A stretch of DNA of 64,000 bases, taken from Rhodothermales bacterium. GTDB lineage: Bacteria; Bacteroidota; Rhodothermia; Rhodothermales; UBA10348. Shown here in pieces: positions 1-64,000 of the stretch. Location: the NCBI GenBank assembly GCA_017643395.1, contig JAEPNP010000001.1, forward strand, positions 517,806 to 581,805, written 5' to 3'. Numbering within the stretch: position 1 is the stretch's first letter; each line of letters starts with the position of its first letter. Both the position numbers and the translations under genes were made by a program. The notes beneath the pieces were generated by a model. That model did not search any database and was not told the DNA's origin. It worked only from the letters and a program-made list of their open reading frames with translations.

Positions 1-1
1 G

Positions 2-187
2 GCGCTCGACCTGTACAGCATGTATGCGGAGACCTATCCCGACTATCACAGCGCGCACTACCAGCTGGGCCTGACCCACCTTGCCCGTGGGGACACCGCC
101 GCGGCCCGCTCGTCGCTCGAACAGGCAATCGCCATCCATCCTGACTATCCTGACGCCCTGGATCGACTTCAAGGACTGGATGACTAG
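2..187 (+). CDS. TPR-repeat protein, C-terminal end (5' truncated)
   Basis: The reading frame is open from the window edge to a TAG at 185-187 and gives 61 residues. They include a canonical tetratricopeptide helix pair (YQLGLTHLARGDTAAARSSL, followed by AIAIHPDYPDAL). TPRs are protein-protein interaction scaffolds. What the missing N-terminal part does cannot be seen; it could be a longer TPR protein or a TPR fused to another domain. The last 8 bases overlap the start of the SUMF1-fold gene (ATGACTAG), which suggests translational coupling and one transcript. Confidence 0.75.
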   Translation, partial: ALDLYSMYAETYPDYHSAHYQLGLTHLARGDTAAARSSLEQAIAIHPDYPDALDRLQGLDD

Positions 188-1469
188 ACTGACCCCTGCG
201 CTCCTCCTCCTGCTGGTACTGCCGGCGCGAGCAGCAGACCTGCGCATTGAAAATGTGAGGGTCGATGCGACCAATGCCGACACCTCCACGAACACGGTGA
301 GCCTGACCTTCGACGTCTCGTGGACAGGCAGCTGGCGCACGAACACCAACCACGACGCCGCCTGGATCATCGCGCGCTTTGAGAGGGAGCCCGGAGTCTG
401 GAGTGACCTCCGGTTTGCCGTGGACGGGCACTCGGCGCAGGGCGTGAAACTGAAGACGAGTCCGCTGTCTTCAGGTACCTCGGTGGGCCTTCTGGTGCTG
501 GCGTCCGGTCAGGAGACCACGCAGGCCTCCGTGAGCGCTGTGTGGCATTACGGCGCGAGCGGTCTGGAGGCCCTGCCCGCACCCGCCAACGTGCGCCTCA
601 CGGGCATCGAGATGGTATTCGTTCCGCCGGGGCCGCATCTGGTAGGCAGTCCAGCGGCTACCAACGGTTTCTACGCAGCCGGATCGGAGGACGGGTTCTG
701 GGTCACGTCGGAGGACGAGCTGGCGGTCGGCACGGGCGACCTGCACTACGACGTGCCCGAGGGCGAAGAATGGACCGGTGGTGACGGGATGGGTCCCGTG
801 CCTGCCGCCTGGCCCAAGGGCACCGCGGGCTTCTACATCATGAAGTTTGCCGCAACGGAAGGACAGTATGCGGCCATGCTGTCCACACTGCCGACTCGCG
901 CTCGCATGGCCCGGGACGTGTCGGCCTACCCGCAGTACCGCGAAAACGGGGGCACGATCACCTGCTATGAGTCCGACTGTGTGTCCGCGATGCAGGACAA
1001 GCATGCGGCGTTTCTGACATGGGCCGACGGCATTGCGTTCGCCTCCTGGGCCGGCCTCCGGCCGATGACGGAGTTCGAGTACGAGAAGGCCGCCTCAGGC
1101 ACGCCAGACGGCGAAAAGCGGTACGACGACGGCAACCCCCCGGTAAGCGTATACACCTCCAGGCGCACCTCGGACTGGGGCGTGGTCGATATGCGCGGAG
1201 GTCTGTGGGAACGGGTGGTCACTTTGGGCAATCCGCAAGGGCGCGCCTTTGCTGGATCACCGGGTCGAGGCTTTCTGGATGAGCTGGGCCAGCCCTATGG
1301 ATTCATGAATCCCGATTGGCCGGGGCCGCAGGCCATCGGAAGCGGCTTTCGAGGCGGCACCGAGGGCGTTCTCGGTCTCTCGGCGACCGCCGACCGGACC
1401 TACGGGGCCTACGAAGCCTCGTACGGCAATCAGAGCCAGGGCTTCCGCGGTGTACTCGACGTGCGATAG
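180..1469 (+). CDS. Secreted SUMF1/FGE-sulfatase-fold protein
   Basis: The protein has 429 residues. The ATG at 180 is preferred over an in-frame upstream start because it begins directly before a signal peptide (MTRLTPALLLLLVLPARAA) and overlaps the upstream stop. Residues ~20-140 form a beta-rich N-terminal domain seen in secreted Bacteroidota members. Residues ~145-429 carry the formylglycine-generating-enzyme fold, with landmarks MVFVPPG, WADGIAFASWAGLRPMTE, GGLWERV (usual GNVWEW), SGFRGG and a final GFRGV. The paired active-site cysteines of true FGE near the C-terminus are not visible, so a structural, ligand-binding or GldJ/GldK-like role is more likely than formylglycine generation. 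No lipobox is seen, so it is probably periplasmic or exported. Confidence 0.8.
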   Translation: MTRLTPALLLLLVLPARAADLRIENVRVDATNADTSTNTVSLTFDVSWTGSWRTNTNHDAAWIIARFEREPGVWSDLRFAVDGHSAQGVKLKTSPLSSGTSVGLLVLASGQETTQASVSAVWHYGASGLEALPAPANVRLTGIEMVFVPPGPHLVGSPAATNGFYAAGSEDGFWVTSEDELAVGTGDLHYDVPEGEEWTGGDGMGPVPAAWPKGTAGFYIMKFAATEGQYAAMLSTLPTRARMARDVSAYPQYRENGGTITCYESDCVSAMQDKHAAFLTWADGIAFASWAGLRPMTEFEYEKAASGTPDGEKRYDDGNPPVSVYTSRRTSDWGVVDMRGGLWERVVTLGNPQGRAFAGSPGRGFLDELGQPYGFMNPDWPGPQAIGSGFRGGTEGVLGLSATADRTYGAYEASYGNQSQGFRGVLDVR

Positions 1470-1885
1470 GAGCCCGAGGGACCCAAAAAAATCCCGGTTT
1501 GCGGGATTGTGTTGCGATTTGTCTGAAAGGCGGGTAACGGACTCGATTCTGGCCTAAAAACGCGGGTTGTGTCCGATCTGGAGCAACTCCGCGGCGTGAT
1601 TCCGACGGCCCGCGACCGGCCTGTGTGACCGGTTTGTCGCATCTCCGGCCTTGACACATTTCGGACGCCCGCCCCCCTATTAGGAGTCCGCAAATCCTCA
1701 CGACGGCCCCGTAATCCACATCTGGTTGCGAGAAATCGCTGCCCGGGCCGGATCCACGGAGGTTGCGCTCCGCCGACCCGCACATCACACACCCCGGCGT
1801 CCGCTGAACACATAACCGGCTGTGCTCCCCTCCGGATGAGCGCGGCCCGAATCCGCATCACAGCATGTTGGAGGACAGCTACGCC
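1470..1885. other. Intergenic region upstream of the giant DUF11 gene
   Basis: These 416 bases contain no convincing gene. They hold the hairpin at 1490-1508, a TTGACA at 1651-1656 (with TATTAG 21 bp further on, too far for a normal sigma-70 pair), and a GGAGGA ribosome binding site at 1870-1875 that selects the ATG at 1886. The length suggests a long 5' leader or a regulated promoter. I see no clear promoter by eye. Confidence 0.4.
1490..1508 (-). terminator. Hairpin with U-tract on the minus strand
   Basis: A perfect 7-bp stem (AATCCCG / CGGGATT, 5-nt loop) lies 20 bp after the SUMF1-fold gene. It is flanked on its left by a run of seven A, so the U-tract of a classical intrinsic terminator is on the minus strand. 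On the plus strand only scattered T follow. It may still end the plus-strand transcript weakly. Confidence 0.4.
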
Positions 1886-4800
1886 ATGTATACCTCTAAC
1901 CCGATCAAGACGCGTTCGCGCGCATCGATCGCCGATTTCACGGCCTGGGCGCTCTTCGCCCTGCTGCTCCTTGCCGTCGCCCTTCCGGCCGCGGCCCAGA
2001 CCTCCGGAAAGGTGGACCTGGAGCTGAGCAAGGTCGTCGACAAACAGTTCGCCGCCGTCGGTGAGGACGTTGTGTACACCATCACGGTGAGCAACAAGCC
2101 CGCGCACGGCCAGGCCAACAAGGCCACGAACATCATTGTAAAGGACTACCTGCCACACGGCCTTACCGCGCTGCAGCACTCGGCCACGACGGGCGGCGAG
2201 CACGGGATCACCTTCAATCACAGCACGCTGACGTGGACGATTGAGTGGTTGAACGCAGGGCAGTCGGTAGATCTGCAGTTCAAGGCCCGCGTCAACCAGG
2301 TCGGCGAGTTCAAGAACTGCGCCGAGATCTGGGACGCCGACCAAAAGGACATCGACTCCAAGACGGGGGCGGAGGCCTATGCGGCCCTCGCCGGTTTGCA
2401 TTTGGGAGAAGACGATGAGGACTGCGCCGAATTCTGGGCGGTCAACACCGGCTCGATCTCGGGCATGGTGTTCGACGACGTTAACGGAGACGGTGTCTTC
2501 AACGCGCACGAGTCCGGTCTGCTTGGATTCGAAATCGATCTGAACGAAATCGGCAACGACCACACCTGCGGCACGCACGACGACAAGGAGGTCGCCTCGG
2601 TAGACTCCGACGCAGCAGGCAACTACGCGTTCTGGGATGTCATTCCCGGCACGTACTGCGTTGAAATCGACGACATCACGATTCCCCACGGCTTTCAGCG
2701 GACGACGGAGAATCCTGTTAAGGTCAAAGTAGGTGCAGGCGAAGACGTAACCGGGATCAAGTTTGGCTTCCAGAAGCCGCGCATCGATCTCGAACTCGAG
2801 AAGGTCGTCGACAACGAGCGTCCGACGGTTGGTGACAAGGTCACGTTCACGCTGACGCTTAAGAACAACGACGTGGATGCCCACGGCAAGAAGGTGGCAA
2901 CGGCCACTGCCACGGGAATCCAGGTTGCAGACTACCTCCCCCACGGTCTCACCTTCCACTCCGCCTCAAGCGGCTTTGGCATCACCTTCGATGAGTCCAA
3001 GACCAAGTGGACCATCGACCGCATGGAGCCCGGCAAGAGCGTATCGCTCGTACTGACCGCACTTGTGGTCAAGGACGGCGAGCTCACGAACTGCACCGAG
3101 GTCTGGGACGCGCACCAGAAGGACCGCGATTCCAAGACGGGCGACGAGGCCCACGGCGAACTCGTCGGCGGTCCCGATGCCGAGGACGACCAGGATTGCG
3201 CAAGCATCTGGGCGCAGCCGCGCACTATCGACCTCGAGCTCGAGAAAGTGGTCGACAACCCGTACCCGACCGTCGGCGACAAGGTGGAGTTTACCCTCAC
3301 CCTGAAGAACAACGACGAGTGGGGCACCGTGCGCACGGCCACGGCCACGGGCATTCAGGTGGTGGACTACCTCCCGCACGGCCTGTCCTTCCACAGTGCC
3401 TCCCCCAACGGCCACGGTGTGACGTTTGACTCCCACAAACTTACCTGGACCATTGACCAGCTCGAGGCCGGCAAGAGCATCTCGCTTTCGCTGATCGCGA
3501 CCGTCGACAAGGACGGCGAGTTCACGAACTGCGCCGAAGTCTGGGACGATAACGAAATCGATCGCGACTCGCAGACGGGCGCCGAAGCGCACGGCGAGCT
3601 CGTGGGCGGCCCGCATGCCGAGGACGACCAGGACTGTGCCAGCCTCTGGGCGCAGCCGCGCACGATCGACCTCGAACTGACCAAGGTGGTCGACAACCCC
3701 TATCCGACTGTCGGTGACAAGGTCACCTTCACGCTGACGCTGAAGAACAACGACCAGCACGGCACGGTGGAGACCGCCACGGCTACGGGCATCCAGGTGG
3801 CAGACTATCTGCCCCACGGCCTCTCGCTCCACACGGCAAATGTGCCGGCCGGCACGACGTTCGACAACAGCTCGCTCACGTGGCACGTCGACCAGTTGGC
3901 TGCGGGCAAGAGCCTCGCCGCGACGCTGGTTGTGACCGTGGACAAGGAAGGCGAGTTCGAGAACTGCGCCGAAGTCTGGGACGACAACGAGTTCGACCGT
4001 GACTCCAAGACCGGCGCCGAGGCCGGCGGCCAGCTCATCGGCAAGGAAGACGACCAGGACTGCGCCGCCCTCTGGGCGAGCCCTGCGCTCATCGACCTCG
4101 AGCTGACCAAGACGATGGACAAAACGAACCTGACCGTGGGCGACACGGCCGAGTTTACCATCACGGTCAAGAACAACGACCACGACGGATCGACCGCCAA
4201 GGCGACCAATGTCATGGTAGCTGATTACCTACCGCACGGCTTCTGGCTGGTGGAAGGTTCGAGCGACCACGCGCAAGCCAACGGCATCACCTTTGACGAC
4301 ACCAACGTCAAATGGACCATTGAATGGATCGCGCCGGGTCAGAGCGTTGTGCTCAAACTGAAGGCGCGCGCCGAGAAGGCTGGCGAGTTCACGAACTGCG
4401 CCGAAGTCTGGGACGCAGACCAGAAGGATCGCGACTCCCAGACGGGCGATGTCGCCGGTGGTGTCCTGATCGGTGACGAAGATGACCAGGACTGCGTCGA
4501 GTTCTGGGTGGCCGACAGGCCGCTCATCGACCTGGAGCTGGACAAGTCCATCGACAATGCCAATCCCAAAGTGGGCGACATCGTCACCTTCACCCTCAAC
4601 GTCACCAACAACGACAAGGAGCACCACCAGACCGTGCCGACAGCGAAGGCGACCAACGTCATCGTCAAGGACTACCTCCCGGCCGGCCTGTGGGTGATTG
4701 ACGGCGGAAGCGCCCACGCCTCGAACGGCATCACTTTTGACAAGCATGCCGCTACGTGGTACATCGAGTGGATTGCTCCCGGCCAGACGGTGACACTGAC

Positions 4801-6661
4801 GCTCAAGGCCCGCGTAGACCAGAAAGGCGAGTTCAAGAACTGCGCCGAGGTCTGGGATGCGGATCAGAAGGACCGCGACTCGAAGACGGGCGATGAGGCC
4901 GGCGGCCAGCTCGTGGGCAATGAGGACGACGACGACTGCGTCGACTACTGGGTGGGTCAGACCACTCCCCCGGTCGGCAAGGGCTCCGTCACCGGTGTTG
5001 TCTTCAACGACCTGAACTACAACGGCGTGCTGGATCACGGCGAGCCGGGTCTGAGCGGATTCGAGGTAGACCTCACCGACCTCGGCAAGGACTACGTCTG
5101 CGGAGGCGGCGACGACAAGGAGCTGGCCACTGACGACACCGACCACCAGGGCAAGTACGCCTTCTGGGACGTCGACGCCGGTACCTACTGCGTGCGCATC
5201 CTGGACATCGCGATCCCGCACGGATTCACCCGTACCTCGCCCGATCCGGTGAAGGTGGTTGTGACCAAAGGCGGCAACGCCGTCGTCAACTTCGGCTTCA
5301 AGTCGGGTCACGTGACGCCTCCGCCTCCGCCGCCGAGCGGCGACACGTTGTGCTACCTCGTGGCCGACAATGACGGAAAGGGCCATGGCAGCGCGGATGT
5401 GCTCACCCGCCTTACGCAAGGTGCGTATCAGGACGAGGTGATCGGTGGCACGCATACGGAGCTCATCGAGGCCGTCGCCTACAACCCATGGAACAAGCAG
5501 CTCTACGCATCCAACGCGCGCTCCCTCGGCACGCTTGACCGGTACACCGGCAAGTTCACCGAGATCGGTGAGTTCGGAGGCGGCGAAGGCGAAGACGGAT
5601 GGCTGGCGTTCCTGGACGTCGATGGCCTCACCTTCGATCCCTACTCCGGAGTGATGTTCGGTTCGGTTCGCCGCACCGGTCTGCGCGATCTGCTGATCCA
5701 GATCGATCCGAAGACCGGCAAAGCAATCACGAACGCGTTCGGTCACGGCATCGACTACCTGGTGATCAAGCCGGAGAGCGGCCACTACTACGGTCCCGAG
5801 CTCGACGACATCGACGACCTCGCCGTGGACCCGGAGACCAAGAAGCTCTTTGCGATCAACAACCACGACGGCATGCACAGCCGCCTCGTAGTGATCGACC
5901 CGCACACGGGCTGGATCCAGAAGGTGCTTGATCTGCCGATCGAGAACGTGGAAGGTCTGGCTTTCTTCAACAACGGCACGCTCTACGGCACGGCCGGTGA
6001 AGGCACCGAGGCGATCGTGGAGATCGACAAGCACAGCCTGCAGGTCAAGGTGCACGCTTCGATCGGCGTAAACGGCAACCGCGACTACGAGTCCATCGAC
6101 TGCCTCACGGCAGAGCCGTCCTACCTCTCCGTTGCCGTAACGAGCGGCACCGAGGTGGAGCTCTACCGCGACATGGATATCGACGGTACGGTATCTGCGA
6201 ACGACCTCCTTGTAGCTACCACCACCGCGGAGAACGGTCAGGCCACCTTCGCCGTGGCGGCAACAGGAGCGTTTGTGATGCAGGCCACCGACGCGGGCTC
6301 GGCCATGATCGCCGCCGCTTCGGTTGACGGCTACGGGCTGAGTATCACCGCAGATGGCGCCTTCGGTACCTCTACCGAGGCCTCTTCGGAGCTGCCGAGC
6401 GGCTTCGGTCTCGCCGGCAACTACCCGAACCCCTTCAACCCGCAGACCACGGTGTCCTTCCGGATGCCGGAGTCCGGTCAGGTTCGCCTCTCGGTGCACG
6501 ACGTGCTCGGACGCGAGATGGCCGTCCTGGTCGACGGTGTAGTGGGTGCCGGTTCGCACGAAGTCACCTTCGAGGCCGGCGATCTGCCGAGCGGCACCTA
6601 TATGGCCCGCCTGGCCGGAGCCCTCGGCGTGCAGACGAAAACCATGGTCCTCCTCAAGTAG
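1886..6661 (+). CDS. Giant secreted DUF11-repeat surface protein with sorting tail
   Basis: The protein has 1591 residues. ATG 1886 is chosen over the ATG 21 bp upstream because GGAGGA sits 10 bp before it. Order of parts: signal peptide ending ALPAAAQ (~1-38); DUF11-type Ig-like repeat 1 (~43); SdrD-B-like module (~189, VFDDVNGDGVFN); DUF11 repeats 2-6 starting near 300, 448, 594, 736 and 881; second SdrD-B-like module (~1032); poly-Pro linker; propeller-like domain (~1152-1410); a short SdrD-like strand module; then a FlgD-like type IX sorting domain with YPNPFNPQTTVSF (~1512-1591). Each repeat ends in an acidic segment bracketed by two Cys (NCAEVWD...DDQDC). Family knowledge suggests a cell-surface stalk or adhesin exported by Sec and then T9SS. 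Ligand unknown. Confidence 0.85.
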   Translation: MYTSNPIKTRSRASIADFTAWALFALLLLAVALPAAAQTSGKVDLELSKVVDKQFAAVGEDVVYTITVSNKPAHGQANKATNIIVKDYLPHGLTALQHSATTGGEHGITFNHSTLTWTIEWLNAGQSVDLQFKARVNQVGEFKNCAEIWDADQKDIDSKTGAEAYAALAGLHLGEDDEDCAEFWAVNTGSISGMVFDDVNGDGVFNAHESGLLGFEIDLNEIGNDHTCGTHDDKEVASVDSDAAGNYAFWDVIPGTYCVEIDDITIPHGFQRTTENPVKVKVGAGEDVTGIKFGFQKPRIDLELEKVVDNERPTVGDKVTFTLTLKNNDVDAHGKKVATATATGIQVADYLPHGLTFHSASSGFGITFDESKTKWTIDRMEPGKSVSLVLTALVVKDGELTNCTEVWDAHQKDRDSKTGDEAHGELVGGPDAEDDQDCASIWAQPRTIDLELEKVVDNPYPTVGDKVEFTLTLKNNDEWGTVRTATATGIQVVDYLPHGLSFHSASPNGHGVTFDSHKLTWTIDQLEAGKSISLSLIATVDKDGEFTNCAEVWDDNEIDRDSQTGAEAHGELVGGPHAEDDQDCASLWAQPRTIDLELTKVVDNPYPTVGDKVTFTLTLKNNDQHGTVETATATGIQVADYLPHGLSLHTANVPAGTTFDNSSLTWHVDQLAAGKSLAATLVVTVDKEGEFENCAEVWDDNEFDRDSKTGAEAGGQLIGKEDDQDCAALWASPALIDLELTKTMDKTNLTVGDTAEFTITVKNNDHDGSTAKATNVMVADYLPHGFWLVEGSSDHAQANGITFDDTNVKWTIEWIAPGQSVVLKLKARAEKAGEFTNCAEVWDADQKDRDSQTGDVAGGVLIGDEDDQDCVEFWVADRPLIDLELDKSIDNANPKVGDIVTFTLNVTNNDKEHHQTVPTAKATNVIVKDYLPAGLWVIDGGSAHASNGITFDKHAATWYIEWIAPGQTVTLTLKARVDQKGEFKNCAEVWDADQKDRDSKTGDEAGGQLVGNEDDDDCVDYWVGQTTPPVGKGSVTGVVFNDLNYNGVLDHGEPGLSGFEVDLTDLGKDYVCGGGDDKELATDDTDHQGKYAFWDVDAGTYCVRILDIAIPHGFTRTSPDPVKVVVTKGGNAVVNFGFKSGHVTPPPPPPSGDTLCYLVADNDGKGHGSADVLTRLTQGAYQDEVIGGTHTELIEAVAYNPWNKQLYASNARSLGTLDRYTGKFTEIGEFGGGEGEDGWLAFLDVDGLTFDPYSGVMFGSVRRTGLRDLLIQIDPKTGKAITNAFGHGIDYLVIKPESGHYYGPELDDIDDLAVDPETKKLFAINNHDGMHSRLVVIDPHTGWIQKVLDLPIENVEGLAFFNNGTLYGTAGEGTEAIVEIDKHSLQVKVHASIGVNGNRDYESIDCLTAEPSYLSVAVTSGTEVELYRDMDIDGTVSANDLLVATTTAENGQATFAVAATGAFVMQATDAGSAMIAAASVDGYGLSITADGAFGTSTEASSELPSGFGLAGNYPNPFNPQTTVSFRMPESGQVRLSVHDVLGREMAVLVDGVVGAGSHEVTFEAGDLPSGTYMARLAGALGVQTKTMVLLK
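2783..4970 (+). repeat. Tandem intragenic repeats encoding DUF11 modules
   Basis: Five consecutive units of about 426-445 bp start near 2783, 3227, 3665, 4091 and 4526. Neighbouring units keep long near-identical DNA stretches, for example around 3250-3290 and 3690-3730 where differences are mostly third-codon changes. The period is a multiple of three and the reading frame is kept. These are coding repeats made by duplication, not spacer-repeat arrays. Confidence 0.85.
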
Positions 6662-6669
6662 CGGGACAG

Positions 6670-6700
6670 GCGGGTTCCGGGTCGGCGGCCCGGAACCCGC
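6670..6700 (+). terminator. Strong GC hairpin after the first DUF11 gene
   Basis: A perfect 12-bp stem (GCGGGTTCCGGG / CCCGGAACCCGC, 7-nt loop) begins 9 bp after the stop codon. No T-run follows, so it may act as a 3' stabiliser or attenuator rather than a full intrinsic terminator. Further small GC hairpins follow in the 6701-6858 spacer. Confidence 0.5.
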
Positions 6701-6858
6701 GTCCACGCGCCGGACCCCTCGGGTCCGCCGCAACGCCACAGCGCGGCAAGCCGGGCGACACACAGGCCCGGCCGCCGCGCGTTCGCGGCCGCCGTCCGGA
6801 AACGGGTTCTGCACCCAACCCGGCGGCCACTCACCTCCCGCTTACAACAGACACACGT

Positions 6859-9800
6859 ATGCGTACCCCCTTCCTCAAGACGCTTCGATCAGGCCTTGCC
6901 TCCCTGGCGGCTGCCGCGCTGCTGGCGGCCCCGGCGACGGCAGCGACGGCTGGCGCCGACAACGCCGGTGCCGACCTGAGCATTACCAAGACCGTGTCCA
7001 ATGCGTCGCCGGCCATCGGCGAGCGCATTGAGTTTACGGTCACGCTCACGAACTCCGGCGAAGCCAGCAACCTGGTGAAGGTGCTGGACCAGTTCAATGA
7101 CGGCGCCGGTTGCGTGGAGACGATCGGCCAGCCGCAGTTTTCGCACGGCAACTGGATCGGTACGCCCGACGAAGGCTTCCGCTGGACGGGCACCATGGCG
7201 GCGGGCCAGACCATGACGGCCACCCAGGCTGCCAGGGTCACCTGCGTCACGCAGTTCTCCAACAAGGCATCGGTCATCAGCTCCGGAAGCAATCCGGACT
7301 CCGACACGGTGGGTCACGAGGCAGAAGTCTGGGTCTGGCCGGTCCCTTCCACGGACGTGGAGGTCGTGAAGACCGTCTCTCACACGGACCCGGTCGTCGG
7401 ACAACGCATGTCTTTCCACCTTACGGTGACCAACCACGGGCCCGCCGTCCAGGGCATCGTGATTCGTGACGTGCTGGCTGACCCCAGCGGCTGTTTCCAG
7501 CGCATCAACCAGCCGGAAGTCTCACGCGGGTACGCACAGGTGGGTGACTTCAAGACGACCACCTGGGTGTTGGATCTCGGTGCCGGGGAGTCGGCAACCT
7601 TCCGGCAGTTCGGCTGGGTGGCGTGTGCCACCACGTTCACGAACGAAGCCACCGTGGAAAGCGGCGGCTCGCTCCCGGATCTGACACCGGCCAACAATCG
7701 CAGCATGGTCATCGTGCGCCCCTCCCAGGGCAAGACCATCGACCTGGAAGTGATCAAGGTCGTCGACAACTCCTACCCGCTGGAAGGAGACATCGTTACG
7801 TTCACGATCACGCTCTCGAACAATACCGAGTCCGAGGACGGTCGCACGTTCCCGACCAACGTCGCCCGCGACATCCAGGTCAAGGACTACCTGCCTCATG
7901 GGCTGACCCTGGTCGACCACTCGGTGCAGCTCGGTACGTTTGACGAGTCCACGACCACCTGGCATCTCGAAGAACTCAACCCGGGCAAGGCAACCAGTCT
8001 CTCCATCCGGGCTCGGGTGGAGGCCGAGGGTGAATACACCAACTGCGCGGAAGTCTGGGACGCGGACATGAAGGACCGCGATTCCACCACCGGTGAGGAA
8101 GCCGGTGGACCTCTTGCGGGAGCGAAGCGGCAGGATGATGAGGACTGTGTCTCCCTCTGGGCCGGCCCCCTCCTGGTTGATCTCGAAGTCCAGAAGGTGG
8201 TCGACAACGACCGCCCGATCCAGGGTGACATCATCACCTACTCGGTGACGGTGCGCAACCGCGCGGTGGAGCAGGGACGCGACATCCCGACGGCCGACGC
8301 AACCAACATCACCATCGCCGACTACCTGCAGCCCGGTCAGCACTATGTCGACGGGTCGGCTACGGTGGGAGGCCCCAACGGCATCACCTTCAACCCCCAC
8401 AACACCTCCTGGCACATCGAGAGCCTGCGCGCAGGCAAGGCACTTACCCTGGTCTTCCAGGCCGAGATGGTCAATGCCGGAGAGTACTCCAACTGCGCCG
8501 AGGTCCACGCAGCGGATCCGCGCGACCGCGACTCCCGAACAGCAGTGGAGGCCGGCGGTCCGTTGGCTTACGGCCACGAGTCGGAAGATGATCAGGACTG
8601 CGTCACCGTCTGGGTAACGCCCCGCCGTCCGGACCTGGAGCTGGTGAAGCATGTCTCGAACGAGAACCCTCGCGTGGGCGACTATGTGACGTACTCGATC
8701 ACGGTCACGAACCGCATGTTCGAGCAGGGTGTCGAGATTCCGACTGCCAGCGCGACCAACGTCGTCATCAAGGACTACTTCTCGAACCGACTCTGGTTTG
8801 AGGACGGCTCCGCCACGGATTCTTCCGTGCCCGGGCAGCCCGGTGGCATCACGTTCGACCAGAGTGCATTCACCTGGACCATCGACGAGATTCGTCCCGG
8901 CAAGTCGGTGACAGTTTCGTTCCGCGCCCGTGTGGATGACGACGGCGAGATCCGCAATTGCGCCGAGGTTTGGGATGCCGATCAGGGCGATCGCGACTCG
9001 CGCTCCGGTGCCGAAGCCTACGGCAAACTCGTGGGCGGCCCCGACGCCGAGGACGATCAGGACTGCGTTTCCATCTTCGTAGACCAGCTGCCCGAGCCCA
9101 AGGGCTCCGTTTCAGCCTTCGTCTTCCTCGATGCGGATGTGGACGGCGTCTTCAACCACTACGATACCGGCCTGGGCGGCTTCGAGGTGGATCTCACCAC
9201 GATTGGTGAAGACCGCACCTGCGGCACCTTCGATGACGTGGAGGTTGCTTCACTCGACTCCGACAAGAGCGGCAACGTGACGTTCTGGGATGTGGAGACC
9301 GGCGAGTACTGCCTGCGCATTCTCGACATCACCGTCCCGGCCGGCTACTTCCGCACGACGGCTGCCCGCGTGCCCGTCTGGGTGTCCCGTGGCGCCCATG
9401 TCACCGGCATTGAGTTCGGCTTCCGGGAGTCCTATCCCTCCTATCCCCAGGCCCCCTCGGACGATCCGCTCTGCTACCTGACCGGAAATCGTGAGGTGTC
9501 GACCTTCGCGCCCGGTGCGCTGTCCGATGTGCGGCTTGCCGGCCTTTCCGATGATGTGGCAGCCGTGGCGTACAGCCCGTGGTCCGAGACGCTGTTTGCC
9601 ACGGACGGCGAGGCCCTCGGCACTGTGGATGCCCTCACCGGTGCCTTCCAGCGCCTGGGTTACATCGGGTCAGGCGAAGGCGAGGTCGGCCCCCAGCGCT
9701 TCGAAAGCGTCACCGGATTGACGTTCGATCCCTTCCAGGGACGCCTGTTCGGCATTGTGGCCCGGGAGGACGCGGCGGATCTGGTCATCGAAATCGATCC

Positions 9801-10938
9801 CGAAACGGGTACGGCAGTGCGCGGCGCTTTTGGGCCTCGCAACGACTACCTCCTGGTCGGTGGTGACCTTCCGCAGGTGGACGATATCGCGATCAACCCG
9901 GTCGACGGCGGTCTCTACGCCGTAGGTACGGCCGACGGCATGAGTGCCCGCATGGCGCGCATCGACCGCACATTCGGCACGGTAAACGAGGTCCGCGACC
10001 TGGGCACCGCACGCCTGAACGGCCTCTCGTTCTTCAACAACGGTGAACTCTTTGCATCGACCGCTACCGACGTGCCGCTCCTGATCAACCTGGACATCGG
10101 CGTGGACATCTCGATCACCATCGAGGCTACGCTCGGCCAGGGCGCGTATGGCTCAGCCGGCAACGGCGTTGGATACACGGATCCGGGCGCACCGCAGGCA
10201 CCGGGCCACAACTCCGGGTACGACCCGGGTAGCGGCTCCGGCGGTTCGAACGGCGGCTCCGGCTACGGATCCGGCCTCGACTGCCTGACCGGCCGGGTCA
10301 ACGCATTGGGCACGATGCTCTTTGCCGACGACAACGGTGACGGCCAGTACCAGACCGGCGAGAGCGGCTTCGCAGGCGTGGGCGTGGACCTGTTCCGCGA
10401 CATCAATGCCAACGGTACCCTCGATCAGGGCGATGTGCTGGTTGCCCAGTCCCAGACGGGCGACGACGGCCAGGTGGTCTTTGAGACCGCAGCGAACGGC
10501 GACTTCCTCATGCAGGTCGTCTCCTCCACGCTGCCCTTCGGCGCGCACACCTCGGCCGCGGGCCCTGTGGCAGGCACCGTCGGAGGCTTCGGCCTCTCGG
10601 CCACCGATACCGGCGTGCCGGTAACCGGGGCCCTGTCCACCTCATCCGAGGACGAGCCCGTGAGTGAGCTGCCCGGCGAGTACGCATTGGACGGCAACTA
10701 TCCGAACCCGTTCAATCCCCAGACCACCGTCAGCTTCAAGCTGCCCGAGTCCGGTGACGTACGCCTGGCCGTGTACGACATCCTCGGCCGGGAAGTGGCG
10801 CTGTTGCACCAGGGCAGCCTGTCCGCAGGAACGCACGAAGTGACCTTCCGCGCCGATGCCATGCCGAGCGGCACGTACTTCGCCCGCATGGTCACCAAGG
10901 CCGGTGTATTCACCCGCTCCATGATCCTGATCAAGTAG
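6859..10938 (+). CDS. Second giant secreted DUF11-repeat surface protein with sorting tail
   Basis: The protein has 1359 residues and is a paralogue of the preceding gene. It has a signal peptide (MRTPFLKTLRSGLASLAAAA...), then five DUF11-type repeats starting near residues 38, 165, 294, 440 and 591. The first two are a different subtype with shorter, non-acidic ends; the last three carry the NCAEVWD...DDQDC acidic Cys segment. An SdrD-B-like module (~749), a propeller-like domain (~868-1115), a Gly/Ser-rich linker (~1119-1140), another SdrD-like module (~1149, FADDNGDGQYQTGE) and a YPNPFNPQTTVSF sorting domain (~1281-1359) follow. A long hairpin terminator lies just downstream. Probably a surface-anchored or released structural protein; binding partner unknown. 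No Shine-Dalgarno is seen at the start. Confidence 0.85.
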   Translation: MRTPFLKTLRSGLASLAAAALLAAPATAATAGADNAGADLSITKTVSNASPAIGERIEFTVTLTNSGEASNLVKVLDQFNDGAGCVETIGQPQFSHGNWIGTPDEGFRWTGTMAAGQTMTATQAARVTCVTQFSNKASVISSGSNPDSDTVGHEAEVWVWPVPSTDVEVVKTVSHTDPVVGQRMSFHLTVTNHGPAVQGIVIRDVLADPSGCFQRINQPEVSRGYAQVGDFKTTTWVLDLGAGESATFRQFGWVACATTFTNEATVESGGSLPDLTPANNRSMVIVRPSQGKTIDLEVIKVVDNSYPLEGDIVTFTITLSNNTESEDGRTFPTNVARDIQVKDYLPHGLTLVDHSVQLGTFDESTTTWHLEELNPGKATSLSIRARVEAEGEYTNCAEVWDADMKDRDSTTGEEAGGPLAGAKRQDDEDCVSLWAGPLLVDLEVQKVVDNDRPIQGDIITYSVTVRNRAVEQGRDIPTADATNITIADYLQPGQHYVDGSATVGGPNGITFNPHNTSWHIESLRAGKALTLVFQAEMVNAGEYSNCAEVHAADPRDRDSRTAVEAGGPLAYGHESEDDQDCVTVWVTPRRPDLELVKHVSNENPRVGDYVTYSITVTNRMFEQGVEIPTASATNVVIKDYFSNRLWFEDGSATDSSVPGQPGGITFDQSAFTWTIDEIRPGKSVTVSFRARVDDDGEIRNCAEVWDADQGDRDSRSGAEAYGKLVGGPDAEDDQDCVSIFVDQLPEPKGSVSAFVFLDADVDGVFNHYDTGLGGFEVDLTTIGEDRTCGTFDDVEVASLDSDKSGNVTFWDVETGEYCLRILDITVPAGYFRTTAARVPVWVSRGAHVTGIEFGFRESYPSYPQAPSDDPLCYLTGNREVSTFAPGALSDVRLAGLSDDVAAVAYSPWSETLFATDGEALGTVDALTGAFQRLGYIGSGEGEVGPQRFESVTGLTFDPFQGRLFGIVAREDAADLVIEIDPETGTAVRGAFGPRNDYLLVGGDLPQVDDIAINPVDGGLYAVGTADGMSARMARIDRTFGTVNEVRDLGTARLNGLSFFNNGELFASTATDVPLLINLDIGVDISITIEATLGQGAYGSAGNGVGYTDPGAPQAPGHNSGYDPGSGSGGSNGGSGYGSGLDCLTGRVNALGTMLFADDNGDGQYQTGESGFAGVGVDLFRDINANGTLDQGDVLVAQSQTGDDGQVVFETAANGDFLMQVVSSTLPFGAHTSAAGPVAGTVGGFGLSATDTGVPVTGALSTSSEDEPVSELPGEYALDGNYPNPFNPQTTVSFKLPESGDVRLAVYDILGREVALLHQGSLSAGTHEVTFRADAMPSGTYFARMVTKAGVFTRSMILIK

Positions 10939-10985
10939 ACGCCTCTCCCCGACGGCGACTCGGGGACGACAGAAGGCGTTCCCAC

Positions 10986-11031
10986 AACGGGGCCGGCTCT
11001 CCAACAGGGGAGTCGGCCCCGTTGCGTGTTT
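10986..11031 (+). terminator. Intrinsic-type terminator after the second DUF11 gene
   Basis: A 14-bp stem (10986-10999 with 11010-11023, one G-U pair, 10-nt loop) is followed by GCGTGTTT. This is the most convincing terminator-like structure in the window and separates the second DUF11 gene from the small paralogue that follows. Confidence 0.7.
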
Positions 11032-11113
11032 GCCCCCTCCAGCGGCCCCTGGCGGTTTAGTCGCCCCAATACCGGCCGATACCCGATGAGATTGATCTCT
11101 ATCGGAGCACGTC

Positions 11114-12238
11114 ATGTCTCGTCGATTCCTGGCCTTGTTGATTGTTTTTGCGCCTGCGTTTGCTGCCTCGGCGCAGACCGGCGGTGCGGAGGACTACTGT
11201 TTCCTTGTGGCCGACAACAACGGCGTGCGCTTTGACGCTGACGTGGTCACCCAGGTGGAAAAGGCCACAGGCCTGGAAACCGAGATCGGGATGACCGGCA
11301 CGCTGAACATCGAGGCCGTCGCGTTCCACCCGTTCGAACCCGGCATTTTCGCGGCCGACGGCGGCCTGCTGGGCACCATCAATGTCGAGACCGGCCGCTT
11401 CGCGCCCGTCGGCTGGCTGGGTACCGCCTACGGCGACGAAGGCCCGCTTTCTGCCGGTGACGTGGACGGCATGACGTTCGATCCGACGACCGGAGAGCTG
11501 TTCGGCGCGGTGCGCAAGTCTGCATTCGACTTCCTGGTGCAGATCGACCCCGCGAGCGGGCGGGTTGTCGAAGACGCCTTCGGAAGCGGCAAGGACTACG
11601 TGCGCGTCAGCTTTGGCTCCACAGACGTGCACGTGGACGACATCGCCATCAGCCCGACCACCGGCGACTTCGTTGCCGTGGTGACTGATGCTGCCGAGAA
11701 TTCGACTCTGGTCTCGATTGATCGGCAAACCGGCGTGGCCACCACCATCGCCCCGCTGGCCACCCAGGACCTGGAAGGACTCACGTTTGACCCCGCCGGC
11801 CGCCTGTTTGCCACACCCGGCGGCGACGGTCCGAACATGGTCGAAATCGACCTGGCGACCGGTAACGCCACCCCGTGGGCAGCGATCGGCGTCAACTCCA
11901 ACCGCGACTACGAGGCCGTTACGTGCATGGCGCACGGTGCCATGAGTTCTTCTTCGGAGTCGTCCGAGCTCCCGGGTGAAGTTGCCCTGCTGCCGGCCTA
12001 TCCGAACCCCTTCAATCCTACAACGACCTTCGGCTATACCCTGCCTGTGGGCAGTGACGTGCGGCTGAGCGTGTTCGACATGCTTGGGCGTGAGGTTGAA
12101 GTGCTCGAGAGCGGTTTCCGTGCAGCGGGCGCACATGAAGCACGATTCGACGCCTCCGGGCTACCGAGCGGCCTGTACATGTACCGCATCACGGGTCCCG
12201 GCTTTGTGCTCACACGGTCGGTTACGCTGCTGCGCTAG
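11114..12238 (+). CDS. Secreted propeller-like protein with type IX sorting tail
   Basis: The protein has 374 residues: a signal peptide (MSRRFLALLIVFAPAFAASA), a propeller-like region of about 260 residues, a Ser-rich linker (SSSSESSELPG), and a FlgD-like sorting domain with YPNPFNPTTTF at ~296. The middle region matches, motif by motif, the same domain in the two giant upstream proteins: CFLVADNNG versus CYLVADNDG, EAVAFHPF, GLTFDP, VNSNRDYEAV versus VNGNRDYESI. It is thus the same family without the DUF11 stalk. The repeats read like the strand pattern of NHL/WD-type propellers, but no catalytic residues stand out. Its own promoter is likely, since a terminator precedes it. Confidence 0.8.
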   Translation: MSRRFLALLIVFAPAFAASAQTGGAEDYCFLVADNNGVRFDADVVTQVEKATGLETEIGMTGTLNIEAVAFHPFEPGIFAADGGLLGTINVETGRFAPVGWLGTAYGDEGPLSAGDVDGMTFDPTTGELFGAVRKSAFDFLVQIDPASGRVVEDAFGSGKDYVRVSFGSTDVHVDDIAISPTTGDFVAVVTDAAENSTLVSIDRQTGVATTIAPLATQDLEGLTFDPAGRLFATPGGDGPNMVEIDLATGNATPWAAIGVNSNRDYEAVTCMAHGAMSSSSESSELPGEVALLPAYPNPFNPTTTFGYTLPVGSDVRLSVFDMLGREVEVLESGFRAAGAHEARFDASGLPSGLYMYRITGPGFVLTRSVTLLR

Positions 12239-12248
12239 CCGGGCCGCT

Positions 12249-13445
12249 TCACGCCGGCACCACCCAGCGCTCCTCACCGAACTTCGCCGCCCCCGTCGGG
12301 ATCGTCTCGGCCCCATCGGGCATGGCAATCTCCGGCAACGGCCTGGACGGGTCATCCTTGGGACGCGGATTGGGCTCGGCCCAGATCGTACCGCGCGTCG
12401 TGCGCATCACCACGTGATCGCCTGATCGGCCCAGTACCCAGGAGCGATTCAGCGGCACCTTGCCGTAGGGCGTGTCCAGCACGTACACCGGGATCGCAAA
12501 TCCGGTCAGCGTGCCCTGCAGCGACTCCATGAGCTCCATCCCGTGCTCGATGGACGTGCGCAGGTGACGTGTGCCGCCGATCAGCTGCGCCTGATAGAGG
12601 TAGTACGGCCTCACCCGCCTCGCCACCAGACCGGTCAGGAGGGCACGGAGCGCATCGCCCGAATCATTGATGCCACGCAGCAGCACGGTTTGATTGCCGA
12701 TGGGCACTCCGGCTCGCAGAAGGCGGTCAAGTGCGATGTCCGCCTCTGAGGACAACTCGCGCGCGTGGTTGAAATGAGTGTTCAGCCAGATGCGGTGCTC
12801 TCCCAGGATCCCGGCCAGATCCGCGGTGATGCGCTGAGGCAGCTTGACGGGCATGCGGCTGCCCACGCGAATCACGTGCACGTGCGGGACGGAGCGCACA
12901 GCTTCCAGGAGTTGTCGCACGCGACCATCGCTGAACGTGAGGGGATCGCCACCGGTCAGCAGCACGTCCCGGATTTCCGGGTGGGCGCGGATATAGGAAA
13001 CCGCATCGTCCAGCTCTGAGCGGCGCATCATGGCGTCCGCGTCACCCACCATGCGCTTGCGCAGGCAGTACCGGCAGTAGATCGCGCACTCGGACGTGAC
13101 GCAGAATGCCACACGATCCGGGTAGTTGTGGATCAGGTTCTTGACCGGGCTGTGGGCCACCTCCTCAAGCGGATCGACGACCCCCACCAGGTCCGGTTCA
13201 CATTCCTCGGCCAGGGGTACGACCTGGCGGCGAACCGGACACGCCGCGTCCTGAGGGTCCATCAGGGACGCGTAGTGCGGCGTGATATTCCATCGGAAGA
13301 TCCCGTCCGTCTCCCGGATTCCGTGCAGCTCCTGAGAAGTCGGCTCAATCCACTGCGACAGGGCGTCCGCACTGGAGACACGATGCCGCATGTGCCATCG
13401 CCAGTCGTCCCAGTCGGTTTGGGAGACGTGATCAGGTCGTGGCAT
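12249..13445 (-). CDS. kamA: KamA-family radical SAM aminomutase
   Basis: The protein has 398 residues. The ATG at 13445 overlaps the end of the upstream ATP-grasp gene by 14 nt; the longer open frame beyond it is that gene's shadow. The radical SAM cluster motif is C120-AIY-C124-RY-C127, followed by GGDPL, NTHFNH, VLLRGIND and PYYLYQAQLIGGTRHLRT, the order found in lysine 2,3-aminomutases (PLP plus [4Fe-4S]/SAM). The GIND and LDTPYGKVP segments keep Asp where lysine aminomutases bind the substrate's side-chain amine. However, QAQL replaces the usual QCDL, so the substrate may be lysine or another amino acid. The length fits free-amino-acid mutases better than the shorter EpmB. Confidence 0.8.
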   Translation of the reverse strand: MPRPDHVSQTDWDDWRWHMRHRVSSADALSQWIEPTSQELHGIRETDGIFRWNITPHYASLMDPQDAACPVRRQVVPLAEECEPDLVGVVDPLEEVAHSPVKNLIHNYPDRVAFCVTSECAIYCRYCLRKRMVGDADAMMRRSELDDAVSYIRAHPEIRDVLLTGGDPLTFSDGRVRQLLEAVRSVPHVHVIRVGSRMPVKLPQRITADLAGILGEHRIWLNTHFNHARELSSEADIALDRLLRAGVPIGNQTVLLRGINDSGDALRALLTGLVARRVRPYYLYQAQLIGGTRHLRTSIEHGMELMESLQGTLTGFAIPVYVLDTPYGKVPLNRSWVLGRSGDHVVMRTTRGTIWAEPNPRPKDDPSRPLPEIAMPDGAETIPTGAAKFGEERWVVPA

Positions 13446-14421
13446 GCTGCACGTAGTTCGGACCGGCCTCACGCATCGCGCGGTCCAGGGCCTGTTCGAG
13501 CACGCCCGCCAGCCAGACGGGATAGGACTGGCCCATGAGCTCGGCCAGCACGGCGAACGTGCCGTCCGGTGCGAAGGTGGGCAGAGGATTGATCTCCAAA
13601 AACCACGGTGTGCCGTTCGCGTCCACCCGGAAATCAACGCGCGCAAAGTCCCGGCATCCCAGAGCGCGAAACACCTGCAGCGACATGACCTGCATCTCTT
13701 CCTCCAGGTCCGGGTCAATGCTGCCTTCGAGGGTCCACCCCTCCACGCCGTGGCGCTCCAGGGCATGACTGCCGATTCCCGTGTCGGGGTCGACGGCCCG
13801 TTGCAGTTTTGGCAGGGCCTGCGGCGGACAGCCGACGACGGCCACGGTATACTCGCCCCCGCCCTGCACGAATGTCTCCACCAGTGCGTCCTGATCGTAG
13901 GTGGCGTGAATGTGGGCCACCTCCCGGGCGAGGGACCCTGCGTCAGAGACCACGCTTGACGGACGAATACCCTTGGCGGTGCCCTCAAAGCGCGGCTTGA
14001 CAAAGAGCGGATACGGACCTGGAGTCCGAGGCTCTTCGCCCGGTGCGACCGTGGTCCAGGCGGGAGTGCGCACACCGGCAATCTGCTTGGTGTAGACCTT
14101 GTCGAGGCTGATGGACAAGGCGAGCGCGTCCGAGCCCGTAAATGGTACTCCCCACATCTCAAGCAAGGTGGGCGCCCAGCCCTCCCGATTTCGGCTCCAG
14201 GCACCCTCGGCAATGTTGACCGCAGCGTCCACGTCGCGAGGTCCGTCCCGCAGCAAATCGCGCGGTGTGCCGAGCCGCAGCGGCTGATGGCCCAGCGCGC
14301 GCAGGGCCTCTTCGATGGCTTCTACCGTCTCCTCGGGCTCGTACTCGGCATCCGCATCCGGGGGGTCCCCCGGACGCCACGGCCAGGCGCTGTGCAGGTC
14401 GAAGACGATGCCGACGGTCAT
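13432..14421 (-). CDS. D-Ala-D-Ala-ligase-like ATP-grasp enzyme
   Basis: The protein has 329 residues. It shows the ATP-grasp order of the Ddl superfamily: NIAEGAWSRNREGW with LLEMWGVPFTGSDALAL, FVKPRFEGTAKGI (ATP-binding loop), and DFARVDFRVDANGTPWFLEINPLPT (Mg-binding acidic residues and Asn). The NIAEG variant and the missing HGxxGEDG of genuine peptidoglycan Ddl suggest a different carboxylate-amine ligase. It is not beside mur/fts genes but overlaps a KamA-type aminomutase, so the two may act in one pathway, for instance joining a beta-amino acid to another carboxylate. That pairing role is inference. It may simply be annotated as ddl. Confidence 0.75.
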   Translation of the reverse strand: MTVGIVFDLHSAWPWRPGDPPDADAEYEPEETVEAIEEALRALGHQPLRLGTPRDLLRDGPRDVDAAVNIAEGAWSRNREGWAPTLLEMWGVPFTGSDALALSISLDKVYTKQIAGVRTPAWTTVAPGEEPRTPGPYPLFVKPRFEGTAKGIRPSSVVSDAGSLAREVAHIHATYDQDALVETFVQGGGEYTVAVVGCPPQALPKLQRAVDPDTGIGSHALERHGVEGWTLEGSIDPDLEEEMQVMSLQVFRALGCRDFARVDFRVDANGTPWFLEINPLPTFAPDGTFAVLAELMGQSYPVWLAGVLEQALDRAMREAGPNYVQHATT

Positions 14422-14579
14422 GGGGCCTGTAACGGCGCGGCTTGGGTGCGGTGCCCGGCGTCACACAATCCACGTTCAGTGTTGGTGGCTGATTCTGTAC
14501 TATTCGTCTCGGGTCAGCCCCGGCAGAGGGCTGGTCCGCCTTGTTCTGGACTGGAACGAACCCACTAACCTGATTGCAC

Positions 14580-15371
14580 ATGCGTAGCGTCATCGGCCTG
14601 GCCATCCTCCTGACCGCCTGCACCACCCCGGACAACGCTCCGCAGGCTGCATTCCCGGCCGGTCAGCTCATCGACCTGACCCACGTCTACAACGCCGAAA
14701 CGCCTTTCTGGCCAACCGCGGACGGGTTCGAGCTCGACGTGGACTTCGCCGGGATGACGGACGGAGGGTACTGGTACGAAGCCAATACTTTCCGCACGGC
14801 CGAACACGGGGGGACCCACCTGGACGCCCCGGTGCACTTTGCCGAGGGCAAGCACTCGACAGACCAGATCCCCCTCGAGCGACTGGTGGCGCCGGCGGTG
14901 ATGATTGATGTCAGCGAAGCGGCGCTGGCCGATGCGGACTATCAGATAGCCCCCTCTGATCTGCAGGCCTGGGAGGCCGAGCACGGAGAGATCCCCGACG
15001 GCCACATTCTGCTCTTCCGAACCGGATACGCACAGTTCTGGCCGGACCGCGTGTCCTACATGGGCACGGATGAACGAGGCCCCGACGCCGTCGCCAAACT
15101 GCATTTCCCCGGCATTCACCCGGACGCGGCGCAGTGGCTCGTCGACAATCGTTCGGTGGCTGCCGTCGGCCTGGACACGCCGTCCATCGACTTTGGCCAG
15201 TCCTCAGACTTTCTGAGCCACCGGATTCTGTTCGAGGCCAATATCCCGGCGTTTGAAAACGTGGCGGAAATGGCAGCGCTGCCGGCAACCGGGTTTTCCA
15301 TCATCGCCCTTCCGATGCACATCGAGGCAGGATCCGGCGGGCCGCTTCGCATCGTGGCCGTCGTGCCCTGA
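14580..15371 (+). CDS. Cyclase-family (kynurenine-formamidase-like) lipoprotein
   Basis: The protein has 263 residues. The ATG at 14580 is preferred over the in-frame TTG two codons upstream. The first 14 residues are a lipoprotein signal with lipobox LTAC (Cys14), so it is probably anchored in the envelope. The metal-binding signature of the family is clear: H76-GG-T79-H80-L-D82-A-P84. The middle (IPDGHILLFRTGYAQFW) and end (GLDTPSIDFGQ) also match cyclase/KynB-type amide hydrolases. The substrate is not evident. It is divergent from the ATP-grasp gene (158 bp between starts) and convergent with ftsX. Confidence 0.8.
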   Translation: MRSVIGLAILLTACTTPDNAPQAAFPAGQLIDLTHVYNAETPFWPTADGFELDVDFAGMTDGGYWYEANTFRTAEHGGTHLDAPVHFAEGKHSTDQIPLERLVAPAVMIDVSEAALADADYQIAPSDLQAWEAEHGEIPDGHILLFRTGYAQFWPDRVSYMGTDERGPDAVAKLHFPGIHPDAAQWLVDNRSVAAVGLDTPSIDFGQSSDFLSHRILFEANIPAFENVAEMAALPATGFSIIALPMHIEAGSGGPLRIVAVVP

Positions 15372-15399
15372 CGGCCCGCGACAACCGGGGCAGGCTCGA

Positions 15400-16278
15400 C
15401 TAGTGCAGCGCCACCTTGCGGACGAATCGCCTGACGGACAGCGCAGATCCCGCCCAGCCCAGGAGCACGCCGCCAAGCAGCACGGCCATTCCGAAGATGA
15501 CGAGTTCGTCCACTCCCGGTGGTGGCCATTGCGGAAGGGTGCGCAGTGCCAGGGAGTAGAAGCCGGCCAGCGCGCCCAGCGCAATGAGCGATGCAAGGAA
15601 GCCCTGCAACATGCCTTCGATCACAAACGGCCGGCGAATGAAGCGATCCGTCCCGCCGACCAGCTTCATCGTCCTGATGAGCAGCCTTCGCGCATAGATG
15701 GTCAGGCGAATTGTATTGGCCACCAGGAATACCGAAGCAAGGAGCACCAACAGCGCCAGCGCCCCGCCCCCCAGCGTCAGCAGTCTAAGGTTCTTCTGCA
15801 CCTTCACCAGCAACGGCTGGTTGAAGAGCACATCGTCCACGTAGGTCCAGGTGCTGATTTCGGCGGCCATGACACCCAGGCTGTCCGCATTCGCATACTC
15901 CTGCGAGACCGTAAATCGTACGGAGGCGGGCAGGAATGGTGCATCGAAGAACGTCTCGGCACCCTCACCGAACTCCTGCCGGAAGATTTCGGCGGCCTGT
16001 GCCCGGCTGATGTATTCGGTACCCTCGACGCCGGGCAAGACGGCGATGCGGTCATGCACGGTTTGCCCCGCGCGATCGTCGACGTCATCCAGAAAGACCT
16101 CGATTTCTCCGACGCGCTGCCGAAGCCAGGAGGCCACCTCCTGCGCTTCAAAACCCAGCGCGAAGAATACGCTCACCAGAATCAGCGCCACGGCCATGGC
16201 GCCGGTTGAAGCGGCCGAGGCAAAGGCCGCACGCCGAAAACCGGCCAGTCCTTCCTTGAATGCGTAGGGTAGCGCCAT
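15400..16278 (-). CDS. ftsX: Cell division protein FtsX
   Basis: The protein has 292 residues. An N-terminal cytoplasmic stretch and TM1 (~24-43) precede a periplasmic domain of about 130 residues. Three further TM segments (~172-195, ~225-245, ~262-282) make the four-TM FtsX/MacB-like permease layout, and NTIRLTIYARRLLIRTMKLVGGTDRFIRRPF is the typical cytoplasmic loop region. With FtsE, FtsX controls peptidoglycan hydrolases at the septum. No ftsE is adjacent, which is common in Bacteroidota. Its start lies 21 bp after the metalloprotease gene on the same strand, so it may be read from the long upstream unit. Confidence 0.88.
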   Translation of the reverse strand: MALPYAFKEGLAGFRRAAFASAASTGAMAVALILVSVFFALGFEAQEVASWLRQRVGEIEVFLDDVDDRAGQTVHDRIAVLPGVEGTEYISRAQAAEIFRQEFGEGAETFFDAPFLPASVRFTVSQEYANADSLGVMAAEISTWTYVDDVLFNQPLLVKVQKNLRLLTLGGGALALLVLLASVFLVANTIRLTIYARRLLIRTMKLVGGTDRFIRRPFVIEGMLQGFLASLIALGALAGFYSLALRTLPQWPPPGVDELVIFGMAVLLGGVLLGWAGSALSVRRFVRKVALH

Positions 16279-16299
16279 GAGCGCGCGGAATATAGCGCG

Positions 16300-17745
16300 T
16301 CAGCGCGCGATCATGACGGGCACCGTCTCGCTGCGCGCGCCCTCGGATCGCAGGAAGTACATGCCGGGTGCCAATCCGCTGATGTCCCACCGGGCCGGAC
16401 CGGTCGACCGTTCTCGGCGCACCACCCGTCCCATCAGGTCGAACAGGGTCAGCATCGCGCCCGGCTCGGCCTCGAGGGTCAGCTCCACACCCGCCGGCCG
16501 CGGAAACACGGACAGGTTGGCCGCATCAGGCAACTCCGCCACCGTGGTCAGCGCCGCAATTCCGCGGTCGCTCGCCGTTGCCTCGATGGCAGCGGAATGC
16601 ACACCGGCGAACAATAACCGGTCAGCATCGATCAGACGGCCTGCAGCCCGCTCCAGGGTGGCGGCCTGCCCGTCCGTGTTGCGCATGGCTTCCAGCGCGA
16701 GACGATCCGTCACGTCTGCACCCAACTCGGCCCGCAGATCCCAGAGCAAGCTGCCCCAGATGATGGCCCAGGTGTACCTCGGCACGTAGTTGTTCCAGGA
16801 GGTCTTGCACTTCAGATCCTGATCGTGGAAGCGTGTGCAGATCCCGTACTTCAGACCGGAGTCCGGATTTCCTCCCTGCCAGTTCCAGACGGCCGGGTCG
16901 GTCGCCAGGGTGCGGATCTCCTTGTCGTTCGGCGGCCCAAGGCACCCCTGCCGAGGGGGACAGGTCACCACGAACTCGCCGATGCGCGGATCATCGGTAA
17001 AGGAGGCCGCGAAATAGTCCGCATACCCCTCGGAGATGGCCTGGGCTTCCACGGGGGAATTGATATCCAGCTCGAAGCCCAGGCGCGCCGCAATCAGGTG
17101 CGTGTACTCATGGTAAATGATTTCGTCTTCCTTGGCCGCGTTGTGCATGAAGATCCAGCCCACCGACAGCATGATCAGGGAGCGCGGCGGATCGGCGAAG
17201 CCCCCATCGCCCGCTATGTGGGTGCGCACGTCGGCCTGAAAGTCCGGATCCACCCCCATGCGGTCGCGCCAGAACTCGCTGGCCATGCGGTCCACGTGGT
17301 AGTACACATTGACCGGGTCAAACAGCGCGCAGTCCTCCACGCGGTCGAAGCAGCTCTCGGTGACGTAGTCGTTGGGCTGGTACCGGAAGTCGGCAGCCCC
17401 TCCAATGCCCGGCGTGGCGGTACCCGGCGCATCAACCTTGTCGCTGGCCACGCGCACATACTGCCCGTCCAGCGACGTGCCGTCTCCGTGCAGACGCTCA
17501 AGCGTCACCTCCACGGCATCGCCCCCGAACGGATCACTCAGGTAGACCAGAGCCGGCGCGCTGGCAACGGCCGGCATCGCCGGCTCCATGCGCACAGGAC
17601 CGAAGGGCAGGAAGGGTCGGGCGCCGGCCACGAATCCGGTCTCGGCCGGACAAATCGCTTCCGGGGTGTCGATAACCTGACCCGCCGCCGGCGTGGCCAG
17701 GGCCAACACAAACACACACGCTATACCCTCACACCACCTCTTCAA
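16300..17745 (-). CDS. Secreted gluzincin metalloprotease with C-terminal sorting domain
   Basis: The protein has 481 residues. The start is read as TTG at 17745, giving a good signal peptide (KRWCEGIACVFVLALATPAAG) and a 17-nt overlap with the asparaginase gene; no in-frame ATG is nearby. The zinc site is H212-E213-YT-H216, with E239 in SEGYADYF as third ligand, the gluzincin arrangement of M36/thermolysin-like peptidases. The last ~80 residues (VFPRPAGVELTLEAE...LTLFDLMGRVVRRE...ISGLAPGMYFLRSEG) form a degenerate T9SS sorting domain. It is therefore probably secreted to degrade protein outside the cell. Placement at the end of the hut run links proteolysis to amino-acid catabolism. Confidence 0.78.
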   Translation of the reverse strand: MKRWCEGIACVFVLALATPAAGQVIDTPEAICPAETGFVAGARPFLPFGPVRMEPAMPAVASAPALVYLSDPFGGDAVEVTLERLHGDGTSLDGQYVRVASDKVDAPGTATPGIGGAADFRYQPNDYVTESCFDRVEDCALFDPVNVYYHVDRMASEFWRDRMGVDPDFQADVRTHIAGDGGFADPPRSLIMLSVGWIFMHNAAKEDEIIYHEYTHLIAARLGFELDINSPVEAQAISEGYADYFAASFTDDPRIGEFVVTCPPRQGCLGPPNDKEIRTLATDPAVWNWQGGNPDSGLKYGICTRFHDQDLKCKTSWNNYVPRYTWAIIWGSLLWDLRAELGADVTDRLALEAMRNTDGQAATLERAAGRLIDADRLLFAGVHSAAIEATASDRGIAALTTVAELPDAANLSVFPRPAGVELTLEAEPGAMLTLFDLMGRVVRRERSTGPARWDISGLAPGMYFLRSEGARSETVPVMIAR

Positions 17746-18220
17746 ACCGATTCATCTTGCGGTTTTTGCGGACTTTATCATAGGGAAAAACGCATCCGTT
17801 CATGGCGATAAACACGCCGGACGGGAGCGTCTGCACGGCTGCGATGGCAAAACCGATGTTAAACTCGGCATCCGAGTTCTTGAACCGTGCCGGAGTGAGT
17901 GACCCCACCAGTACGATCGTCTTGCCGGCCACATCCGACAGCACCTCAGCCGTCTCCACCATGGTATCCGTGCCGTGCGTGATCAGAATGCGGTCTGCAT
18001 CGGTGGCCAGGACCATCTGACGGATCACCTGCCTGTCGGCATCCGTCAGGTCCAGGCTGTCCTTCCGGAAGAGGGTGTGCACGGTATACGGCACCTGAGC
18101 ACCGACCATGCGCAGGATCTCCGCTATCTGCGGCTCCCCAACCTCATAGTCGCTCTGGGCATCGAAGTAGACCTTGTCTATGGTCCCTCCGGTGGAAAGA
18201 ATGGCGATCGCTTCAGGCAT
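17729..18220 (-). CDS. Single-domain asparaginase-like amidohydrolase
   Basis: The protein has 163 residues. ATG 18220 overlaps the hutI stop by 8 nt; the longer frame upstream is a shadow of hutI. The N-terminal asparaginase domain is intact: TGGTID with T13, THGTDTM with T84-D85, LVGSLTP, and a Lys-rich segment near residue 150 where the catalytic Lys lies. The whole C-terminal domain of classic asparaginases (~150 residues) is absent. The gene ends at a clean stop overlapping the next gene, so it is not an obvious truncation; short asparaginase-domain proteins exist in other bacteria. Substrate could be Asn or another amide. Cytoplasmic. Confidence 0.78.
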   Translation of the reverse strand: MPEAIAILSTGGTIDKVYFDAQSDYEVGEPQIAEILRMVGAQVPYTVHTLFRKDSLDLTDADRQVIRQMVLATDADRILITHGTDTMVETAEVLSDVAGKTIVLVGSLTPARFKNSDAEFNIGFAIAAVQTLPSGVFIAMNGCVFPYDKVRKNRKMNRFEEVV

Positions 18221-19394
18221 CAAACACAGGTTCGCCCGCCACGAAAGTCTGGTGGGCCGCATTGGGCACGAAGTGGTAGAGCCACTGCTCCACGGACTCC
18301 GCGTTGATGAGAACAAAATCCGCACGCTTACCGGGGTCAAGGGATCCCCGGCTGGTCTCAAGATCCAGCGCGCGGGCCGCAATCAGTGTTGCGCCCTTCA
18401 GAGCTTCGGCCGGCGTGAGCCGATTCATGGTGCAGGCCAGGGTCATGGCGAACGGCAGGTGGTAGCTCGGCGCCGAACCCGGGTTGAAGTCGGTGGCCAC
18501 CGCCACGGAGCACCCGGCATCCAGGAACGCCCGGCCGTCCATGGGCTTCTGACGCAGATACAGACTGGCGATGGGCAGGGTGACAGCTACCACCCCTGCG
18601 GCTGCCATGGCCCGCATGCCTTGCTCGGACGTGTACTCCAGATGGTCCGCGCTGATCGCGCCCACCTCGGCGGCCAGCACTGCCCCGCCGCCGTCCCCCA
18701 GCTGGTCCACGTGCAGTTTGGCGCGCATGCCGTACGCGGACGCCGCAGTGAGCAGCCGGCGCGCCTGCTCGACGCTGAACGCGCCCTCCTCGACAAAGAC
18801 GTCACAGAAGCGGGCCAGCGGCGCGACCTGCGGCAGGGCAACGATGAGATGGTCGATGTACGCATCAGCATCGGCGAACTCGGGCGGAACCACGTGCGCT
18901 CCGAGAAAGGTCGGCTCGACGCCCAACTCCCTGTAGACGCGCAGTTGCTTCAACTCATGCTCCAGGGACAGACCGTACCCGCTCTTCGCCTCGACGGTCG
19001 TGACGCCGAGTCGCGCCATCTCTTTCAGGAAGCCTGCGGCGCGACCCCGTAGTGCCTCCTCCGAAGCCGCACGTGTCTGCCGCATGGTATTGCGAATGCC
19101 GCCCCCGGACTCCAGGATCTCCAGGTAGCTGGCTCCCCGGCATTTCTGTGCAAACTCGTCTGCGCGCCACCCCCCGAATGCCAGGTGTGTGTGGCAGTCC
19201 ACGAGTCCGGGCACGACCAGTCTGCCTCCCGCATCGTGCACCTCTTCGTCTCCCGGTGCATGCGCTGCCGAGCCCACCCAGGTGATCTCGCCATCCTTCC
19301 AGGCCAGCGCTGCGTCGCGCACGAGGTGCAGCTCGTGTTGGCCTCCGGCCGGGGAGCAGCGGGCCAATACCCCAATGTTCGTCAGAACCGGCAT
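18213..19394 (-). CDS. hutI: Imidazolonepropionase
   Basis: The protein has 393 residues, full length for HutI. It opens imidazolone-5-propionate to N-formimino-L-glutamate, the third step of histidine degradation. Amidohydrolase features are in place: GLVDCHTHLAFGG (metal-binding HxH), VEAKSGYGL, FLGAHVVPPE, LHVDQLGDGGG, SADHLEYTS, ATDFNPGS with metal-ligand Asp, and PGKRADFVLI near the end. The start codon shares one base with the hutH stop (TGATG), and the end overlaps the asparaginase start, so translation is probably coupled along the operon. Confidence 0.95.
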   Translation of the reverse strand: MPVLTNIGVLARCSPAGGQHELHLVRDAALAWKDGEITWVGSAAHAPGDEEVHDAGGRLVVPGLVDCHTHLAFGGWRADEFAQKCRGASYLEILESGGGIRNTMRQTRAASEEALRGRAAGFLKEMARLGVTTVEAKSGYGLSLEHELKQLRVYRELGVEPTFLGAHVVPPEFADADAYIDHLIVALPQVAPLARFCDVFVEEGAFSVEQARRLLTAASAYGMRAKLHVDQLGDGGGAVLAAEVGAISADHLEYTSEQGMRAMAAAGVVAVTLPIASLYLRQKPMDGRAFLDAGCSVAVATDFNPGSAPSYHLPFAMTLACTMNRLTPAEALKGATLIAARALDLETSRGSLDPGKRADFVLINAESVEQWLYHFVPNAAHQTFVAGEPVFDA

Positions 19395-20881
19395 CAGTCT
19401 CCCAGCATCGCGGAAACCGCATCGGCCAGTTCATGGCTGCGCACCAGTTCAATGGCCGGCTCGAGGTCCTCCTGGAAATAGTAGTCCGCCTCGCGATGCG
19501 GAATACGCTTGCGGATCTCCGTGTGAGCGAACTCGATGCCTCTCCCTGGCCGTAGCGGCCGCCGGTAGTCCAGCGCCTGCGCGGCCGCGATCAACTCAAT
19601 GGCCATCACGTGCTCCACGTTGTGCAGCACCTGCAGCAACTTGAGTGCACTGGTCGCGCCCATGGAGACGTGGTCCTCCTGGCCCAGACTGGTGGGGATG
19701 GAATCCACCGAGGCCGGGTGGCAGAGCACCTTGTTCTCGGAAACCAGCGCGGCGGCGGTGTACTGCGGGATCATGAATCCAGAGTTCAGCCCGGTCTCTT
19801 TCATGAGCAGCGTCGGCAGGCCGTCGTGCCCTTCGAGCAGCAGATACGTGCGCCGCTCCGAGATGCTGGCCAGCTCCGCCAGCGCGATGGCTGAATAGTC
19901 CAGGACCAGGGCCAGCGGCTGCCCGTGAAAGTTGCCGCCGGAAATGATGTCGTGCTGCTCAAACACGAGCGGGTTGTCCGTCACCGAGTTCATCTCGGTC
20001 TCCACCACCCGCGTCGCGTGCTCGATGGCGTCCCGGCTGGCCCCGTGCACCTGCGGCATGCAGCGCAGGCAGTACGGGTCCTGAACCTTGCCGCACTCCC
20101 GATGGGACTCCAGGATCTCCGAGTTCTCCAGCAGGAGGCGCACATTTCGGGCTACCTGCTGCTGCCCCGGATGAGGTCGTACTTCATGGATGCGTGCATC
20201 GAATGGCGTGGCCGAGCCCTGCAGGGCCTCGAGGCTCATGGTGCCGATTAGGTCCGCCAGACGCAGCAACTCGTGCGCACGCTGCAGCACAAAGGCGCCG
20301 TAGGCTGCCATCAACTGCGTGCCGTTGAGCAGCGCGATGCCGTCTTTGGCCTGCAGGTCGATGGGCGCAAGGCCGTGCGCCGCCAATACACCGGCCGCAG
20401 GCTCGGCTCGGAGCCCATCGCGCAGAAAAGCGCCCTCACCCAGGAGCGGAAGGGCCAGATGGGCGAGTGGCGCCAGGTCCCCGGAGGCACCCACGCTGCC
20501 CCGACTCGGGATGTACGGGATGAGGTCCAGCCGCTCGAAGTCCAGCAGCCGCCGGAACGTGGTTTCCGAAACCCCGGAATAGCCTAGACCCAGCGCATGG
20601 ATCTTCAGCTGCAGCATGATGCGGGCTATCTCACGCGGCACCGGATCGCCGACGCCGACCGCGTGACTCAGGAGGATGTTGCGCTGCAGATCCCGGAGTT
20701 TGTCGTTGTCGATGCGCTTGGAGGCGAGCTTGCCGAAGCCCGTGTTGACCCCGTAATAGACGCCGCCGGTTGCCATGGCAGCCTCCAGGCGGGCGCGTGA
20801 TTCCAGCACGGCCGCCGGGTCCTTTCGCAGCGCGGCCATGCTCGCCGCGAGATTGTCGGCCAAAGTGCGTATACGGATCAT
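19394..20881 (-). CDS. hutH: Histidine ammonia-lyase
   Basis: The protein has 495 residues. It removes ammonia from L-histidine to give urocanate, the first step of the pathway. The self-forming MIO cofactor triad A132-S133-G134 sits in [15 protein letters not shown]. Other family landmarks are [51 protein letters not shown] and [11 protein letters not shown]. The start overlaps the hutU stop by 4 nt (ATGA) and the stop touches hutI. Cytoplasmic homotetramer in known members. Confidence 0.96.
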
Positions 20882-22539
20882 GCCCCGTTGATCATGGGCA
20901 GATCAACGCCCCGCTCGTCGGCGGTATCGATTGCCTCCGTGTAGCCGGCGTCTGCGTGTCGCATGACCCCCGTACCGGGATCTGCAGTGAGCACGCGTTC
21001 CAGGCGCCGATCTCCCATTTCGGTCCCGTCCGCCACGCTGACCATGCCGGAATGGATGGAGTATCCGATGCCGACGCCACCACCGTGGTGCAGCGAGATC
21101 CAGCTGGCGCCGCAGGCGGTGTTCAGAAGGGCGTTCAGCAGCGGCCAGTCTGCGATGGCGTCGGAGCCGTCCTTCATGCCCTCCGTCTCCCGGTTCGGAC
21201 TCGCCACGGAGCCCGAGTCCAGGTGGTCGCGCCCGATGACAATCGGTGCCTGAACCCGTCCGGTCTTGACCAGCCAATTGAACTTCAGGCCCATCTCGGC
21301 ACGCTCACCGTACTCCAGCCAGCAGATGCGGGCCGGCAATCCCTGGAAATGCACTTTTTCGCGGGCCTTGTGGATCCACCGGGCGAGGGCCTCCTTCTCC
21401 GGGAAGGTCTCCAGCACGGCGTCGTCGGTGACGGCGATGTCCCGAGGGTCGCCGGACAGCGCGGCCCAGCGGAACGGCCCTGATCCGCGACAGAAAAGCG
21501 GCCGGATGAACTCCGGCACAAAGCCCGGAATGTCGAACGCATCCGGACGGCCTCGCCGATCGGCTACCTGTCCCCGCAGGTTGTTGCCGTAGTCGAAGGT
21601 CACTGCACCCGCCCGCTGCATGGCCAGCATGGCGTCGATGTGCACCACCATCGAGTCCAGTACCGCATCCTCGTACCCCCTCGGGTCACGCTTTCGGAAG
21701 GCATCCGCCGACTCGGTGGTATGTCCCGCCGGGATGTATCCCACATCCGGGTCGTGAGCGCTCGTCTGGTCGGTCAGCACGTCGGGCGTGATCCCGCGAC
21801 GCACGAGTTCGGGCAGCACGTCGGCCACGTTTCCGACCAGGCCCACCGAAAGGGCCTCCCGCGCCGTGCGGGCGTTCATCACCCGCTCGAGCGCGGTATC
21901 CAGATCGTCGGTCATCTCGTCACAGTAGCCCGTCTCGACACGCCGGCGAATGCGCTCCGCATCCACGTCCATGCCGAGGAAGGCGGCACCGTTCATCGTC
22001 GCCGCCAGCGGCTGCGCGCCACCCATGCCACCGAGACCCGCGGTCAGCACCAGGCGGCCTTCCAGCGTGCCCTCGAAGTACTTGCGGGCGCACTCGGCAA
22101 AGGTCTCGTAGGTGCCCTGCAGGATGCCCTGGGTGCCGATGTAGATCCATGAGCCGGCCGTCATCTGTCCGTACATGGTGAGCCCCAGCGCATCGAGCCG
22201 ACGGAATTCGTCCCAGGTGGCCCAGCGCGGCACCAGATGCGCGTTGGCGATCAGCGCACGGGGGGCCTCCTCATGCGTGCGAAAAACCCCCGCAGGGCGG
22301 CCGCTTTGCACCAGCAGCGTCTCGTCGTTTTCCAGCCGCCGCAGGGTACTCACAATGCGGTGGAACGAGTCCCAGTCGCGCGCCGCCTTGCCGCCACCCC
22401 CGTAGACAATCAGATCCTCGGGGCGCTCCGCCACAGCGGGGTCCAGATTGTTCATCAGCATGCGTAGCGCGGCTTCCTGATGCCAGCCCTTGCAGCTGAG
22501 CGTCGTGCCGGTGGGGGCCTTGATCACGTCTGTTTCCAT
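20878..22539 (-). CDS. hutU: Urocanate hydratase
   Basis: The protein has 553 residues, as expected. It converts urocanate to imidazolone propionate using tightly bound NAD+. ATG 22539 gives the usual N-terminus before [19 protein letters not shown]; the open frame beyond it is not HutU-like. Conserved parts include [56 protein letters not shown], and near the end [20 protein letters not shown] and [13 protein letters not shown]. It is the first hut gene, 82 bp after yceH, then hutH, hutI, asparaginase and metalloprotease follow with overlaps. No hutF, hutG or ftcD is present in this window. Confidence 0.95.
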
Positions 22540-22567
22540 CGGTTCCGTAGTCCGCTGGTGGCACGCT

Positions 22568-22591
22568 GGAAGCGCTACCAGAAACGCTCCC
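22568..22591. promoter_or_regulatory. Imperfect inverted repeat upstream of hutU
   Basis: GGAAGCG (22568-22574) and CGCTCCC (22585-22591) face each other over a 10-nt gap, with 6 of 7 pairs matching, 28 bp upstream of the hutU start. This is the only spacer in the pepE-to-protease run large enough for an operator or internal promoter. It could equally be a weak hairpin following yceH. No regulator gene is adjacent. Confidence 0.25.
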
Positions 22592-22621
22592 GCCGAACAC
22601 GCCGGCCGGGGGCGAGAATGC

Positions 22622-23254
22622 CTATTCGAATTGTGTCTTAAAGGCCTCGAAGGCGGCCTCCAGCGCCTCGAGCCGTTCCCTGAGTTCGGCGACCTCCTCG
22701 CTGAGCCCTGCAGAGCCTGAACGTGCAGGTGCTGGCTCTGTCGCCGCGATGGCCTCCAGGTCCGGCTCACCCTCCAGCAGGTGTGTGTGCCGGGCCTCCT
22801 TCTTGCCGGGCAGCACCGGAAGTTCGGTGACCAGGGGCTGCTCCCGGGCAGCCAGTTCGGCAAGCACCGCCTCTACCTCCTCGAGCGACTCGAATGGGTG
22901 GCTGCGGCCCGTTCGGGCCCGAAGCTCACCCACAGTCTGCGGTCCACGAAGCAGCATAATGCTGAGCACCGCCCTTTCCGCTTCCGACAACCCCCAGGCC
23001 TCGGCCAGCGCATGACGGAATTTCTCCGCCCGGCTGCCGCCTCCGGCGGCGTGACCGACCACCTTGCGCCTCATCAACGAATCCAGCGCCCGCATCACTG
23101 TGGACTCGGAAAAGTCCACGACCGGATCCCGGTTGGACTTCTGGTTGCACGCGGTAGTCAGCGAGTTGAGGGTGAGCGGATAGTAATCGGGTGTCGTGAG
23201 CTCTTTTTCAATGAGCACACCCAGCACACGTACTTCTTCGGGGGTGAAATCCAT
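22622..23254 (-). CDS. YceH/DUF480 family protein
   Basis: The protein has 210 residues. It begins with the family signature ([40 protein letters not shown]), followed by the second winged-helix-like half ([26 protein letters not shown]). The last ~35 residues ([22 protein letters not shown]) form a short coiled coil. Known members are cytoplasmic double winged-helix proteins of unclear function. The start codon shares one base with the pepE stop (TGATG), so the two are co-translated. A link to the following hut genes is only positional. Confidence 0.9.
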
Positions 23255-23943
23255 CAGGCGGGGACAGCGATAGGTCCGGGATCCATCTCGAACGGCTCGG
23301 CCGCAACGCCAAAGATACGGGCCGTCCTCGACCCCAGCAGGACATGATCGCCGCTAACCCGCACGGCGGAGCCCTCCCTGAGTCCAATCACCATGCGCCC
23401 CGGATTCGCCTGCTCGAACTCCAGCAGGCGCTCCTCCCGGGTCTCTCCCATGTGATGATCGGGATGCGCATCCAGATAGTGCGGGTTGATCTGGTAGGGC
23501 ACCAGATCGAGGGCGTCCAGACTTGGAGGCTGCACAATCGGCATGTCGTTGGTGGTTCGCATGGTCGGGCAAGCCACGTTTGATCCTGCACTCCAGCCCA
23601 CATAGGGCTTTCCGGCGGCTACGGCACTCCGGATGGCCTCAAGCAGGCCGTGCCGGTAGAGGTGATCGAGCAGGTGAAAGGTGTTGCCTCCGCCTACCGC
23701 CACCGCGTCACAGGTCGCCACAACGTCGGCCGGATTGCCGCGGTGCACGGAGCGCACCTCAACCCCATCGCCCATGCCCTGCTGTACCAGATCCGCGTAG
23801 TCGTCGAAACTCAGTCGAACGGCTGCAAAGGGCACAAAAGCTATCGTGCGACACCCGCCCAGCGCCTCCTGCAGCCACGGACGTGCATGCTCCAGATAGC
23901 CGGAATCCGGGTTGCGGGAGTTGGATAGCAGTAGCAGGTTCAT
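23254..23943 (-). CDS. pepE: Dipeptidase E (alpha-aspartyl dipeptidase, S51)
   Basis: The protein has 229 residues. ATG 23943 gives the standard family start (MNLLLLSNSRNP); upstream in-frame sequence is unrelated. The serine nucleophile lies in GWSAGS (Ser118), with VGGGNTFHLLD before it and PHYLDAHPDHHMGETREER after it supplying the catalytic His region. PepE cleaves N-terminal aspartyl dipeptides such as Asp-Leu. The neighbourhood (hut genes, asparaginase, protease) fits peptide and amino-acid scavenging. Its start is only 11 bp from the divergent DUF3667 gene. Confidence 0.93.
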   Translation of the reverse strand: MNLLLLSNSRNPDSGYLEHARPWLQEALGGCRTIAFVPFAAVRLSFDDYADLVQQGMGDGVEVRSVHRGNPADVVATCDAVAVGGGNTFHLLDHLYRHGLLEAIRSAVAAGKPYVGWSAGSNVACPTMRTTNDMPIVQPPSLDALDLVPYQINPHYLDAHPDHHMGETREERLLEFEQANPGRMVIGLREGSAVRVSGDHVLLGSRTARIFGVAAEPFEMDPGPIAVPA

Positions 23944-23954
23944 AGCTTCTCGGG

Positions 23955-24722
23955 ATGGCCGGGCATGATACGCAGATCCCCGATGGCGCTCGCTGCCTGA
24001 ACTGTGGCGCCGAGCTGCTGGGCTCCCACTGCCACAGGTGCGGGCAGGCCGCAAAACCGCGCGTGGAGCCGCTGCGGGACATGTTTGAGGATGCGGTCGA
24101 TGCGCTCTTCAGCCTGGACAACCGGCTGCTGCGCTCACTGGGTGCGCTGCTGGCAAGGCCGGGGTTGCTCACTGTCGAATACCTCGAGGGCCGGCGGCAG
24201 CCGTATCTGTCGGCGATCCGATTGTACCTGTGGCTGAGTGTCGCCTACTTCGTGATCGCCGAGTTGCTCGGAGTGACGGATCTGATGTTCGTGACTTCCA
24301 CCAGCGGGACCGACCTGGCCAGGCTGCTACCGCGATTCATGTTCGTGATCGTGCCGATTTCCGGCCTGATCATGTTTCTGCTCCAGCGCAAAGAGCGCCC
24401 GCATTACGTGGAGCATCTGGTGCACGCCCTGCACCTTCATGCGGCCTGGTATGTGTACTTCGCAGTCTCCGCGCTTGCGGCCGCACCCATCGAAGACCCT
24501 TCTGACCTTGCCGCGCTGCTTTGGTGGCAGTGGCCGCTCGCGGCGGTGGGTGTGGGCACTCGCGTCGCAACTCTGGTGCACACCTATCTGTCGTTCAAAC
24601 GGGTCGGGGGCCGCGGCCGGCTGCGGGCCTTCCTGGAAACACTGACGTTCTTCCTGATCTACCTGACCGTGCTCGGCGCCGCCATTTTTGGCTGGATGAT
24701 GGTCGTAGCGAGAGGCGGTTAG
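23955..24722 (+). CDS. DUF3667 membrane protein with zinc ribbon
   Basis: The protein has 255 residues. A zinc ribbon (C14-LN-C17 ... C26-HR-C29) is followed by FSLDNRLLRSLGALLARPGLL and YLEGRRQPYLSAIRLYLWL, the typical DUF3667 core, and by about five hydrophobic segments in the remainder. Function of the family is unknown; it is common in Bacteroidota inner membranes. The gene is divergent from pepE with only 11 bp between start codons, so its promoter must lie inside pepE. Its stop overlaps the convergent SDR stop by 4 bp. Confidence 0.82.
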   Translation: MAGHDTQIPDGARCLNCGAELLGSHCHRCGQAAKPRVEPLRDMFEDAVDALFSLDNRLLRSLGALLARPGLLTVEYLEGRRQPYLSAIRLYLWLSVAYFVIAELLGVTDLMFVTSTSGTDLARLLPRFMFVIVPISGLIMFLLQRKERPHYVEHLVHALHLHAAWYVYFAVSALAAAPIEDPSDLAALLWWQWPLAAVGVGTRVATLVHTYLSFKRVGGRGRLRAFLETLTFFLIYLTVLGAAIFGWMMVVARGG

Positions 24723-26167
24723 GCCGCCTCGGCCCGCCGTCTCAACTCCTTCAGCATACCGGGGAAGATGAACGTGTGCGGCACGTAGAACATCCACCAG
24801 TACAGGAAGCCGAACAGGCCCTTCGGCTCGAAGAACGCCGTCTGTGTAACGGCAGTCGTGGATTCGTCCACCGGGTTGATCTCGTATTGCAGCCACGCCT
24901 TGCCGGGCACTTTCATTTCCGCACGCAGCCGCAGGACCTCGTTTTCGCGAGCCTCCTCCACACGCCAGAAATCCACCGCGTCACCCTCACGCAGGTGGCT
25001 GTACGTTCGGCGCGTGGAGCGAAGGCCGATGCCGCCGACAGCCAGGTCCATGAGCCCCCGGATGCGCCAGAGGAAGTTGGCGTACAACCAGCCGTTGTCT
25101 CCCCCAAGACGGTTCAGTTCGGCCCAGACGGCGGACGGCGGCGCCTTTACGTTGACCTGCAACCGCTCCTGGATCATGCCCTTGTCTTCCTCCAGGCGCG
25201 TGACCAACCGTCTGTCGGCACTGCTGGAGAATGCGTCACTCCAGGTCGTCTCCACCTTGTCACGGGCAAAGCGCTGCAGTGCCAGGCGCACGGCGGTCTC
25301 GTAGTCCAGCAGTTCGATGTCGAACATGCGTGCCGCTGTGTCGTCCTGCACTACGACCTCGTTGTCCAGGCCTTCGATCAGGGGCCGGGCGATCCGCGCA
25401 TTGAGCGGGGTAACCAACCCAACCCAGAGCGAAGACAGCCACGGCGTCAGCACCGGCACCTCCAGGATGGCCCGTCGGAGCCCACGAGCCCGAGCGTAGC
25501 CCCGGAACATGTCCTGATAACTGAGCACCTCCGAGCCGCCGATCTCGAGAATGCGGCCCGTGCTCTCGGGCTCATCCAGCGCGCTCGTCAGGTATTGCAG
25601 CACGTTGCGCACGGCGATGGGCTGAGTGCGCGTGCGGACCCACTTGGGGGTGATCAACAGCGGCACCCTCTCCGTGAGATAGCGGATCAGCTCAAAACTC
25701 AGCGAGCCGCTCCCGACGATCACCGCCGCCCGAAATTCCGTGACCGGCACAGACCCCTTGCGCAGGTATTCACCCGTCTCAAGCCTGCTTTCCAGATGCT
25801 TTGAACGCTTGTCGGATTTGGGATTGATGCCGCCCAGATAAATGATGCGCTCCACGCCCGCTTCCTCGGCCGCGCGCGCAAAGTTCTCCGCGGCCTGTCG
25901 GTCACGCTCCTCAAAGTCGCCCTCCGAACCAAGCGAATGGATGAGGTAGTAGGCCACCTTCACGCCGCTCAGCGCCTCCGGCAACGTTTCCGGCTGCAGC
26001 ACATCTCCTACCGCCACGGCTACGTCGTCCGACCAGGGCCGGTTTTCCAATCGCGCCGCGTCGCGCACGAAACAGCGCACCGACCAGCCGTCCTCCAGAA
26101 GACAGGGCACAAGCCGTCCTCCGATGTATCCGGTAGCTCCCGTGACGAGAATCAGTCCACGACTCAC
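24719..26167 (-). CDS. SDR-family NAD(P)-binding protein with DUF2867 C-terminus
   Basis: The protein has 482 residues. An atypical SDR/NmrA-like Rossmann domain begins with GATGYIGGRLVP, with YLIHSLG and YLGGINP further along (~1-290). The C-terminal ~150 residues (LQVNVKAPPSAVWAELNRLGGDNGW...FEPKGLFGFLYWWMFYVPHTFIF) match DUF2867, a SRPBCC-like region. This two-part architecture is widespread but its substrate is unknown. The gene starts 11 bp after ald on the same strand, so it is probably co-transcribed with it. The stop overlaps the convergent DUF3667 stop. Confidence 0.88.
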   Translation of the reverse strand: MSRGLILVTGATGYIGGRLVPCLLEDGWSVRCFVRDAARLENRPWSDDVAVAVGDVLQPETLPEALSGVKVAYYLIHSLGSEGDFEERDRQAAENFARAAEEAGVERIIYLGGINPKSDKRSKHLESRLETGEYLRKGSVPVTEFRAAVIVGSGSLSFELIRYLTERVPLLITPKWVRTRTQPIAVRNVLQYLTSALDEPESTGRILEIGGSEVLSYQDMFRGYARARGLRRAILEVPVLTPWLSSLWVGLVTPLNARIARPLIEGLDNEVVVQDDTAARMFDIELLDYETAVRLALQRFARDKVETTWSDAFSSSADRRLVTRLEEDKGMIQERLQVNVKAPPSAVWAELNRLGGDNGWLYANFLWRIRGLMDLAVGGIGLRSTRRTYSHLREGDAVDFWRVEEARENEVLRLRAEMKVPGKAWLQYEINPVDESTTAVTQTAFFEPKGLFGFLYWWMFYVPHTFIFPGMLKELRRRAEAA

Positions 26168-26178
26168 GCTATCCCTGC

Positions 26179-27399
26179 TCAGATCCCCGATGCAATCAGG
26201 AGCTCGATGTCGCGATGCGGCATGCCGAACATCGTGGCAAGACTCTTCTTGGTCAGGTGACGCCGATAGACATAGGTCCCGTTGCGCAGACCCACATCCC
26301 GCCAGAGCGCCTCATGCACCGTGCCGGCCTCACCGATCTTGAGCAGGTACGGCACCAGCACGTTGGTAAGCGCATACGTGGCCGTGCGGGCTGCGTTGGA
26401 CGGCATGTTCGGGATGCAATAGTGGATCACACCGTGCTTCACAAAGCTCGGCTGCGAGTGGGTCGTGGGCGCGCTGGTCTCGCAGCAGCCCCCCTGGTCC
26501 ATCATGGCATCAACAATCACCGCGCCCTTGGGCATGCGCATGACCATCTCCTCGGTGATCATGACCGGCGAGCGCTGCCCGGCCTTCATCATGGCCCCGA
26601 TCACCACATCGGCGCGTTCCAGCGCGTGGCGGATGTACCCCTCGGTGGCCATGGCAGTGGTGATGCGCCGATCGAGATAGTGCTCCATGACCCGTAGTGC
26701 CGACAGGTCGTTGTCCAGCACGATGACGTGCGCACCGAAGCCCAGCGCCGTGCGCGCGGCCCATTCACCGACCACTCCGGCGCCCAGGATCACCACGGTC
26801 GACGGCGGCACTCCGGAGATGCCGCCCAGCATGACCCCCTTGCCGCCTTCGCCGGACTCCAGATAGCGGGCCGAGATCTGCACGGCCATGGAGCCCATGA
26901 TTTCGTGCATCATGCGAACGATGGGCAGCGTGCCGTCCTGGTCCCGGATGAACTCGAACCCGATCCCGGTGATGCCGAGATCCATCAGGCATCGCAGGAA
27001 TTCAGGAGACGTGCCTCCCAGGTGCAGCGCAGAAATGAGAATCTGCTTCTCCTGCAGGTGCGCACATTCGTCGTCCGATGGTGGGCCGACCTTCACGATG
27101 AGCCCGCAGTTGGAGTACAGCTCACCGGCTTCCCGCACAATTTCGCCCCCGGCCTCCGCGTATTCCTGGTCTGAGAAGTTGGCCTGTTTGCCGGCGGCCT
27201 CCTGCACGTAGACCTGGTGGCCGTTGGACACCAGCGAACTGACTCCGGACGGGGCCAGAGCCACACGACGCTCTTCATTGGAAACCTCCAGCGGTACGCC
27301 GATGCGCAGGCTCTTATGCCGTTCGCCCACCTTGGCGCGCTGCTCCAGGGTCTGGAGGCCGTGCTCCACACCCAGGCCCTGCAATGCAGGCACTTCCAT
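26179..27399 (-). CDS. ald: Alanine dehydrogenase
   Basis: The protein has 406 residues. It catalyses NAD-dependent L-alanine to pyruvate plus ammonia (reversible). The N-terminal ~30 residues (LGVEHGLQTLEQRAKVGERHKSLRIGVPLE) are the extension typical of Bacteroidota Ald. Core features follow: RVALAPSGV, IVKVGPP, GGISGVPPSTVVILGAGVVGEWAARTALG (NAD-binding Rossmann), VDAMMDQGGCCETS, and IPNMPSNAARTAT. A TATATTTC at 27428-27435 on the same strand could be its -7 box. It is followed by the SDR gene. Together with gdh and hut genes it indicates amino-acid deamination capacity. Confidence 0.93.
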   Translation of the reverse strand: MEVPALQGLGVEHGLQTLEQRAKVGERHKSLRIGVPLEVSNEERRVALAPSGVSSLVSNGHQVYVQEAAGKQANFSDQEYAEAGGEIVREAGELYSNCGLIVKVGPPSDDECAHLQEKQILISALHLGGTSPEFLRCLMDLGITGIGFEFIRDQDGTLPIVRMMHEIMGSMAVQISARYLESGEGGKGVMLGGISGVPPSTVVILGAGVVGEWAARTALGFGAHVIVLDNDLSALRVMEHYLDRRITTAMATEGYIRHALERADVVIGAMMKAGQRSPVMITEEMVMRMPKGAVIVDAMMDQGGCCETSAPTTHSQPSFVKHGVIHYCIPNMPSNAARTATYALTNVLVPYLLKIGEAGTVHEALWRDVGLRNGTYVYRRHLTKKSLATMFGMPHRDIELLIASGI

Positions 27400-27427
27400 C
27401 CGCCGTCCTCCGAGTTAGCCGAGTCCG

Positions 27428-27435
27428 GAAATATA
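27428..27435 (-). promoter_or_regulatory. Possible -7 promoter element of ald
   Basis: On the minus strand this reads TATATTTC, matching 7 of 8 positions of the Bacteroidota consensus TAnnTTTG, 28 bp before the ald start. No good -33 TTTG is found 19-21 bp further upstream, so support is weak. Confidence 0.25.
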
Positions 27436-27509
27436 CACCCCAACGTGCGTCGTCGCGGGGTCAGGCATAGCTGAAACCGGCGGTTCTGCCACAAATCCGG
27501 ACCAAGAGT

Positions 27510-28265
27510 TCAGCCCAGCCAGGCGGCCATCAGGATGCCGCCCGCCACCGACACGTTCAGACTCTCCGTGGCGGTGCCGCGACCGGCGATGTGCACGCTC
27601 CCGGCACTCGCCTCACGGAAGGCCTGCGACACGCCGTGTGCCTCCGAACCCAGCACCAGCACGGCATCGGGTTCCGGGCGCCATTCCGACAGCGGGACGC
27701 CCCGCATATCCGCAATAAACATGCTCCGGCCTGCCAGGAGCCCAACCGGATCCGGGGACCGAACCACGGCCAGGTCCCAAAGACCGCCCTGACTGGAACG
27801 CACCACTTTCGGCTGCCACGGATCGGCCGTGCCGTCGGCACAAATCACGGCCTGTACGCCAAACCATGCCGCGGTGCGAATCAAGGTACCCACGTTGCCC
27901 GGGTCCTGTACCCCGTCCAGCACCAGTACTGGCCCGGCCGGCACGGTGGCGGGGGCGGGAATGCGCGCCGCAGCCACAATGCCCTGAGACGTCTTTGCAT
28001 CGCCGATGGCCTCCACATCCCGGGTCGATGCGCTCAGGACCGGGCAGGACGCCATCGCCCGAATCCGGTCCACGCGATCTCCGGACGCAGACACCACCAC
28101 GTCCACCAGTTCCGCACCGCCAAGCACAGCCGCCTCCACCGCACGCACGCCTTCTATCAGGTACTGACCCAACTCGCGACGCCCCTTGGCCCGCACCAGA
28201 CTCCGATACTCGGAGCGTCGCCTGCTGGTCAGCGGCCGTTCACCCGAACTGGCATCAAACTTCAA
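27510..28265 (-). CDS. TrmH/SpoU-family RNA 2'-O-methyltransferase
   Basis: The protein has 251 residues. The N-terminal ~90 residues form the substrate-binding domain (YRSLVRAKGRRELGQYLIEGVRAVEAA). The SPOUT catalytic domain carries the three family motifs: LDGVQDPGNVGTLIRTA, LVLGSEAHGV and ESLNVSVAGGI. It uses SAM to methylate a ribose in rRNA or tRNA; the exact nucleotide cannot be told from sequence. Transcribed toward ald with a 110-bp spacer, and divergent from gdh. Confidence 0.92.
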   Translation of the reverse strand: MKFDASSGERPLTSRRRSEYRSLVRAKGRRELGQYLIEGVRAVEAAVLGGAELVDVVVSASGDRVDRIRAMASCPVLSASTRDVEAIGDAKTSQGIVAAARIPAPATVPAGPVLVLDGVQDPGNVGTLIRTAAWFGVQAVICADGTADPWQPKVVRSSQGGLWDLAVVRSPDPVGLLAGRSMFIADMRGVPLSEWRPEPDAVLVLGSEAHGVSQAFREASAGSVHIAGRGTATESLNVSVAGGILMAAWLG

Positions 28266-28398
28266 GGTGTCTTGGTATTTCGGTCTCGCCGGGGGGCGGT
28301 AGCTTTGCAGATCTGTTCAATCTACCGCGCCGCCTGCACGTTTCCCTCTGTAAGCGCTTCCGAACCGTCTGTGGAAGCCGCGGCGCACCGCACCAAAA

Positions 28399-29706
28399 AT
28401 GCCTTTCAAGCGCGACGTTCATTCCCGGTCCGTGTACAAGGAGCCGGCACCCATCCGCGACCATGAGAATCCCTTCGAGGCCATGGTGGAGCGGTTCGAT
28501 GTGGCCGCCCAGATCCTCGAACTGGATCCTGGCTTCTATGAGTACCTGATCACCCCGACCCGAGTGCACATCACGGCCATTCCCGTGGTGATGGACTCGG
28601 GACGCATCAAGGTGTTCACGGGTTATCGCGTGATCCACAACGACATCCTGGGGCCGTCCAAAGGCGGCATTCGCTACGCCCCTGACGTCACCATGGATGA
28701 GGTCAAGGCGCTCGCCGCGTGGATGACCTGGAAATGTGCGGTCGTCAACGTTCCGTTCGGTGGCGGCAAGGGCGGCGTAGTCTGCGACCCGCGGGAAATG
28801 AGCGTCGGCGAACTGGAACGTCTGACGCGTCGATACACCTCGAACCTGATTGACGTGTTCGGCCCGGACAAGGACATCCCTGCTCCGGACATGAACACCA
28901 ACGCGCAGGTCATGGCGTGGATACTCGACACGTATTCCATGCACGCCAAACGCACCGAGAACGCGGTCGTTACCGGCAAGCCCATCCAGCTTGGTGGATC
29001 GCTTGGCCGCAAGGAGGCGACCGGCCGCGGCGTGATGACGACCGCGCTGGCGGCGATGAACAAGCTTGGTCTGCGGCCCTCCGAATCGACTGTGGCCGTG
29101 CAGGGCTTCGGCAACGTGGGTTCTGTCGCCGCGCAATTGATGGCGGAGCAGGGCTGCCGCGTCGTGGCCATTTCCGATGTTTCCGGCGGCTACTACAACG
29201 CGGACGGCATCGACATCAGCAAGGCACTGGCGTACTCGGAGTCGCACGGGTGGTCACTGGAAGGGTTCGATGGCGCGGAGACCATCTCGAATGACGAACT
29301 CCTGGCCCTGGATGTCGACGTGCTTGCCCCGTGCGCCAAGGAAGACCAGATCACCAGTCGCAACGCGGACAAGGTGCAGGCCAAGGTGATCGCCGAGGGC
29401 GCCAACGGTCCGACCACGCCCAAGGCAGACGCCATCCTCAAGGATCGAGGAGTGCTCGTGGTGCCCGACATTCTCGCCAACGCTGGTGGCGTGACCGTCT
29501 CGTACTTCGAGTGGGTCCAGGACCGCCAGGGCTACTTCTGGAGCCTGGACCGGGTAAATCGCCGCCTGGACCGCATGATGCGCGTGGCCTTTGATCAGGT
29601 CTACGACGTCAGCCAGAAGCATGACGTGACGCTGCGCATCGGCGCGTACGTGGACGCCATCAAGAAGGTGGCCGACGCGCTCAAACTGCGCGGTATCTAC
29701 GCCTGA
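28399..29706 (+). CDS. gdhA: Glu/Leu/Phe/Val dehydrogenase (glutamate dehydrogenase)
   Basis: The protein has 435 residues. It interconverts glutamate with 2-oxoglutarate and ammonia. The substrate-binding domain shows [11 protein letters not shown] and [19 protein letters not shown] (catalytic Lys region), DIPAPDMNT and [14 protein letters not shown]. The NAD(P) Rossmann domain has [12 protein letters not shown] and [13 protein letters not shown], followed by [17 protein letters not shown]. Coenzyme preference is not decided here. The start follows a 133-bp spacer from the divergent TrmH gene. It would process glutamate arising from histidine degradation. Confidence 0.94.
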
Positions 29707-29746
29707 ACGGCTTTCATCCGCAGGTCGGGGGTCGGATCTTGGCGCC

Positions 29747-30310
29747 ATGCGCCTCCTGCCGCTCCTGACCTGCCTGCTGCTGGCCCTGCCGGCTGCCGCC
29801 CAGCCCTCCAACGTGGAGGTGCTGTCGGAAATGGCCGTGGGCTGCATTCCGGATCAGATCACGGGCGATGGGCTCGTGCTCGACCCGCCGTCGCGCCCGC
29901 CATTCCTGAGTGGTGCCCTGGTGAGCGCCCTGCAGGCACGAGACGTAACCGTGCTTGCCCCGGAGGGTGCGGCCGCAAGCAACCTGTCCATGGATCTCAG
30001 CCGAGCCGCAGTGGCCTACGGCCGGGCTCCCGGCGGCCGCATTGCCCGCACGGTGTCGATGGCTATGGCCGTGCGACTTGTTGTGGATGAAGTCGTCGTC
30101 GTGGACAGGCTGTGCGAACCGTCGCGAAGCGATGTGATCTCGCGCGCCGCAGCCGAGCAGGTAAATGAACCCGCCTACCCGGAGACGCGAGCCGACGTGC
30201 CGCAGTCGCTCTGGCAACGGGCCGTTCAGCCTGCGGTGATTACGCTCGCTACCGCCGCCGGTACCGTGCTCTTCTTCTCCCTGAGAAGCCGACGGGCCGA
30301 TGGCGGGTAG
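29747..30310 (+). CDS. Hypothetical envelope protein with signal peptide and C-terminal TM
   Basis: The protein has 187 residues and I do not recognise the family. The signal peptide is MRLLPLLTCLLLALPAAAQ. The middle has two isolated Cys and a pattern reminiscent of small periplasmic domains (LVSALQARDVTVLAPEG). A TM segment (AVITLATAAGTVLFFSL) lies near the C-terminus with a basic tail, so it should be anchored in the inner membrane facing the periplasm. It overlaps the following Ig-like lipoprotein by 11 nt, which argues for a joint envelope role. Confidence 0.7.
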   Translation: MRLLPLLTCLLLALPAAAQPSNVEVLSEMAVGCIPDQITGDGLVLDPPSRPPFLSGALVSALQARDVTVLAPEGAAASNLSMDLSRAAVAYGRAPGGRIARTVSMAMAVRLVVDEVVVVDRLCEPSRSDVISRAAAEQVNEPAYPETRADVPQSLWQRAVQPAVITLATAAGTVLFFSLRSRRADGG

Positions 30311-31967
30311 GCTGCACCTCGTTGCCCTGCTGGCCGGCATGATGGCTGCCTGCGCGGTGCCGGTGCCGCCCACGGGGGGGCCGCCGGATGATCGACCTCC
30401 GGAAATCGTTGATACGACGCCTGAAGACGGCACGACCAGCGTTCGACCGGAGCGTGTGCGCATCCGGTTCGACGAATTCATTGACGGTCGCTCAGCCGCC
30501 ACGGCCGTCACCGTGACGCCGGAGCCGGATCGCCCACCTGAGATCAGGCCGGGGGGGCGTTCCCTGGATGTGATCTTTCGCGAGCCTCTGCGCGACAACA
30601 CCACTTACATCGTGACCGTCGACACGGGGCTGCGCGATGCGCACGGCGTCGCACTGAGCGCACCCGTGCGCGTGGCATTCGCCACCGGAGATCGCATCAA
30701 CCAGGGGCGGCTTGCCGGTACGGTGGTCAAGGCCCTCGACGGATCGCCGGACGCGGGGCTGGACATCTACGCCTATTTGATGCCCGACAGCACGGCGCCA
30801 GCCACCCTGCCGGGTCCGGACCGCCCGCCCGACTACCGAACCCAGACCGACGATGCGGGACGCTTCTCCTTCTCCTACCTGCAGGAGGCCCCGTACTTTG
30901 TGCTGGGCGTTCGGGATGCAAACCGGAATCGATTTGCGGAGGCGGGAGAGACGCTGGCCTGGCCCCCTGTCCCGGTCGTCGCAGCCGCCCCCGACTCATC
31001 CGTCACGGCAGGCACCTGGTACTCCGCGCGCATCGACACCACCGCTCCGGTGCTACGCCGCGCCGCCGCCTTAACGACAGCCCGCATCGAGTTGACGTTC
31101 GATTCCGATGTGCGCCTCGTGGATCGGGACGGATCGCGCTGGGAACTCCTGGATACGCTGACCGCCCGCACCATGCCGGTCCTGGACGCCTATCAGCCGC
31201 ATGACGAACCCCGTCGGGTGGTCCTGCGAACCAACCCCTTTGTAGGCAACGCCTGGGAAATCTGGGCAGACGGCGCGGTGGCCGACTCTGCCGGCAACAC
31301 CGGAGTGATCGGACCCCTCACCTTCCCTTCCAGCGCTCGTGCCGACACGGCCCAGCTGCGCTTCGAAGGGTTCCGGGTAGACACCCTCGCCGTCGAATCA
31401 GGAGTTCAGTTCCTCTACCCGGAGACCCAGGCCGAACTGCTGTTTTCCTTCCCGCCGGACGATGCGGCCTTGCGCCGGGGTGTGGCCGTACTTGACACCA
31501 GCGGGCAAGGCATCGACTGGACCTGGAGTACCGAAACAGGCACGGCCGTCGCACTCGGGTTGCCACCCGGCGCTCCCCATCGCATTGAAGTGGACCTGGC
31601 CGCGTTTGCAGGCCCCGACTCGCTGGCCTCAGTGACCGTGCAGCCGTCCCCCTCGCGACTGCTTGGCGAACTCGCCGGAACCGTCGATCCGTCGCTGGAC
31701 TCCGCCGTGGTGCGTGGCTGGCTGGATACACGGCCGCCGCACATTGTGAGGCCCGACTCCTCCGGCGCATTCGTGCTGGATCGGCTGCCGGGTGGCAGCG
31801 TGTTGCGCCTGGACCTTTTTCTGGACCTCGACGGCAACGGACGCTGGTCGTTCGGCAGCCTGGCACCGTTCCGCGCGCCGGAGCCCATCGGCTGGCTGGA
31901 CGAAAGCCCGCCCGTGCGAGCCCGCTGGGAGACTGTTATTCCCGACACGCTGCGCATCGATCAATGA
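30300..31967 (+). CDS. Ig-like (Big_5) domain lipoprotein
   Basis: The protein has 555 residues. A lipoprotein-type signal (LLAGMMAACAVP, Cys ~18) is followed by PPTGGPPDDRPPEIVDTTPEDG and a SbsA-like Ig (Big_5) domain (IRFDEFID...TTYIVTVDTGLRDAHG). A carboxypeptidase-regulatory-like segment follows (~135-230, with DDAGRFSFSYLQ and GVRDANRNRFAE), and beta-rich repeats to the end, where the motif LDLDGNGRWSFG recurs. This architecture is a common uncharacterised Bacteroidota outer-membrane lipoprotein. It overlaps the genes on both sides (11 nt and 4 nt), placing it in an operon with nnrDE. Confidence 0.82.
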   Translation: MAGRLHLVALLAGMMAACAVPVPPTGGPPDDRPPEIVDTTPEDGTTSVRPERVRIRFDEFIDGRSAATAVTVTPEPDRPPEIRPGGRSLDVIFREPLRDNTTYIVTVDTGLRDAHGVALSAPVRVAFATGDRINQGRLAGTVVKALDGSPDAGLDIYAYLMPDSTAPATLPGPDRPPDYRTQTDDAGRFSFSYLQEAPYFVLGVRDANRNRFAEAGETLAWPPVPVVAAAPDSSVTAGTWYSARIDTTAPVLRRAAALTTARIELTFDSDVRLVDRDGSRWELLDTLTARTMPVLDAYQPHDEPRRVVLRTNPFVGNAWEIWADGAVADSAGNTGVIGPLTFPSSARADTAQLRFEGFRVDTLAVESGVQFLYPETQAELLFSFPPDDAALRRGVAVLDTSGQGIDWTWSTETGTAVALGLPPGAPHRIEVDLAAFAGPDSLASVTVQPSPSRLLGELAGTVDPSLDSAVVRGWLDTRPPHIVRPDSSGAFVLDRLPGGSVLRLDLFLDLDGNGRWSFGSLAPFRAPEPIGWLDESPPVRARWETVIPDTLRIDQ

Positions 31968-33436
31968 GACCGTTCCTCTCCAGCAGCGCCATGCGGGAGG
32001 CCGACCGGCAGACCATCGAAGAGATCGGCATCGCGGGAGCCACGCTCATGGAAACGGCCGGTCGTGAGGCGGTGCGCGCTTTGCTCGAGGCCCGGCCCCG
32101 CCCCGGCGCCGTGGGCATCCTGTGCGGCAAGGGCAACAATGGCGGGGACGGCCTGGTCATGGCCCGTGTCCTTGCGGACCTCGGCGTCCAGGCGCGTGTG
32201 TGGCTGGTTTCGGACGATGGACTCTCGCTGGACGCGGAGGCCCAGCTGGAAATCCTGAAGCGACACGGGGGCGCTTCATTTGTGCACACCGCTGACCGCA
32301 TGTCCGGGTGCACGGTGCTTGTCGATGCGCTGCTCGGAACAGGCCAGGCTGCAGCCCCTCGGGCTCCACTCGATACGGCTGTACGCGCCATCAATCAGGC
32401 GAACGGGTTTGTGGTGGCCATCGATGTGCCCACGGGACTGAACGCAGACACCGGTGAGGCAGCCGGTGACGTGGTTCGCGCCGACCTCACGGTAACCATG
32501 GGTGCTGCCAAGGCAGGCTTGCTGCTCGGACGGGGTCCCGATGTGGCTGGTCGGGTAGTGACGGCAGAGATCGGAATTCCGCCCGGAGTGCTGGCCGCTC
32601 TGAGTGGCGAAGCCGGTTCCGGGCATTTGTCGGACGATGCGTGGGTCATTGAACGCCTCCCGGTGCGACCCCGGCAGGCCTACAAATATTCCACCGGGCC
32701 CACCCTCGTAGTCGGCGGATCGATCAAGTATCCAGGCGCCCCTGTACTGGCCGCCTCCGCCGCGGCCCGAATCGGCTCCGGATACGTGGTCTGCGCGTTT
32801 CCCGAGGATGCCACGTGGACCGGTCCTGCAGAGATTCCGACAGTCTCGCAGGCTGCTCCCGGCGAGTGGCTGGAGCGGGCCAGAGCCGTGCTGGTCGGGC
32901 CCGGCCTTGGACGCGGCGAACAGGCACGCGACGTGGTCGAACAGGTGCTGCGGCGGTCGCAGGCTCCCGTGGTCATCGACGCGGACGGATTGAGGGCGGC
33001 CTCTGAACTCGGGCGTTTGCAGGGTGAGGCGAATCGCATTCTGACGCCGCATGCCGGCGAATTTTTGCACATGACCGGTCTCGACGCAATGCCGGAAAAC
33101 CCCGTCACCGCAGCCAGAACCTGGGCGGAGCGCTGGAATGCCGTGCTTGTGCTGAAGGGCGCCCCGACCGTAATCGCCGACGCGACCGGCCAGGCCGTCA
33201 TCTGTACCGCCGGCACACCCGCTCTGGCCACGGCCGGAACCGGAGACGTACTCGCCGGATTGTGTGCGGGCCTGTTGGCGATGGGCCTTCAGCCGTTTGA
33301 GGCCGCCGTCTGTGCCACCCATGTGGGAGGCGCCTGCGCCGAGCGTTACGGCAGACTCCGGGCACCGTCGACCATGATGGCGGCCGACCTGATTCGACAT
33401 CTTCCGCTGGTGCTCTCCGAGCGCTTGGCACACTGA
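31964..33436 (+). CDS. nnr: Bifunctional NAD(P)H-hydrate epimerase / ADP-dependent dehydratase
   Basis: The protein has 490 residues. The N-terminal YjeF_N epimerase (~1-215) shows AMREADRQTIEE, LMETAGREAV and GILCGKGNNGGDGLVMAR. The C-terminal ribokinase-like dehydratase (~225-490) shows LVVGGSIKYPGAPVLAA, LVGPGLGRGEQA, DADGL, LTPHAGEF and GTGDVLAG. Together they repair damaged NADHX and NADPHX. Domain order and length match the fused Nnr of many bacteria. Start overlaps the upstream lipoprotein stop by 4 nt (ATGA); a VanZ-like gene follows 11 bp later. Confidence 0.93.
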   Translation: MRPFLSSSAMREADRQTIEEIGIAGATLMETAGREAVRALLEARPRPGAVGILCGKGNNGGDGLVMARVLADLGVQARVWLVSDDGLSLDAEAQLEILKRHGGASFVHTADRMSGCTVLVDALLGTGQAAAPRAPLDTAVRAINQANGFVVAIDVPTGLNADTGEAAGDVVRADLTVTMGAAKAGLLLGRGPDVAGRVVTAEIGIPPGVLAALSGEAGSGHLSDDAWVIERLPVRPRQAYKYSTGPTLVVGGSIKYPGAPVLAASAAARIGSGYVVCAFPEDATWTGPAEIPTVSQAAPGEWLERARAVLVGPGLGRGEQARDVVEQVLRRSQAPVVIDADGLRAASELGRLQGEANRILTPHAGEFLHMTGLDAMPENPVTAARTWAERWNAVLVLKGAPTVIADATGQAVICTAGTPALATAGTGDVLAGLCAGLLAMGLQPFEAAVCATHVGGACAERYGRLRAPSTMMAADLIRHLPLVLSERLAH

Positions 33437-33447
33437 ACTCAGAGAAT

Positions 33448-33861
33448 TTGACCTCGCGCGCAGCCCGGATCCGGGCGTTTATCAAACAGTGGGCGGTACC
33501 CTTCGCCGTCGTATGGACGCTGGCCACGCTGGCAGCCCTGTTCGTACCGGGCGACCAGTTGCCGTCGACGGGCCTGCTCGAGTTCGACAAGCTGGCCCAT
33601 TTCGTATTGTTCGCGGGCTTCGCCGGGCTCTGGATGGTCGCTCTCGGAGACACGCTGCCCAAAGCGTGGCTGTACGTGATTGTTCTCGGGGTCACCTACG
33701 GGGTGCTGACGGAACTGGCGCAGGAATTCGTGCCCGGTGGCCGCACCGGAGACCCCCTGGATGCCCTGGCCGACGCCCTGGGCATTTTGGCCGGAACGGG
33801 CGCTTTTGTGCTCTGGAGGCGCTTCAATCCGCCGTCGGACGGAGCAACTTTCGACTCCTAG
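33448..33861 (+). CDS. VanZ-like membrane protein
   Basis: The protein has 137 residues and is read from TTG 33448, 11 bp after nnr; no ATG or GTG fits before the first TM. It has about four TM segments: FAVVWTLATLAALFVPG, LAHFVLFAGFAGLWMVAL, WLYVIVLGVTYGVLTELAQ and ALGILAGTGAFVLW. DKLAHFVLFAGFA and TELAQEFVPGGRTGDPLDALADALG are the characteristic VanZ-family motifs. The molecular role of such stand-alone proteins is unknown and need not involve glycopeptide resistance. Confidence 0.85.
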   Translation: MTSRAARIRAFIKQWAVPFAVVWTLATLAALFVPGDQLPSTGLLEFDKLAHFVLFAGFAGLWMVALGDTLPKAWLYVIVLGVTYGVLTELAQEFVPGGRTGDPLDALADALGILAGTGAFVLWRRFNPPSDGATFDS

Positions 33862-33986
33862 CCGTGTCTAAACAGTGAATTCGGCAGGGCGATCTCCAGT
33901 TTCGACCGCCGCGGGCGGCATGCAGCCCCGCCGAAATCTCTTGTTATCAGTTCCTTGGCGCTCTTCCGTTTGCTCCTGCAGGCGGA

Positions 33987-33994
33987 TATATTGG
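33987..33994 (+). promoter_or_regulatory. Possible -7 promoter element of tonB
   Basis: TATATTGG lies 55 bp upstream of the tonB start and matches 7 of 8 positions of the Bacteroidota TAnnTTTG box. The upstream -33 box is not convincing. The 188-bp spacer 33862-34049 holds no other recognisable feature. Confidence 0.25.
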
Positions 33995-34049
33995 ATGCCC
34001 CGATTGAAGCGGGCAATCCCGCGCTTCCACTAAAACCCAACCATTACCG

Positions 34050-34709
34050 ATGGCCCTTCGCAAGACCGAAAAGGCTGATCTGAAAACGCGGTATCCGCTT
34101 TTCATTGAGGTTGGAATGATCCTCACCCTGGCCCTGCTCATCGTGGCGTTCCGCCTCGATCTGCGCGCTGACAGCGACTTCAACGTCAACCTCGCCGAGC
34201 AGGAAGTGGTCCAGATGGAGGAAATCCAGCAGACCCAGCAGATCGAAAGACCACCTCCGCCGCCGCGCCCGCCCGTGCCGGTTGAGGTCCCGAACGATGA
34301 GATTCTTGACGACGACGAGCTTGAGCTTGACGTTTCCCTGGACCTCGACGCCGCAGTAGACCTTCCGCCTCCGCCGCCGCCTCCGGCAGACGAGCCCGAG
34401 CCCGAGCCCGAGATCTTTGTGATCGTGGAGCAGATGCCGGACCTAATCGGTGGACTGGGTGAGCTGCAGAGCAAGATCCGCTACCCCGAGATTGCCAAGA
34501 AAGCAGGTGTCGAAGGCCGTGTGATTGTGCAGTTCGTCGTCAATGAGCAGGGCATGGTCGAGAACCCGGTTGTGGTTCGCGGCATCGGTGCCGGCTGTGA
34601 CGAAGAGGCCATCCGCGCCGTTCAGCAGGCCCGGTTCACGCCCGGCAAGCAGCGCGGCAAGCCGGTCAAGGTGAAAATGTCCCTCCCGATCACCTTCAAG
34701 CTGAAGTGA
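34050..34709 (+). CDS. tonB: Energy transducer TonB
   Basis: The protein has 219 residues. A short cytoplasmic N-terminus and one TM (~18-37, VGMILTLALLIVAF) are followed by a periplasmic Pro-rich spacer (two runs, PPPPPRPP and PPPPPPP, with acidic stretches between). The C-terminal TonB domain (~132-219) has YPEIAKKAGVEGRVIVQFVV, CDEEAIRAVQQARFTPGKQRGKPV and a final MSLPITFKL. It passes proton-motive energy to outer-membrane receptors such as the one at 51918-54680. No exbBD is adjacent. A rhodanese gene overlaps its stop. Confidence 0.93.
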   Translation: MALRKTEKADLKTRYPLFIEVGMILTLALLIVAFRLDLRADSDFNVNLAEQEVVQMEEIQQTQQIERPPPPPRPPVPVEVPNDEILDDDELELDVSLDLDAAVDLPPPPPPPADEPEPEPEIFVIVEQMPDLIGGLGELQSKIRYPEIAKKAGVEGRVIVQFVVNEQGMVENPVVVRGIGAGCDEEAIRAVQQARFTPGKQRGKPVKVKMSLPITFKLK

Positions 34710-35245
34710 TCTCGAGCAGGCGAACCCGCCTTTGGGACGGGCTCCGGCGCTTGGCGTCGGGGCCCGTCGCCGTTTATGGGGTACTGGCCGGCGTGATGGC
34801 CGGCTTCACGCCCGGTTGCGGACCGAACCTGGAGTGGTCCGCTGTCGAGACCATGGTGCGCACCTCCTTCCCCGAGGTCGAGCAGATCTCCACGGATTCG
34901 TTGGCCGCACTGCTCGCCGACTCGACTCGCGCGGTTACGCTGCTGGATGTGCGCACAGCCGAGGAATACGCGGTGAGCCGCATCCCCGGGGCAATTCATG
35001 TCGACCCCGACGCCGTGGAGCTGCCTGCGGAGGCCACCGGCCTGCTGGTTGCCTATTGCTCGGTAGGGTATCGGTCCTCGCAACTCGCCGAGCGCCTGGA
35101 GACTGAAGCCCGCATCGTCAATCTGGAAGGCTCCATCTTTCGCTGGGCCAATGAGGGGCGACCCGTCGAGGGGTCCGGCGGCAAGGTGCATACGTATGAT
35201 CGCACCTGGGGTCGGCTGCTGAAGCCCGAGCTTCGGGCAGACTAG
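34706..35245 (+). CDS. Rhodanese-domain envelope protein
   Basis: The protein has 179 residues, with a GTG start overlapping the tonB stop (GTGA). A hydrophobic N-terminal segment (VAVYGVLAGVMAGFTPGC, Cys38) may be a lipobox-like anchor. The rhodanese domain follows: LLDVRTAEEYAVSRIPGAIHV and the active-site loop AYCSVGYRSS with Cys118. Such proteins transfer sulfane sulfur or act on thiols; here the location is probably the periplasm. Its coupling to tonB is positional. Confidence 0.8.
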   Translation: MISSRRTRLWDGLRRLASGPVAVYGVLAGVMAGFTPGCGPNLEWSAVETMVRTSFPEVEQISTDSLAALLADSTRAVTLLDVRTAEEYAVSRIPGAIHVDPDAVELPAEATGLLVAYCSVGYRSSQLAERLETEARIVNLEGSIFRWANEGRPVEGSGGKVHTYDRTWGRLLKPELRAD

Positions 35246-35284
35246 GCTTTCCCGCCGCCCGCGTGCCTGGCCCGAATTCCGGCG

Positions 35285-36937
35285 CTACCAGCGCTCGGAC
35301 GGGAACGGCATCCCCCACTGCAGCTGCAGGAATGGCGTCACCCAGCGATCCAGGCCCGTCTCCGCATCGTCCAGAGACTGGTACCGGAGCGCTGCCTCTG
35401 CGAACAGAGTCGGCAACAACTCAAAGCTTACCAGGGACTCCGACAGGATCTGCCGCTGGCGGATACCCTGGAGGATGGCATGTCCAAAGTCATCGTCGCG
35501 CCCTGCCTCGTAGTCGATCAGGGGATCGCTTCCGTAGTTGATGGCGCCGTCGTTCCGCCCCCGGCGGGTCACCGCCGTCGTGGAGGCCAGCCGCAACCGC
35601 GGTGAGACCTGCCAGTCCAACGCAAGCGTATAGTCCCAGGCGTTGGGACCGGCCGGATGACCAAGCAGGTCGCCAAAATGCACGAACGCGTCAATCTCGT
35701 CGTCGTGACTGTACATGAACGGGCGCAGGCGCGCCACCTCCATGCGAGCGGTCAGCCCATCGACCGGCGCAGCATGCAGTCCCCAGTTCCAGACCCATTT
35801 GTTGGCCCACCACTCCTTGCCGACCGCATCGGCCTTGAACTCGTCCAGAAGCAGCTCTACAAATACGCGGGCTCCGCGCACCGGTGTCCAGGCGGCGCTG
35901 GCACCGAGGAGCACGTTGTCCGGGCTGCCCCGGTCGCGCTCGACCGCTCGAAGAAAGATGACCGGGTTGGCATACGACAGGTCAAACCGCTCCCGCACTT
36001 CCAGAGAGTCCGTGGCGAACACCACCGTCTCGAAGATGCTGACCTCAAGGCGCCCGGGCAGGTGCACGGCCAGTCGGTGGGTGGAGCCGTACTTGCGGCG
36101 CCGCACCTGATCACCGCGCACAAACCCGGGTGCGCGAGACGAGCTGTACCCGCTGAACAGGCTGACATATTCCAGGCGCCAGAACCGGGCCTTCAGCAGC
36201 ACATGGTCGAACGCCGGCGCGTAGTTGGACAGGTAGGGACTGGCCAGCGCGTGCCCCCACCGCAACCTGTCCCGCCCGAATCGGGCTTCCAGGTACTTGC
36301 CTCTCGCACCGACGACGCCCACCGCGTCCATCCAGTTGTAGACTCCATCCTCCAGCTTCGCAAAGCCCCTTCGCGGTACCGATCCGTCTTGTGAGATTCC
36401 CTCGACCACACGCTGGGAGTTCTCGGTGAACCGCCCCTCAAAGAAGAACCAGGGACCGATACTTCCCGCGATGTGCGTTCCACGCGTGTTCTGCCATACG
36501 GCCGGAGCATCGTCCGCTCCCTTTCCGGCGGTGCGCCGGCCCAAGCCCCAGGACCCGACAAATATGGGGTTGACGGATACCGACCAGTCGTCATCGGACG
36601 CCCCGATCAGATCGTGTCCGTTGCTGTAGAGTCTTGCAAAACGCCGGTTAACCCAGTCGGCACCGGGGCCCGTTTCTGTTCGCCGGTACCGATCCAGCAG
36701 CTGCTGATCCACCCGGGACAGGCGCGCGCGGTGCACCAGCAGCGAGTCCAGGTAGCCCTGCGCATCGCCCGCCGACAGGGGCTGATGCGTCAGATGCGCG
36801 CCCGGAAGACGTCCCTGAAGCTGCTGCCTGAACAAAAACCGGTAGAGCCCATCGTCCACCTGCAGGACGCCGTCCACCTGCGCCGCAACCGGCAGGGCTA
36901 CCGCAAGAAGCCCGACCAGGACCAGAACCCGTCTCAT
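35285..36937 (-). CDS. Wzi-like outer-membrane beta-barrel (capsule assembly family)
   Basis: The protein has 550 residues. A signal peptide (MRRVLVLVGLLAVALPVAA) is followed by an N-terminal region (DDGLYRFLFRQQLQGRLPGAHLTHQPLS) and many amphipathic strands. The segment LEARFGRDRLRWGHALASPYLSNYAPAFDHVLLKARF resembles Wzi-type capsule-assembly proteins of Bacteroidota. The protein ends with an aromatic residue (SERW), usual for barrels. Probably an outer-membrane barrel; polysaccharide attachment is only family-level inference. Its start overlaps the stop of the amidohydrolase gene by 4 nt (ATGA). Confidence 0.7.
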   Translation of the reverse strand: MRRVLVLVGLLAVALPVAAQVDGVLQVDDGLYRFLFRQQLQGRLPGAHLTHQPLSAGDAQGYLDSLLVHRARLSRVDQQLLDRYRRTETGPGADWVNRRFARLYSNGHDLIGASDDDWSVSVNPIFVGSWGLGRRTAGKGADDAPAVWQNTRGTHIAGSIGPWFFFEGRFTENSQRVVEGISQDGSVPRRGFAKLEDGVYNWMDAVGVVGARGKYLEARFGRDRLRWGHALASPYLSNYAPAFDHVLLKARFWRLEYVSLFSGYSSSRAPGFVRGDQVRRRKYGSTHRLAVHLPGRLEVSIFETVVFATDSLEVRERFDLSYANPVIFLRAVERDRGSPDNVLLGASAAWTPVRGARVFVELLLDEFKADAVGKEWWANKWVWNWGLHAAPVDGLTARMEVARLRPFMYSHDDEIDAFVHFGDLLGHPAGPNAWDYTLALDWQVSPRLRLASTTAVTRRGRNDGAINYGSDPLIDYEAGRDDDFGHAILQGIRQRQILSESLVSFELLPTLFAEAALRYQSLDDAETGLDRWVTPFLQLQWGMPFPSERW

Positions 36938-38208
36938 TCGCCGTCCCCCAGTTCGTTGCGCACCATCATCCCCCGCTGGATCACCAGAGCCACATCGCGC
37001 ACTGCGGAGATGTCCTGCGATGGATCTCCCCGCACAGCTACCAGATCTGCGCGAAGCCCGCGGTTCAGCCGCCCCCGATCCGACAGGTCAAAGCGGTCTG
37101 CATTCAGCGCCGTCGCGGCGTGCAGTACCGCCAGAGGTTGCATGCCGTACTCCACCATCAGCTCCATTTCGAGCGCGTTCTCGCCGTGGTGGTACACCCC
37201 CACATCGCCCCCCATGCCTATCGCTGTGCCCGCCTCCAGGGCGGAGGCAAATGCGACCTTCTTCCGGGCGATGCGCTCCGGCACCGGGTCCATGCCCTTG
37301 CGCCAGCCCCTGTAGGAGAGAATGGATTCGACGGCAGCCAGGGTCGGATACCAGACCACGCCCTCTCGCGCCATGAGTGCAAACACCTCCGGCGTGCCGC
37401 CGTCCCCATGCTCGATGGTGGTAACACCCGCTTCGATGGCCCGGCGCATGCCCTCGGTCGTCGCCGCGTGGGCTACGGTTTGCCTGCCGCTGCTGGCGGC
37501 CGTTTCCACGATCGTTCGCAGCTCATCAACGCTGAACGTCGGCCGCGCTTCCCCGTCGGGGCCCCACCGGTAGTCGGCGTATACCTTGATGAAGTCGGCG
37601 CCCTTGCCAATCTGGTCGCGGGTCACGCGCACCAGATCGCCCGCGTCCGCAGGCTCCGCACCCAGCGGCACGCTCACCTCCGGGTGGAACCCTCTGGGGC
37701 CGTAGCTGCCGGTAGCTACAATGGCGCGCCCGGCCACCAGCAGATCCGGGCCAGGAATGATGCCTTTGTTGATCGCCGTGCGTACACCGACGTCCGCGTA
37801 GTCAGCGCCCTCGGAGCCGAGGTCGCGCATGGTTGTGAACCCGGCCTGCAGGGAGCGATCCACGTGCACGACGGCGCGAGCGACTCGCTCGGCCCGGCTC
37901 TCCACGAGAACCTGGTCATTCCAGGACGTCTCGCTGTACGGGTGCAGGAGGATGTGGGAGTGTCCTTCGATGAGCCCGGGCAGCAGCGTATGACGGTCGT
38001 CCAACGTGATGCGCTCCGCCTCTCGGGGAACGGCGATCTCGCTGCGTGGCCCGATCTCCGCGATGCGTCCATCCCGGATCACGAGTCGCACGTCGTGTCG
38101 CATGGCCTCACCGTCAAAAGCACGGGCCGCATCGATCACGACCTGGGCCTGAACAGGGCCCGGGAGCGCCAGAATCAGGAGCAGAAGCAGAAGGGAGCGA
38201 ATGCGCAT
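36934..38208 (-). CDS. Secreted amidohydrolase (imidazolonepropionase-like/prolidase-type)
   Basis: The protein has 424 residues. A signal peptide (MRIRSLLLLLLILALPGPVQA) precedes a metal-dependent amidohydrolase: LLPGLIEGHSHILLHPY (HxH), GFTTMRDLGSEGADYADV, DFIKVYADYR (Lys ligand), VAHAATTEGMRRAIEAGVTTIEHGDG and GMGGDVGVYHHGENALEME, then the closing RGLRADLVAVRGDP. Secreted members hydrolyse Xaa-Pro dipeptides or other cyclic amides; substrate not decided. The first gene of a two-gene unit with the Wzi-like barrel. Confidence 0.85.
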   Translation of the reverse strand: MRIRSLLLLLLILALPGPVQAQVVIDAARAFDGEAMRHDVRLVIRDGRIAEIGPRSEIAVPREAERITLDDRHTLLPGLIEGHSHILLHPYSETSWNDQVLVESRAERVARAVVHVDRSLQAGFTTMRDLGSEGADYADVGVRTAINKGIIPGPDLLVAGRAIVATGSYGPRGFHPEVSVPLGAEPADAGDLVRVTRDQIGKGADFIKVYADYRWGPDGEARPTFSVDELRTIVETAASSGRQTVAHAATTEGMRRAIEAGVTTIEHGDGGTPEVFALMAREGVVWYPTLAAVESILSYRGWRKGMDPVPERIARKKVAFASALEAGTAIGMGGDVGVYHHGENALEMELMVEYGMQPLAVLHAATALNADRFDLSDRGRLNRGLRADLVAVRGDPSQDISAVRDVALVIQRGMMVRNELGDGE

Positions 38209-38322
38209 GGCCGGGAGCGGTGGTGGGCCGGCAGAATAGCGGGCCTGCCCGCGGCTAACAACAGTTTACCTGACCCGTTTCGAGCGCCCTCGCGTAGATT
38301 GGCGGCAACCTCTTCCGCTGCC

Positions 38323-39561
38323 ATGCCTCTAGACCCTGCGGCCGTTCGCGCTGCGTTTCCGGCCCTCTCCATCACCGACGCAGGACGACCTCGGGTGTAC
38401 CTGGACAACCCGGGCGGCACCCAGGTCGCGCAGCCCGTGATCGACCGAACCACGGACTATCTCATCCGCATGAATGCGAACGGCGGGGGTGCCTTCGTCA
38501 CCAGCGTCGAGAGCGACCGCATGCTGGATGAGGCGCACGCTGCGGTGGCAGACCTGCTCGGAGCCTCCTCCTGGCGAGAGATCGTGTTCGGGCAAAACAT
38601 GACGACGCTGACGTTTGCGATGTCCCGCACGCTCGGTCAGCGGTTCAGGCCGGGCGATGAGATCATCGTCACCCGAATGGATCACGACGCGAACATCTCG
38701 CCGTGGCTCCTGCTCGCAAGGGACCTCGGGCTGACGGTGCGATGGCTACCGTTCGACACCGGCACGTTTCGCTACGACATGGACACGTACGCGGGGCTCC
38801 TGTCGGCGCGCACGGCGCTAGTGGCCATCAACTATGCCTCGAACGCTCTCGGTACCATCAATCCCGTCAGGCAGATGTGCGCTATGGCGGCCGAGGTGGG
38901 GGCGCTGTCCTATGTGGACGCCGTTCAGTATGTGCCACATGGCGTTACGGACGTTCAGCACCTGGGATGCGACTTCCTTGTGTGCTCGGCCTACAAGTTT
39001 TTTGGACCCCATCAGGGCATGCTTTGGGGCCGGCAGAAGCATCTGGAGTCACTGCCTGCCTACAAGGTGCGCCCTGCGGAGGACACACTGCCGATCCGCC
39101 ACGAGACCGGCACGCTATCGCATGAAGGCATCGCCGGCACCCTCGGTACGGTCGAATACCTCGAGACGCTCGGGTCAGGCTCCACGAGACGGGAACGCCT
39201 GGTCTCGGCAATGCAGGACATCGCGACCCATGAGCACGCCCTCTGCACGCGACTGATCGATGGGCTTCTGGCCATGGATGGAATCCGGGTGTTCGGGATC
39301 ACCGACGCTCCGGCAGACCGCGTGCCGACCGTCATACTGGATCCGGGCATGCATGCCCGCAAGGCTGCCGAGCACCTCGCGGCGCAGGGCATTTTTGTGT
39401 GGGACGGGGACTATTACGCGATGGAGGTCATTCGCGAGTTGGGCTACCACGACAGGGGCGGTCTCCTGCGCATCGGCCTGGCCCATTACAACACCAGCGA
39501 TGAGGTGGATCTGGTGCTCGAGACTCTGCGGAATCTGGTGCGAGATCGGGTTCTGGCATGA
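38323..39561 (+). CDS. Cysteine desulfurase-like PLP enzyme (VC1184-type)
   Basis: The protein has 412 residues. ATG 38323 is used; the much longer open frame upstream is the shadow of the amidohydrolase. It is a class V aminotransferase-fold PLP enzyme: VYLDNPGGTQV, FGQNMTTLTFAMSR, VTRMDHDANISPW, NYASNALGTINPV, YVDAVQYVPH and the PLP-lysine motif CSAYKFFGPHQG. This is the branch called cysteine desulfurase-like, distinct from IscS/SufS. The persulfide-forming Cys loop of those is not obvious, so the reaction is uncertain. Confidence 0.87.
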   Translation: MPLDPAAVRAAFPALSITDAGRPRVYLDNPGGTQVAQPVIDRTTDYLIRMNANGGGAFVTSVESDRMLDEAHAAVADLLGASSWREIVFGQNMTTLTFAMSRTLGQRFRPGDEIIVTRMDHDANISPWLLLARDLGLTVRWLPFDTGTFRYDMDTYAGLLSARTALVAINYASNALGTINPVRQMCAMAAEVGALSYVDAVQYVPHGVTDVQHLGCDFLVCSAYKFFGPHQGMLWGRQKHLESLPAYKVRPAEDTLPIRHETGTLSHEGIAGTLGTVEYLETLGSGSTRRERLVSAMQDIATHEHALCTRLIDGLLAMDGIRVFGITDAPADRVPTVILDPGMHARKAAEHLAAQGIFVWDGDYYAMEVIRELGYHDRGGLLRIGLAHYNTSDEVDLVLETLRNLVRDRVLA

Positions 39562-39612
39562 TTTAAGCGTGCTGCTATAGTGGCCGATACAACTGGGGAG
39601 GCCCGGAGTCCC

Positions 39613-39915
39613 ATGCGAATCGAATCACTACATCACGAACGCCGCGTCGAACCCGTCGACCGTCAGAACCGCCGCGATCAGCGCCGGAAGGACGAGGAGC
39701 GCTCTGAACGTGAGCAGCAGGAAGAGGCCTACATTCTGAACCTGACGCGTGGCGAAGTCGGCAAGAAGTCGCCGTTTATCTCAGGCGCGTACACCCGCAT
39801 GGGGGCCATCAAGCAGAGCGAGGTCAAGACGATGCCGGAGCCTCAGCCCGGCGAGCGCACGACCTACGAGCCCGGTCCCCGGCAGGCCGGAAGCCGGTTC
39901 GATACCTCGGCCTGA
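39613..39915 (+). CDS. Small charged hypothetical protein
   Basis: The protein has 100 residues and no family I recognise. ATG 39613 is preferred over the GTG at 39580 because GGGGAGG (39595-39601) lies 11 bp before it. The N-terminal half is very rich in Arg, Glu and Gln (RQNRRDQRRKDEERSEREQQEEA), probably helical. The second half is unstructured-looking (YILNLTRGEVGKKSPFISGAYTRMGAIKQ, then Pro-rich). No signal peptide or TM, so cytoplasmic. The strong ribosome binding site and third-position GC bias support it being real. Confidence 0.6.
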   Translation: MRIESLHHERRVEPVDRQNRRDQRRKDEERSEREQQEEAYILNLTRGEVGKKSPFISGAYTRMGAIKQSEVKTMPEPQPGERTTYEPGPRQAGSRFDTSA

Positions 39916-39940
39916 AGACCTGACGCCACAGCGCGACGCC

Positions 39941-40234
39941 TCACAGCGAGATCACGCCCTCCACTCTTCCCGCGGCGTGGTACATGGCAACCACCTCATC
40001 GCTCGAGTGCATGGTCATCACGGCGGTCACCGACAGGAAGTTGCCTTTCCGTGACTCACGCACCGCCAGGTCGACCTGACCGAATACCTGCTTCAGTGCG
40101 TCCAGACTGCCGGACGGCACGATAAATTTGAACGTGTACGCCGACGGCCAGTCGTTCTGGTCATCCAGCAGTTTCTGGAATCGGTCCCACCAGTCCTGGT
40201 CGGACGAATTGCCGCTGTCCTCCTCTTCTGCCAT
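39941..40234 (-). CDS. DUF493 family protein
   Basis: The protein has 97 residues. Start ATG 40234 is chosen; an in-frame GTG 60 bp upstream would add a sequence unlike the family. The core WDRFQKLLDDQNDWPSAYTFKFIVPSGSLDALKQVF and KGNFLSVTAVMTMHSSDEVVAMYHAAGRVEGVISL match DUF493/YbeD-like ferredoxin-fold proteins, which bind regulatory partners; function in this lineage unknown. An acidic Ser/Asp N-terminus precedes the domain. Divergent from the DUF2231 fusion gene. Confidence 0.85.
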   Translation of the reverse strand: MAEEEDSGNSSDQDWWDRFQKLLDDQNDWPSAYTFKFIVPSGSLDALKQVFGQVDLAVRESRKGNFLSVTAVMTMHSSDEVVAMYHAAGRVEGVISL

Positions 40235-40351
40235 GGCGCGGTCAACGCGAATCCCGCCGATGCGATCCAAATTCCCTGCCCGCATTGCCCTCACCCGGGA
40301 GTAACTTCCGAGACCGGCTGAGGTATACCCGGACTCACTTTAGGCAACGCC

Positions 40352-41476
40352 ATGGATCTGCTTCCTGACTGGGCACCCAATTTCCATCCGTTGGTGCTCC
40401 ACTTTCCGATCGCACTGCTGTTTGGAGCGGCCAGCATGGACCTCATTGGTCTCGTGACCCGGGACCGGGGCTCGTTCCGCCGCATCGCGGATTGGATGTA
40501 CGGAATCGGAGCCGTCGCCGCAGTAGCCACCTGGTATACCGGTACGCTGGCTGCGGACTCCGTGTTTTTGCCCACCGAGGCCAACGCAGTCCTTACCGAA
40601 CATGCCGACCTGGGCAAGTACACCATGTGGTTTTTCGGCGGCTACGCATTGCTTCGGGGAGCTACGGCCTTCAGCGCAGCGTCAGCAAAGGCCGTGTTCC
40701 GAATCGGCTTTTTTGTAGTCGGCGTTGCCGGGCTTTTGCTCCTGACCCACACGGCCACCCACGGGGCCGAGCTGGTCTTCCGGTATGGTGTAGGCGTGGA
40801 GGCCGTGGAGAATCGACCCGCAACGCCGGTGATCCAGCAAACGGAAGGCTCCTCCGGCGTCGAGCTCACGGATACGGGCGTGCTCTGGCTGCCCGCCACC
40901 GCGGGCGGCTGGTTGGATGACGTTGAGTTTGTCGAGGGGAGCCGGGAAGGCCTGCGGTCCGCACTGGTCGACGCCGGTGAGTTGGGCGATGTGCTCGAGT
41001 TGTCTGCAGATGAGCCGACCCTGTTCCTGTTTGAGCCGACCATCGACCGCCTGCAGGTAGACATGAAGGTGGATCTTTCCGAGTTCGACGGGTCCCTGCT
41101 CGTGTCCCACCACGTGCAGGAAGACGGCTCATACGGGTTCACGTCGCTTGGCGGCGGAACGATGCGTCTGGGCCGCACGGAGAACGCGGACCTGCTGGTT
41201 CAGGCTACCGAAGCACAGGAAACGCCGGGTTGGCAGGATATCCGCGTGGTGGTGGACGGCACCCACTTCCGGAGCTATGTAGACACCGAGATGCGCATCC
41301 ACGGCCATGGTGGCGCCTTTGAACCAGGCCGAGTCGGACTGCGCATCAACGGGTCGGGTCCGGTGCGGGTGGCCGTCTTCCAGGCCGTTGATCTCGCTGC
41401 TGCCACATCCGGCGGAGCCGCTGCCGACTCGGCAGAACCGGCGGAGGAGACAGCAGCAGACGAGCACCAGCACTGA
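40352..41476 (+). CDS. DUF2231 membrane protein fused to an extracytoplasmic jelly-roll-like domain
   Basis: The protein has 374 residues. The N-terminal ~145 residues hold four TM segments with the DUF2231 signature (PNFHPLVLHFPIALLFGA, a His near the membrane face, and LLLTHTATHGAELVFRYGVG), a putative heme- or copper-linked membrane module. After a linker, residues ~165-350 form a beta-rich region with GWQDIRVVVDGTHFRSYVDTEMRIHG and GRVGLRINGSGPVRVAVFQ, resembling LamG/DUF1080-type sugar-binding or hydrolase folds. It ends in an acidic His-containing tail (ADEHQH). The fusion suggests membrane redox or transport combined with ligand binding outside; speculative. Confidence 0.72.
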   Translation: MDLLPDWAPNFHPLVLHFPIALLFGAASMDLIGLVTRDRGSFRRIADWMYGIGAVAAVATWYTGTLAADSVFLPTEANAVLTEHADLGKYTMWFFGGYALLRGATAFSAASAKAVFRIGFFVVGVAGLLLLTHTATHGAELVFRYGVGVEAVENRPATPVIQQTEGSSGVELTDTGVLWLPATAGGWLDDVEFVEGSREGLRSALVDAGELGDVLELSADEPTLFLFEPTIDRLQVDMKVDLSEFDGSLLVSHHVQEDGSYGFTSLGGGTMRLGRTENADLLVQATEAQETPGWQDIRVVVDGTHFRSYVDTEMRIHGHGGAFEPGRVGLRINGSGPVRVAVFQAVDLAAATSGGAAADSAEPAEETAADEHQH

Positions 41477-41576
41477 CACGACGGCAGATTCGCGGGATTG
41501 GCACAGCGTTGGTCCGGTAGTGGGCAGATCCCCAATTCGTGGATCTGACTGACATTTTGACCGGAATACCCGCTTT

Positions 41577-44210
41577 ATGAATCTGCAGAAGTTTACGGCC
41601 AAGGCCCAGGAGGTCATCCAGAAGGCTGTCGAGCTTGCCCAGTCCCGCAATCACCAGGGCCTGGAGCCGGCGCACCTGCTGCACGCCTTTCTCCACGACG
41701 AGGGCGGCGTGGTGCCCTCCATCCTGGAAAAGTTGGGGGCCAACCGGGACCTGCTGCTAAACAGGACCCAGCAGGAGCTGGAAAAACTGCCCGTCGTGAC
41801 AGGGTCGAGCGTCTCGGGGCAGTACGTGGGCAAGGAGGCCAAGAAGGTGTTCGACCGCGCACTGGCCGAGGCCGAGCTGCTCAAGGATGATTTTGTCGCC
41901 AGCGAGCATGTGCTCATCGCCCTTTCTGCTTCCGCTGACGGAATCGGCGAGGCGCTGAAGAGCCAGAATGTCTCCAAGGAGCGCATCCTCGGCGTGCTCA
42001 AGGACGTGCGCGGCACCCAGCGGGTAACCGATCAGCATGCAGAGAGCCGGTACCAGGCCCTCGACCGATACACAAGGGACCTCAACGAGCTTGCCCGAAA
42101 AGGCAAGATCGATCCGGTCATCGGCCGCGATGATGAGATTCGTCGTGTGCTTCAGATTCTCGCACGCCGCACCAAGAACAACCCGGTGCTGGTCGGCGAG
42201 CCCGGGGTTGGAAAAACCGCCATCGCCGAAGGGCTCGCCATCCGCATCGTGCAGGGAGACGTGCCCGAGGGTCTCAAGGACCGGCGCATCCTCGCGCTGG
42301 ACATGGGCGCGCTGATCGCCGGCGCAAAGTACCGCGGCGAATTCGAGGACCGCCTCAAGGCCGTGGTCAAAGAGGTCACCGAGGCCGACGGCCAGATTGT
42401 GCTGTTCATTGACGAGATCCACACGCTCGTGGGTGCCGGAGCCTCCGAAGGTGCGATGGACGCCGCCAACATTCTCAAGCCTGCCCTGGCTCGAGGTGAA
42501 CTGCGGGCCATCGGCGCAACGACGCTCGACGAGTACCGCAAGTACCTCGAGAAGGACAAGGCGCTGGAGCGACGCTTCCAGATGGTGCTTGTCGCCGAGC
42601 CCAGCCAGGAGGATACCATTTCGATCCTTCGGGGCATCAAGGAGCGCTACGAGGTGCACCATGGCGTTCGCATTACGGACGGCGCGCTGGTGGCAGCTGC
42701 CCAGCTGTCCAGCCGCTACATCACCGACCGGTTTCTGCCGGACAAGGCCATCGATCTGATCGATGAGGCCGCGTCACGGCTGCGCATCGAAATCGACTCC
42801 ATGCCGGAGGAACTGGATCAGCTGGAACGCCAGATTCGCCAGCTCGAAATCGAGCGGGAAGCCGTCAAGCGCGAGAAAGATGAAGCCAAACTCTCCTCGA
42901 TCGGGGAGCAGCTGGCCAACCTCGAAGAGAAACGCACGGCGCTGCGAGCCCGCTGGCAGCAGGAGAAGGAGCTCATTCAGGAGCTGCGCGCCGCCAAGGA
43001 GGAGATCGAAGAGGCGCGCCTGGAGGCGGAGACGCTGGAGCGCAAGGGCGAGTACGGCGAAGTCGCCGAAATCCGGTACGGCAGGATTCCCGAGCTGGAA
43101 CGGGCCGTCGAACAGACCAAGGAGCGCCTGCTTTCTATCCAGTCGAACGGCGCGCTGCTCAAGGAAGAGATCGATGCCGAAGACGTAGCCTCGATTGTTG
43201 CCCGCTGGACCGGGATTCCGGTCTCCCGCATGCTTGAGAGCGAGCGGGCCAAGCTGCTGCGCATGGAAGAGGAACTGGAGGGTCGCGTGATCGGCCAGCC
43301 GGAAGCCATTTCAGCCGTCTCCAATGCCGTACGTCGTGGCCGCGCGGGGCTGCAGGAAGAGAGTCGCCCCATCGGCTCATTCATCTTCCTGGGCACCACC
43401 GGAGTCGGCAAGACCGAGCTGGCGAAGGCGCTCGCCGAATTCCTGTTCAACGACGAGCACGCCCTGGTGCGCATCGACATGAGCGAATATCAGGAGCGAC
43501 ACGCGGTGTCTCGCCTGGTTGGAGCGCCTCCCGGATACGTGGGCTATGAAGAGGGCGGCCAGCTGACCGAGCAGGTCCGACGCCGTCCCTACGCCGTGGT
43601 CCTGCTCGATGAAATCGAAAAGGCGCATCCCGAGGTCTTCAACATCCTGCTCCAGGTCCTGGACGATGGGCGCCTGACCGACAATCAGGGTCGCACGGTG
43701 GACTTCAAGAACAGCATCATCATCATGACGTCGAACCTCGGCTCAGAGGTGATCCGTGAGCGCATCGACGCCCTCGACGGAGACCTGTCTGATGCCGCCG
43801 AGGAACGCCTGAAGGATGAGGTGATGACGCTGCTGAAGGCACGGCTGCGGCCTGAATTCCTGAACCGCATCGACGAAACCGTGGTTTTCCACCCGCTGAA
43901 CCGGGAGGCCATCGGCCGCATCGTGGACCTGCAGGTCGAGCACGTGCGCGGGCTGGCCGCGCGCAGTGCCGAGGTTGAGCTGGAGGTCACCGACAGTGCG
44001 CGCCACTGGCTTGGAGACAAGGGCTTCGACCCGGTATTTGGCGCGCGGCCGCTGAAGCGTGTCATTCAGCGGGAGGTAACCAACAAGCTCGCCGAGGAAC
44101 TGCTGTCGGGGTGGATTCAGGCAGGAGAAACTATCCGCATCGATCTGGCGGACGACGGGTCCGGCCTCACGTTCGAGACGCTGCCACACGAAGAGCCCGC
44201 AGAAGCCTGA
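41577..44210 (+). CDS. clpB: ATP-dependent disaggregase ClpB
   Basis: The protein has 877 residues, full length. The N-terminal Clp_N domain (~1-150) is followed by AAA-1 (Walker [10 protein letters not shown], Walker [10 protein letters not shown]), the long coiled-coil middle domain (~410-540, rich in Glu/Lys/Arg) that defines ClpB versus ClpA, AAA-2 ([19 protein letters not shown]) and the D2-small domain with [13 protein letters not shown]. It resolves aggregated proteins with DnaK. I see no obvious CIRCE element or heat-shock promoter in the 100-bp leader. The gene converges on the TPR-kinase gene, 24 bp away. Confidence 0.97.
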
Positions 44211-44234
44211 CGGCGTTGGCTTGTCCGGTGAGGT

Positions 44235-46694
44235 CTAGTACAGGCCGCTCCGCGCTTCCTGTCCGGTCTCGGCGTACAACCGTTCCAGTGCCTCGCGCGC
44301 CTGCGTGATCCATCCGTGTGTCGGAGGAAGACCCTTGCGATAGACCTCCATCGCCTGGATGAGCTGACGCTCGGCTTCGACGGTCTCACCCGTGTCGATC
44401 AGCAGGTTTGCCAGGATGGCCCGGTCACGTCCCACATAGGGGTGATCCGGCCCAAGCGTGTCCAGGTGGCGCGCCAGCGCCTCGCGGAAGAGACTTTCGG
44501 CTTCCTCGGTTCGGCCCTGGGCGTAGAGCGCACGGGCGATGTGGCTGACGGAATTCCCGACCAGGGTGTGCCGATCACCATACACCTTCTGCTTCACCTG
44601 GAAGCCCATGCGATGCAGCTGCTCGGCCTCGGCATACTGGCCGGTATCCTGCATGAACGCGCCAATGTTTGTGTACATCGAACCCACGTTCGGGTGCTCC
44701 TGGCCCAGAACATCCAGGAAGATGTCCAGCGACTCCCGATAGGCCTGCTCCGCTTCGGCCAGCAGATCGCTTGAGTCCTGGATCAGACCCAGCTCGTGTT
44801 TGATATACGCCAGACTGCTGAGGAACTCTCCGTACTCAAAGTTTCGCACCCCCTCCGTCTGCCGGACCGTCGCAAGGGCTTGCTCCAGCAGGGGGACCAT
44901 TTCTTCGGCGCGGCCCGCGTGGGTGTACGGAGCGGTGAGGGCGTTGTAGGAGCGGGCCACCTCCACCCCGCCAGGACCTTCCTCTTCAAGGCGAATGGCC
45001 AGCGCCTCCTCATGCAAATCCTTGGCTTCCTGCCAGTCGCCCCGCCAATCGCGCTGAATGCCGAGGTGAAAGAGACTGGCGGCCAGGTCCATGGGCGGTG
45101 TGTCGGGGTCCGCGCGACGCATGGCCAGTGAACGTTCGAGCAGTCCGCCCGCGGCCTCCAGGTTGCCCATTTCGCGATAGGCGATGCCCAATTCCATGAG
45201 CATATGGGAGTGCACCTCCGGCTGTCCTGCAAGCTCCTGATCCACCTGCGCCACGGCCCGGTCGACGAGTTCGTTGACCGTGACGTCCCGGCCGCCGGAC
45301 AGGTCGGGGTCGGCCCACTGGAAGGTGCCGACCAGGAATCGACTGACCTGCTCGGTCTTTGTTGCGGCCATCGCAATGCGCTCTGCCTGCTCTCCCGTGA
45401 CGAGCGCAAAGCGCACAGCCAGCACGGTCACCGCAATCATGAGCGCGATCAGCGCCGCGGAGGCGGCGACCCCGACCTTGTGGCGCTGGACGAATTTGGA
45501 GGCCCGGTACCCGAGCGTATCTGCCTGTGCCGACACGGGTAGACCCTCCAGAAAGCGGCGCACATCTTCCTGCAGCAGGTCTACCGACGGGTAGCGGCGG
45601 TCCGGCTCCTTCCGCAGCGCCATGAGCACGATGCGGTCCAGGTCTCCCGACAGCGTCTTCCGCAGCGCGTTGACGTCGTCCCGGTGAGTGCGCTTCTTGA
45701 CAGTCTCCGGAGACACCTGACTGATGGCAGTACTCGGGCGCTCCGGATCCTTGGTCAGGATGATGTCCTCGATCTCCTTCCGCGTGCGACCGCTCGTATC
45801 GTGCGGGCGCGACCCGGTAAGCAACTCGTAGAGCAGAATGCCGAGTTGGTAGACGTCACTCGCCGTCGTGACCGCACCGCCCCGCATCTGCTCCGGTGAA
45901 GCGTATTCGGGCGTCATCACCCGCATGTCGGCCTGGGTCATCGGAACCGTGTACCCGGCCAGATTCGGATTCAGCACCTTGGCGATGCCGAAGTCGAGCA
46001 GCTTCGGCCGCCCGTCCGGCGTGACCAGAATATTCGAGGGCTTGAGGTCACGGTGTACGATCAGATTCTGATGCGCAAACTGAACCGCCGCGCACACCTT
46101 GCGGAACAGCTTGAGTCGCTCGCGCACCGGCATCTTGCGCGCATCGCAGTACTCGATGATCGGCTCTCCCTCGATGTACTCCATGACGAAGTATGAGAGG
46201 CCGTCTTCGGTGGCACCACCATCCAGCAGTCGGGCGATGTTGGGATGCGCCAAACTGGCAAGGATGCGACGCTCCTGCCGAAACCGGTTGAGGATCTCGT
46301 CCGTGTCCATGCCACGACGGATCACCTTGACAGCCACGTACCGGGTGTAGGACTCATCGTCACGCACGGCGAGGTACACCTGGCCCATGCCGCCCCGACC
46401 GATCGGTCGTTTGAGCCTGTAGGGCCCGACATGTGTGCCGATCAGGTTGTCCTTGGGCTCGGCGGCCTTGCGCACGGCAGAGCGCATGTCACCCAGCAGT
46501 TCAGGCTGCTGGTTCTCGAGGAAAGTGCCAGCTACCTCGCCCGCACCAAGCATGGCCATGACCTCCTTTCGCAGCGCCTCGTCAGCCCCGCATGCACGCG
46601 CCACAAAATCGGCCCGCTCCGCTTCAGGAAGGTCCAGTGCGCCGTCAACAATCGTATCGATGCGCTTCCACTGCTCTGTCGACACCCGCTTCAC
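44235..46694 (-). CDS. Ser/Thr protein kinase with TM and TPR domain
   Basis: The protein has 819 residues, from a GTG one base after the sigma-factor stop, with AGGAGG 11 bp before it. A ~90-residue N-terminal region precedes a Hanks-type kinase: GRGGMGQVY (99-107), Lys123 in VAVKVI, HRDLKPSN with Asp216, DFGIAK with Asp234, and TPEYASPEQ. A TM segment (~400-428) is followed by a periplasmic or extracytoplasmic region of tetratricopeptide repeats (~450-810). All catalytic residues are intact. Such kinases are usually encoded directly after an ECF sigma of the same type, as here. Confidence 0.92.
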   Translation of the reverse strand: MKRVSTEQWKRIDTIVDGALDLPEAERADFVARACGADEALRKEVMAMLGAGEVAGTFLENQQPELLGDMRSAVRKAAEPKDNLIGTHVGPYRLKRPIGRGGMGQVYLAVRDDESYTRYVAVKVIRRGMDTDEILNRFRQERRILASLAHPNIARLLDGGATEDGLSYFVMEYIEGEPIIEYCDARKMPVRERLKLFRKVCAAVQFAHQNLIVHRDLKPSNILVTPDGRPKLLDFGIAKVLNPNLAGYTVPMTQADMRVMTPEYASPEQMRGGAVTTASDVYQLGILLYELLTGSRPHDTSGRTRKEIEDIILTKDPERPSTAISQVSPETVKKRTHRDDVNALRKTLSGDLDRIVLMALRKEPDRRYPSVDLLQEDVRRFLEGLPVSAQADTLGYRASKFVQRHKVGVAASAALIALMIAVTVLAVRFALVTGEQAERIAMAATKTEQVSRFLVGTFQWADPDLSGGRDVTVNELVDRAVAQVDQELAGQPEVHSHMLMELGIAYREMGNLEAAGGLLERSLAMRRADPDTPPMDLAASLFHLGIQRDWRGDWQEAKDLHEEALAIRLEEEGPGGVEVARSYNALTAPYTHAGRAEEMVPLLEQALATVRQTEGVRNFEYGEFLSSLAYIKHELGLIQDSSDLLAEAEQAYRESLDIFLDVLGQEHPNVGSMYTNIGAFMQDTGQYAEAEQLHRMGFQVKQKVYGDRHTLVGNSVSHIARALYAQGRTEEAESLFREALARHLDTLGPDHPYVGRDRAILANLLIDTGETVEAERQLIQAMEVYRKGLPPTHGWITQAREALERLYAETGQEARSGLY

Positions 46695-46695
46695 G

Positions 46696-47268
46696 TCAGC
46701 TTTCCTCCTCTCCTTTTAGCGCCAGATACAAGAAGCTCTTTGCCTTGAACCAGTCCCGGTCCACCGTGCGGGAAGACAGGTCCAGGGCGACCGCAATTTC
46801 CTCTACCGACATCCCGCCATAGAAGCGCATTTCCACGATCTGCGCCATTCTCGGGTTCAACTGCGAAAGTCGGGTCAGGGCGTCCTCCAGGTCCAGCAGG
46901 TCCAGGGACCTGGCGTCCTCGTAGAGCACGCCACTCACCAATTCGGTGCGATGGGCGTCGCCACCTCGTTTCTGCGCCCGATTTGCCCGGGCGTGATCCA
47001 CCAGAATCTGACGCATTGCCCGGGCCGTGACCGCAAAGAAGTGCACGCGATCATTCCAATCAGCCTCGTTGTGATTGAACAGCTTCAGATAAGCCTCATG
47101 CACGAGACCAGTCGTATTGATGGTCTCGCCGGGGCTCCGGAAGCGTAGCTGTCTGTGCGCCATGGCATGCAGCTCGTCGTAGACGAGTGCAAATAACTGT
47201 CCGGAGGCGCCTTCGTCGCCGTCGCGGTGCTGCACCAGCAGCTGTGTTACTTCGTGCTGGATAGACAA
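46696..47268 (-). CDS. ECF-type sigma factor
   Basis: The protein has 190 residues from a TTG at 47268; no ATG or GTG is available in frame at the point where the family begins (SIQHEVTQLLVQHRDGDEGASGQLF). Region 2 (ALVYDELHAMAHRQL...TTGLVHEAYLKLF...AVTARAMRQILVDHARANRAQKRGG) and region 4 (LNPRMAQIVEMRFYGGMSVEEIAVALDLSSRTVDRDW) match the sigma-70 subfamily that travels with TPR kinases. No anti-sigma gene is present; the kinase downstream probably modulates it. The first gene of a two-gene unit. Confidence 0.86.
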   Translation of the reverse strand: MSIQHEVTQLLVQHRDGDEGASGQLFALVYDELHAMAHRQLRFRSPGETINTTGLVHEAYLKLFNHNEADWNDRVHFFAVTARAMRQILVDHARANRAQKRGGDAHRTELVSGVLYEDARSLDLLDLEDALTRLSQLNPRMAQIVEMRFYGGMSVEEIAVALDLSSRTVDRDWFKAKSFLYLALKGEEES

Positions 47269-47588
47269 GGGGTGGGGAGAAAAACGGACTTGTCTCGTTA
47301 TTGTATACGTAGAGAAAGACCTCCTTTCAATGGCAGTTAGACACCTTTCTGCAGGCGGCTTCCGTTGAGGCCAAGGTAGCACCGAAACCGGTCTGGTCCG
47401 GCGCTGGTTCGGACGCAATAACGGAAGTACCAATTGCGGTGGACAACTACACGGATCGTAAACCCCTGCATTTGTTCCGGTTAGGGAACCAGAAGTACCC
47501 ACCTGTCGTGTGGAAAAGACGACCTTGCAAAACGGCTTTAGGCACCGTTTCATTAGTCGATTAGGCCTGTTCACCATCATCGCCCCCC
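47269..47588. other. Divergent intergenic region between sigma factor and smc
   Basis: This 320-bp spacer has lower GC than its surroundings and no supported gene. It contains the minus-strand promoter candidate at 47302-47330 and an imperfect palindrome at 47475-47494 (TTCCGGTT, AGGG, AACCAGAA; 7 of 8 pairs). The smc promoter must lie in its right half, but no box stands out. Confidence 0.5.
47302..47330 (-). promoter_or_regulatory. Candidate promoter of the sigma-factor/kinase unit
   Basis: On the minus strand TTGAAA (47325-47330) and TATACA (47302-47307) are separated by exactly 17 bp, placing a start site about 25 bp before the TTG start codon. The spacer contains AAAGGAGGT, which looks like a ribosome binding site but has no usable start codon 5-12 bp after it. 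It is better explained as part of the promoter. Confidence 0.45.
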
Positions 47589-50500
47589 ATGTATCTGAGT
47601 AAGCTGGAGCTTCACGGCTTCAAGAGCTTCGCAGACCGCACGGTAGTCAATTTTGCCCCCGGAATAACGGTGGTGGTTGGACCGAACGGATGCGGCAAGT
47701 CCAATGTGGTTGATGCCGTTCGCTGGGCAATCGGCGAACAGCGGGCCCGGATTCTGCGCTCGGAGAAGATGGAGAACGTCATCTTCAACGGGGCCGGGAA
47801 TCGGAAGGCGCTCGGCGTGGCCGAGGTAATGCTGACCATCGAGAACAACCGCGGTGTCCTGCCCACGGAGTACAACGAGGTCACGATTGGACGCCGGCTC
47901 TACCGCTCGGGGGAGTCCGAGTACCTGCTGAACGGAACGCAGTGCCGGCTGAAGGACATCACGGATCTGTTTATGGATACCGGCATGGGTGCCGGGGCCT
48001 ATTCCGTGATTGAGCTCAAGATGATTGAAGAGCTTCTTTCGGACAACGCCGTGGATCGTCGGCGCCTGTTCGAGGAAGCTGCCGGCATCACCAAGTACAA
48101 GATTCGCAGAGCCCAGACGCTGCGCAAGCTGGGCGCGACTCAGGTCGACCTTACGCGCGTGCGCGACCTGACCGAGGAGCTTCAGAAGCGCGTGCGCTCT
48201 CTGGAGCGCCAGGCCAAGAAGGCGTCCAGGTTCAAGACGCACAAGGAGCGCCTGTCCGCCCTGGAACTCGCACTTGCACAGACCCAATACGATCATCTCA
48301 CGGGAGAGACTGCGCGAATTGGCGATTCTACGGCGCGACTGGGCGACGTGCTGGAGGCAGACGGTGCCCGCCTGGCCGAGCGGGAAGCCGAGCACGAAAA
48401 CCTGCGCACTCGGCACATTGAGCGTGAGCAGGCGCTTGTTGCTACGCAAACCCGTCTTAGCGCCCACGTCGAGAAGCTTCGGGCAGCCCAGTCTGACGAG
48501 CGGCTGATTCGGGAACGTCTCGCGGTTATCGAACGAGACATACAGCGCCTGACGGAGGATCAGAAGAACGCGGAGCATCGCGCAACGCACCTGACGGAGT
48601 CTCTGGAAGTGCTGCAGGTGACGATCGCGGGCGCACAGCCGGCCACCGAGGAGGCGGAGAAGGCGCTGGACGTTGCACGTGCCGAACGGGACCAGGCGGT
48701 CGCGGCAGTCGAATCGCAACGAAAGCGCGTTCAGGCTGCCCGCACGGAAGAACGACAGGCCTCAGATGCCTTGTCCGATCTGCGCCGAAACCTTGACCGG
48801 TCCTCCTCCCGCGTAGAGATGATGCAGGAGGAACTGGCCGGGCTGGATGAGCGGGAGTCCGCCCTCAAGGATCAGGTTGACACGGCCGCGCGAAACGCAG
48901 AGGCAGCCGAAGCAGCGAAGGCTGAGGCAGAGGCTGCCGTGGAGGCGGCCCGCGCCGCAGTGGACGATTCCGTCGCTACCAAGGAGTTGCGCCAGGCGAA
49001 ACTGTCCGAGGCACGGCAGACTCTGGCGGATGCCCAGCGTCGCATGGACGCAGCGCGCGCAGAGACGGGGCTGCTCGAAAGCCTGCTGGCCAGTTTTGAC
49101 GACTTCTCCGAGTCGGTACAGTTTCTGGCCGGGAACGATGATTGGTCCGAGCATGCGCTGGCCACCGTGGCTGACCTGATTGGGTGTGACCCATCGCACG
49201 GCCCGGCGGTTGAGGCAGCCCTGGGTGATTTTGCGTCCTGTCTGGTGGTGCACACGCAGGAAGAAGCCCACAGGGCCATCGCCAAACTGCGCGACTCGGA
49301 AAAAGGGCGCGCCACGTTCATTGTGTTGGACCGGCTTCCGGAGGTTTCCGTCTCGGCGCCGCCCTCCTCGGAGGCTCGACCGCTTACCGATCTGGTGCGC
49401 GTCGAATCGGCGTACGGCCGGCTCGCTCGGGTGCTGCTGGGCGACTGCTACCTCGTCGAGGACCTGGACGCCGCGCTGAGGCTGTCCGGCCCCGGCGCGC
49501 GCTGTTTCTCGCCGTCCGGCGAATGGGTGCGCGACGGTGGGGTGGTGTGCGGCGGCAGCGCAACCAGCGGCGAGACCGGCTCCGCCCGTTTTGGTCGCCG
49601 CGAGCAACTCGAGCGTGCTCGGACCGACCTGTCGGCGGCCGAGCAGGATGTGGCACGCCTGCAGCAAGAGGCGACGAGCGCGCAGCAGGCCCTTGCGGCT
49701 GTCGACCTCCCGGCAGCGGAGCGCGCTTTGAGGGACGCGCTGAGTCGCGCTTCCCAGACCCGCTCGGCCGGTGACCGGGCCGCCATGGAGCGTGACAACG
49801 TGACGCGGCGAATCGATGAATTGCTGCGGCGTCGAAATGAACTCTCTGAAGCCGTTGACGCCTACAGACAGGACATCGCATCCCGATCCGAGGCCGTCTC
49901 CGGTGCACTCGAACGGGTTGGACACATCGAGACCGTTCGGACCAGGGAAGAGGAGGCATTCCAGTCGCTCGAGGCCGCTGGCCGGACTGCTATCGGCAGC
50001 TACAGCGAAGCCAAGGTGACGGCTGTTCAGGCGCGCAACCATCTGGAAAACCTGGACCGGGACCTGTCGCGCGTCGAGGAGGAGATTGTGCGCCTGGAGC
50101 AGGGCCGCGAAAACCGTACGGCACAGATTGCAAATCTCGAACAGCAGAAGACGGAAGCTGTCGACCGCATCGAATACCTCGAGGAGGCGATCGACCTGCT
50201 GGAGCAGGACAAGGTCTCGATTGAACGGGAGGTACTGACTGCCAAGGATGCTCTGAGCGAAATCAAGGTGGCGATCTCCGAACTGGACGTCGCCCTGCGG
50301 GACCTCCGCCGAACACGCGAGCAGCACATTCAAGAGCAGAACGCGCTCAACGTGAAGGCCGCTGATCTGGAGGCTCGCACTGAAAACCTTCTGGCTGCCA
50401 CCCGAGAGGACTTCGAGATCGATCTGACCGAGACGCGAATCGAGCCGCCCGAAGACTTTGAAGCGTCCGCAGCGAGAGAAGAGGTGCGGGAGCTGCGACA

Positions 50501-51137
50501 GCGAATCCGCAACCTGGGACCGGTCAACGAGCTCGCCCTGGAGACCTTCGAAGAGGAGAAGGAGCGCCTCACGTTTATGGAGACGCAGCTTGCCGACCTG
50601 GAGAAGGCGGAAGGCACGCTCATGGAGACCATCTCCGAAATCAATACAACGGCTTCTGAGCGCTTCGAAAAGACCTTCGCGGCGATCCAGGCCAACTTCT
50701 CGCAGCTGTTCGAGCACCTTTTTGGCGAGAATGCCAGCGCCCGCGTCGTGCTGCAGAATCCGGACGACCCACTGGAATCCGACATCGAGATCTTCGCGAA
50801 GCCGCGTGGCAAGAAGCCCTCGGTGCTGGCGCAGCTGTCCGGAGGCGAGAAAACCCTCACGGCCATTGCTCTACTCTTCTCCATCTACCTCGTCAAACCC
50901 AGCCCCTTCTGCATTCTGGACGAGGTGGACGCGCCGCTCGACGATGCCAACGTGGACCGTTTCATGGACCTCATCCGGTCCTTCGCAGACTCCACGCAGT
51001 TCGTTCTCGTGACGCACAACAAGCGCACGATGGAAGCGGCTGACCGCATGTACGGCATAACCATGCAGACGCAGGGAGTCAGCCGTCTCGTGGGTGTCGA
51101 GTTCGACAAAGACCCGGAAATGGTGTTGGTGGCGTAG
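47589..51137 (+). CDS. smc: Chromosome segregation protein SMC
   Basis: The protein has 1182 residues, full length. The N-terminal ATPase head begins MYLSKLELHGFKSFADRT, with Walker A GPNGCGKSN. A first coiled coil (~165-500) leads to the hinge (~510-660, containing VADLIGCDPSHGPAVEAALGD and DGGVVCGGS), then the returning coiled coil (~670-1000). The C-terminal head has the ABC signature LSGGEK and Walker B FCILDEVDAPLDDAN. SMC condenses and segregates the chromosome with ScpA/ScpB, which are not in this window. It reads away from the sigma-factor gene. Confidence 0.97.
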   Translation: MYLSKLELHGFKSFADRTVVNFAPGITVVVGPNGCGKSNVVDAVRWAIGEQRARILRSEKMENVIFNGAGNRKALGVAEVMLTIENNRGVLPTEYNEVTIGRRLYRSGESEYLLNGTQCRLKDITDLFMDTGMGAGAYSVIELKMIEELLSDNAVDRRRLFEEAAGITKYKIRRAQTLRKLGATQVDLTRVRDLTEELQKRVRSLERQAKKASRFKTHKERLSALELALAQTQYDHLTGETARIGDSTARLGDVLEADGARLAEREAEHENLRTRHIEREQALVATQTRLSAHVEKLRAAQSDERLIRERLAVIERDIQRLTEDQKNAEHRATHLTESLEVLQVTIAGAQPATEEAEKALDVARAERDQAVAAVESQRKRVQAARTEERQASDALSDLRRNLDRSSSRVEMMQEELAGLDERESALKDQVDTAARNAEAAEAAKAEAEAAVEAARAAVDDSVATKELRQAKLSEARQTLADAQRRMDAARAETGLLESLLASFDDFSESVQFLAGNDDWSEHALATVADLIGCDPSHGPAVEAALGDFASCLVVHTQEEAHRAIAKLRDSEKGRATFIVLDRLPEVSVSAPPSSEARPLTDLVRVESAYGRLARVLLGDCYLVEDLDAALRLSGPGARCFSPSGEWVRDGGVVCGGSATSGETGSARFGRREQLERARTDLSAAEQDVARLQQEATSAQQALAAVDLPAAERALRDALSRASQTRSAGDRAAMERDNVTRRIDELLRRRNELSEAVDAYRQDIASRSEAVSGALERVGHIETVRTREEEAFQSLEAAGRTAIGSYSEAKVTAVQARNHLENLDRDLSRVEEEIVRLEQGRENRTAQIANLEQQKTEAVDRIEYLEEAIDLLEQDKVSIEREVLTAKDALSEIKVAISELDVALRDLRRTREQHIQEQNALNVKAADLEARTENLLAATREDFEIDLTETRIEPPEDFEASAAREEVRELRQRIRNLGPVNELALETFEEEKERLTFMETQLADLEKAEGTLMETISEINTTASERFEKTFAAIQANFSQLFEHLFGENASARVVLQNPDDPLESDIEIFAKPRGKKPSVLAQLSGGEKTLTAIALLFSIYLVKPSPFCILDEVDAPLDDANVDRFMDLIRSFADSTQFVLVTHNKRTMEAADRMYGITMQTQGVSRLVGVEFDKDPEMVLVA

Positions 51138-51162
51138 GCCTCAGAGGTCCGCAGCCGTCACG

Positions 51163-51573
51163 CTAGCTCGGCGGCATCAACGCGGGTACCCTTCTTCGTC
51201 GACTCAGCCGGTATACGCCGAAGTCCCTCACGTCGGTTGTACATACGATGCGGTTTGCATCCTCGTCTGCCAGCGCAAGCAGGGTCGCATCAGCCACACT
51301 GGCGATGTCCTGGTACTTCCGTAGATAGTCCCGCGCTGCATTCGGCATGGGTAAAAGCCTCACCTGCAGTGTGGCCAGGAGGTCCAGCAGTTTCTCCGCG
51401 GCACCCCCGCCGCGCTTTGCAAGAAAACAGGCTTCCGAGAGCACGGACTCGCACGTCGCGATGCCCCCGTCCAGATGATCCAGGGTCTCCGTGGCCCATT
51501 GGTGGTGCCGGTCGCGCCGGTTCATGACGGCAACCAGCGGCCCCGCATCAATCAAATAGGTGCGGCCAGTCAC
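51163..51573 (-). CDS. PIN-domain ribonuclease toxin (VapC-like)
   Basis: The protein has 136 residues. The four acidic positions of a PIN nuclease are present: D9 (LIDAGPLVAV), E47 (VLSEACFL), D95 (SVADATLLALA) and D114 (CTTDVRDF). VapC-type toxins cleave tRNA or rRNA. The start overlaps the antitoxin stop by 4 nt (ATGA), the standard coupled order antitoxin-toxin. The basic C-terminal tail (YRLSRRRRVPALMPPS) could aid RNA binding. Confidence 0.88.
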   Translation of the reverse strand: MTGRTYLIDAGPLVAVMNRRDRHHQWATETLDHLDGGIATCESVLSEACFLAKRGGGAAEKLLDLLATLQVRLLPMPNAARDYLRKYQDIASVADATLLALADEDANRIVCTTDVRDFGVYRLSRRRRVPALMPPS

Positions 51574-51821
51574 TTTCCGTATCCCTCCAGATAGCGCGGA
51601 TCCGTGGAGAGGTCGGTCGGCCCCTCGAAGCTACCGACCAGGTCCTCTCTGCCCTGCAGGCGGCCGGACAGCTTCACCGGCAGGCGTTCCGTCTCCAGCA
51701 TGCGAGCTACAGCTTCCATGATGGCGCCTTTCATACTCGACCCAAGCGCCGCGGCCAATCTCTCAATCTGTTGTCGTTCGTGTGGGGCAAGCCTCATCCC
51801 GAAAGTCTCTCCACCGGACAT
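51570..51821 (-). CDS. Ribbon-helix-helix-type antitoxin
   Basis: The protein has 83 residues. The N-terminal part (GETFGMRLAPHERQQIERLAAALGSSMKGAIMEAVARMLE) fits a ribbon-helix-helix DNA-binding fold: one strand and two helices. The C-terminal part (LVGSFEGPTDLSTDPRYLEGYGK) is extended and acidic, typical of the toxin-binding tail; DPRYLEGYGK resembles VapB ends. Directly upstream is a 32-bp inverted repeat, the likely autoregulatory operator. The exact antitoxin family is not certain. Confidence 0.8.
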   Translation of the reverse strand: MSGGETFGMRLAPHERQQIERLAAALGSSMKGAIMEAVARMLETERLPVKLSGRLQGREDLVGSFEGPTDLSTDPRYLEGYGK

Positions 51822-51853
51822 TGTAGCAACATGTTTGTGTACATGTCATTACA
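51822..51853. promoter_or_regulatory. Inverted-repeat operator of the toxin-antitoxin unit
   Basis: The sequence is symmetric: TGTA, 3 nt, ACATGT, 6 nt, ACATGT, 3 nt, TACA. Every specified base pairs with its partner, and the two ACATGT cores are themselves palindromes at a 12-bp period. It touches the antitoxin start codon. Ribbon-helix-helix antitoxins bind such paired sites, so autorepression is the natural reading. Confidence 0.65.
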
Positions 51854-51917
51854 GAAGCATGGCCGGTGCGGTTTCCCCCATGACCCCATGCGGCAGCAAT
51901 CCTAACCCAGGATGCTC

Positions 51918-54680
51918 TCAGAAGTCGTAGACCACACGCGCCACGACCCGGCGCCCGATCTGCGGAAAGCCCGGAAGCGAGCGGAACGTGTTGTCCAGCA
52001 GGTTCGTGCCCGACAGCTCCACCGTCACGCCGTTGTCGAGGCCGTAGCCCACCGACGCGTCCAGCAGTGACCGAGCCTCTATGCGGCCGGGATAGGTGGA
52101 GTTGTTGGAACGATAGGCCTGGTCCCACGCAAATGACGCACTTGCCCGTAGTCCCTCAGCTGGCGCATAGCCGACGCCGGTCCGCACCTTGTTCTGGGGG
52201 AAATTGAGGTCGCCCGCCATGCCCGTCGGCCGATTGAACCACGTGTAGTTGGCGAAGGCACTCAGAGCCTCCGAGAAGTAGTAGCGTGTGTGCACCTCAA
52301 AGCCCCAGTCGTCGCTGACCGCATCGGGATTCCGCGTCGGATAGCCGAACGCGAGCATGGGGAAGCCGGTGTCCGGCACCTGATCCGACTCGACCAGCCC
52401 ATGGAACGGCAGGCCCATGGCGTCCAGCGTCGCCATGAAGCTCTCGCCGGCCTGCGTGTACGCACCGTTGAGCAAGGCACCCACGGCCGCGGCCTGGGCG
52501 GCGGCATCGGCAGCCGGAACGCCGGCACCAAGCAGGAGCGCCTCAATTTGAGGTTGGAAGGTCTCCTGAACGCCATTGCCAAGATCGGCCGGCAAGCCCA
52601 GCATGGTGATAATCGGACTCACCTGGGAGAACCCACCGGCGGCATCCTTGCGGAAGTAGTACACGTCGAAGCCTGCGGCGAACCGATCAAAGAAGAGGCC
52701 CTTGTACCCGAACTCGTAGGCGGTCAGCTGCGAGATGAGTTTGGTCTCGGCAGAGACCGGAAGCAGCTCGCTGACATTGAAGTCGGTGCTGATGAGGCTG
52801 CGGGAAAAGCCCTGAGGAGCACCTGACTGCAGCAGATTTACCAGCGCAGGCACAAACGGCGCCAGCGACGGATCGGCTGAGGCCTGAGCCTGCAGCTGGG
52901 GAATGACCGCATCGTTTACGGCCGCATAGGCCGCTGCGAGTGGAAAACCCTGGTCGAACGGAGTGTCATCCACCCCCGGGATCAGCCACGTAATCATGGG
53001 GTCCGTGAACGTCTGCGGCCGAATGCCGCCCATATTCCAGACGTTCAGGATGGACTCGGTCTGCACCGGCAAATCAAAGTAGATGTCCGATGCGGGGATG
53101 GGATTTGCCGCCCGGTTGTAGCTCAGGCGCACCGAATGCAATCCATTGGGCTTGAAGACCAGCGCCGCGCGCGGAGAGAAGGTCTTCTCGTCCGTGAAGT
53201 TGTACGAGTCCACGCGCCCGGCCAGAAACGCGTCGAGCTTCGATCCGAAACGCAGCTTGCTCTGCACGTATCCGCCGAAGATGCGGTAGTCGTCGTCATC
53301 CTCGTTCCGACCATACACGTGGTTTTCCGTGTTTGCTCCGGCCGTACGGTAGTCGAGTCCGGTTGACCATTCCGCATTGAGTAGCGATGGGGTTTCAAAG
53401 CTGTACTGCGCCTGCGCTTCAAAGTGTGTGCGCTCCAGAGGCACAATCAGCCCTGTGCGGTTCAGGTAGACAGGGTTCTCGTCGCTCCCTCCGTCGTTGA
53501 TCACGTAGTAGGTCTGGGCAAACAGACCCTTGTGGGTTAGCCTCGCCTGTCCCCAGTACTCGTTGGAGTGATTGAAGCCCTCCCCGAGATCATTGTAGAA
53601 GATCGAACTGGCCGCATTCCATCCACCGGCACCAACGAGTTCCGTGTCGGGATTCGGCCGGAAATGCACCGTGCCTGTCGCCATGGCAGCCCAATAGTCC
53701 TCTTCCTGCTCCTTCGTCGTGGTAAACAGCAGCGGGCCCTCCTGCTGCGGATCCACGAAGCCTTCCGGCGTCACGAACCCGCGGCGGATCGCCTCCTTGA
53801 AATTGGACAGAACGCGGGCATCGTCCTCGTTGTCCGGCTGCAGCACGAAGTCGTGTCCACTGCTGTAACGGGCGTTGAATTTGTAGCCGATGCGCTCATC
53901 GCCCGTCACGCCGGCGTGCCGAATCGCACCCTTCAGCGTACTCTTTTCGCCGCCTACAACCTCGACGGTCGTGCCGGGATGTCGGAAGGGATCCTTGGAA
54001 ATGAAATGCACTACCCCCGTCGTCACGTCCGGGCCGTACAGGGCCGAACCAGGTCCGAGCACCACCTCGATGCGCTCCAGATCGATGTTGTTGATGGGCG
54101 AGTTCTGGGAGTCGAAGAACTCCAGGCCTGGAGAGATCAGGGACCGGTAGTCCAGCATCGGAAAGACATCGGTCGAGAAGATGCCGCTGCTGCCACGCAG
54201 GGCCAGGTTGATGCGCTGCCCGGTCTGCTGCTGCAGTTCAACACCCGGCGTGTTGATCAGGGCTCGCAACGGCGTAATGGTGCCGCCGGAAGCGGAGAGC
54301 TCATCGTCCGTGAGTACGGCCACCGCGGCAGGAGCTTCCTGCAGTTTCTCGGGCCTGCGCGATGCGGACACGACCACCTCCGGCCCGAATGAAATCTGCT
54401 CGGCCAGCTGGATCCGAAGCGTGGTGGTGGCGGCGGCAATGGAGATCTCGGCCGTTCTGTACCCGATGTACGACACCTCCAGCGTCACCGGGAACGCGCC
54501 CATGTAGTCCAGCTGAAAAGCTCCGTCGGTGTCGGTCACGGCGCCGATGGTGGTGCCCTGAACGAGCACGCTGGCACCGATCAGTGCGACTCCGTCCTCG
54601 TCGGTCACCGTTCCGGAGATGGTCTGGGCCGAGACGGGCATGGCCAAGAGCAGGCCCAGGAGCAGTGAGAGGGGTTTCAT
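51918..54680 (-). CDS. TonB-dependent outer-membrane receptor
   Basis: The protein has 920 residues. A signal peptide (MKPLSLLLGLLLAMPVSA) is followed by a carboxypeptidase-D regulatory-like domain (ISGTVTDEDGVALIGASVLVQGTTIGAVTDTDG, ~20-95), a plug domain (EVVVSASRRPEKLQEAPAAV...NIDLERIEVVLGPGSALYGPDVTTGVVHFISKDP) and a large beta barrel ending in RVVARVVYDF with terminal Phe. Two Ala-rich insertions lie in the barrel (nt ~52820-52950 and ~52430-52570). It follows the diheme cytochrome gene by 12 bp, so its substrate may be linked to that unit. Not SusC-like: no susD is present. Confidence 0.92.
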   Translation of the reverse strand: MKPLSLLLGLLLAMPVSAQTISGTVTDEDGVALIGASVLVQGTTIGAVTDTDGAFQLDYMGAFPVTLEVSYIGYRTAEISIAAATTTLRIQLAEQISFGPEVVVSASRRPEKLQEAPAAVAVLTDDELSASGGTITPLRALINTPGVELQQQTGQRINLALRGSSGIFSTDVFPMLDYRSLISPGLEFFDSQNSPINNIDLERIEVVLGPGSALYGPDVTTGVVHFISKDPFRHPGTTVEVVGGEKSTLKGAIRHAGVTGDERIGYKFNARYSSGHDFVLQPDNEDDARVLSNFKEAIRRGFVTPEGFVDPQQEGPLLFTTTKEQEEDYWAAMATGTVHFRPNPDTELVGAGGWNAASSIFYNDLGEGFNHSNEYWGQARLTHKGLFAQTYYVINDGGSDENPVYLNRTGLIVPLERTHFEAQAQYSFETPSLLNAEWSTGLDYRTAGANTENHVYGRNEDDDDYRIFGGYVQSKLRFGSKLDAFLAGRVDSYNFTDEKTFSPRAALVFKPNGLHSVRLSYNRAANPIPASDIYFDLPVQTESILNVWNMGGIRPQTFTDPMITWLIPGVDDTPFDQGFPLAAAYAAVNDAVIPQLQAQASADPSLAPFVPALVNLLQSGAPQGFSRSLISTDFNVSELLPVSAETKLISQLTAYEFGYKGLFFDRFAAGFDVYYFRKDAAGGFSQVSPIITMLGLPADLGNGVQETFQPQIEALLLGAGVPAADAAAQAAAVGALLNGAYTQAGESFMATLDAMGLPFHGLVESDQVPDTGFPMLAFGYPTRNPDAVSDDWGFEVHTRYYFSEALSAFANYTWFNRPTGMAGDLNFPQNKVRTGVGYAPAEGLRASASFAWDQAYRSNNSTYPGRIEARSLLDASVGYGLDNGVTVELSGTNLLDNTFRSLPGFPQIGRRVVARVVYDF

Positions 54681-54692
54681 GTCAGGAGGGGT

Positions 54693-55742
54693 CTAGGGAG
54701 TGAGGGGAGATGCGGCCTCCATGGACTGGATCCACTGGCGAATGAGCACCACGCCGTCGTGATGCACCAGGCTGCGACCCAGCTCCGGCATGCGCTCGGC
54801 AGGGTCCGTGGACTGCATGCGATACAGGAGAATGGACTGATCCGGATCGCCCGGCACGATCGAGTACGGCCGACCGCCGGTGCCGCTTCCGGCCGAAACC
54901 GGGGCCTTGAACAGACCCAATGAGATGTCCATGGGCGCGTCTGCCACCAGATGCAGGCCGGACGTGTTGGCGGATCCCGCGGGATTGTGGCAGTGCCCGC
55001 AGTTGACGTCGAGATAGGCCATCGCCCGGTCGTGCAGGGGCTCGGCCGGGTCGTTCCAGTCGGCCACGCGGGGATGGGCAGCCGCCGGGTCGAAACCGGA
55101 CAGATAGCCCTTTTCTGCCCACTTGGCCAGCTGGTTCTCGGCGCCGTCCCTGTAGACGAACGTCTTGTTCAGATTCCGCGCGCTCGGGCCGATGGGCACC
55201 TGCTGCTTGCCGGCCAGGTGGCAGCTCTTGCACTGATTGCGGTTCGGGATGATGTAGTCCACGGACTGAACCGCGCCCGATGCATCCGTCCACTGCACGG
55301 GCTTGACGGCGCCCACCACATCGCGGAAGGCCTCTGTCTGCTCGTCGTTCCAGATGTAGCCAACCGCCTCCCAGTCGTCTCCCCGGTTGATCAGGAGGCG
55401 AGTCTCCAGGATCCGGCGCTCCGATCCGGGTGCCGCCGCGTTGTAATAGAAGTTCTTGATCAGGACTGCGTCTTCGGGGAAGGCAAAGACCCCATCGTCC
55501 GAATACGTGGCCGATGTGCCCTCCGGCATCCAGACGAAGCGCGCCTTCTCGGCGTAGTCCGAAAAGAGCGGGGAGTTGAGGTCGTAGGGCAGGACCCCGT
55601 CTGCCGGCTGCAGGGCCGCCAGGTCGCCCTCAAAGAAGCCGTACTCCGTCAATTGATCGAATGCCCGCTCGGGCACCGATATGCCGGAGGTGCAGCCCGT
55701 CAGCAGGAGGAGGCTGGCGCAGACTACTCCGAGGCGAGCCAC
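54693..55742 (-). CDS. Diheme c-type cytochrome lipoprotein (SO_2930/HNE_0200 type)
   Basis: The protein has 349 residues, from a GTG at 55742 overlapping the end of the beta-helix gene by 19 nt. This start gives a lipoprotein signal (ARLGVVCASLLLLTGC, Cys17). Two heme-binding motifs are seen: C171-KSCH and C248-GHCH. Around them lie LPYDLNSPLFSDYAEKARFVWMP, IPNRNQCKSCH and YLDVNCGHCHNPAG, all typical of this uncharacterised family. It co-occurs with beta-helix proteins of the SO_2929 type in other genomes, exactly the arrangement here. Probably periplasmic-side electron transfer or oxidation of an unknown substrate. Confidence 0.86.
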   Translation of the reverse strand: MARLGVVCASLLLLTGCTSGISVPERAFDQLTEYGFFEGDLAALQPADGVLPYDLNSPLFSDYAEKARFVWMPEGTSATYSDDGVFAFPEDAVLIKNFYYNAAAPGSERRILETRLLINRGDDWEAVGYIWNDEQTEAFRDVVGAVKPVQWTDASGAVQSVDYIIPNRNQCKSCHLAGKQQVPIGPSARNLNKTFVYRDGAENQLAKWAEKGYLSGFDPAAAHPRVADWNDPAEPLHDRAMAYLDVNCGHCHNPAGSANTSGLHLVADAPMDISLGLFKAPVSAGSGTGGRPYSIVPGDPDQSILLYRMQSTDPAERMPELGRSLVHHDGVVLIRQWIQSMEAASPLTP

Positions 55743-56977
55743 GCGTCGTGATTGCTGGTGTCGAACGTTGGCAGTTCGCAGTCGAACGGACCGAGTTCGG
55801 ATGACATGTTGCGCATGAGATCCTCGGGGGCCGTACCCAGGTGCGCGTTCAGATTGAGGAACCGGATGTCGCCATTCTCGCGGAAGCAGTAACCCTGGGG
55901 AATGCCGCTCGCGTCCAGCGAGGCGGGACTGAAGATGCCGTCGGTGATGATGTCCACCGGCTGTCCCTGGCCGAGCGCGGTGATCAGCTGCCCATACTCC
56001 GAACTCATGTCCGTCGGGCCTTCGTTGCCCTCGATGACATTGTTGTGCAGGTAAATGTTGGTGCTGAAGGGGTCGAAATCCTCGGACTGGAACGGCAGCC
56101 CCGTGAACAGCCAACTGTTCAGGGCGATGCCGAGTGTCTTGTGGCCACGGATCTGATTGTTATAGGCCTCAATGTTGGAGTGGGCCATGATGATCATGCC
56201 GGAGCCGGGCGGGATGGTGCTGACCACGCTTCCCTTCGGCGCGAAATTCTCGCTGTTGTTCTCCTCCATGATGTTGTCGTAGAACTTGATCCGGTCGCCG
56301 TTGGCCTGGGGCAGGTCCGGCATGTCGAAGATGAGCATGCCGCCCGTGTTGTAGCGGGCCGTATTGCCATAGACCTCTCCTTCTATGGTGTTCTCGATCT
56401 CAAGGCCGGCCACGTTGTGGTGCACGTAGTTGTTGCGCACGACCACGTTGCGGGACTGGCCCACATAGATGCCGGCATCCGAGGCGTAGGAGGCCTCCGA
56501 GTCCTCCACAAGCACGTTCGTGCAGCTGACCGGGTAGAGGCCGTAGCCGCCGTTGGTGGATAGCGCCCCGCCGGTCCATGTGGTTTCCAGGCCCCGAAGA
56601 ATCACATTCTCGCTGCCCTGCACCTTGATCGCGTCGCCGCGAGAGTCGGCGACCGTGAAGCCCTCCAGCGTGATGCCGTTCACATTCTTGATCAGCAGAC
56701 CTTCGGCACCGTCGATCTGCTCCGCGAACGACAGCACCGTCTTGCCCATGCCCGCTCCCCTGATGGTGACGCCCGGCGTGTCATTGAGGGAAAGTGAGCG
56801 GGTGAAATTGAAGGTGCCCTCCGGCAGAACGATTTCAGATCCGGGCTCGGCTTCGATCAGCAGTCGCTGGAGATCTGCTTCGACGGTGGCGGGATCCAGA
56901 GGTGCATTCCCCGCCGGCTGGCAGGCCAGGGCGACGGGTAGCAACAGTGCGAGGATGTAGGGGGCTTGACGACGCAT
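55724..56977 (-). CDS. Parallel beta-helix lipoprotein (SO_2929 type)
   Basis: The protein has 417 residues. ATG 56977 gives a lipoprotein signal (APYILALLLPVALAC, Cys ~19); the longer frame upstream lacks it. Right-handed beta-helix rungs run through residues ~60-330: NGITLEGFTVADSRGDAIKV, NVLVEDSEASYASDAGIYVG, NVVVRNNYVHHNVAGLEIEN and NTARYNTGGMLIFD. The lead-in LPEGTFNFTRSLSLND and GVTIRGAGMGKTVLSF also fit. The family resembles carbohydrate-active beta helices, but no catalytic triad is evident. First gene of a unit with the diheme cytochrome and TonB receptor. Confidence 0.86.
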   Translation of the reverse strand: MRRQAPYILALLLPVALACQPAGNAPLDPATVEADLQRLLIEAEPGSEIVLPEGTFNFTRSLSLNDTPGVTIRGAGMGKTVLSFAEQIDGAEGLLIKNVNGITLEGFTVADSRGDAIKVQGSENVILRGLETTWTGGALSTNGGYGLYPVSCTNVLVEDSEASYASDAGIYVGQSRNVVVRNNYVHHNVAGLEIENTIEGEVYGNTARYNTGGMLIFDMPDLPQANGDRIKFYDNIMEENNSENFAPKGSVVSTIPPGSGMIIMAHSNIEAYNNQIRGHKTLGIALNSWLFTGLPFQSEDFDPFSTNIYLHNNVIEGNEGPTDMSSEYGQLITALGQGQPVDIITDGIFSPASLDASGIPQGYCFRENGDIRFLNLNAHLGTAPEDLMRNMSSELGPFDCELPTFDTSNHDAWLASE

Positions 56978-57270
56978 GCGGCTGGAAGTCAGGGTAGTCG
57001 CTGTCGGGATTCGGCGTTGAGGCCGGCCAAAGTAGCGAACCCCCGGCCACACCCAAATACCCGGAACCCTCACGGAACCGGAGGATCCCGAGGTTCCCGT
57101 CCCGGTTGGTCGGGATCTGTACGTCTCGGCCCTTTGCGCCAGAGACACCGGATATGGCTCGTCCTCTTTCTTCCGCCCGCGCTGGGCGTCTGTGTGGGGT
57201 CACGCTACCGGCAGCGACCTGCGGATTCGGCTGAGAAGCTGCCCGCCCCACATTCTTACAGGACAGTCTA

Positions 57271-58956
57271 TTGACCCCGACTACGTTTGAGGGACTCGGT
57301 CTCGAGTCCCAGTTGACCGCTACGCTCGAAGCTCGCGGTTACACCGCTCCCACGCCGATTCAGGCAGCCCTGATTCCCACACTCCTGGGGGGTCGCGACG
57401 CCATCGGCAAGGCCCCGACCGGTACCGGCAAGACGGCCGCGTTCTCATTGCCCGTGCTTCAGCGCATTACGCTGGGCGGGAAGCAGCCGCAGGCCCTTGT
57501 GCTGGCGCCGACGCGCGAACTGGCCCAGCAGGTGCGCGACACCTTGCTTGGCTACGGACGGGACCTCGGCGCCCGCGTGCTGGCTGTCTATGGTGGGTCC
57601 TCCTACGGACCGCAGGTACAGGCCCTTCGGAGAGGGGTCGATGTGGTGGTCGGTACGCCTGGCCGCCTGCTCGATCTGGTGGCCAAAGGACATCTCGACC
57701 TCACGGACATCTCCATCGTCGTGCTGGACGAGGCCGACGAGATGCTGTCGATGGGCTTCATTGACGACATCGAGGCGCTGCTCGAAGACATGCCGTCTGA
57801 GCGGCAGACCGTGCTCATGTCGGCGACGATGCCTGCCGGAATCCGCAAGCTGGCCGGACGGTACCTGAACGATGCGGTCTCCTGCGCGGTCAAGGCCGAC
57901 GCCGAGACCGGCGAACTGCGGCAGCGCGCCTTCCTGGTCAACCACCGGGACAAGGTGGCCGCATTCACGCGCATCTTCGAAGCGGAGGATGTCTCCTGCG
58001 CGTTGATCTTTGCCCGGACCCGAGCAGGCACGGATGATCTGGCCGCGGCGATCTCCCGCAAAGGCATTCCGGCCGAGTCCATTCACGGCGACATGAACCA
58101 GGACGCTCGCACCCGCGTGGTCCGGCGCCTTCGCAACGGTGACATCCGTGTGCTGGTCGGTACGGACGTGGCTGCCCGCGGACTGGACATCGAAGGCATC
58201 ACGCATGTGTTCAACTTCGAACTGCCGTCCAATCCGGAGGTGTTTGTACACCGCATCGGACGCACCGCGCGCGCCGGACGTGGCGGAGACGCCATCGTGC
58301 TCTACGCGCCGAACGAAACGGGCAAACTGCGCCGGATCGAGCGTTTTCTGAAGCAGCGCATTGAGCTGAGCGAGCTGCCGAGTGCGCAGGAGATCGAGGA
58401 GCGCCGCAGCCAGAAGCTGCTGGAGCGGGTGGACGTCTGGATCACCCGCGGGCGATGCAACGCCGAGCGTGCGACTGTGGAAGAGATGATCGAGCAGGGC
58501 GGCGACCCCGTGGAGATAGCGGCGGCGGCCCTGCGCATTGCCCGCCAGGCGGAGTTCAGCCGACCCGTTGAGAAGATCAGCGAGGTCGTGGATCGGCGCC
58601 CGAAGCGCGAGCCGCGCGGCGGCGGTTTCAAGCGCGGAGAGCGTGGGGGCCGCGGCGAGCGCTCAGGTCAGGGCCATGGTCAGCGCCGGCCCGATCGGCC
58701 GCGACGCGAACACCCGTCCGAGAAGGAGATGGTGGCCATCGAGCTCAACATCGGCCGGCAGGACGAGGTGCGCGTGAATCAGCTCGTTTCGACGCTTGCC
58801 CGCCACGGCGGGGTGCCCCCAGACCGCATCGGACGGATCACCATTGAGGACCGCCGCACGCTGGTGGGAATTCATACGTCTGCGGTGTCCGAGCTCATGC
58901 AGAAGAGTGGGGAGCTGCGGGTTGGCAAGCTGCGGCTGGATGTTTCGCTGGGGTAG
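57271..58956 (+). CDS. DEAD-box RNA helicase with DbpA-type RNA-binding domain
   Basis: The protein has 561 residues from TTG 57271, with AGGA 8 bp upstream and no alternative ATG. The two RecA-like domains are complete: Q motif (PTPIQAALIP), APTGTGKTAAF, PTRELAQQV, GTPGRLLDL, DEAD, MSATMP, ARTRAGTDDL, DVAARGLDI and HRIGRTARAGR. A basic RGG-like linker (~450-485, RGERGGRGER) leads to a C-terminal DbpA/CsdA RNA-recognition domain (VAIELNIGRQDEVRVNQLVSTLARHGGV). Likely acts in ribosome assembly or cold-shock RNA remodelling. CsdA-type naming is possible but not decided. Confidence 0.94.
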   Translation: MTPTTFEGLGLESQLTATLEARGYTAPTPIQAALIPTLLGGRDAIGKAPTGTGKTAAFSLPVLQRITLGGKQPQALVLAPTRELAQQVRDTLLGYGRDLGARVLAVYGGSSYGPQVQALRRGVDVVVGTPGRLLDLVAKGHLDLTDISIVVLDEADEMLSMGFIDDIEALLEDMPSERQTVLMSATMPAGIRKLAGRYLNDAVSCAVKADAETGELRQRAFLVNHRDKVAAFTRIFEAEDVSCALIFARTRAGTDDLAAAISRKGIPAESIHGDMNQDARTRVVRRLRNGDIRVLVGTDVAARGLDIEGITHVFNFELPSNPEVFVHRIGRTARAGRGGDAIVLYAPNETGKLRRIERFLKQRIELSELPSAQEIEERRSQKLLERVDVWITRGRCNAERATVEEMIEQGGDPVEIAAAALRIARQAEFSRPVEKISEVVDRRPKREPRGGGFKRGERGGRGERSGQGHGQRRPDRPRREHPSEKEMVAIELNIGRQDEVRVNQLVSTLARHGGVPPDRIGRITIEDRRTLVGIHTSAVSELMQKSGELRVGKLRLDVSLG

Positions 58957-58998
58957 CGCGGGTCGCGGCTGCTGGTCGCCTTGCTGGGTGAGCGCCCC

Positions 58999-60015
58999 CT
59001 ACTCGTAGTCGTGCTCGAAGTACTCGATCCCGCGGTTCGGCTCCGCCCCTGCTGACTTTTCCTTTATGCGCTGCGCCAACCGCGCGGCGAACACCTCGGC
59101 TGCATCGTATCCGTAGTGCCGGAGCAGGTGGTTCATGGCGATCACCTCGCACAGAACCGTCACGTTCTTGCCCGGAGTGATGGGCAGTTTGACCAGCGGC
59201 AGCTCCACGCCCATGAGGTTGTAGGTCTCCTCCACCATGCCCAGCCGGGTGTATTCCGTGTCGGGGTCCCAGGGATGCAGATTCACGACCACCTCGACGC
59301 GCTTCTGGAAGCGGATCGCGCGCACGCCGAACATGGCCCGCACGTCGATCAGGCCCAGGCCGCGGATCTCCATGAAGTGCTGCACCAGGTCGGTGCCGGC
59401 CCCGATCAGAACCTGCTCCTCCTTGCGGGTCACCATGACCACATCGTCCGCCACCAGCCGGTGGCCGCGCTCGACAAGATCCAGGGCCACTTCACTCTTG
59501 CCGATGCCGGCTGCGCCCGTGATGAGCAGACCGATGCCGTAGACATCCACCAGCGCGCCGTGCATCGACTGCTGCAGCGCAAACTGGTCGCTGAGAAAGT
59601 CCCGCAGCACCGCCATGAAGTCCGTGCTGGGCAGCGGCGTCATGTAGACAGGCACGCCCGCCTTGGTGGCCATTTTCACCAGCGCATCGTCCAGCCGGTT
59701 GCTTTCCGTCAGGAAAAGGCAAGGGATGTCGAAGCCCAGCAGGTTCTCGAAAGCCTGCTTCCGCGCGGCTGGCTTCAAGTGCGCCAGGTAGCGGTTTTCC
59801 GTGTTGCCCAGGATCTGGATGCGCTGGTGCGTGAAGAGCTCCAGGTATCCAGCCAGGGCAAGTCCCGGCCGGTGCAGGTTGGACTCGGTGATGAGCCGAC
59901 CCTTCCCATCAAGCCCGTTGACCGAAGTCACATCCATGCCCACGGTCCCCGTGAGCTGCTCGATCAGGAACGCAACCGTGATCGAGTCCTTCTTGAACGG
60001 CTTGTTGTGCGGCAT
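58999..60015 (-). CDS. hprK: HPr(Ser) kinase/phosphorylase
   Basis: The protein has 338 residues. The N-terminal DRTGG-like domain is followed by the P-loop kinase domain: H152 in MHGALVDVYG, Walker A GAAGIGKS (167-174), the D190-D191 pair in LVADDVVMV, and the HprK signature EIRGLGLIDVRAMFGV. All known catalytic positions are kept. In firmicutes it phosphorylates Ser46 of HPr; in Bacteroidota its partner is often an HPr-like protein outside a complete PTS. It starts 7 bp after moxR, so it belongs to the moxR operon. Confidence 0.93.
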   Translation of the reverse strand: MPHNKPFKKDSITVAFLIEQLTGTVGMDVTSVNGLDGKGRLITESNLHRPGLALAGYLELFTHQRIQILGNTENRYLAHLKPAARKQAFENLLGFDIPCLFLTESNRLDDALVKMATKAGVPVYMTPLPSTDFMAVLRDFLSDQFALQQSMHGALVDVYGIGLLITGAAGIGKSEVALDLVERGHRLVADDVVMVTRKEEQVLIGAGTDLVQHFMEIRGLGLIDVRAMFGVRAIRFQKRVEVVVNLHPWDPDTEYTRLGMVEETYNLMGVELPLVKLPITPGKNVTVLCEVIAMNHLLRHYGYDAAEVFAARLAQRIKEKSAGAEPNRGIEYFEHDYE

Positions 60016-60022
60016 GACGGGC

Positions 60023-61018
60023 CTATGGCACCTCGACGTGGTCGAGTATACGCTGCACCAGATCCTCGCGGGTGATTTCCTCCGCCTCGGCCTCGTACGT
60101 CACGGCCACTCGATGTCGCAGCACATCCATCGCAATGGAGCGCACGTCCTCGGGCGTTACGTAGGCCCGATGCTTGAGAAACGCGTGCGCACGCGCCGCA
60201 AGATTCAGGTTGATTGTAGCGCGCGGTGAGGCTCCGTACTCGATGAGATTGTTCAGGTCCTGCATGCGATATTCGCCCGGGTTGCGGGAAGCCACTACCA
60301 GATCCACGATGTACTGCTCGACGCGCTCGTCGATGTACAACTCGTTCAGCACCTTGCGCGCTGACAAGATCTGCTCCGGCGTCACGACGGGCTTCACCTC
60401 TTCCTTCGTGCCCGTGCGGGCCATGCGCCGCATGATCTCCAGCTCCTCTTCGCGGGTCGGATAGCCCACCTTGATCTTCATCATGAAGCGATCAACCTGC
60501 GCCTCCGGAAGCGGGTATGTGCCCTCCTGTTCGATGGGGTTCTGCGTGGCCAGCACCAGGAACGGCGCCTCCAGCGGGAAGGTCTTTTCACCGATGGTCA
60601 CCTGCCGCTCCTGCATGGCCTCCAGCAGCGCACTCTGCACCTTGGCGGGGCTTCGGTTGATCTCGTCGGCAAGGATGATGTTGGCAAAGATGGGGCCCTT
60701 CTTGATGAAGAAGTTGGCCTCCTTCTGGTTGTACACCAGCGTGCCGAGCAGGTCAGCGGGCAGCAGGTCCGGCGTGAACTGGATGCGCTGGAAGCGCGTG
60801 CCGATGGCGGCCGCGAGCGAACTCACGGTCAGCGTCTTGGCCAGCCCGGGTACGCCTTCGAGCAGCACATGCCCATCGCCCAGGAGACCGATCAGAAGCC
60901 GCTCGATCATGTAGCGCTGGCCGACGACCACGCGGCCGATTTCGCCGAGCAGGTCGTCTACGAAAGAGCTTTCGCTGGAAATGCGGTCGTTGACCGCCGC
61001 CAGATCAAACTGGGTCAT
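60023..61018 (-). CDS. MoxR-family AAA+ ATPase
   Basis: The protein has 331 residues. Walker A is GVPGLAKTL, with the pre-sensor motif FQRIQFTPDLLPADLLG, Walker B ILADEINRSPAKVQ, and LATQNPIEQEGTYPLPEAQ followed by DRFMMKI, all diagnostic of MoxR. These ATPases act as chaperones with VWA-domain partners; no VWA or DUF58 gene is seen here. It lies 3 bp after the galactokinase-like gene and 7 bp before hprK, an unusual partner set. Confidence 0.93.
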   Translation of the reverse strand: MTQFDLAAVNDRISSESSFVDDLLGEIGRVVVGQRYMIERLLIGLLGDGHVLLEGVPGLAKTLTVSSLAAAIGTRFQRIQFTPDLLPADLLGTLVYNQKEANFFIKKGPIFANIILADEINRSPAKVQSALLEAMQERQVTIGEKTFPLEAPFLVLATQNPIEQEGTYPLPEAQVDRFMMKIKVGYPTREEELEIMRRMARTGTKEEVKPVVTPEQILSARKVLNELYIDERVEQYIVDLVVASRNPGEYRMQDLNNLIEYGASPRATINLNLAARAHAFLKHRAYVTPEDVRSIAMDVLRHRVAVTYEAEAEEITREDLVQRILDHVEVP

Positions 61019-61021
61019 GCC

Positions 61022-62191
61022 TCAGAGATAGATAGTCGATAGAGTCGAGTCCGTGCGTTCGGCGAACGAAGCCGTGAGTTTCTCCAGCGCAGGAGGAACG
61101 GAGAACTGCTGGCCGGCCACCAATATTGCTCGGCTGTCTGCGTTGAGTCGCGTGGCCCCGTACATCCCGTCGAGGCTCATGTTCTCCACATCCTCGACGA
61201 TCGCATCCACCTCCGCATCTTCCAGGCCGAGGTCCTGCCGCTTGGAACTGTGCGACATCAGGAGAAGCGCTCCAAACATCTGCCAGTCCCGACGCTGAAT
61301 GGCTGCCACAAGCCTCTGGACCCTGCCGTTCTCCGTGACGAGGTAGGTGACCAGGGGCCTGAGCTTACGGTCGATGGACTCCAGAGCCCGCCTGAGATCC
61401 CGATGCTCGACATCGCGGATGGACTGGATGCCTGGCATCGCCGCCTCCTGAAGCGCACGCGTAGCTTCCCGGGTCAGCTTTCGGTTGTCTCCTCTGACCA
61501 TCGCCCCTGCTTCCGGCGGTGCCAGCAGCGCCAGGGCCGGTCGCTCCATGGGGGGCACCTCCAGGGCGATGGACTCTTTCTCCCTGGTATCGGCCAGCAC
61601 GAAACTCGACACGGCCGTACGGCTGCATGCCATGATGCGAGCCGAACGCGTGAAGCGGTCCGGGCCCTTGAGGTCCGCCAGCCAATCCATGCCGTCTGTT
61701 TCACGGGAGAACAAGGCCGAGAGCGCCCGCGCGGCCGCCACCAAAGCGGGTGCCCGCCGGGCCTCTGGCAGAAATCCAGGCAGATTGCATGAGACCGCCA
61801 GGTCTACTCTCGACTCTCCCGCAACCAGGCCGATCAACTCCAGCAGGAGAGCCTCAAGGGCTGGATCGGTGACTTCGAGAGCGACGCGATGTGATGCGTG
61901 GGTGCCGGCCCGAACGGCTACCGAGCACCCCTCGTGCACCGGCACGAGGAGGGCGAACCCGTCGAAATAGCGGGTATGCTCCGCCACCAGATCCACGGCC
62001 CCGTGTGCATAGGCCGTTTCTGCGGCACCGCCTTCGGTCCCCAGCTGGTCCCAGAGCAACTGCTCTGCACGCGCGTTCAACTGGTCCGGCCGCAGGCGCT
62101 CCGCACCACGCATCGTATTGAGCGTGTTGAGCAGGGGCTGAACAAACTGGGACGCGTTCCCGCGGCCCGGCCTGATGCGACGCGGGTCCAT
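61022..62191 (-). CDS. Degenerate galactokinase-like (GHMP-fold) protein
   Basis: The protein has 389 residues, near galactokinase length. The galactokinase signature is recognisable at 64-78 (GAVDLVAEHTRYFDG, usually GRVNLIGEHTDYNGG). Helix segments align around YLVTENGRV (284-291) and FGALLLMSHSSKRQDL (306-321). Key motifs are lost: the ATP loop GLSSSAS aligns with LPEARRA (141-147), the catalytic Asp of GIMDQ with Ala in RIMACS (185-190), and GGGFGG with LNADSRA (349-355). The frame is intact and codon use normal, so it looks maintained without kinase activity. It sits between fmt and moxR-hprK. It may have a binding or regulatory role (inference). Confidence 0.7.
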   Translation of the reverse strand: MDPRRIRPGRGNASQFVQPLLNTLNTMRGAERLRPDQLNARAEQLLWDQLGTEGGAAETAYAHGAVDLVAEHTRYFDGFALLVPVHEGCSVAVRAGTHASHRVALEVTDPALEALLLELIGLVAGESRVDLAVSCNLPGFLPEARRAPALVAAARALSALFSRETDGMDWLADLKGPDRFTRSARIMACSRTAVSSFVLADTREKESIALEVPPMERPALALLAPPEAGAMVRGDNRKLTREATRALQEAAMPGIQSIRDVEHRDLRRALESIDRKLRPLVTYLVTENGRVQRLVAAIQRRDWQMFGALLLMSHSSKRQDLGLEDAEVDAIVEDVENMSLDGMYGATRLNADSRAILVAGQQFSVPPALEKLTASFAERTDSTLSTIYL

Positions 62192-62282
62192 AAAAGGCGG
62201 CCAGAACGGTGCAGAAAGGGGATTCGGACGCTACCTCAGCGACGGGTCCATTGCAAACGGTGTGGGCCGCCTCTCGGATTCT

Positions 62283-63206
62283 TCAAGCCGGCAGAATCGT
62301 GCCCACGTCAACCTGCGTGCCGTTCAGGAATGCCTCGGCTCCCATGCGTCGGCGGCCCTGCGGCTGAACCTCCGTCAACTGCACCGCACTTGTCCCACAG
62401 GCCACCACCAGTCTGTCCCTTGCTTCAAGAATCTCACCGGGGAGTCCTGAGCCCTCCGCAATCCGCGACCGGTACACCTTGAACGCCTTCCCACCGAACA
62501 CCGTCCACGCGCCCGGTACTGGCGAGTGCCCTCGGATGTGATTGTGCACCTCCGCGTCGGTGAGCGACCAATCGATCTCAGCCTGATCGCGAAACACCTT
62601 GGGCGCCGGCGTGGCCTGGGCATCATCCTGGGGAAGGGGTTCCGCCTTGCCCGCGCCGATCAGCCGGACCGTCTCCACCACCGCCGAGGCCCCCAGCAGC
62701 ATCATGCGGTCATGCACATCCCCAGTCGTGTCATCGGTGCCGATGGGCATGGCGCGCTGGAGAATCATGTTGCCGGTGTCCACCTTCTTCTTGAGGAAGA
62801 AGGTCGTCACGCCGGTGACCGTATCGCCCGCTATGACCGCGCGATGGATCGGCGCCGCCCCGCGATACCGGGGCAGGAGCGAGCCGTGCAGGTTGAACGC
62901 TCCCAGGCGCGCAGCCTCAAAGACCGCCGGGGGCAGGATGCGGAAGGCGACGACCACCTGCAGGTCCGCGTCAAGGGCCTCGATCTGCTCCGCGAAGGAC
63001 AGTGCCTTGACCGACTCGGGCTGCAGAATCGTCTCAATTCCGAGCTCCTGTGCGGCCAACTTGACCGGCGTGGGACTCACCTTTCGGCCTCGACCGCGGG
63101 CCTTGTCGGGACTCGTTACGACCGCGATTGGCGTGTAGCCTGCCCGGGCCAGCGCCCGAAGACTCGGGACGGCAAAGTCGGGGGTGCCCATGAAGATGAT
63201 GCGCAT
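62283..63206 (-). CDS. fmt: Methionyl-tRNA formyltransferase
   Basis: The protein has 307 residues. It formylates initiator Met-tRNA with 10-formyl-THF. The N-terminal formyltransferase domain has MRIIFMGTPDFAVPSL, AFRILPPAVFEA, FNLHGSLLPRYRGAAPIHRA (catalytic Asn and His, with the SLLPxxRG loop) and KKKVDTGNMI with the catalytic Asp. The C-terminal tRNA-binding domain runs from ~205. The partner gene def is not adjacent in this window. A 91-bp spacer separates its stop from the galactokinase-like gene. Confidence 0.96.
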   Translation of the reverse strand: MRIIFMGTPDFAVPSLRALARAGYTPIAVVTSPDKARGRGRKVSPTPVKLAAQELGIETILQPESVKALSFAEQIEALDADLQVVVAFRILPPAVFEAARLGAFNLHGSLLPRYRGAAPIHRAVIAGDTVTGVTTFFLKKKVDTGNMILQRAMPIGTDDTTGDVHDRMMLLGASAVVETVRLIGAGKAEPLPQDDAQATPAPKVFRDQAEIDWSLTDAEVHNHIRGHSPVPGAWTVFGGKAFKVYRSRIAEGSGLPGEILEARDRLVVACGTSAVQLTEVQPQGRRRMGAEAFLNGTQVDVGTILPA

Positions 63207-63346
63207 GCAGGCAAGATCAGGTGCTGGGTAGCATCAAGGACTGGTACTCCCCCCGGTTCCCGGGTTTGGACCAGCGGCCGGGAACGCCTGCAATTTGCAC
63301 ACCATCGGCCTGGTGGGTAAGAATATGGGTTCAATCCGACCGCACC

Positions 63347-64000
63347 ATGTCCACCCCTGACCCGGACAACCGCGTGGAGGCGCCCCCATTTGTCTCCGAC
63401 GGAACCCCTGCCCTACTGCTCGACCCGGACTCCAAAGAGGTCCTGGACGCGAACCCTGAGGCTTCGCGCCTGCTCGGGTACTCCATAGAAGACCTTGTCG
63501 GGCGGCAGGTTGATGAAATGCACCCTGACGAAGGCGAACTGCTGGCCTCTACCTGGGACCAACTGAACGTCGGAGCCTCCGTACTCTCCAACCAACTGCA
63601 CTGCCAGACGGCGGACGGCGAGCGCATCCCCGTGGTCCTCGCTCTGCACCGGGTGCGAGTTGGGCAGCGTGACTGTGTGCTCTCCGAGATTCGGGACCAA
63701 CGCGGACAGTCCACAGAAAGCGACGTCGCCCAGCATGTTGTTAGGGCCACGGCGCGCTCTTCCGGAGACCATTTTTTTCGCCAGCTGGTTCGCTCACTGG
63801 CGGAGGGCCTCGGAATGGAGACGGCCTTTGTCGCTCGCTGCCGGCGGGGCAGGCAGGCTGAGATGCTGGCGTTCTGGGATCAGGGCGATTGGCAGCCCCC
63901 GGTGACCTACGACACGGAAGGCGGACCGTGCAGCCATGTCCTGACCGGTGGCACGTGCTACTACCCCAGTCGTCTGCGTACGCTGTTTTCCTACGCCTTT
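63347..64000 (+). CDS. PAS/GAF-domain sensor protein, N-terminal part (cut by window edge)
   Basis: The frame is open from ATG 63347 to the window end, giving 218 residues. A PAS domain spans ~18-120: ALLLDPDSKEVLDANPEASRLLGY, SIEDLVGRQVDEMHP, QTADGERIPVVLALHRV. A GAF-like domain then begins at ~142 (FFRQLVRSLAEGLGMETAFVARCRRG...GGPCSHVLTGGTCYYPSRLRTLFSY). The missing C-terminus would decide between histidine kinase, diguanylate cyclase or other output. Divergent from fmt with a 140-bp spacer. Confidence 0.85.
   Translation, partial: MSTPDPDNRVEAPPFVSDGTPALLLDPDSKEVLDANPEASRLLGYSIEDLVGRQVDEMHPDEGELLASTWDQLNVGASVLSNQLHCQTADGERIPVVLALHRVRVGQRDCVLSEIRDQRGQSTESDVAQHVVRATARSSGDHFFRQLVRSLAEGLGMETAFVARCRRGRQAEMLAFWDQGDWQPPVTYDTEGGPCSHVLTGGTCYYPSRLRTLFSYAF

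Follow-up and report, generated by a model that had tools for sequence, protein, structure and literature searches.

A propeller domain shared by three predicted type IX-secreted, fibrillar-adhesin-like proteins of a Rhodothermales bacterium

Three adjacent genes on the + strand of the analyzed window (a stretch of 64,000 nucleotides from a Rhodothermales bacterium, to which all coordinates refer) encode large and small secreted-looking proteins with a domain in common, and raise the question of where in these proteins the domain sits and what it might do. The original prediction saw a locally duplicated, three-gene family of head-on-stalk surface proteins. The reading that we favor, with a probability of roughly 0.6, is that the products of genes A, B and C are type IX-secreted, fibrillar-adhesin-like surface proteins that share an end-clasped propeller, the mark of an eight-gene family in this genome; the overall design is already of a known kind and does not represent a new system.

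Gene layout and the shared domain

Genes A (1865..6661, 1598 aa) and B (6859..10938, 1359 aa) were delineated from the list of open reading frames and Pfam and NCBIfam profiles, and gene C (11114..12238, 374 aa) from the same list, profiles and a structural model; all features described below are on the + strand. Gene A starts at 1865, the position 1886 given previously being a second in-frame ATG. Its product consists of a signal-peptide-like start, a DUF11 repeat (2003..2449) that keeps the Lys, Asp and Asn discussed below and contains a Cys pair, a first SdrD_B-like module between DUF11 repeats 1 and 2 (2450..2764, approximate bounds read from the sequence), five more DUF11 repeats (2774..3199, delimited by the profile, 3218..3649, 3656..4069, 4082..4510 and 4517..4954), a second SdrD_B module (4991..5242, residues 1043-1126), the propeller (5342..6118), the ends of which are marked by a Cys pair, an SdrD-like linker and a type IX C-terminal tail (6422..6658) with YPNPFNP at residue 1520. 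In B, a signal-peptide-like start is followed by five DUF11 repeats (6961..7338, 7342..7728, 7729..8163, 8167..8616 and 8620..9078), the first two of which keep the Lys, Asp and Asn and have a Cys pair different from that of A, a SpaA/SdrD-like module 5' of the propeller (9169..9387, residues 771-843, with a SpaA match), a divergent propeller (9463..10299), an SdrD_B module in the interval between propeller and tail (10303..10524, residues 1149-1222) and the type IX tail (10699..10923). Gene C encodes only a signal-peptide-like start, the propeller (11189..11941, with Cys29 and Cys271 near its ends), a 19-residue linker and a type IX tail (11999..12235) that is modelled as a six-stranded beta domain.

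The three genes are neighbors of one another in a congener as well. Gene A is followed by a perfect 12-bp hairpin (6670..6700) and gene B by a hairpin of 17 pairs, at least one of them G-T (10986..11023), both without a T run; at the matching place after A, the congener has a 15-bp hairpin and then TTTTT, and after B, a 10-bp hairpin and then CCTTTTT. A simple scan of the + strand listed no terminator in the A-B and B-C gaps, the same scan finding terminators at chance level (7 found against 7.0 expected), and no promoter was found by simple scan. The hairpins after A and B speak weakly against a single, simple A-B-C transcript.

The domain common to the three proteins comprises about 250 residues. 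The propellers of A and C are 38% identical over 252 aa (E 6e-50), those of B and C 35% identical over 237 aa (E 2e-33), and residues 308-1598 of A are 39% identical to residues 39-1359 of B. The presence of one propeller-like domain in all three proteins is thus upheld by sequence homology, and the folds agree between the models of B, in which the closing blade is poorly modelled, and C. The AlphaFold2 model of the whole C protein has a mean pLDDT of 88.5 and a pTM of 0.72; by our assignment, its strands form five blades of four strands each, with the fifth blade composed of the C-terminal strand (Cys271) and N-terminal strands (Cys29), so that the ends of the chain are joined. The domain is accordingly modelled as a β-propeller and read as five-bladed. 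The highest structural match listed for the C model is glutaminyl cyclase 3nol (Z 16.9, rmsd 3.0, 192 aligned residues), tied with 9ya3_K (Z 16.0), and 3nol is also the highest listed for B (Z 16.4, rmsd 3.9, 193 aligned residues), tied with 2iwa and 9ya3_K. We take 3nol to be a five-bladed propeller; YWTD, kelch, SAKe6 and Pizza6 propellers, which presumably are six-bladed, score Z 13-15 with the C model, so the blade count rests on the reading of the strands and on 3nol. The closing blade of B is weak and includes a Gly/Ser-rich insert (10144..10263, pLDDT <50). Foldseek matches show large rmsd and serve as background only. The C propeller as a single query gave no match below E 0.05, and the top matches of the propeller profile, being sums of many small WD40 repeats, are little informative.

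Stalks and sorting tails

Pfam detects six DUF11 stretches in A, five in B and two SdrD_B stretches in each, and neither domain in C at E 0.01, which bears out the description of A and B as stalked by DUF11 and of C as stalk-less. The DUF11 profile scores 410 bits for A and 285 bits for B, both over the cut-off, and K10, D50 and N104 are invariant in all 11 repeats of the two proteins. CLIPPER domains are described as having a Lys/Asp/Asn set for the formation of an isopeptide bond (PMC12617251). In the first aligned repeat, the Asp and the Asn are located 40 and 94 residues past the Lys, compared with 33 and 91 in 9IFR; the DUF11 profile lines up the Lys and one Asp with 9ifr in a weak match (E 0.015) that ends before the Asn. 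The best solved-structure match of this profile is the surface protein SPB1 (4uzg, E 0.0019), with 9ifr next, and a phmmer search of solved structures with one repeat gave no match at E 0.01. At the sequence level, then, the DUF11 repeats of A and B carry the residue set of isopeptide-bonded (CLIPPER) stalks. The DUF11/SdrD_B arms would be locked by predicted Lys-Asn isopeptide bonds together with disulfides, and may project outward as stiff fibrils.

A type IX sorting tail common to all three proteins is confirmed by TIGR04183, with 29.5, 37.3 and 38.8 bits for A, B and C, respectively, all above the NCBIfam cut-off of 23; with the Pfam model PF18962 (cut-off 27 bits), B (34.0) and C (30.7) pass and A (24.8) is below. 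The genome encodes components of the type IX apparatus, namely SprA (SprA_N, E 9e-87) and PorV (E 5e-40), and the N-termini of A, B and C, judged by eye, resemble signal peptides. The tail would be cut off, with predicted attachment of the proteins outside the outer membrane, or their release. There are 136 tail matches across the genome, 133 of them over the cut-off, which rules out the tail as a special link among A, B and C.

The propeller family and its conserved residues

A domain search of the genome yielded ten copies of the propeller in eight genes, one of which encodes a giant protein of 5694 residues, so that a family of three genes was too narrow a definition. The A propeller is 59% identical to that of a 1957-aa protein, 51% to that of the giant, 51% to one copy in a 1599-aa protein, 39% to that of C and 37% to that of B. 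In the phylogenetic tree, the A propeller groups with the giant and the neighboring 1957-aa protein (support 100/99), the C propeller joins copies from a different genus (97/92), and the B propeller forms a lone long branch. On local duplication of the three genes, these data point both ways: the tree puts A, B and C apart, but the AU test does not reject A, B and C as one clade (p 0.225).

Conservation of the domain was assessed in 65 rows of an alignment, of which 3 are duplicates (L055, L049 and the second copy in L053) that were removed for the tree; the giant enters the counts as L050, and L051 (a mirror copy of L050), L067 (beginning at a contig edge) and L082 (ragged matches) were left out, as were some search matches, namely contig-edge fragments and copies that were not retrieved. 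A Cys at both ends of the propeller is present in 52 of the 62 distinct copies, at neither end in 10 and at a single end in none (55 and 10, respectively, with the duplicates included), in a sample for which one of the two collection patterns includes the C-terminal Cys and thereby favors copies having it, one extraction step required Cys at both ends, and L061, which has a Cys close to the N-terminal position without occupying it, was scored as lacking it. Mapped on the tree, the joint loss comes down to 3 independent pairs; these all agree (p 0.25 by a sign test). Because the two Cys are kept or lost jointly, they probably form a disulfide clasp across the blade in which the two ends of the chain meet.

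One acidic residue is found at the equivalent position of all five inner strands in 53 of the 62 distinct copies (56 of the 65 rows), including A, where 5/5 are kept; in C, the acids are E67, D118, D175, E221 and E267. This ring of five acids could plausibly hold a metal ion, and the propeller is a putative binding module whose ligand would probably be either a surface glycan or a protein partner. The B propeller has lost four of the five ring acids and retained the Cys pair. Between two congeners, dN/dS is about 0.11 for each of the A, B and C propellers, values that indicate purifying selection on all three. Given the persistence of selection despite the loss of the ring, B, a diverged copy, would bind something else or serve purely as a structural base, and in either case it offers a natural variant without the putative binding ring.

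The propeller is also found on enzyme-like proteins, namely a di-haem peroxidase-like protein (L052) and a galactose-oxidase/kelch-like frame of 2501 residues, which implies that adhesion is not its sole use. Further copies are on VWA/cadherin-like and phosphoesterase-like proteins (the latter identified by eye). Chloroflexi and Planctomycetes are among the phyla that have copies, and they are not known for type IX secretion. The presence on such diverse proteins, the 133 tails in the genome and the location of the propeller, frequently a single SdrD-sized step away from the tail, would all fit a general-purpose module of exported proteins (a spacer, a folding cap before the tail, or a substrate-targeting domain) without a common ligand; A, B and C would then simply belong to the large exported proteins in which this lineage abounds. 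We regard this as the strongest competitor of the favored reading, and as a possibility of appreciable but minor weight. Against it, the conservation of five ring acids across phyla seems to exceed the needs of a spacer, and copies of the propeller exist far from the tail as well as in Chloroflexi and Planctomycetes.

Position of the propeller and comparison with known systems

For fibrillar-adhesin-like proteins, as we favor for A, B and C, the position of the propeller relative to the tail is informative. Between the propeller and the C-terminal tail lie 101-133 residues in four of the proteins (A, B, the 1957-aa protein and the giant), a gap that is constant or nearly so between orthologs (A 101/101, B 133/133, C 19/20, giant 125/125), the tail pattern used to measure it being a short motif that misses some tails, such as that of L078, which is detected by Pfam. 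With 1159 and 868 residues N-terminal to the propeller in A and B, respectively, the sequences place the propeller of these four proteins at the base rather than at the tip, and the head-on-stalk arrangement is at odds with A and B, 'head' being a misnomer for a domain that adjoins an anchoring tail. Of the traits of fibrillar adhesins, a long repeat stalk combined with a sorting signal is found in A and B (C being stalk-less), and the binding domain is expected at the anchor-distal end but the propeller of A and B is at the tail-near end; no other adhesion domain was detected by Pfam at E 0.01 at the N-termini of A and B. A basal position is not universal, since the 1599-aa protein and the 1535-aa protein carry the propeller far from the tail. 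The propeller would sit at the base of the A and B fibrils, and C would be the base module of A and B without the arm. Bearing the same tail as A and B, C has the same predicted fate, and a role as their soluble competitor, cap or partner finds no support.

A bolder extension, to which we assign a low probability, is that an unnamed propeller family, disulfide-clasped and with one acid per blade, provides the giant, isopeptide-locked type IX fibrils of Rhodothermales with their basal, binding module, with C as the bare base and the cluster building one layered coat; if so, the base and not the tip would bind, for example, the cell's own surface glycan or sister fibrils. Lower still stands the model of propeller heads at the tips of DUF11 stalks, with C competing with or capping A and B: the common propeller, the adjacency of the genes and their adjacency in the congener too fit it, but the short distance from propeller to tail in A and B, the identical type of tail in C, the greater similarity of the A propeller to those of the 1957-aa, giant and 1599-aa proteins than to B and C, and the hairpins 3' of A and B all argue against it. 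Finally, that the propeller is an enzyme akin to the glutaminyl cyclases or lactonases is very improbable: a glutaminyl cyclase is the highest structural match listed for both models and each inner strand has a conserved acid at a like position, but a propeller fold in common shows no function, 25 propellers compared with Pfam at E 0.001 match no family besides DUF4394 and DUF6923, and the Phytase-like match of L060, which is outside the 25, is below the cut-off (21.2 against 27.6 bits).

The end-clasped propeller of the favored reading can be compared with several known families. Among the 25 propellers, 18 match DUF4394 and 14 match DUF6923 at E 0.001. When ten propellers were scanned singly, three relatives exceeded the cut-off for DUF4394 (PF14339; 38.9, 36.2 and 32.0 against 29.6 bits) and one that for DUF6923 (PF21959; 29.9 against 27 bits); A and B match neither family, C is below both cut-offs (23.4 against 29.6 and 22.2 against 27 bits), and the best stretches span just part of the profiles. 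This genome has two DUF4394 matches, both under the cut-off, and a literature search by family name found nothing on either family. The glutaminyl cyclases, the highest structural matches listed (3nol for both models, 2iwa for B), are enzymes and have no sequence match among the 25 propellers (Pfam, E 0.001). The ScyD/ScyE family (NF033206) weakly matches 2 of the 25 (best E 2e-5); the other 23, C included, have no match at E 0.01.

The olfactomedin (OLF) domain is described as a five-bladed propeller, extracellular, that has a disulfide close to the N-terminus and, in some cases, calcium in the center, and in latrophilin it mediates cell adhesion (PMC4396693, PMC6719662). The five-bladed fold and the Cys pair correspond in general, but the latrophilin disulfide, as depicted there, links blade IV with the segment that precedes strand 0, whereas the pair analyzed here is located at the propeller ends, and one acid per blade is unlike the OLF pattern. 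OLF domains come from multicellular organisms, and none matched the 25 propellers in sequence (Pfam, E 0.001). None is among the matches listed (best 50 each) for the B and C models, an absence that carries no weight as a negative.

Another close parallel is with the CLIPPER (DUF11, PF01345) fibrillar adhesins; it was only in 2025 that the structures of isopeptide-locked DUF11 stalks from Gram-negative bacteria were characterized (PMC12617251). Such stalks bear many domains without known function. The likeness includes long secreted proteins with tandem DUF11 repeats and the Lys/Asp/Asn set, and DUF11 is reported there together with Por_secre_tail sorting domains and with disulfides. The term 'propeller' is absent from the main text of that paper, and a literature search pairing 'beta-propeller' with DUF11 found only works unrelated by title. 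The difference lies in the pairing, in the present proteins, of the stalk with a propeller near the anchoring end, for which this locus offers a compact, testable module: C, with 374 residues, is nearly a bare propeller, and its paralogs carry the same domain on stalks.

Architecture of the three predicted surface proteins

The neighbouring plus-strand genes A (1865-6661, 1598 aa), B (6859-10938, 1359 aa) and C (11114-12238, 374 aa) most likely encode adhesin-type surface fibrils with a basal binding module, C being the module alone. The regions of about 250 residues preceding their type IX C-terminal sorting domains (hereafter, propellers and tails) are homologous (E = 6e-50 for A and C, 2e-33 for B and C). 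According to Pfam, A contains six stretches of DUF11 and B five, and both also have two of SdrD_B; C matches neither domain at E 0.01. All three tails exceed the NCBIfam cut-off; those of B and C also pass the Pfam tail model, with A below it (24.8 of 27 bits). The genome encodes SprA and PorV, indicating that a type IX system is available, and with 133 tails over the cut-off, the tail is commonplace in this genome.

The propeller is separated from the tail by 101 residues in A, 133 in B, 19 in C, 116 in a 1957-residue protein and 125 in a 5694-residue relative (the giant), and the orthologues in the congener G001 show nearly the same spacing (101, 133 and 20 for A, B and C, 125 for the giant). 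In a 2501-residue frame, the second of two copies lies 122 residues from the tail and the first 488; in the 1599- and 1535-residue proteins, the distance is 738-1234 residues. Type IX cargo is anchored through its tail; hence the propeller would be located near the membrane, with the DUF11 arm pointing away.

The DUF11 repeats of A and B are predicted to contain isopeptide bonds, judging from the Lys, Asp and Asn residues that are retained in all 11 repeats, with Asp and Asn located 40 and 94 residues past the Lys in the first repeat aligned. In the published work on CLIPPER domains, the corresponding triad of 9IFR is Lys715, Asp748 and Asn806, and disulfides accompany isopeptide bonds in 29.7% of the domains (PMC12617251). 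A Cys pair (NC...DDxDC) is present in 9 of the 11 repeats and a different pair in the other two. The match between the repeat profile and 9IFR is weak (E 0.015), with residues matched up for Lys and Asp.

The gene immediately before A (81-1469) encodes a protein of about 460 aa that is FGE-sulfatase-like (SUMF1-like) and has an N-terminus resembling a signal peptide, and C is adjoined on the minus strand by lysine 2,3-aminomutase-like and ATP-grasp-like frames, named by eye (12249-14421). Hairpins of 12 bp and 17 pairs are found 3' of A and B, respectively, without a T run in this genome and followed by T runs at both corresponding places in the congener; a simple terminator scan did not call either.

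A putative five-bladed propeller with an acid ring

The AlphaFold2 model of C (43 rows; mean pLDDT 88.5, pTM 0.72) contains strands across residues 28-272 and a separate beta tail. By our reading of the strands, the propeller would be five-bladed, with blades 1-4 starting at residues 66, 117, 173 and 220, and the fifth predicted to combine a C-terminal inner strand (266-272) with three N-terminal strands (28-33, 44-49 and 55-60); under this reading, the five blade sequences line up by eye. In this arrangement, the fifth blade closes the propeller by joining both chain ends, and Cys29 and Cys271 would fall on adjacent strands within it. Among 65 aligned copies, both cysteines are present in 55, neither in 10 and a single one in none (52 and 10 of 62 without three duplicates); on the tree, all 3 independent pairs are concordant (p 0.25), which is suggestive of, albeit not proof for, linked retention and loss.

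An acid occupies the equivalent place of every inner strand (E67, D118, D175, E221 and E267); each column is 91-95% acidic, and the full set is present in 56 of the 65 rows. The nine incomplete rows are B and its congener orthologue, each retaining a single acid, and the copies g10c, g11b, g7b, g13a and three from locus L075, all seven from proteins in which the propeller is repeated. The B model (pLDDT 81.6) shows four clear blades, and a Gly/Ser insert interrupts the closing one. For both models, the best structural match is glutaminyl cyclase 3nol (Z 16.9 for C, 16.4 for B), with 9ya3_K (16.0 and 15.8) and, for B only, 2iwa (16.1) within 1 Z; six-bladed propellers follow at Z 13-15.

Distribution and evolution of the propeller

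The original prediction was a three-gene family; the common domain is borne out, and the limitation to three genes is not, given that a search of this genome with C detects ten propellers, distributed over eight genes of contig C1. Six of these genes are found in a stretch of about 42 kb and on the same strand. The giant (C1:492804-509888; L040:805-17889), an open frame that precedes the window by about 8 kb, combines about 35 SdrD_B stretches (15 + 20) and some DUF11 with a single propeller and a type IX tail. The 1957-residue protein also contains FG-GAP and DUF11, the 1599-residue protein carries two propellers, and the 1535-residue protein is a further member. The 2501-residue frame (C1:424819-432321) joins two propellers to kelch, PA14 and peroxidase-like parts. 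Fusions to a di-haem (MauG-like) peroxidase, in locus L052:8063-11371 and, together with galactose-oxidase/kelch-like parts, in the 2501-residue frame, indicate that enzyme-like cargo can carry the module as well.

With the C propeller as the query, matches were found in 13 of 41 genomes (its own, 2/2 of the same genus, 8/22 of the same family and 2/16 of the same order); a 25-row profile matched 6 of 296 phylum-wide genomes at E 1e-10, five of these being its own or of the same family. In named genomes, 37 loci are spread over Rhodothermales, other Bacteroidota, Chloroflexi, Planctomycetes, Pseudomonadota, Desulfocapsa and others. In the congener, the giant, A, B and C are consecutive, with identities of 71% (for the part present, the giant being cut by a contig end), 79%, 82% and 70%, respectively; there is no open frame of at least 250 aa between the giant and A, and the matching lysine-aminomutase-like gene comes next after C. 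These relatives point to Rhodothermales as the source of the window. The two halves of congener contig C138 (JAJCYP010000138.1, 88456 bases) appear to mirror each other: each of the four propeller hits in one half has a counterpart with an identical score on the opposite strand of the other, probably an assembly artefact.

The A propeller is most similar to that of the 1957-residue protein (59% identity), followed by the giant and one 1599-residue-protein copy (51% each), C (39%) and B (37%). In the tree, A groups with the giant, the 1957-residue protein and relatives (support 100/99), C groups with propellers of G010, a genome of another genus (97/92), and B forms a long branch; the AU test rejects neither an A+B+C grouping (p 0.225) nor A+C (p 0.252). 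The nearest neighbours of C and its orthologue come from L044 of G010, where a 1573-residue frame has three tandem propellers behind a phosphoesterase-like domain (by eye). Between this genome and the congener, propeller dN/dS is about 0.11 for each gene (0.098/0.859 for A, 0.12/1.044 for B, 0.187/1.733 for C), a rough value with dS near or above 1, so that all three propellers, B included, are maintained.

Relation to known families

The design of a DUF11 stalk with a sorting tail is known. By its profile matches, the propeller is related to DUF4394/DUF6923, although divergent: at E 0.001, DUF4394 is matched by 18 and DUF6923 by 14 of 25 copies, and among ten copies scanned singly, three pass the DUF4394 cut-off and one that of DUF6923, none of the A, B and C propellers passing either. 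NCBIfam yields weak matches only, including ScyD/ScyE in 2 of 25 copies, and no paper naming DUF4394 or DUF6923 was found in the library searched. The suggestion that C acts as a competitor or cap is favoured by nothing in these data. For the basal module, a binding role, with a metal and a ligand, may be proposed from the conserved acid ring and by analogy with olfactomedin domains. These show no sequence match to the propeller but have the five blades and the disulfide that are predicted for it, and some of them bind a central calcium.
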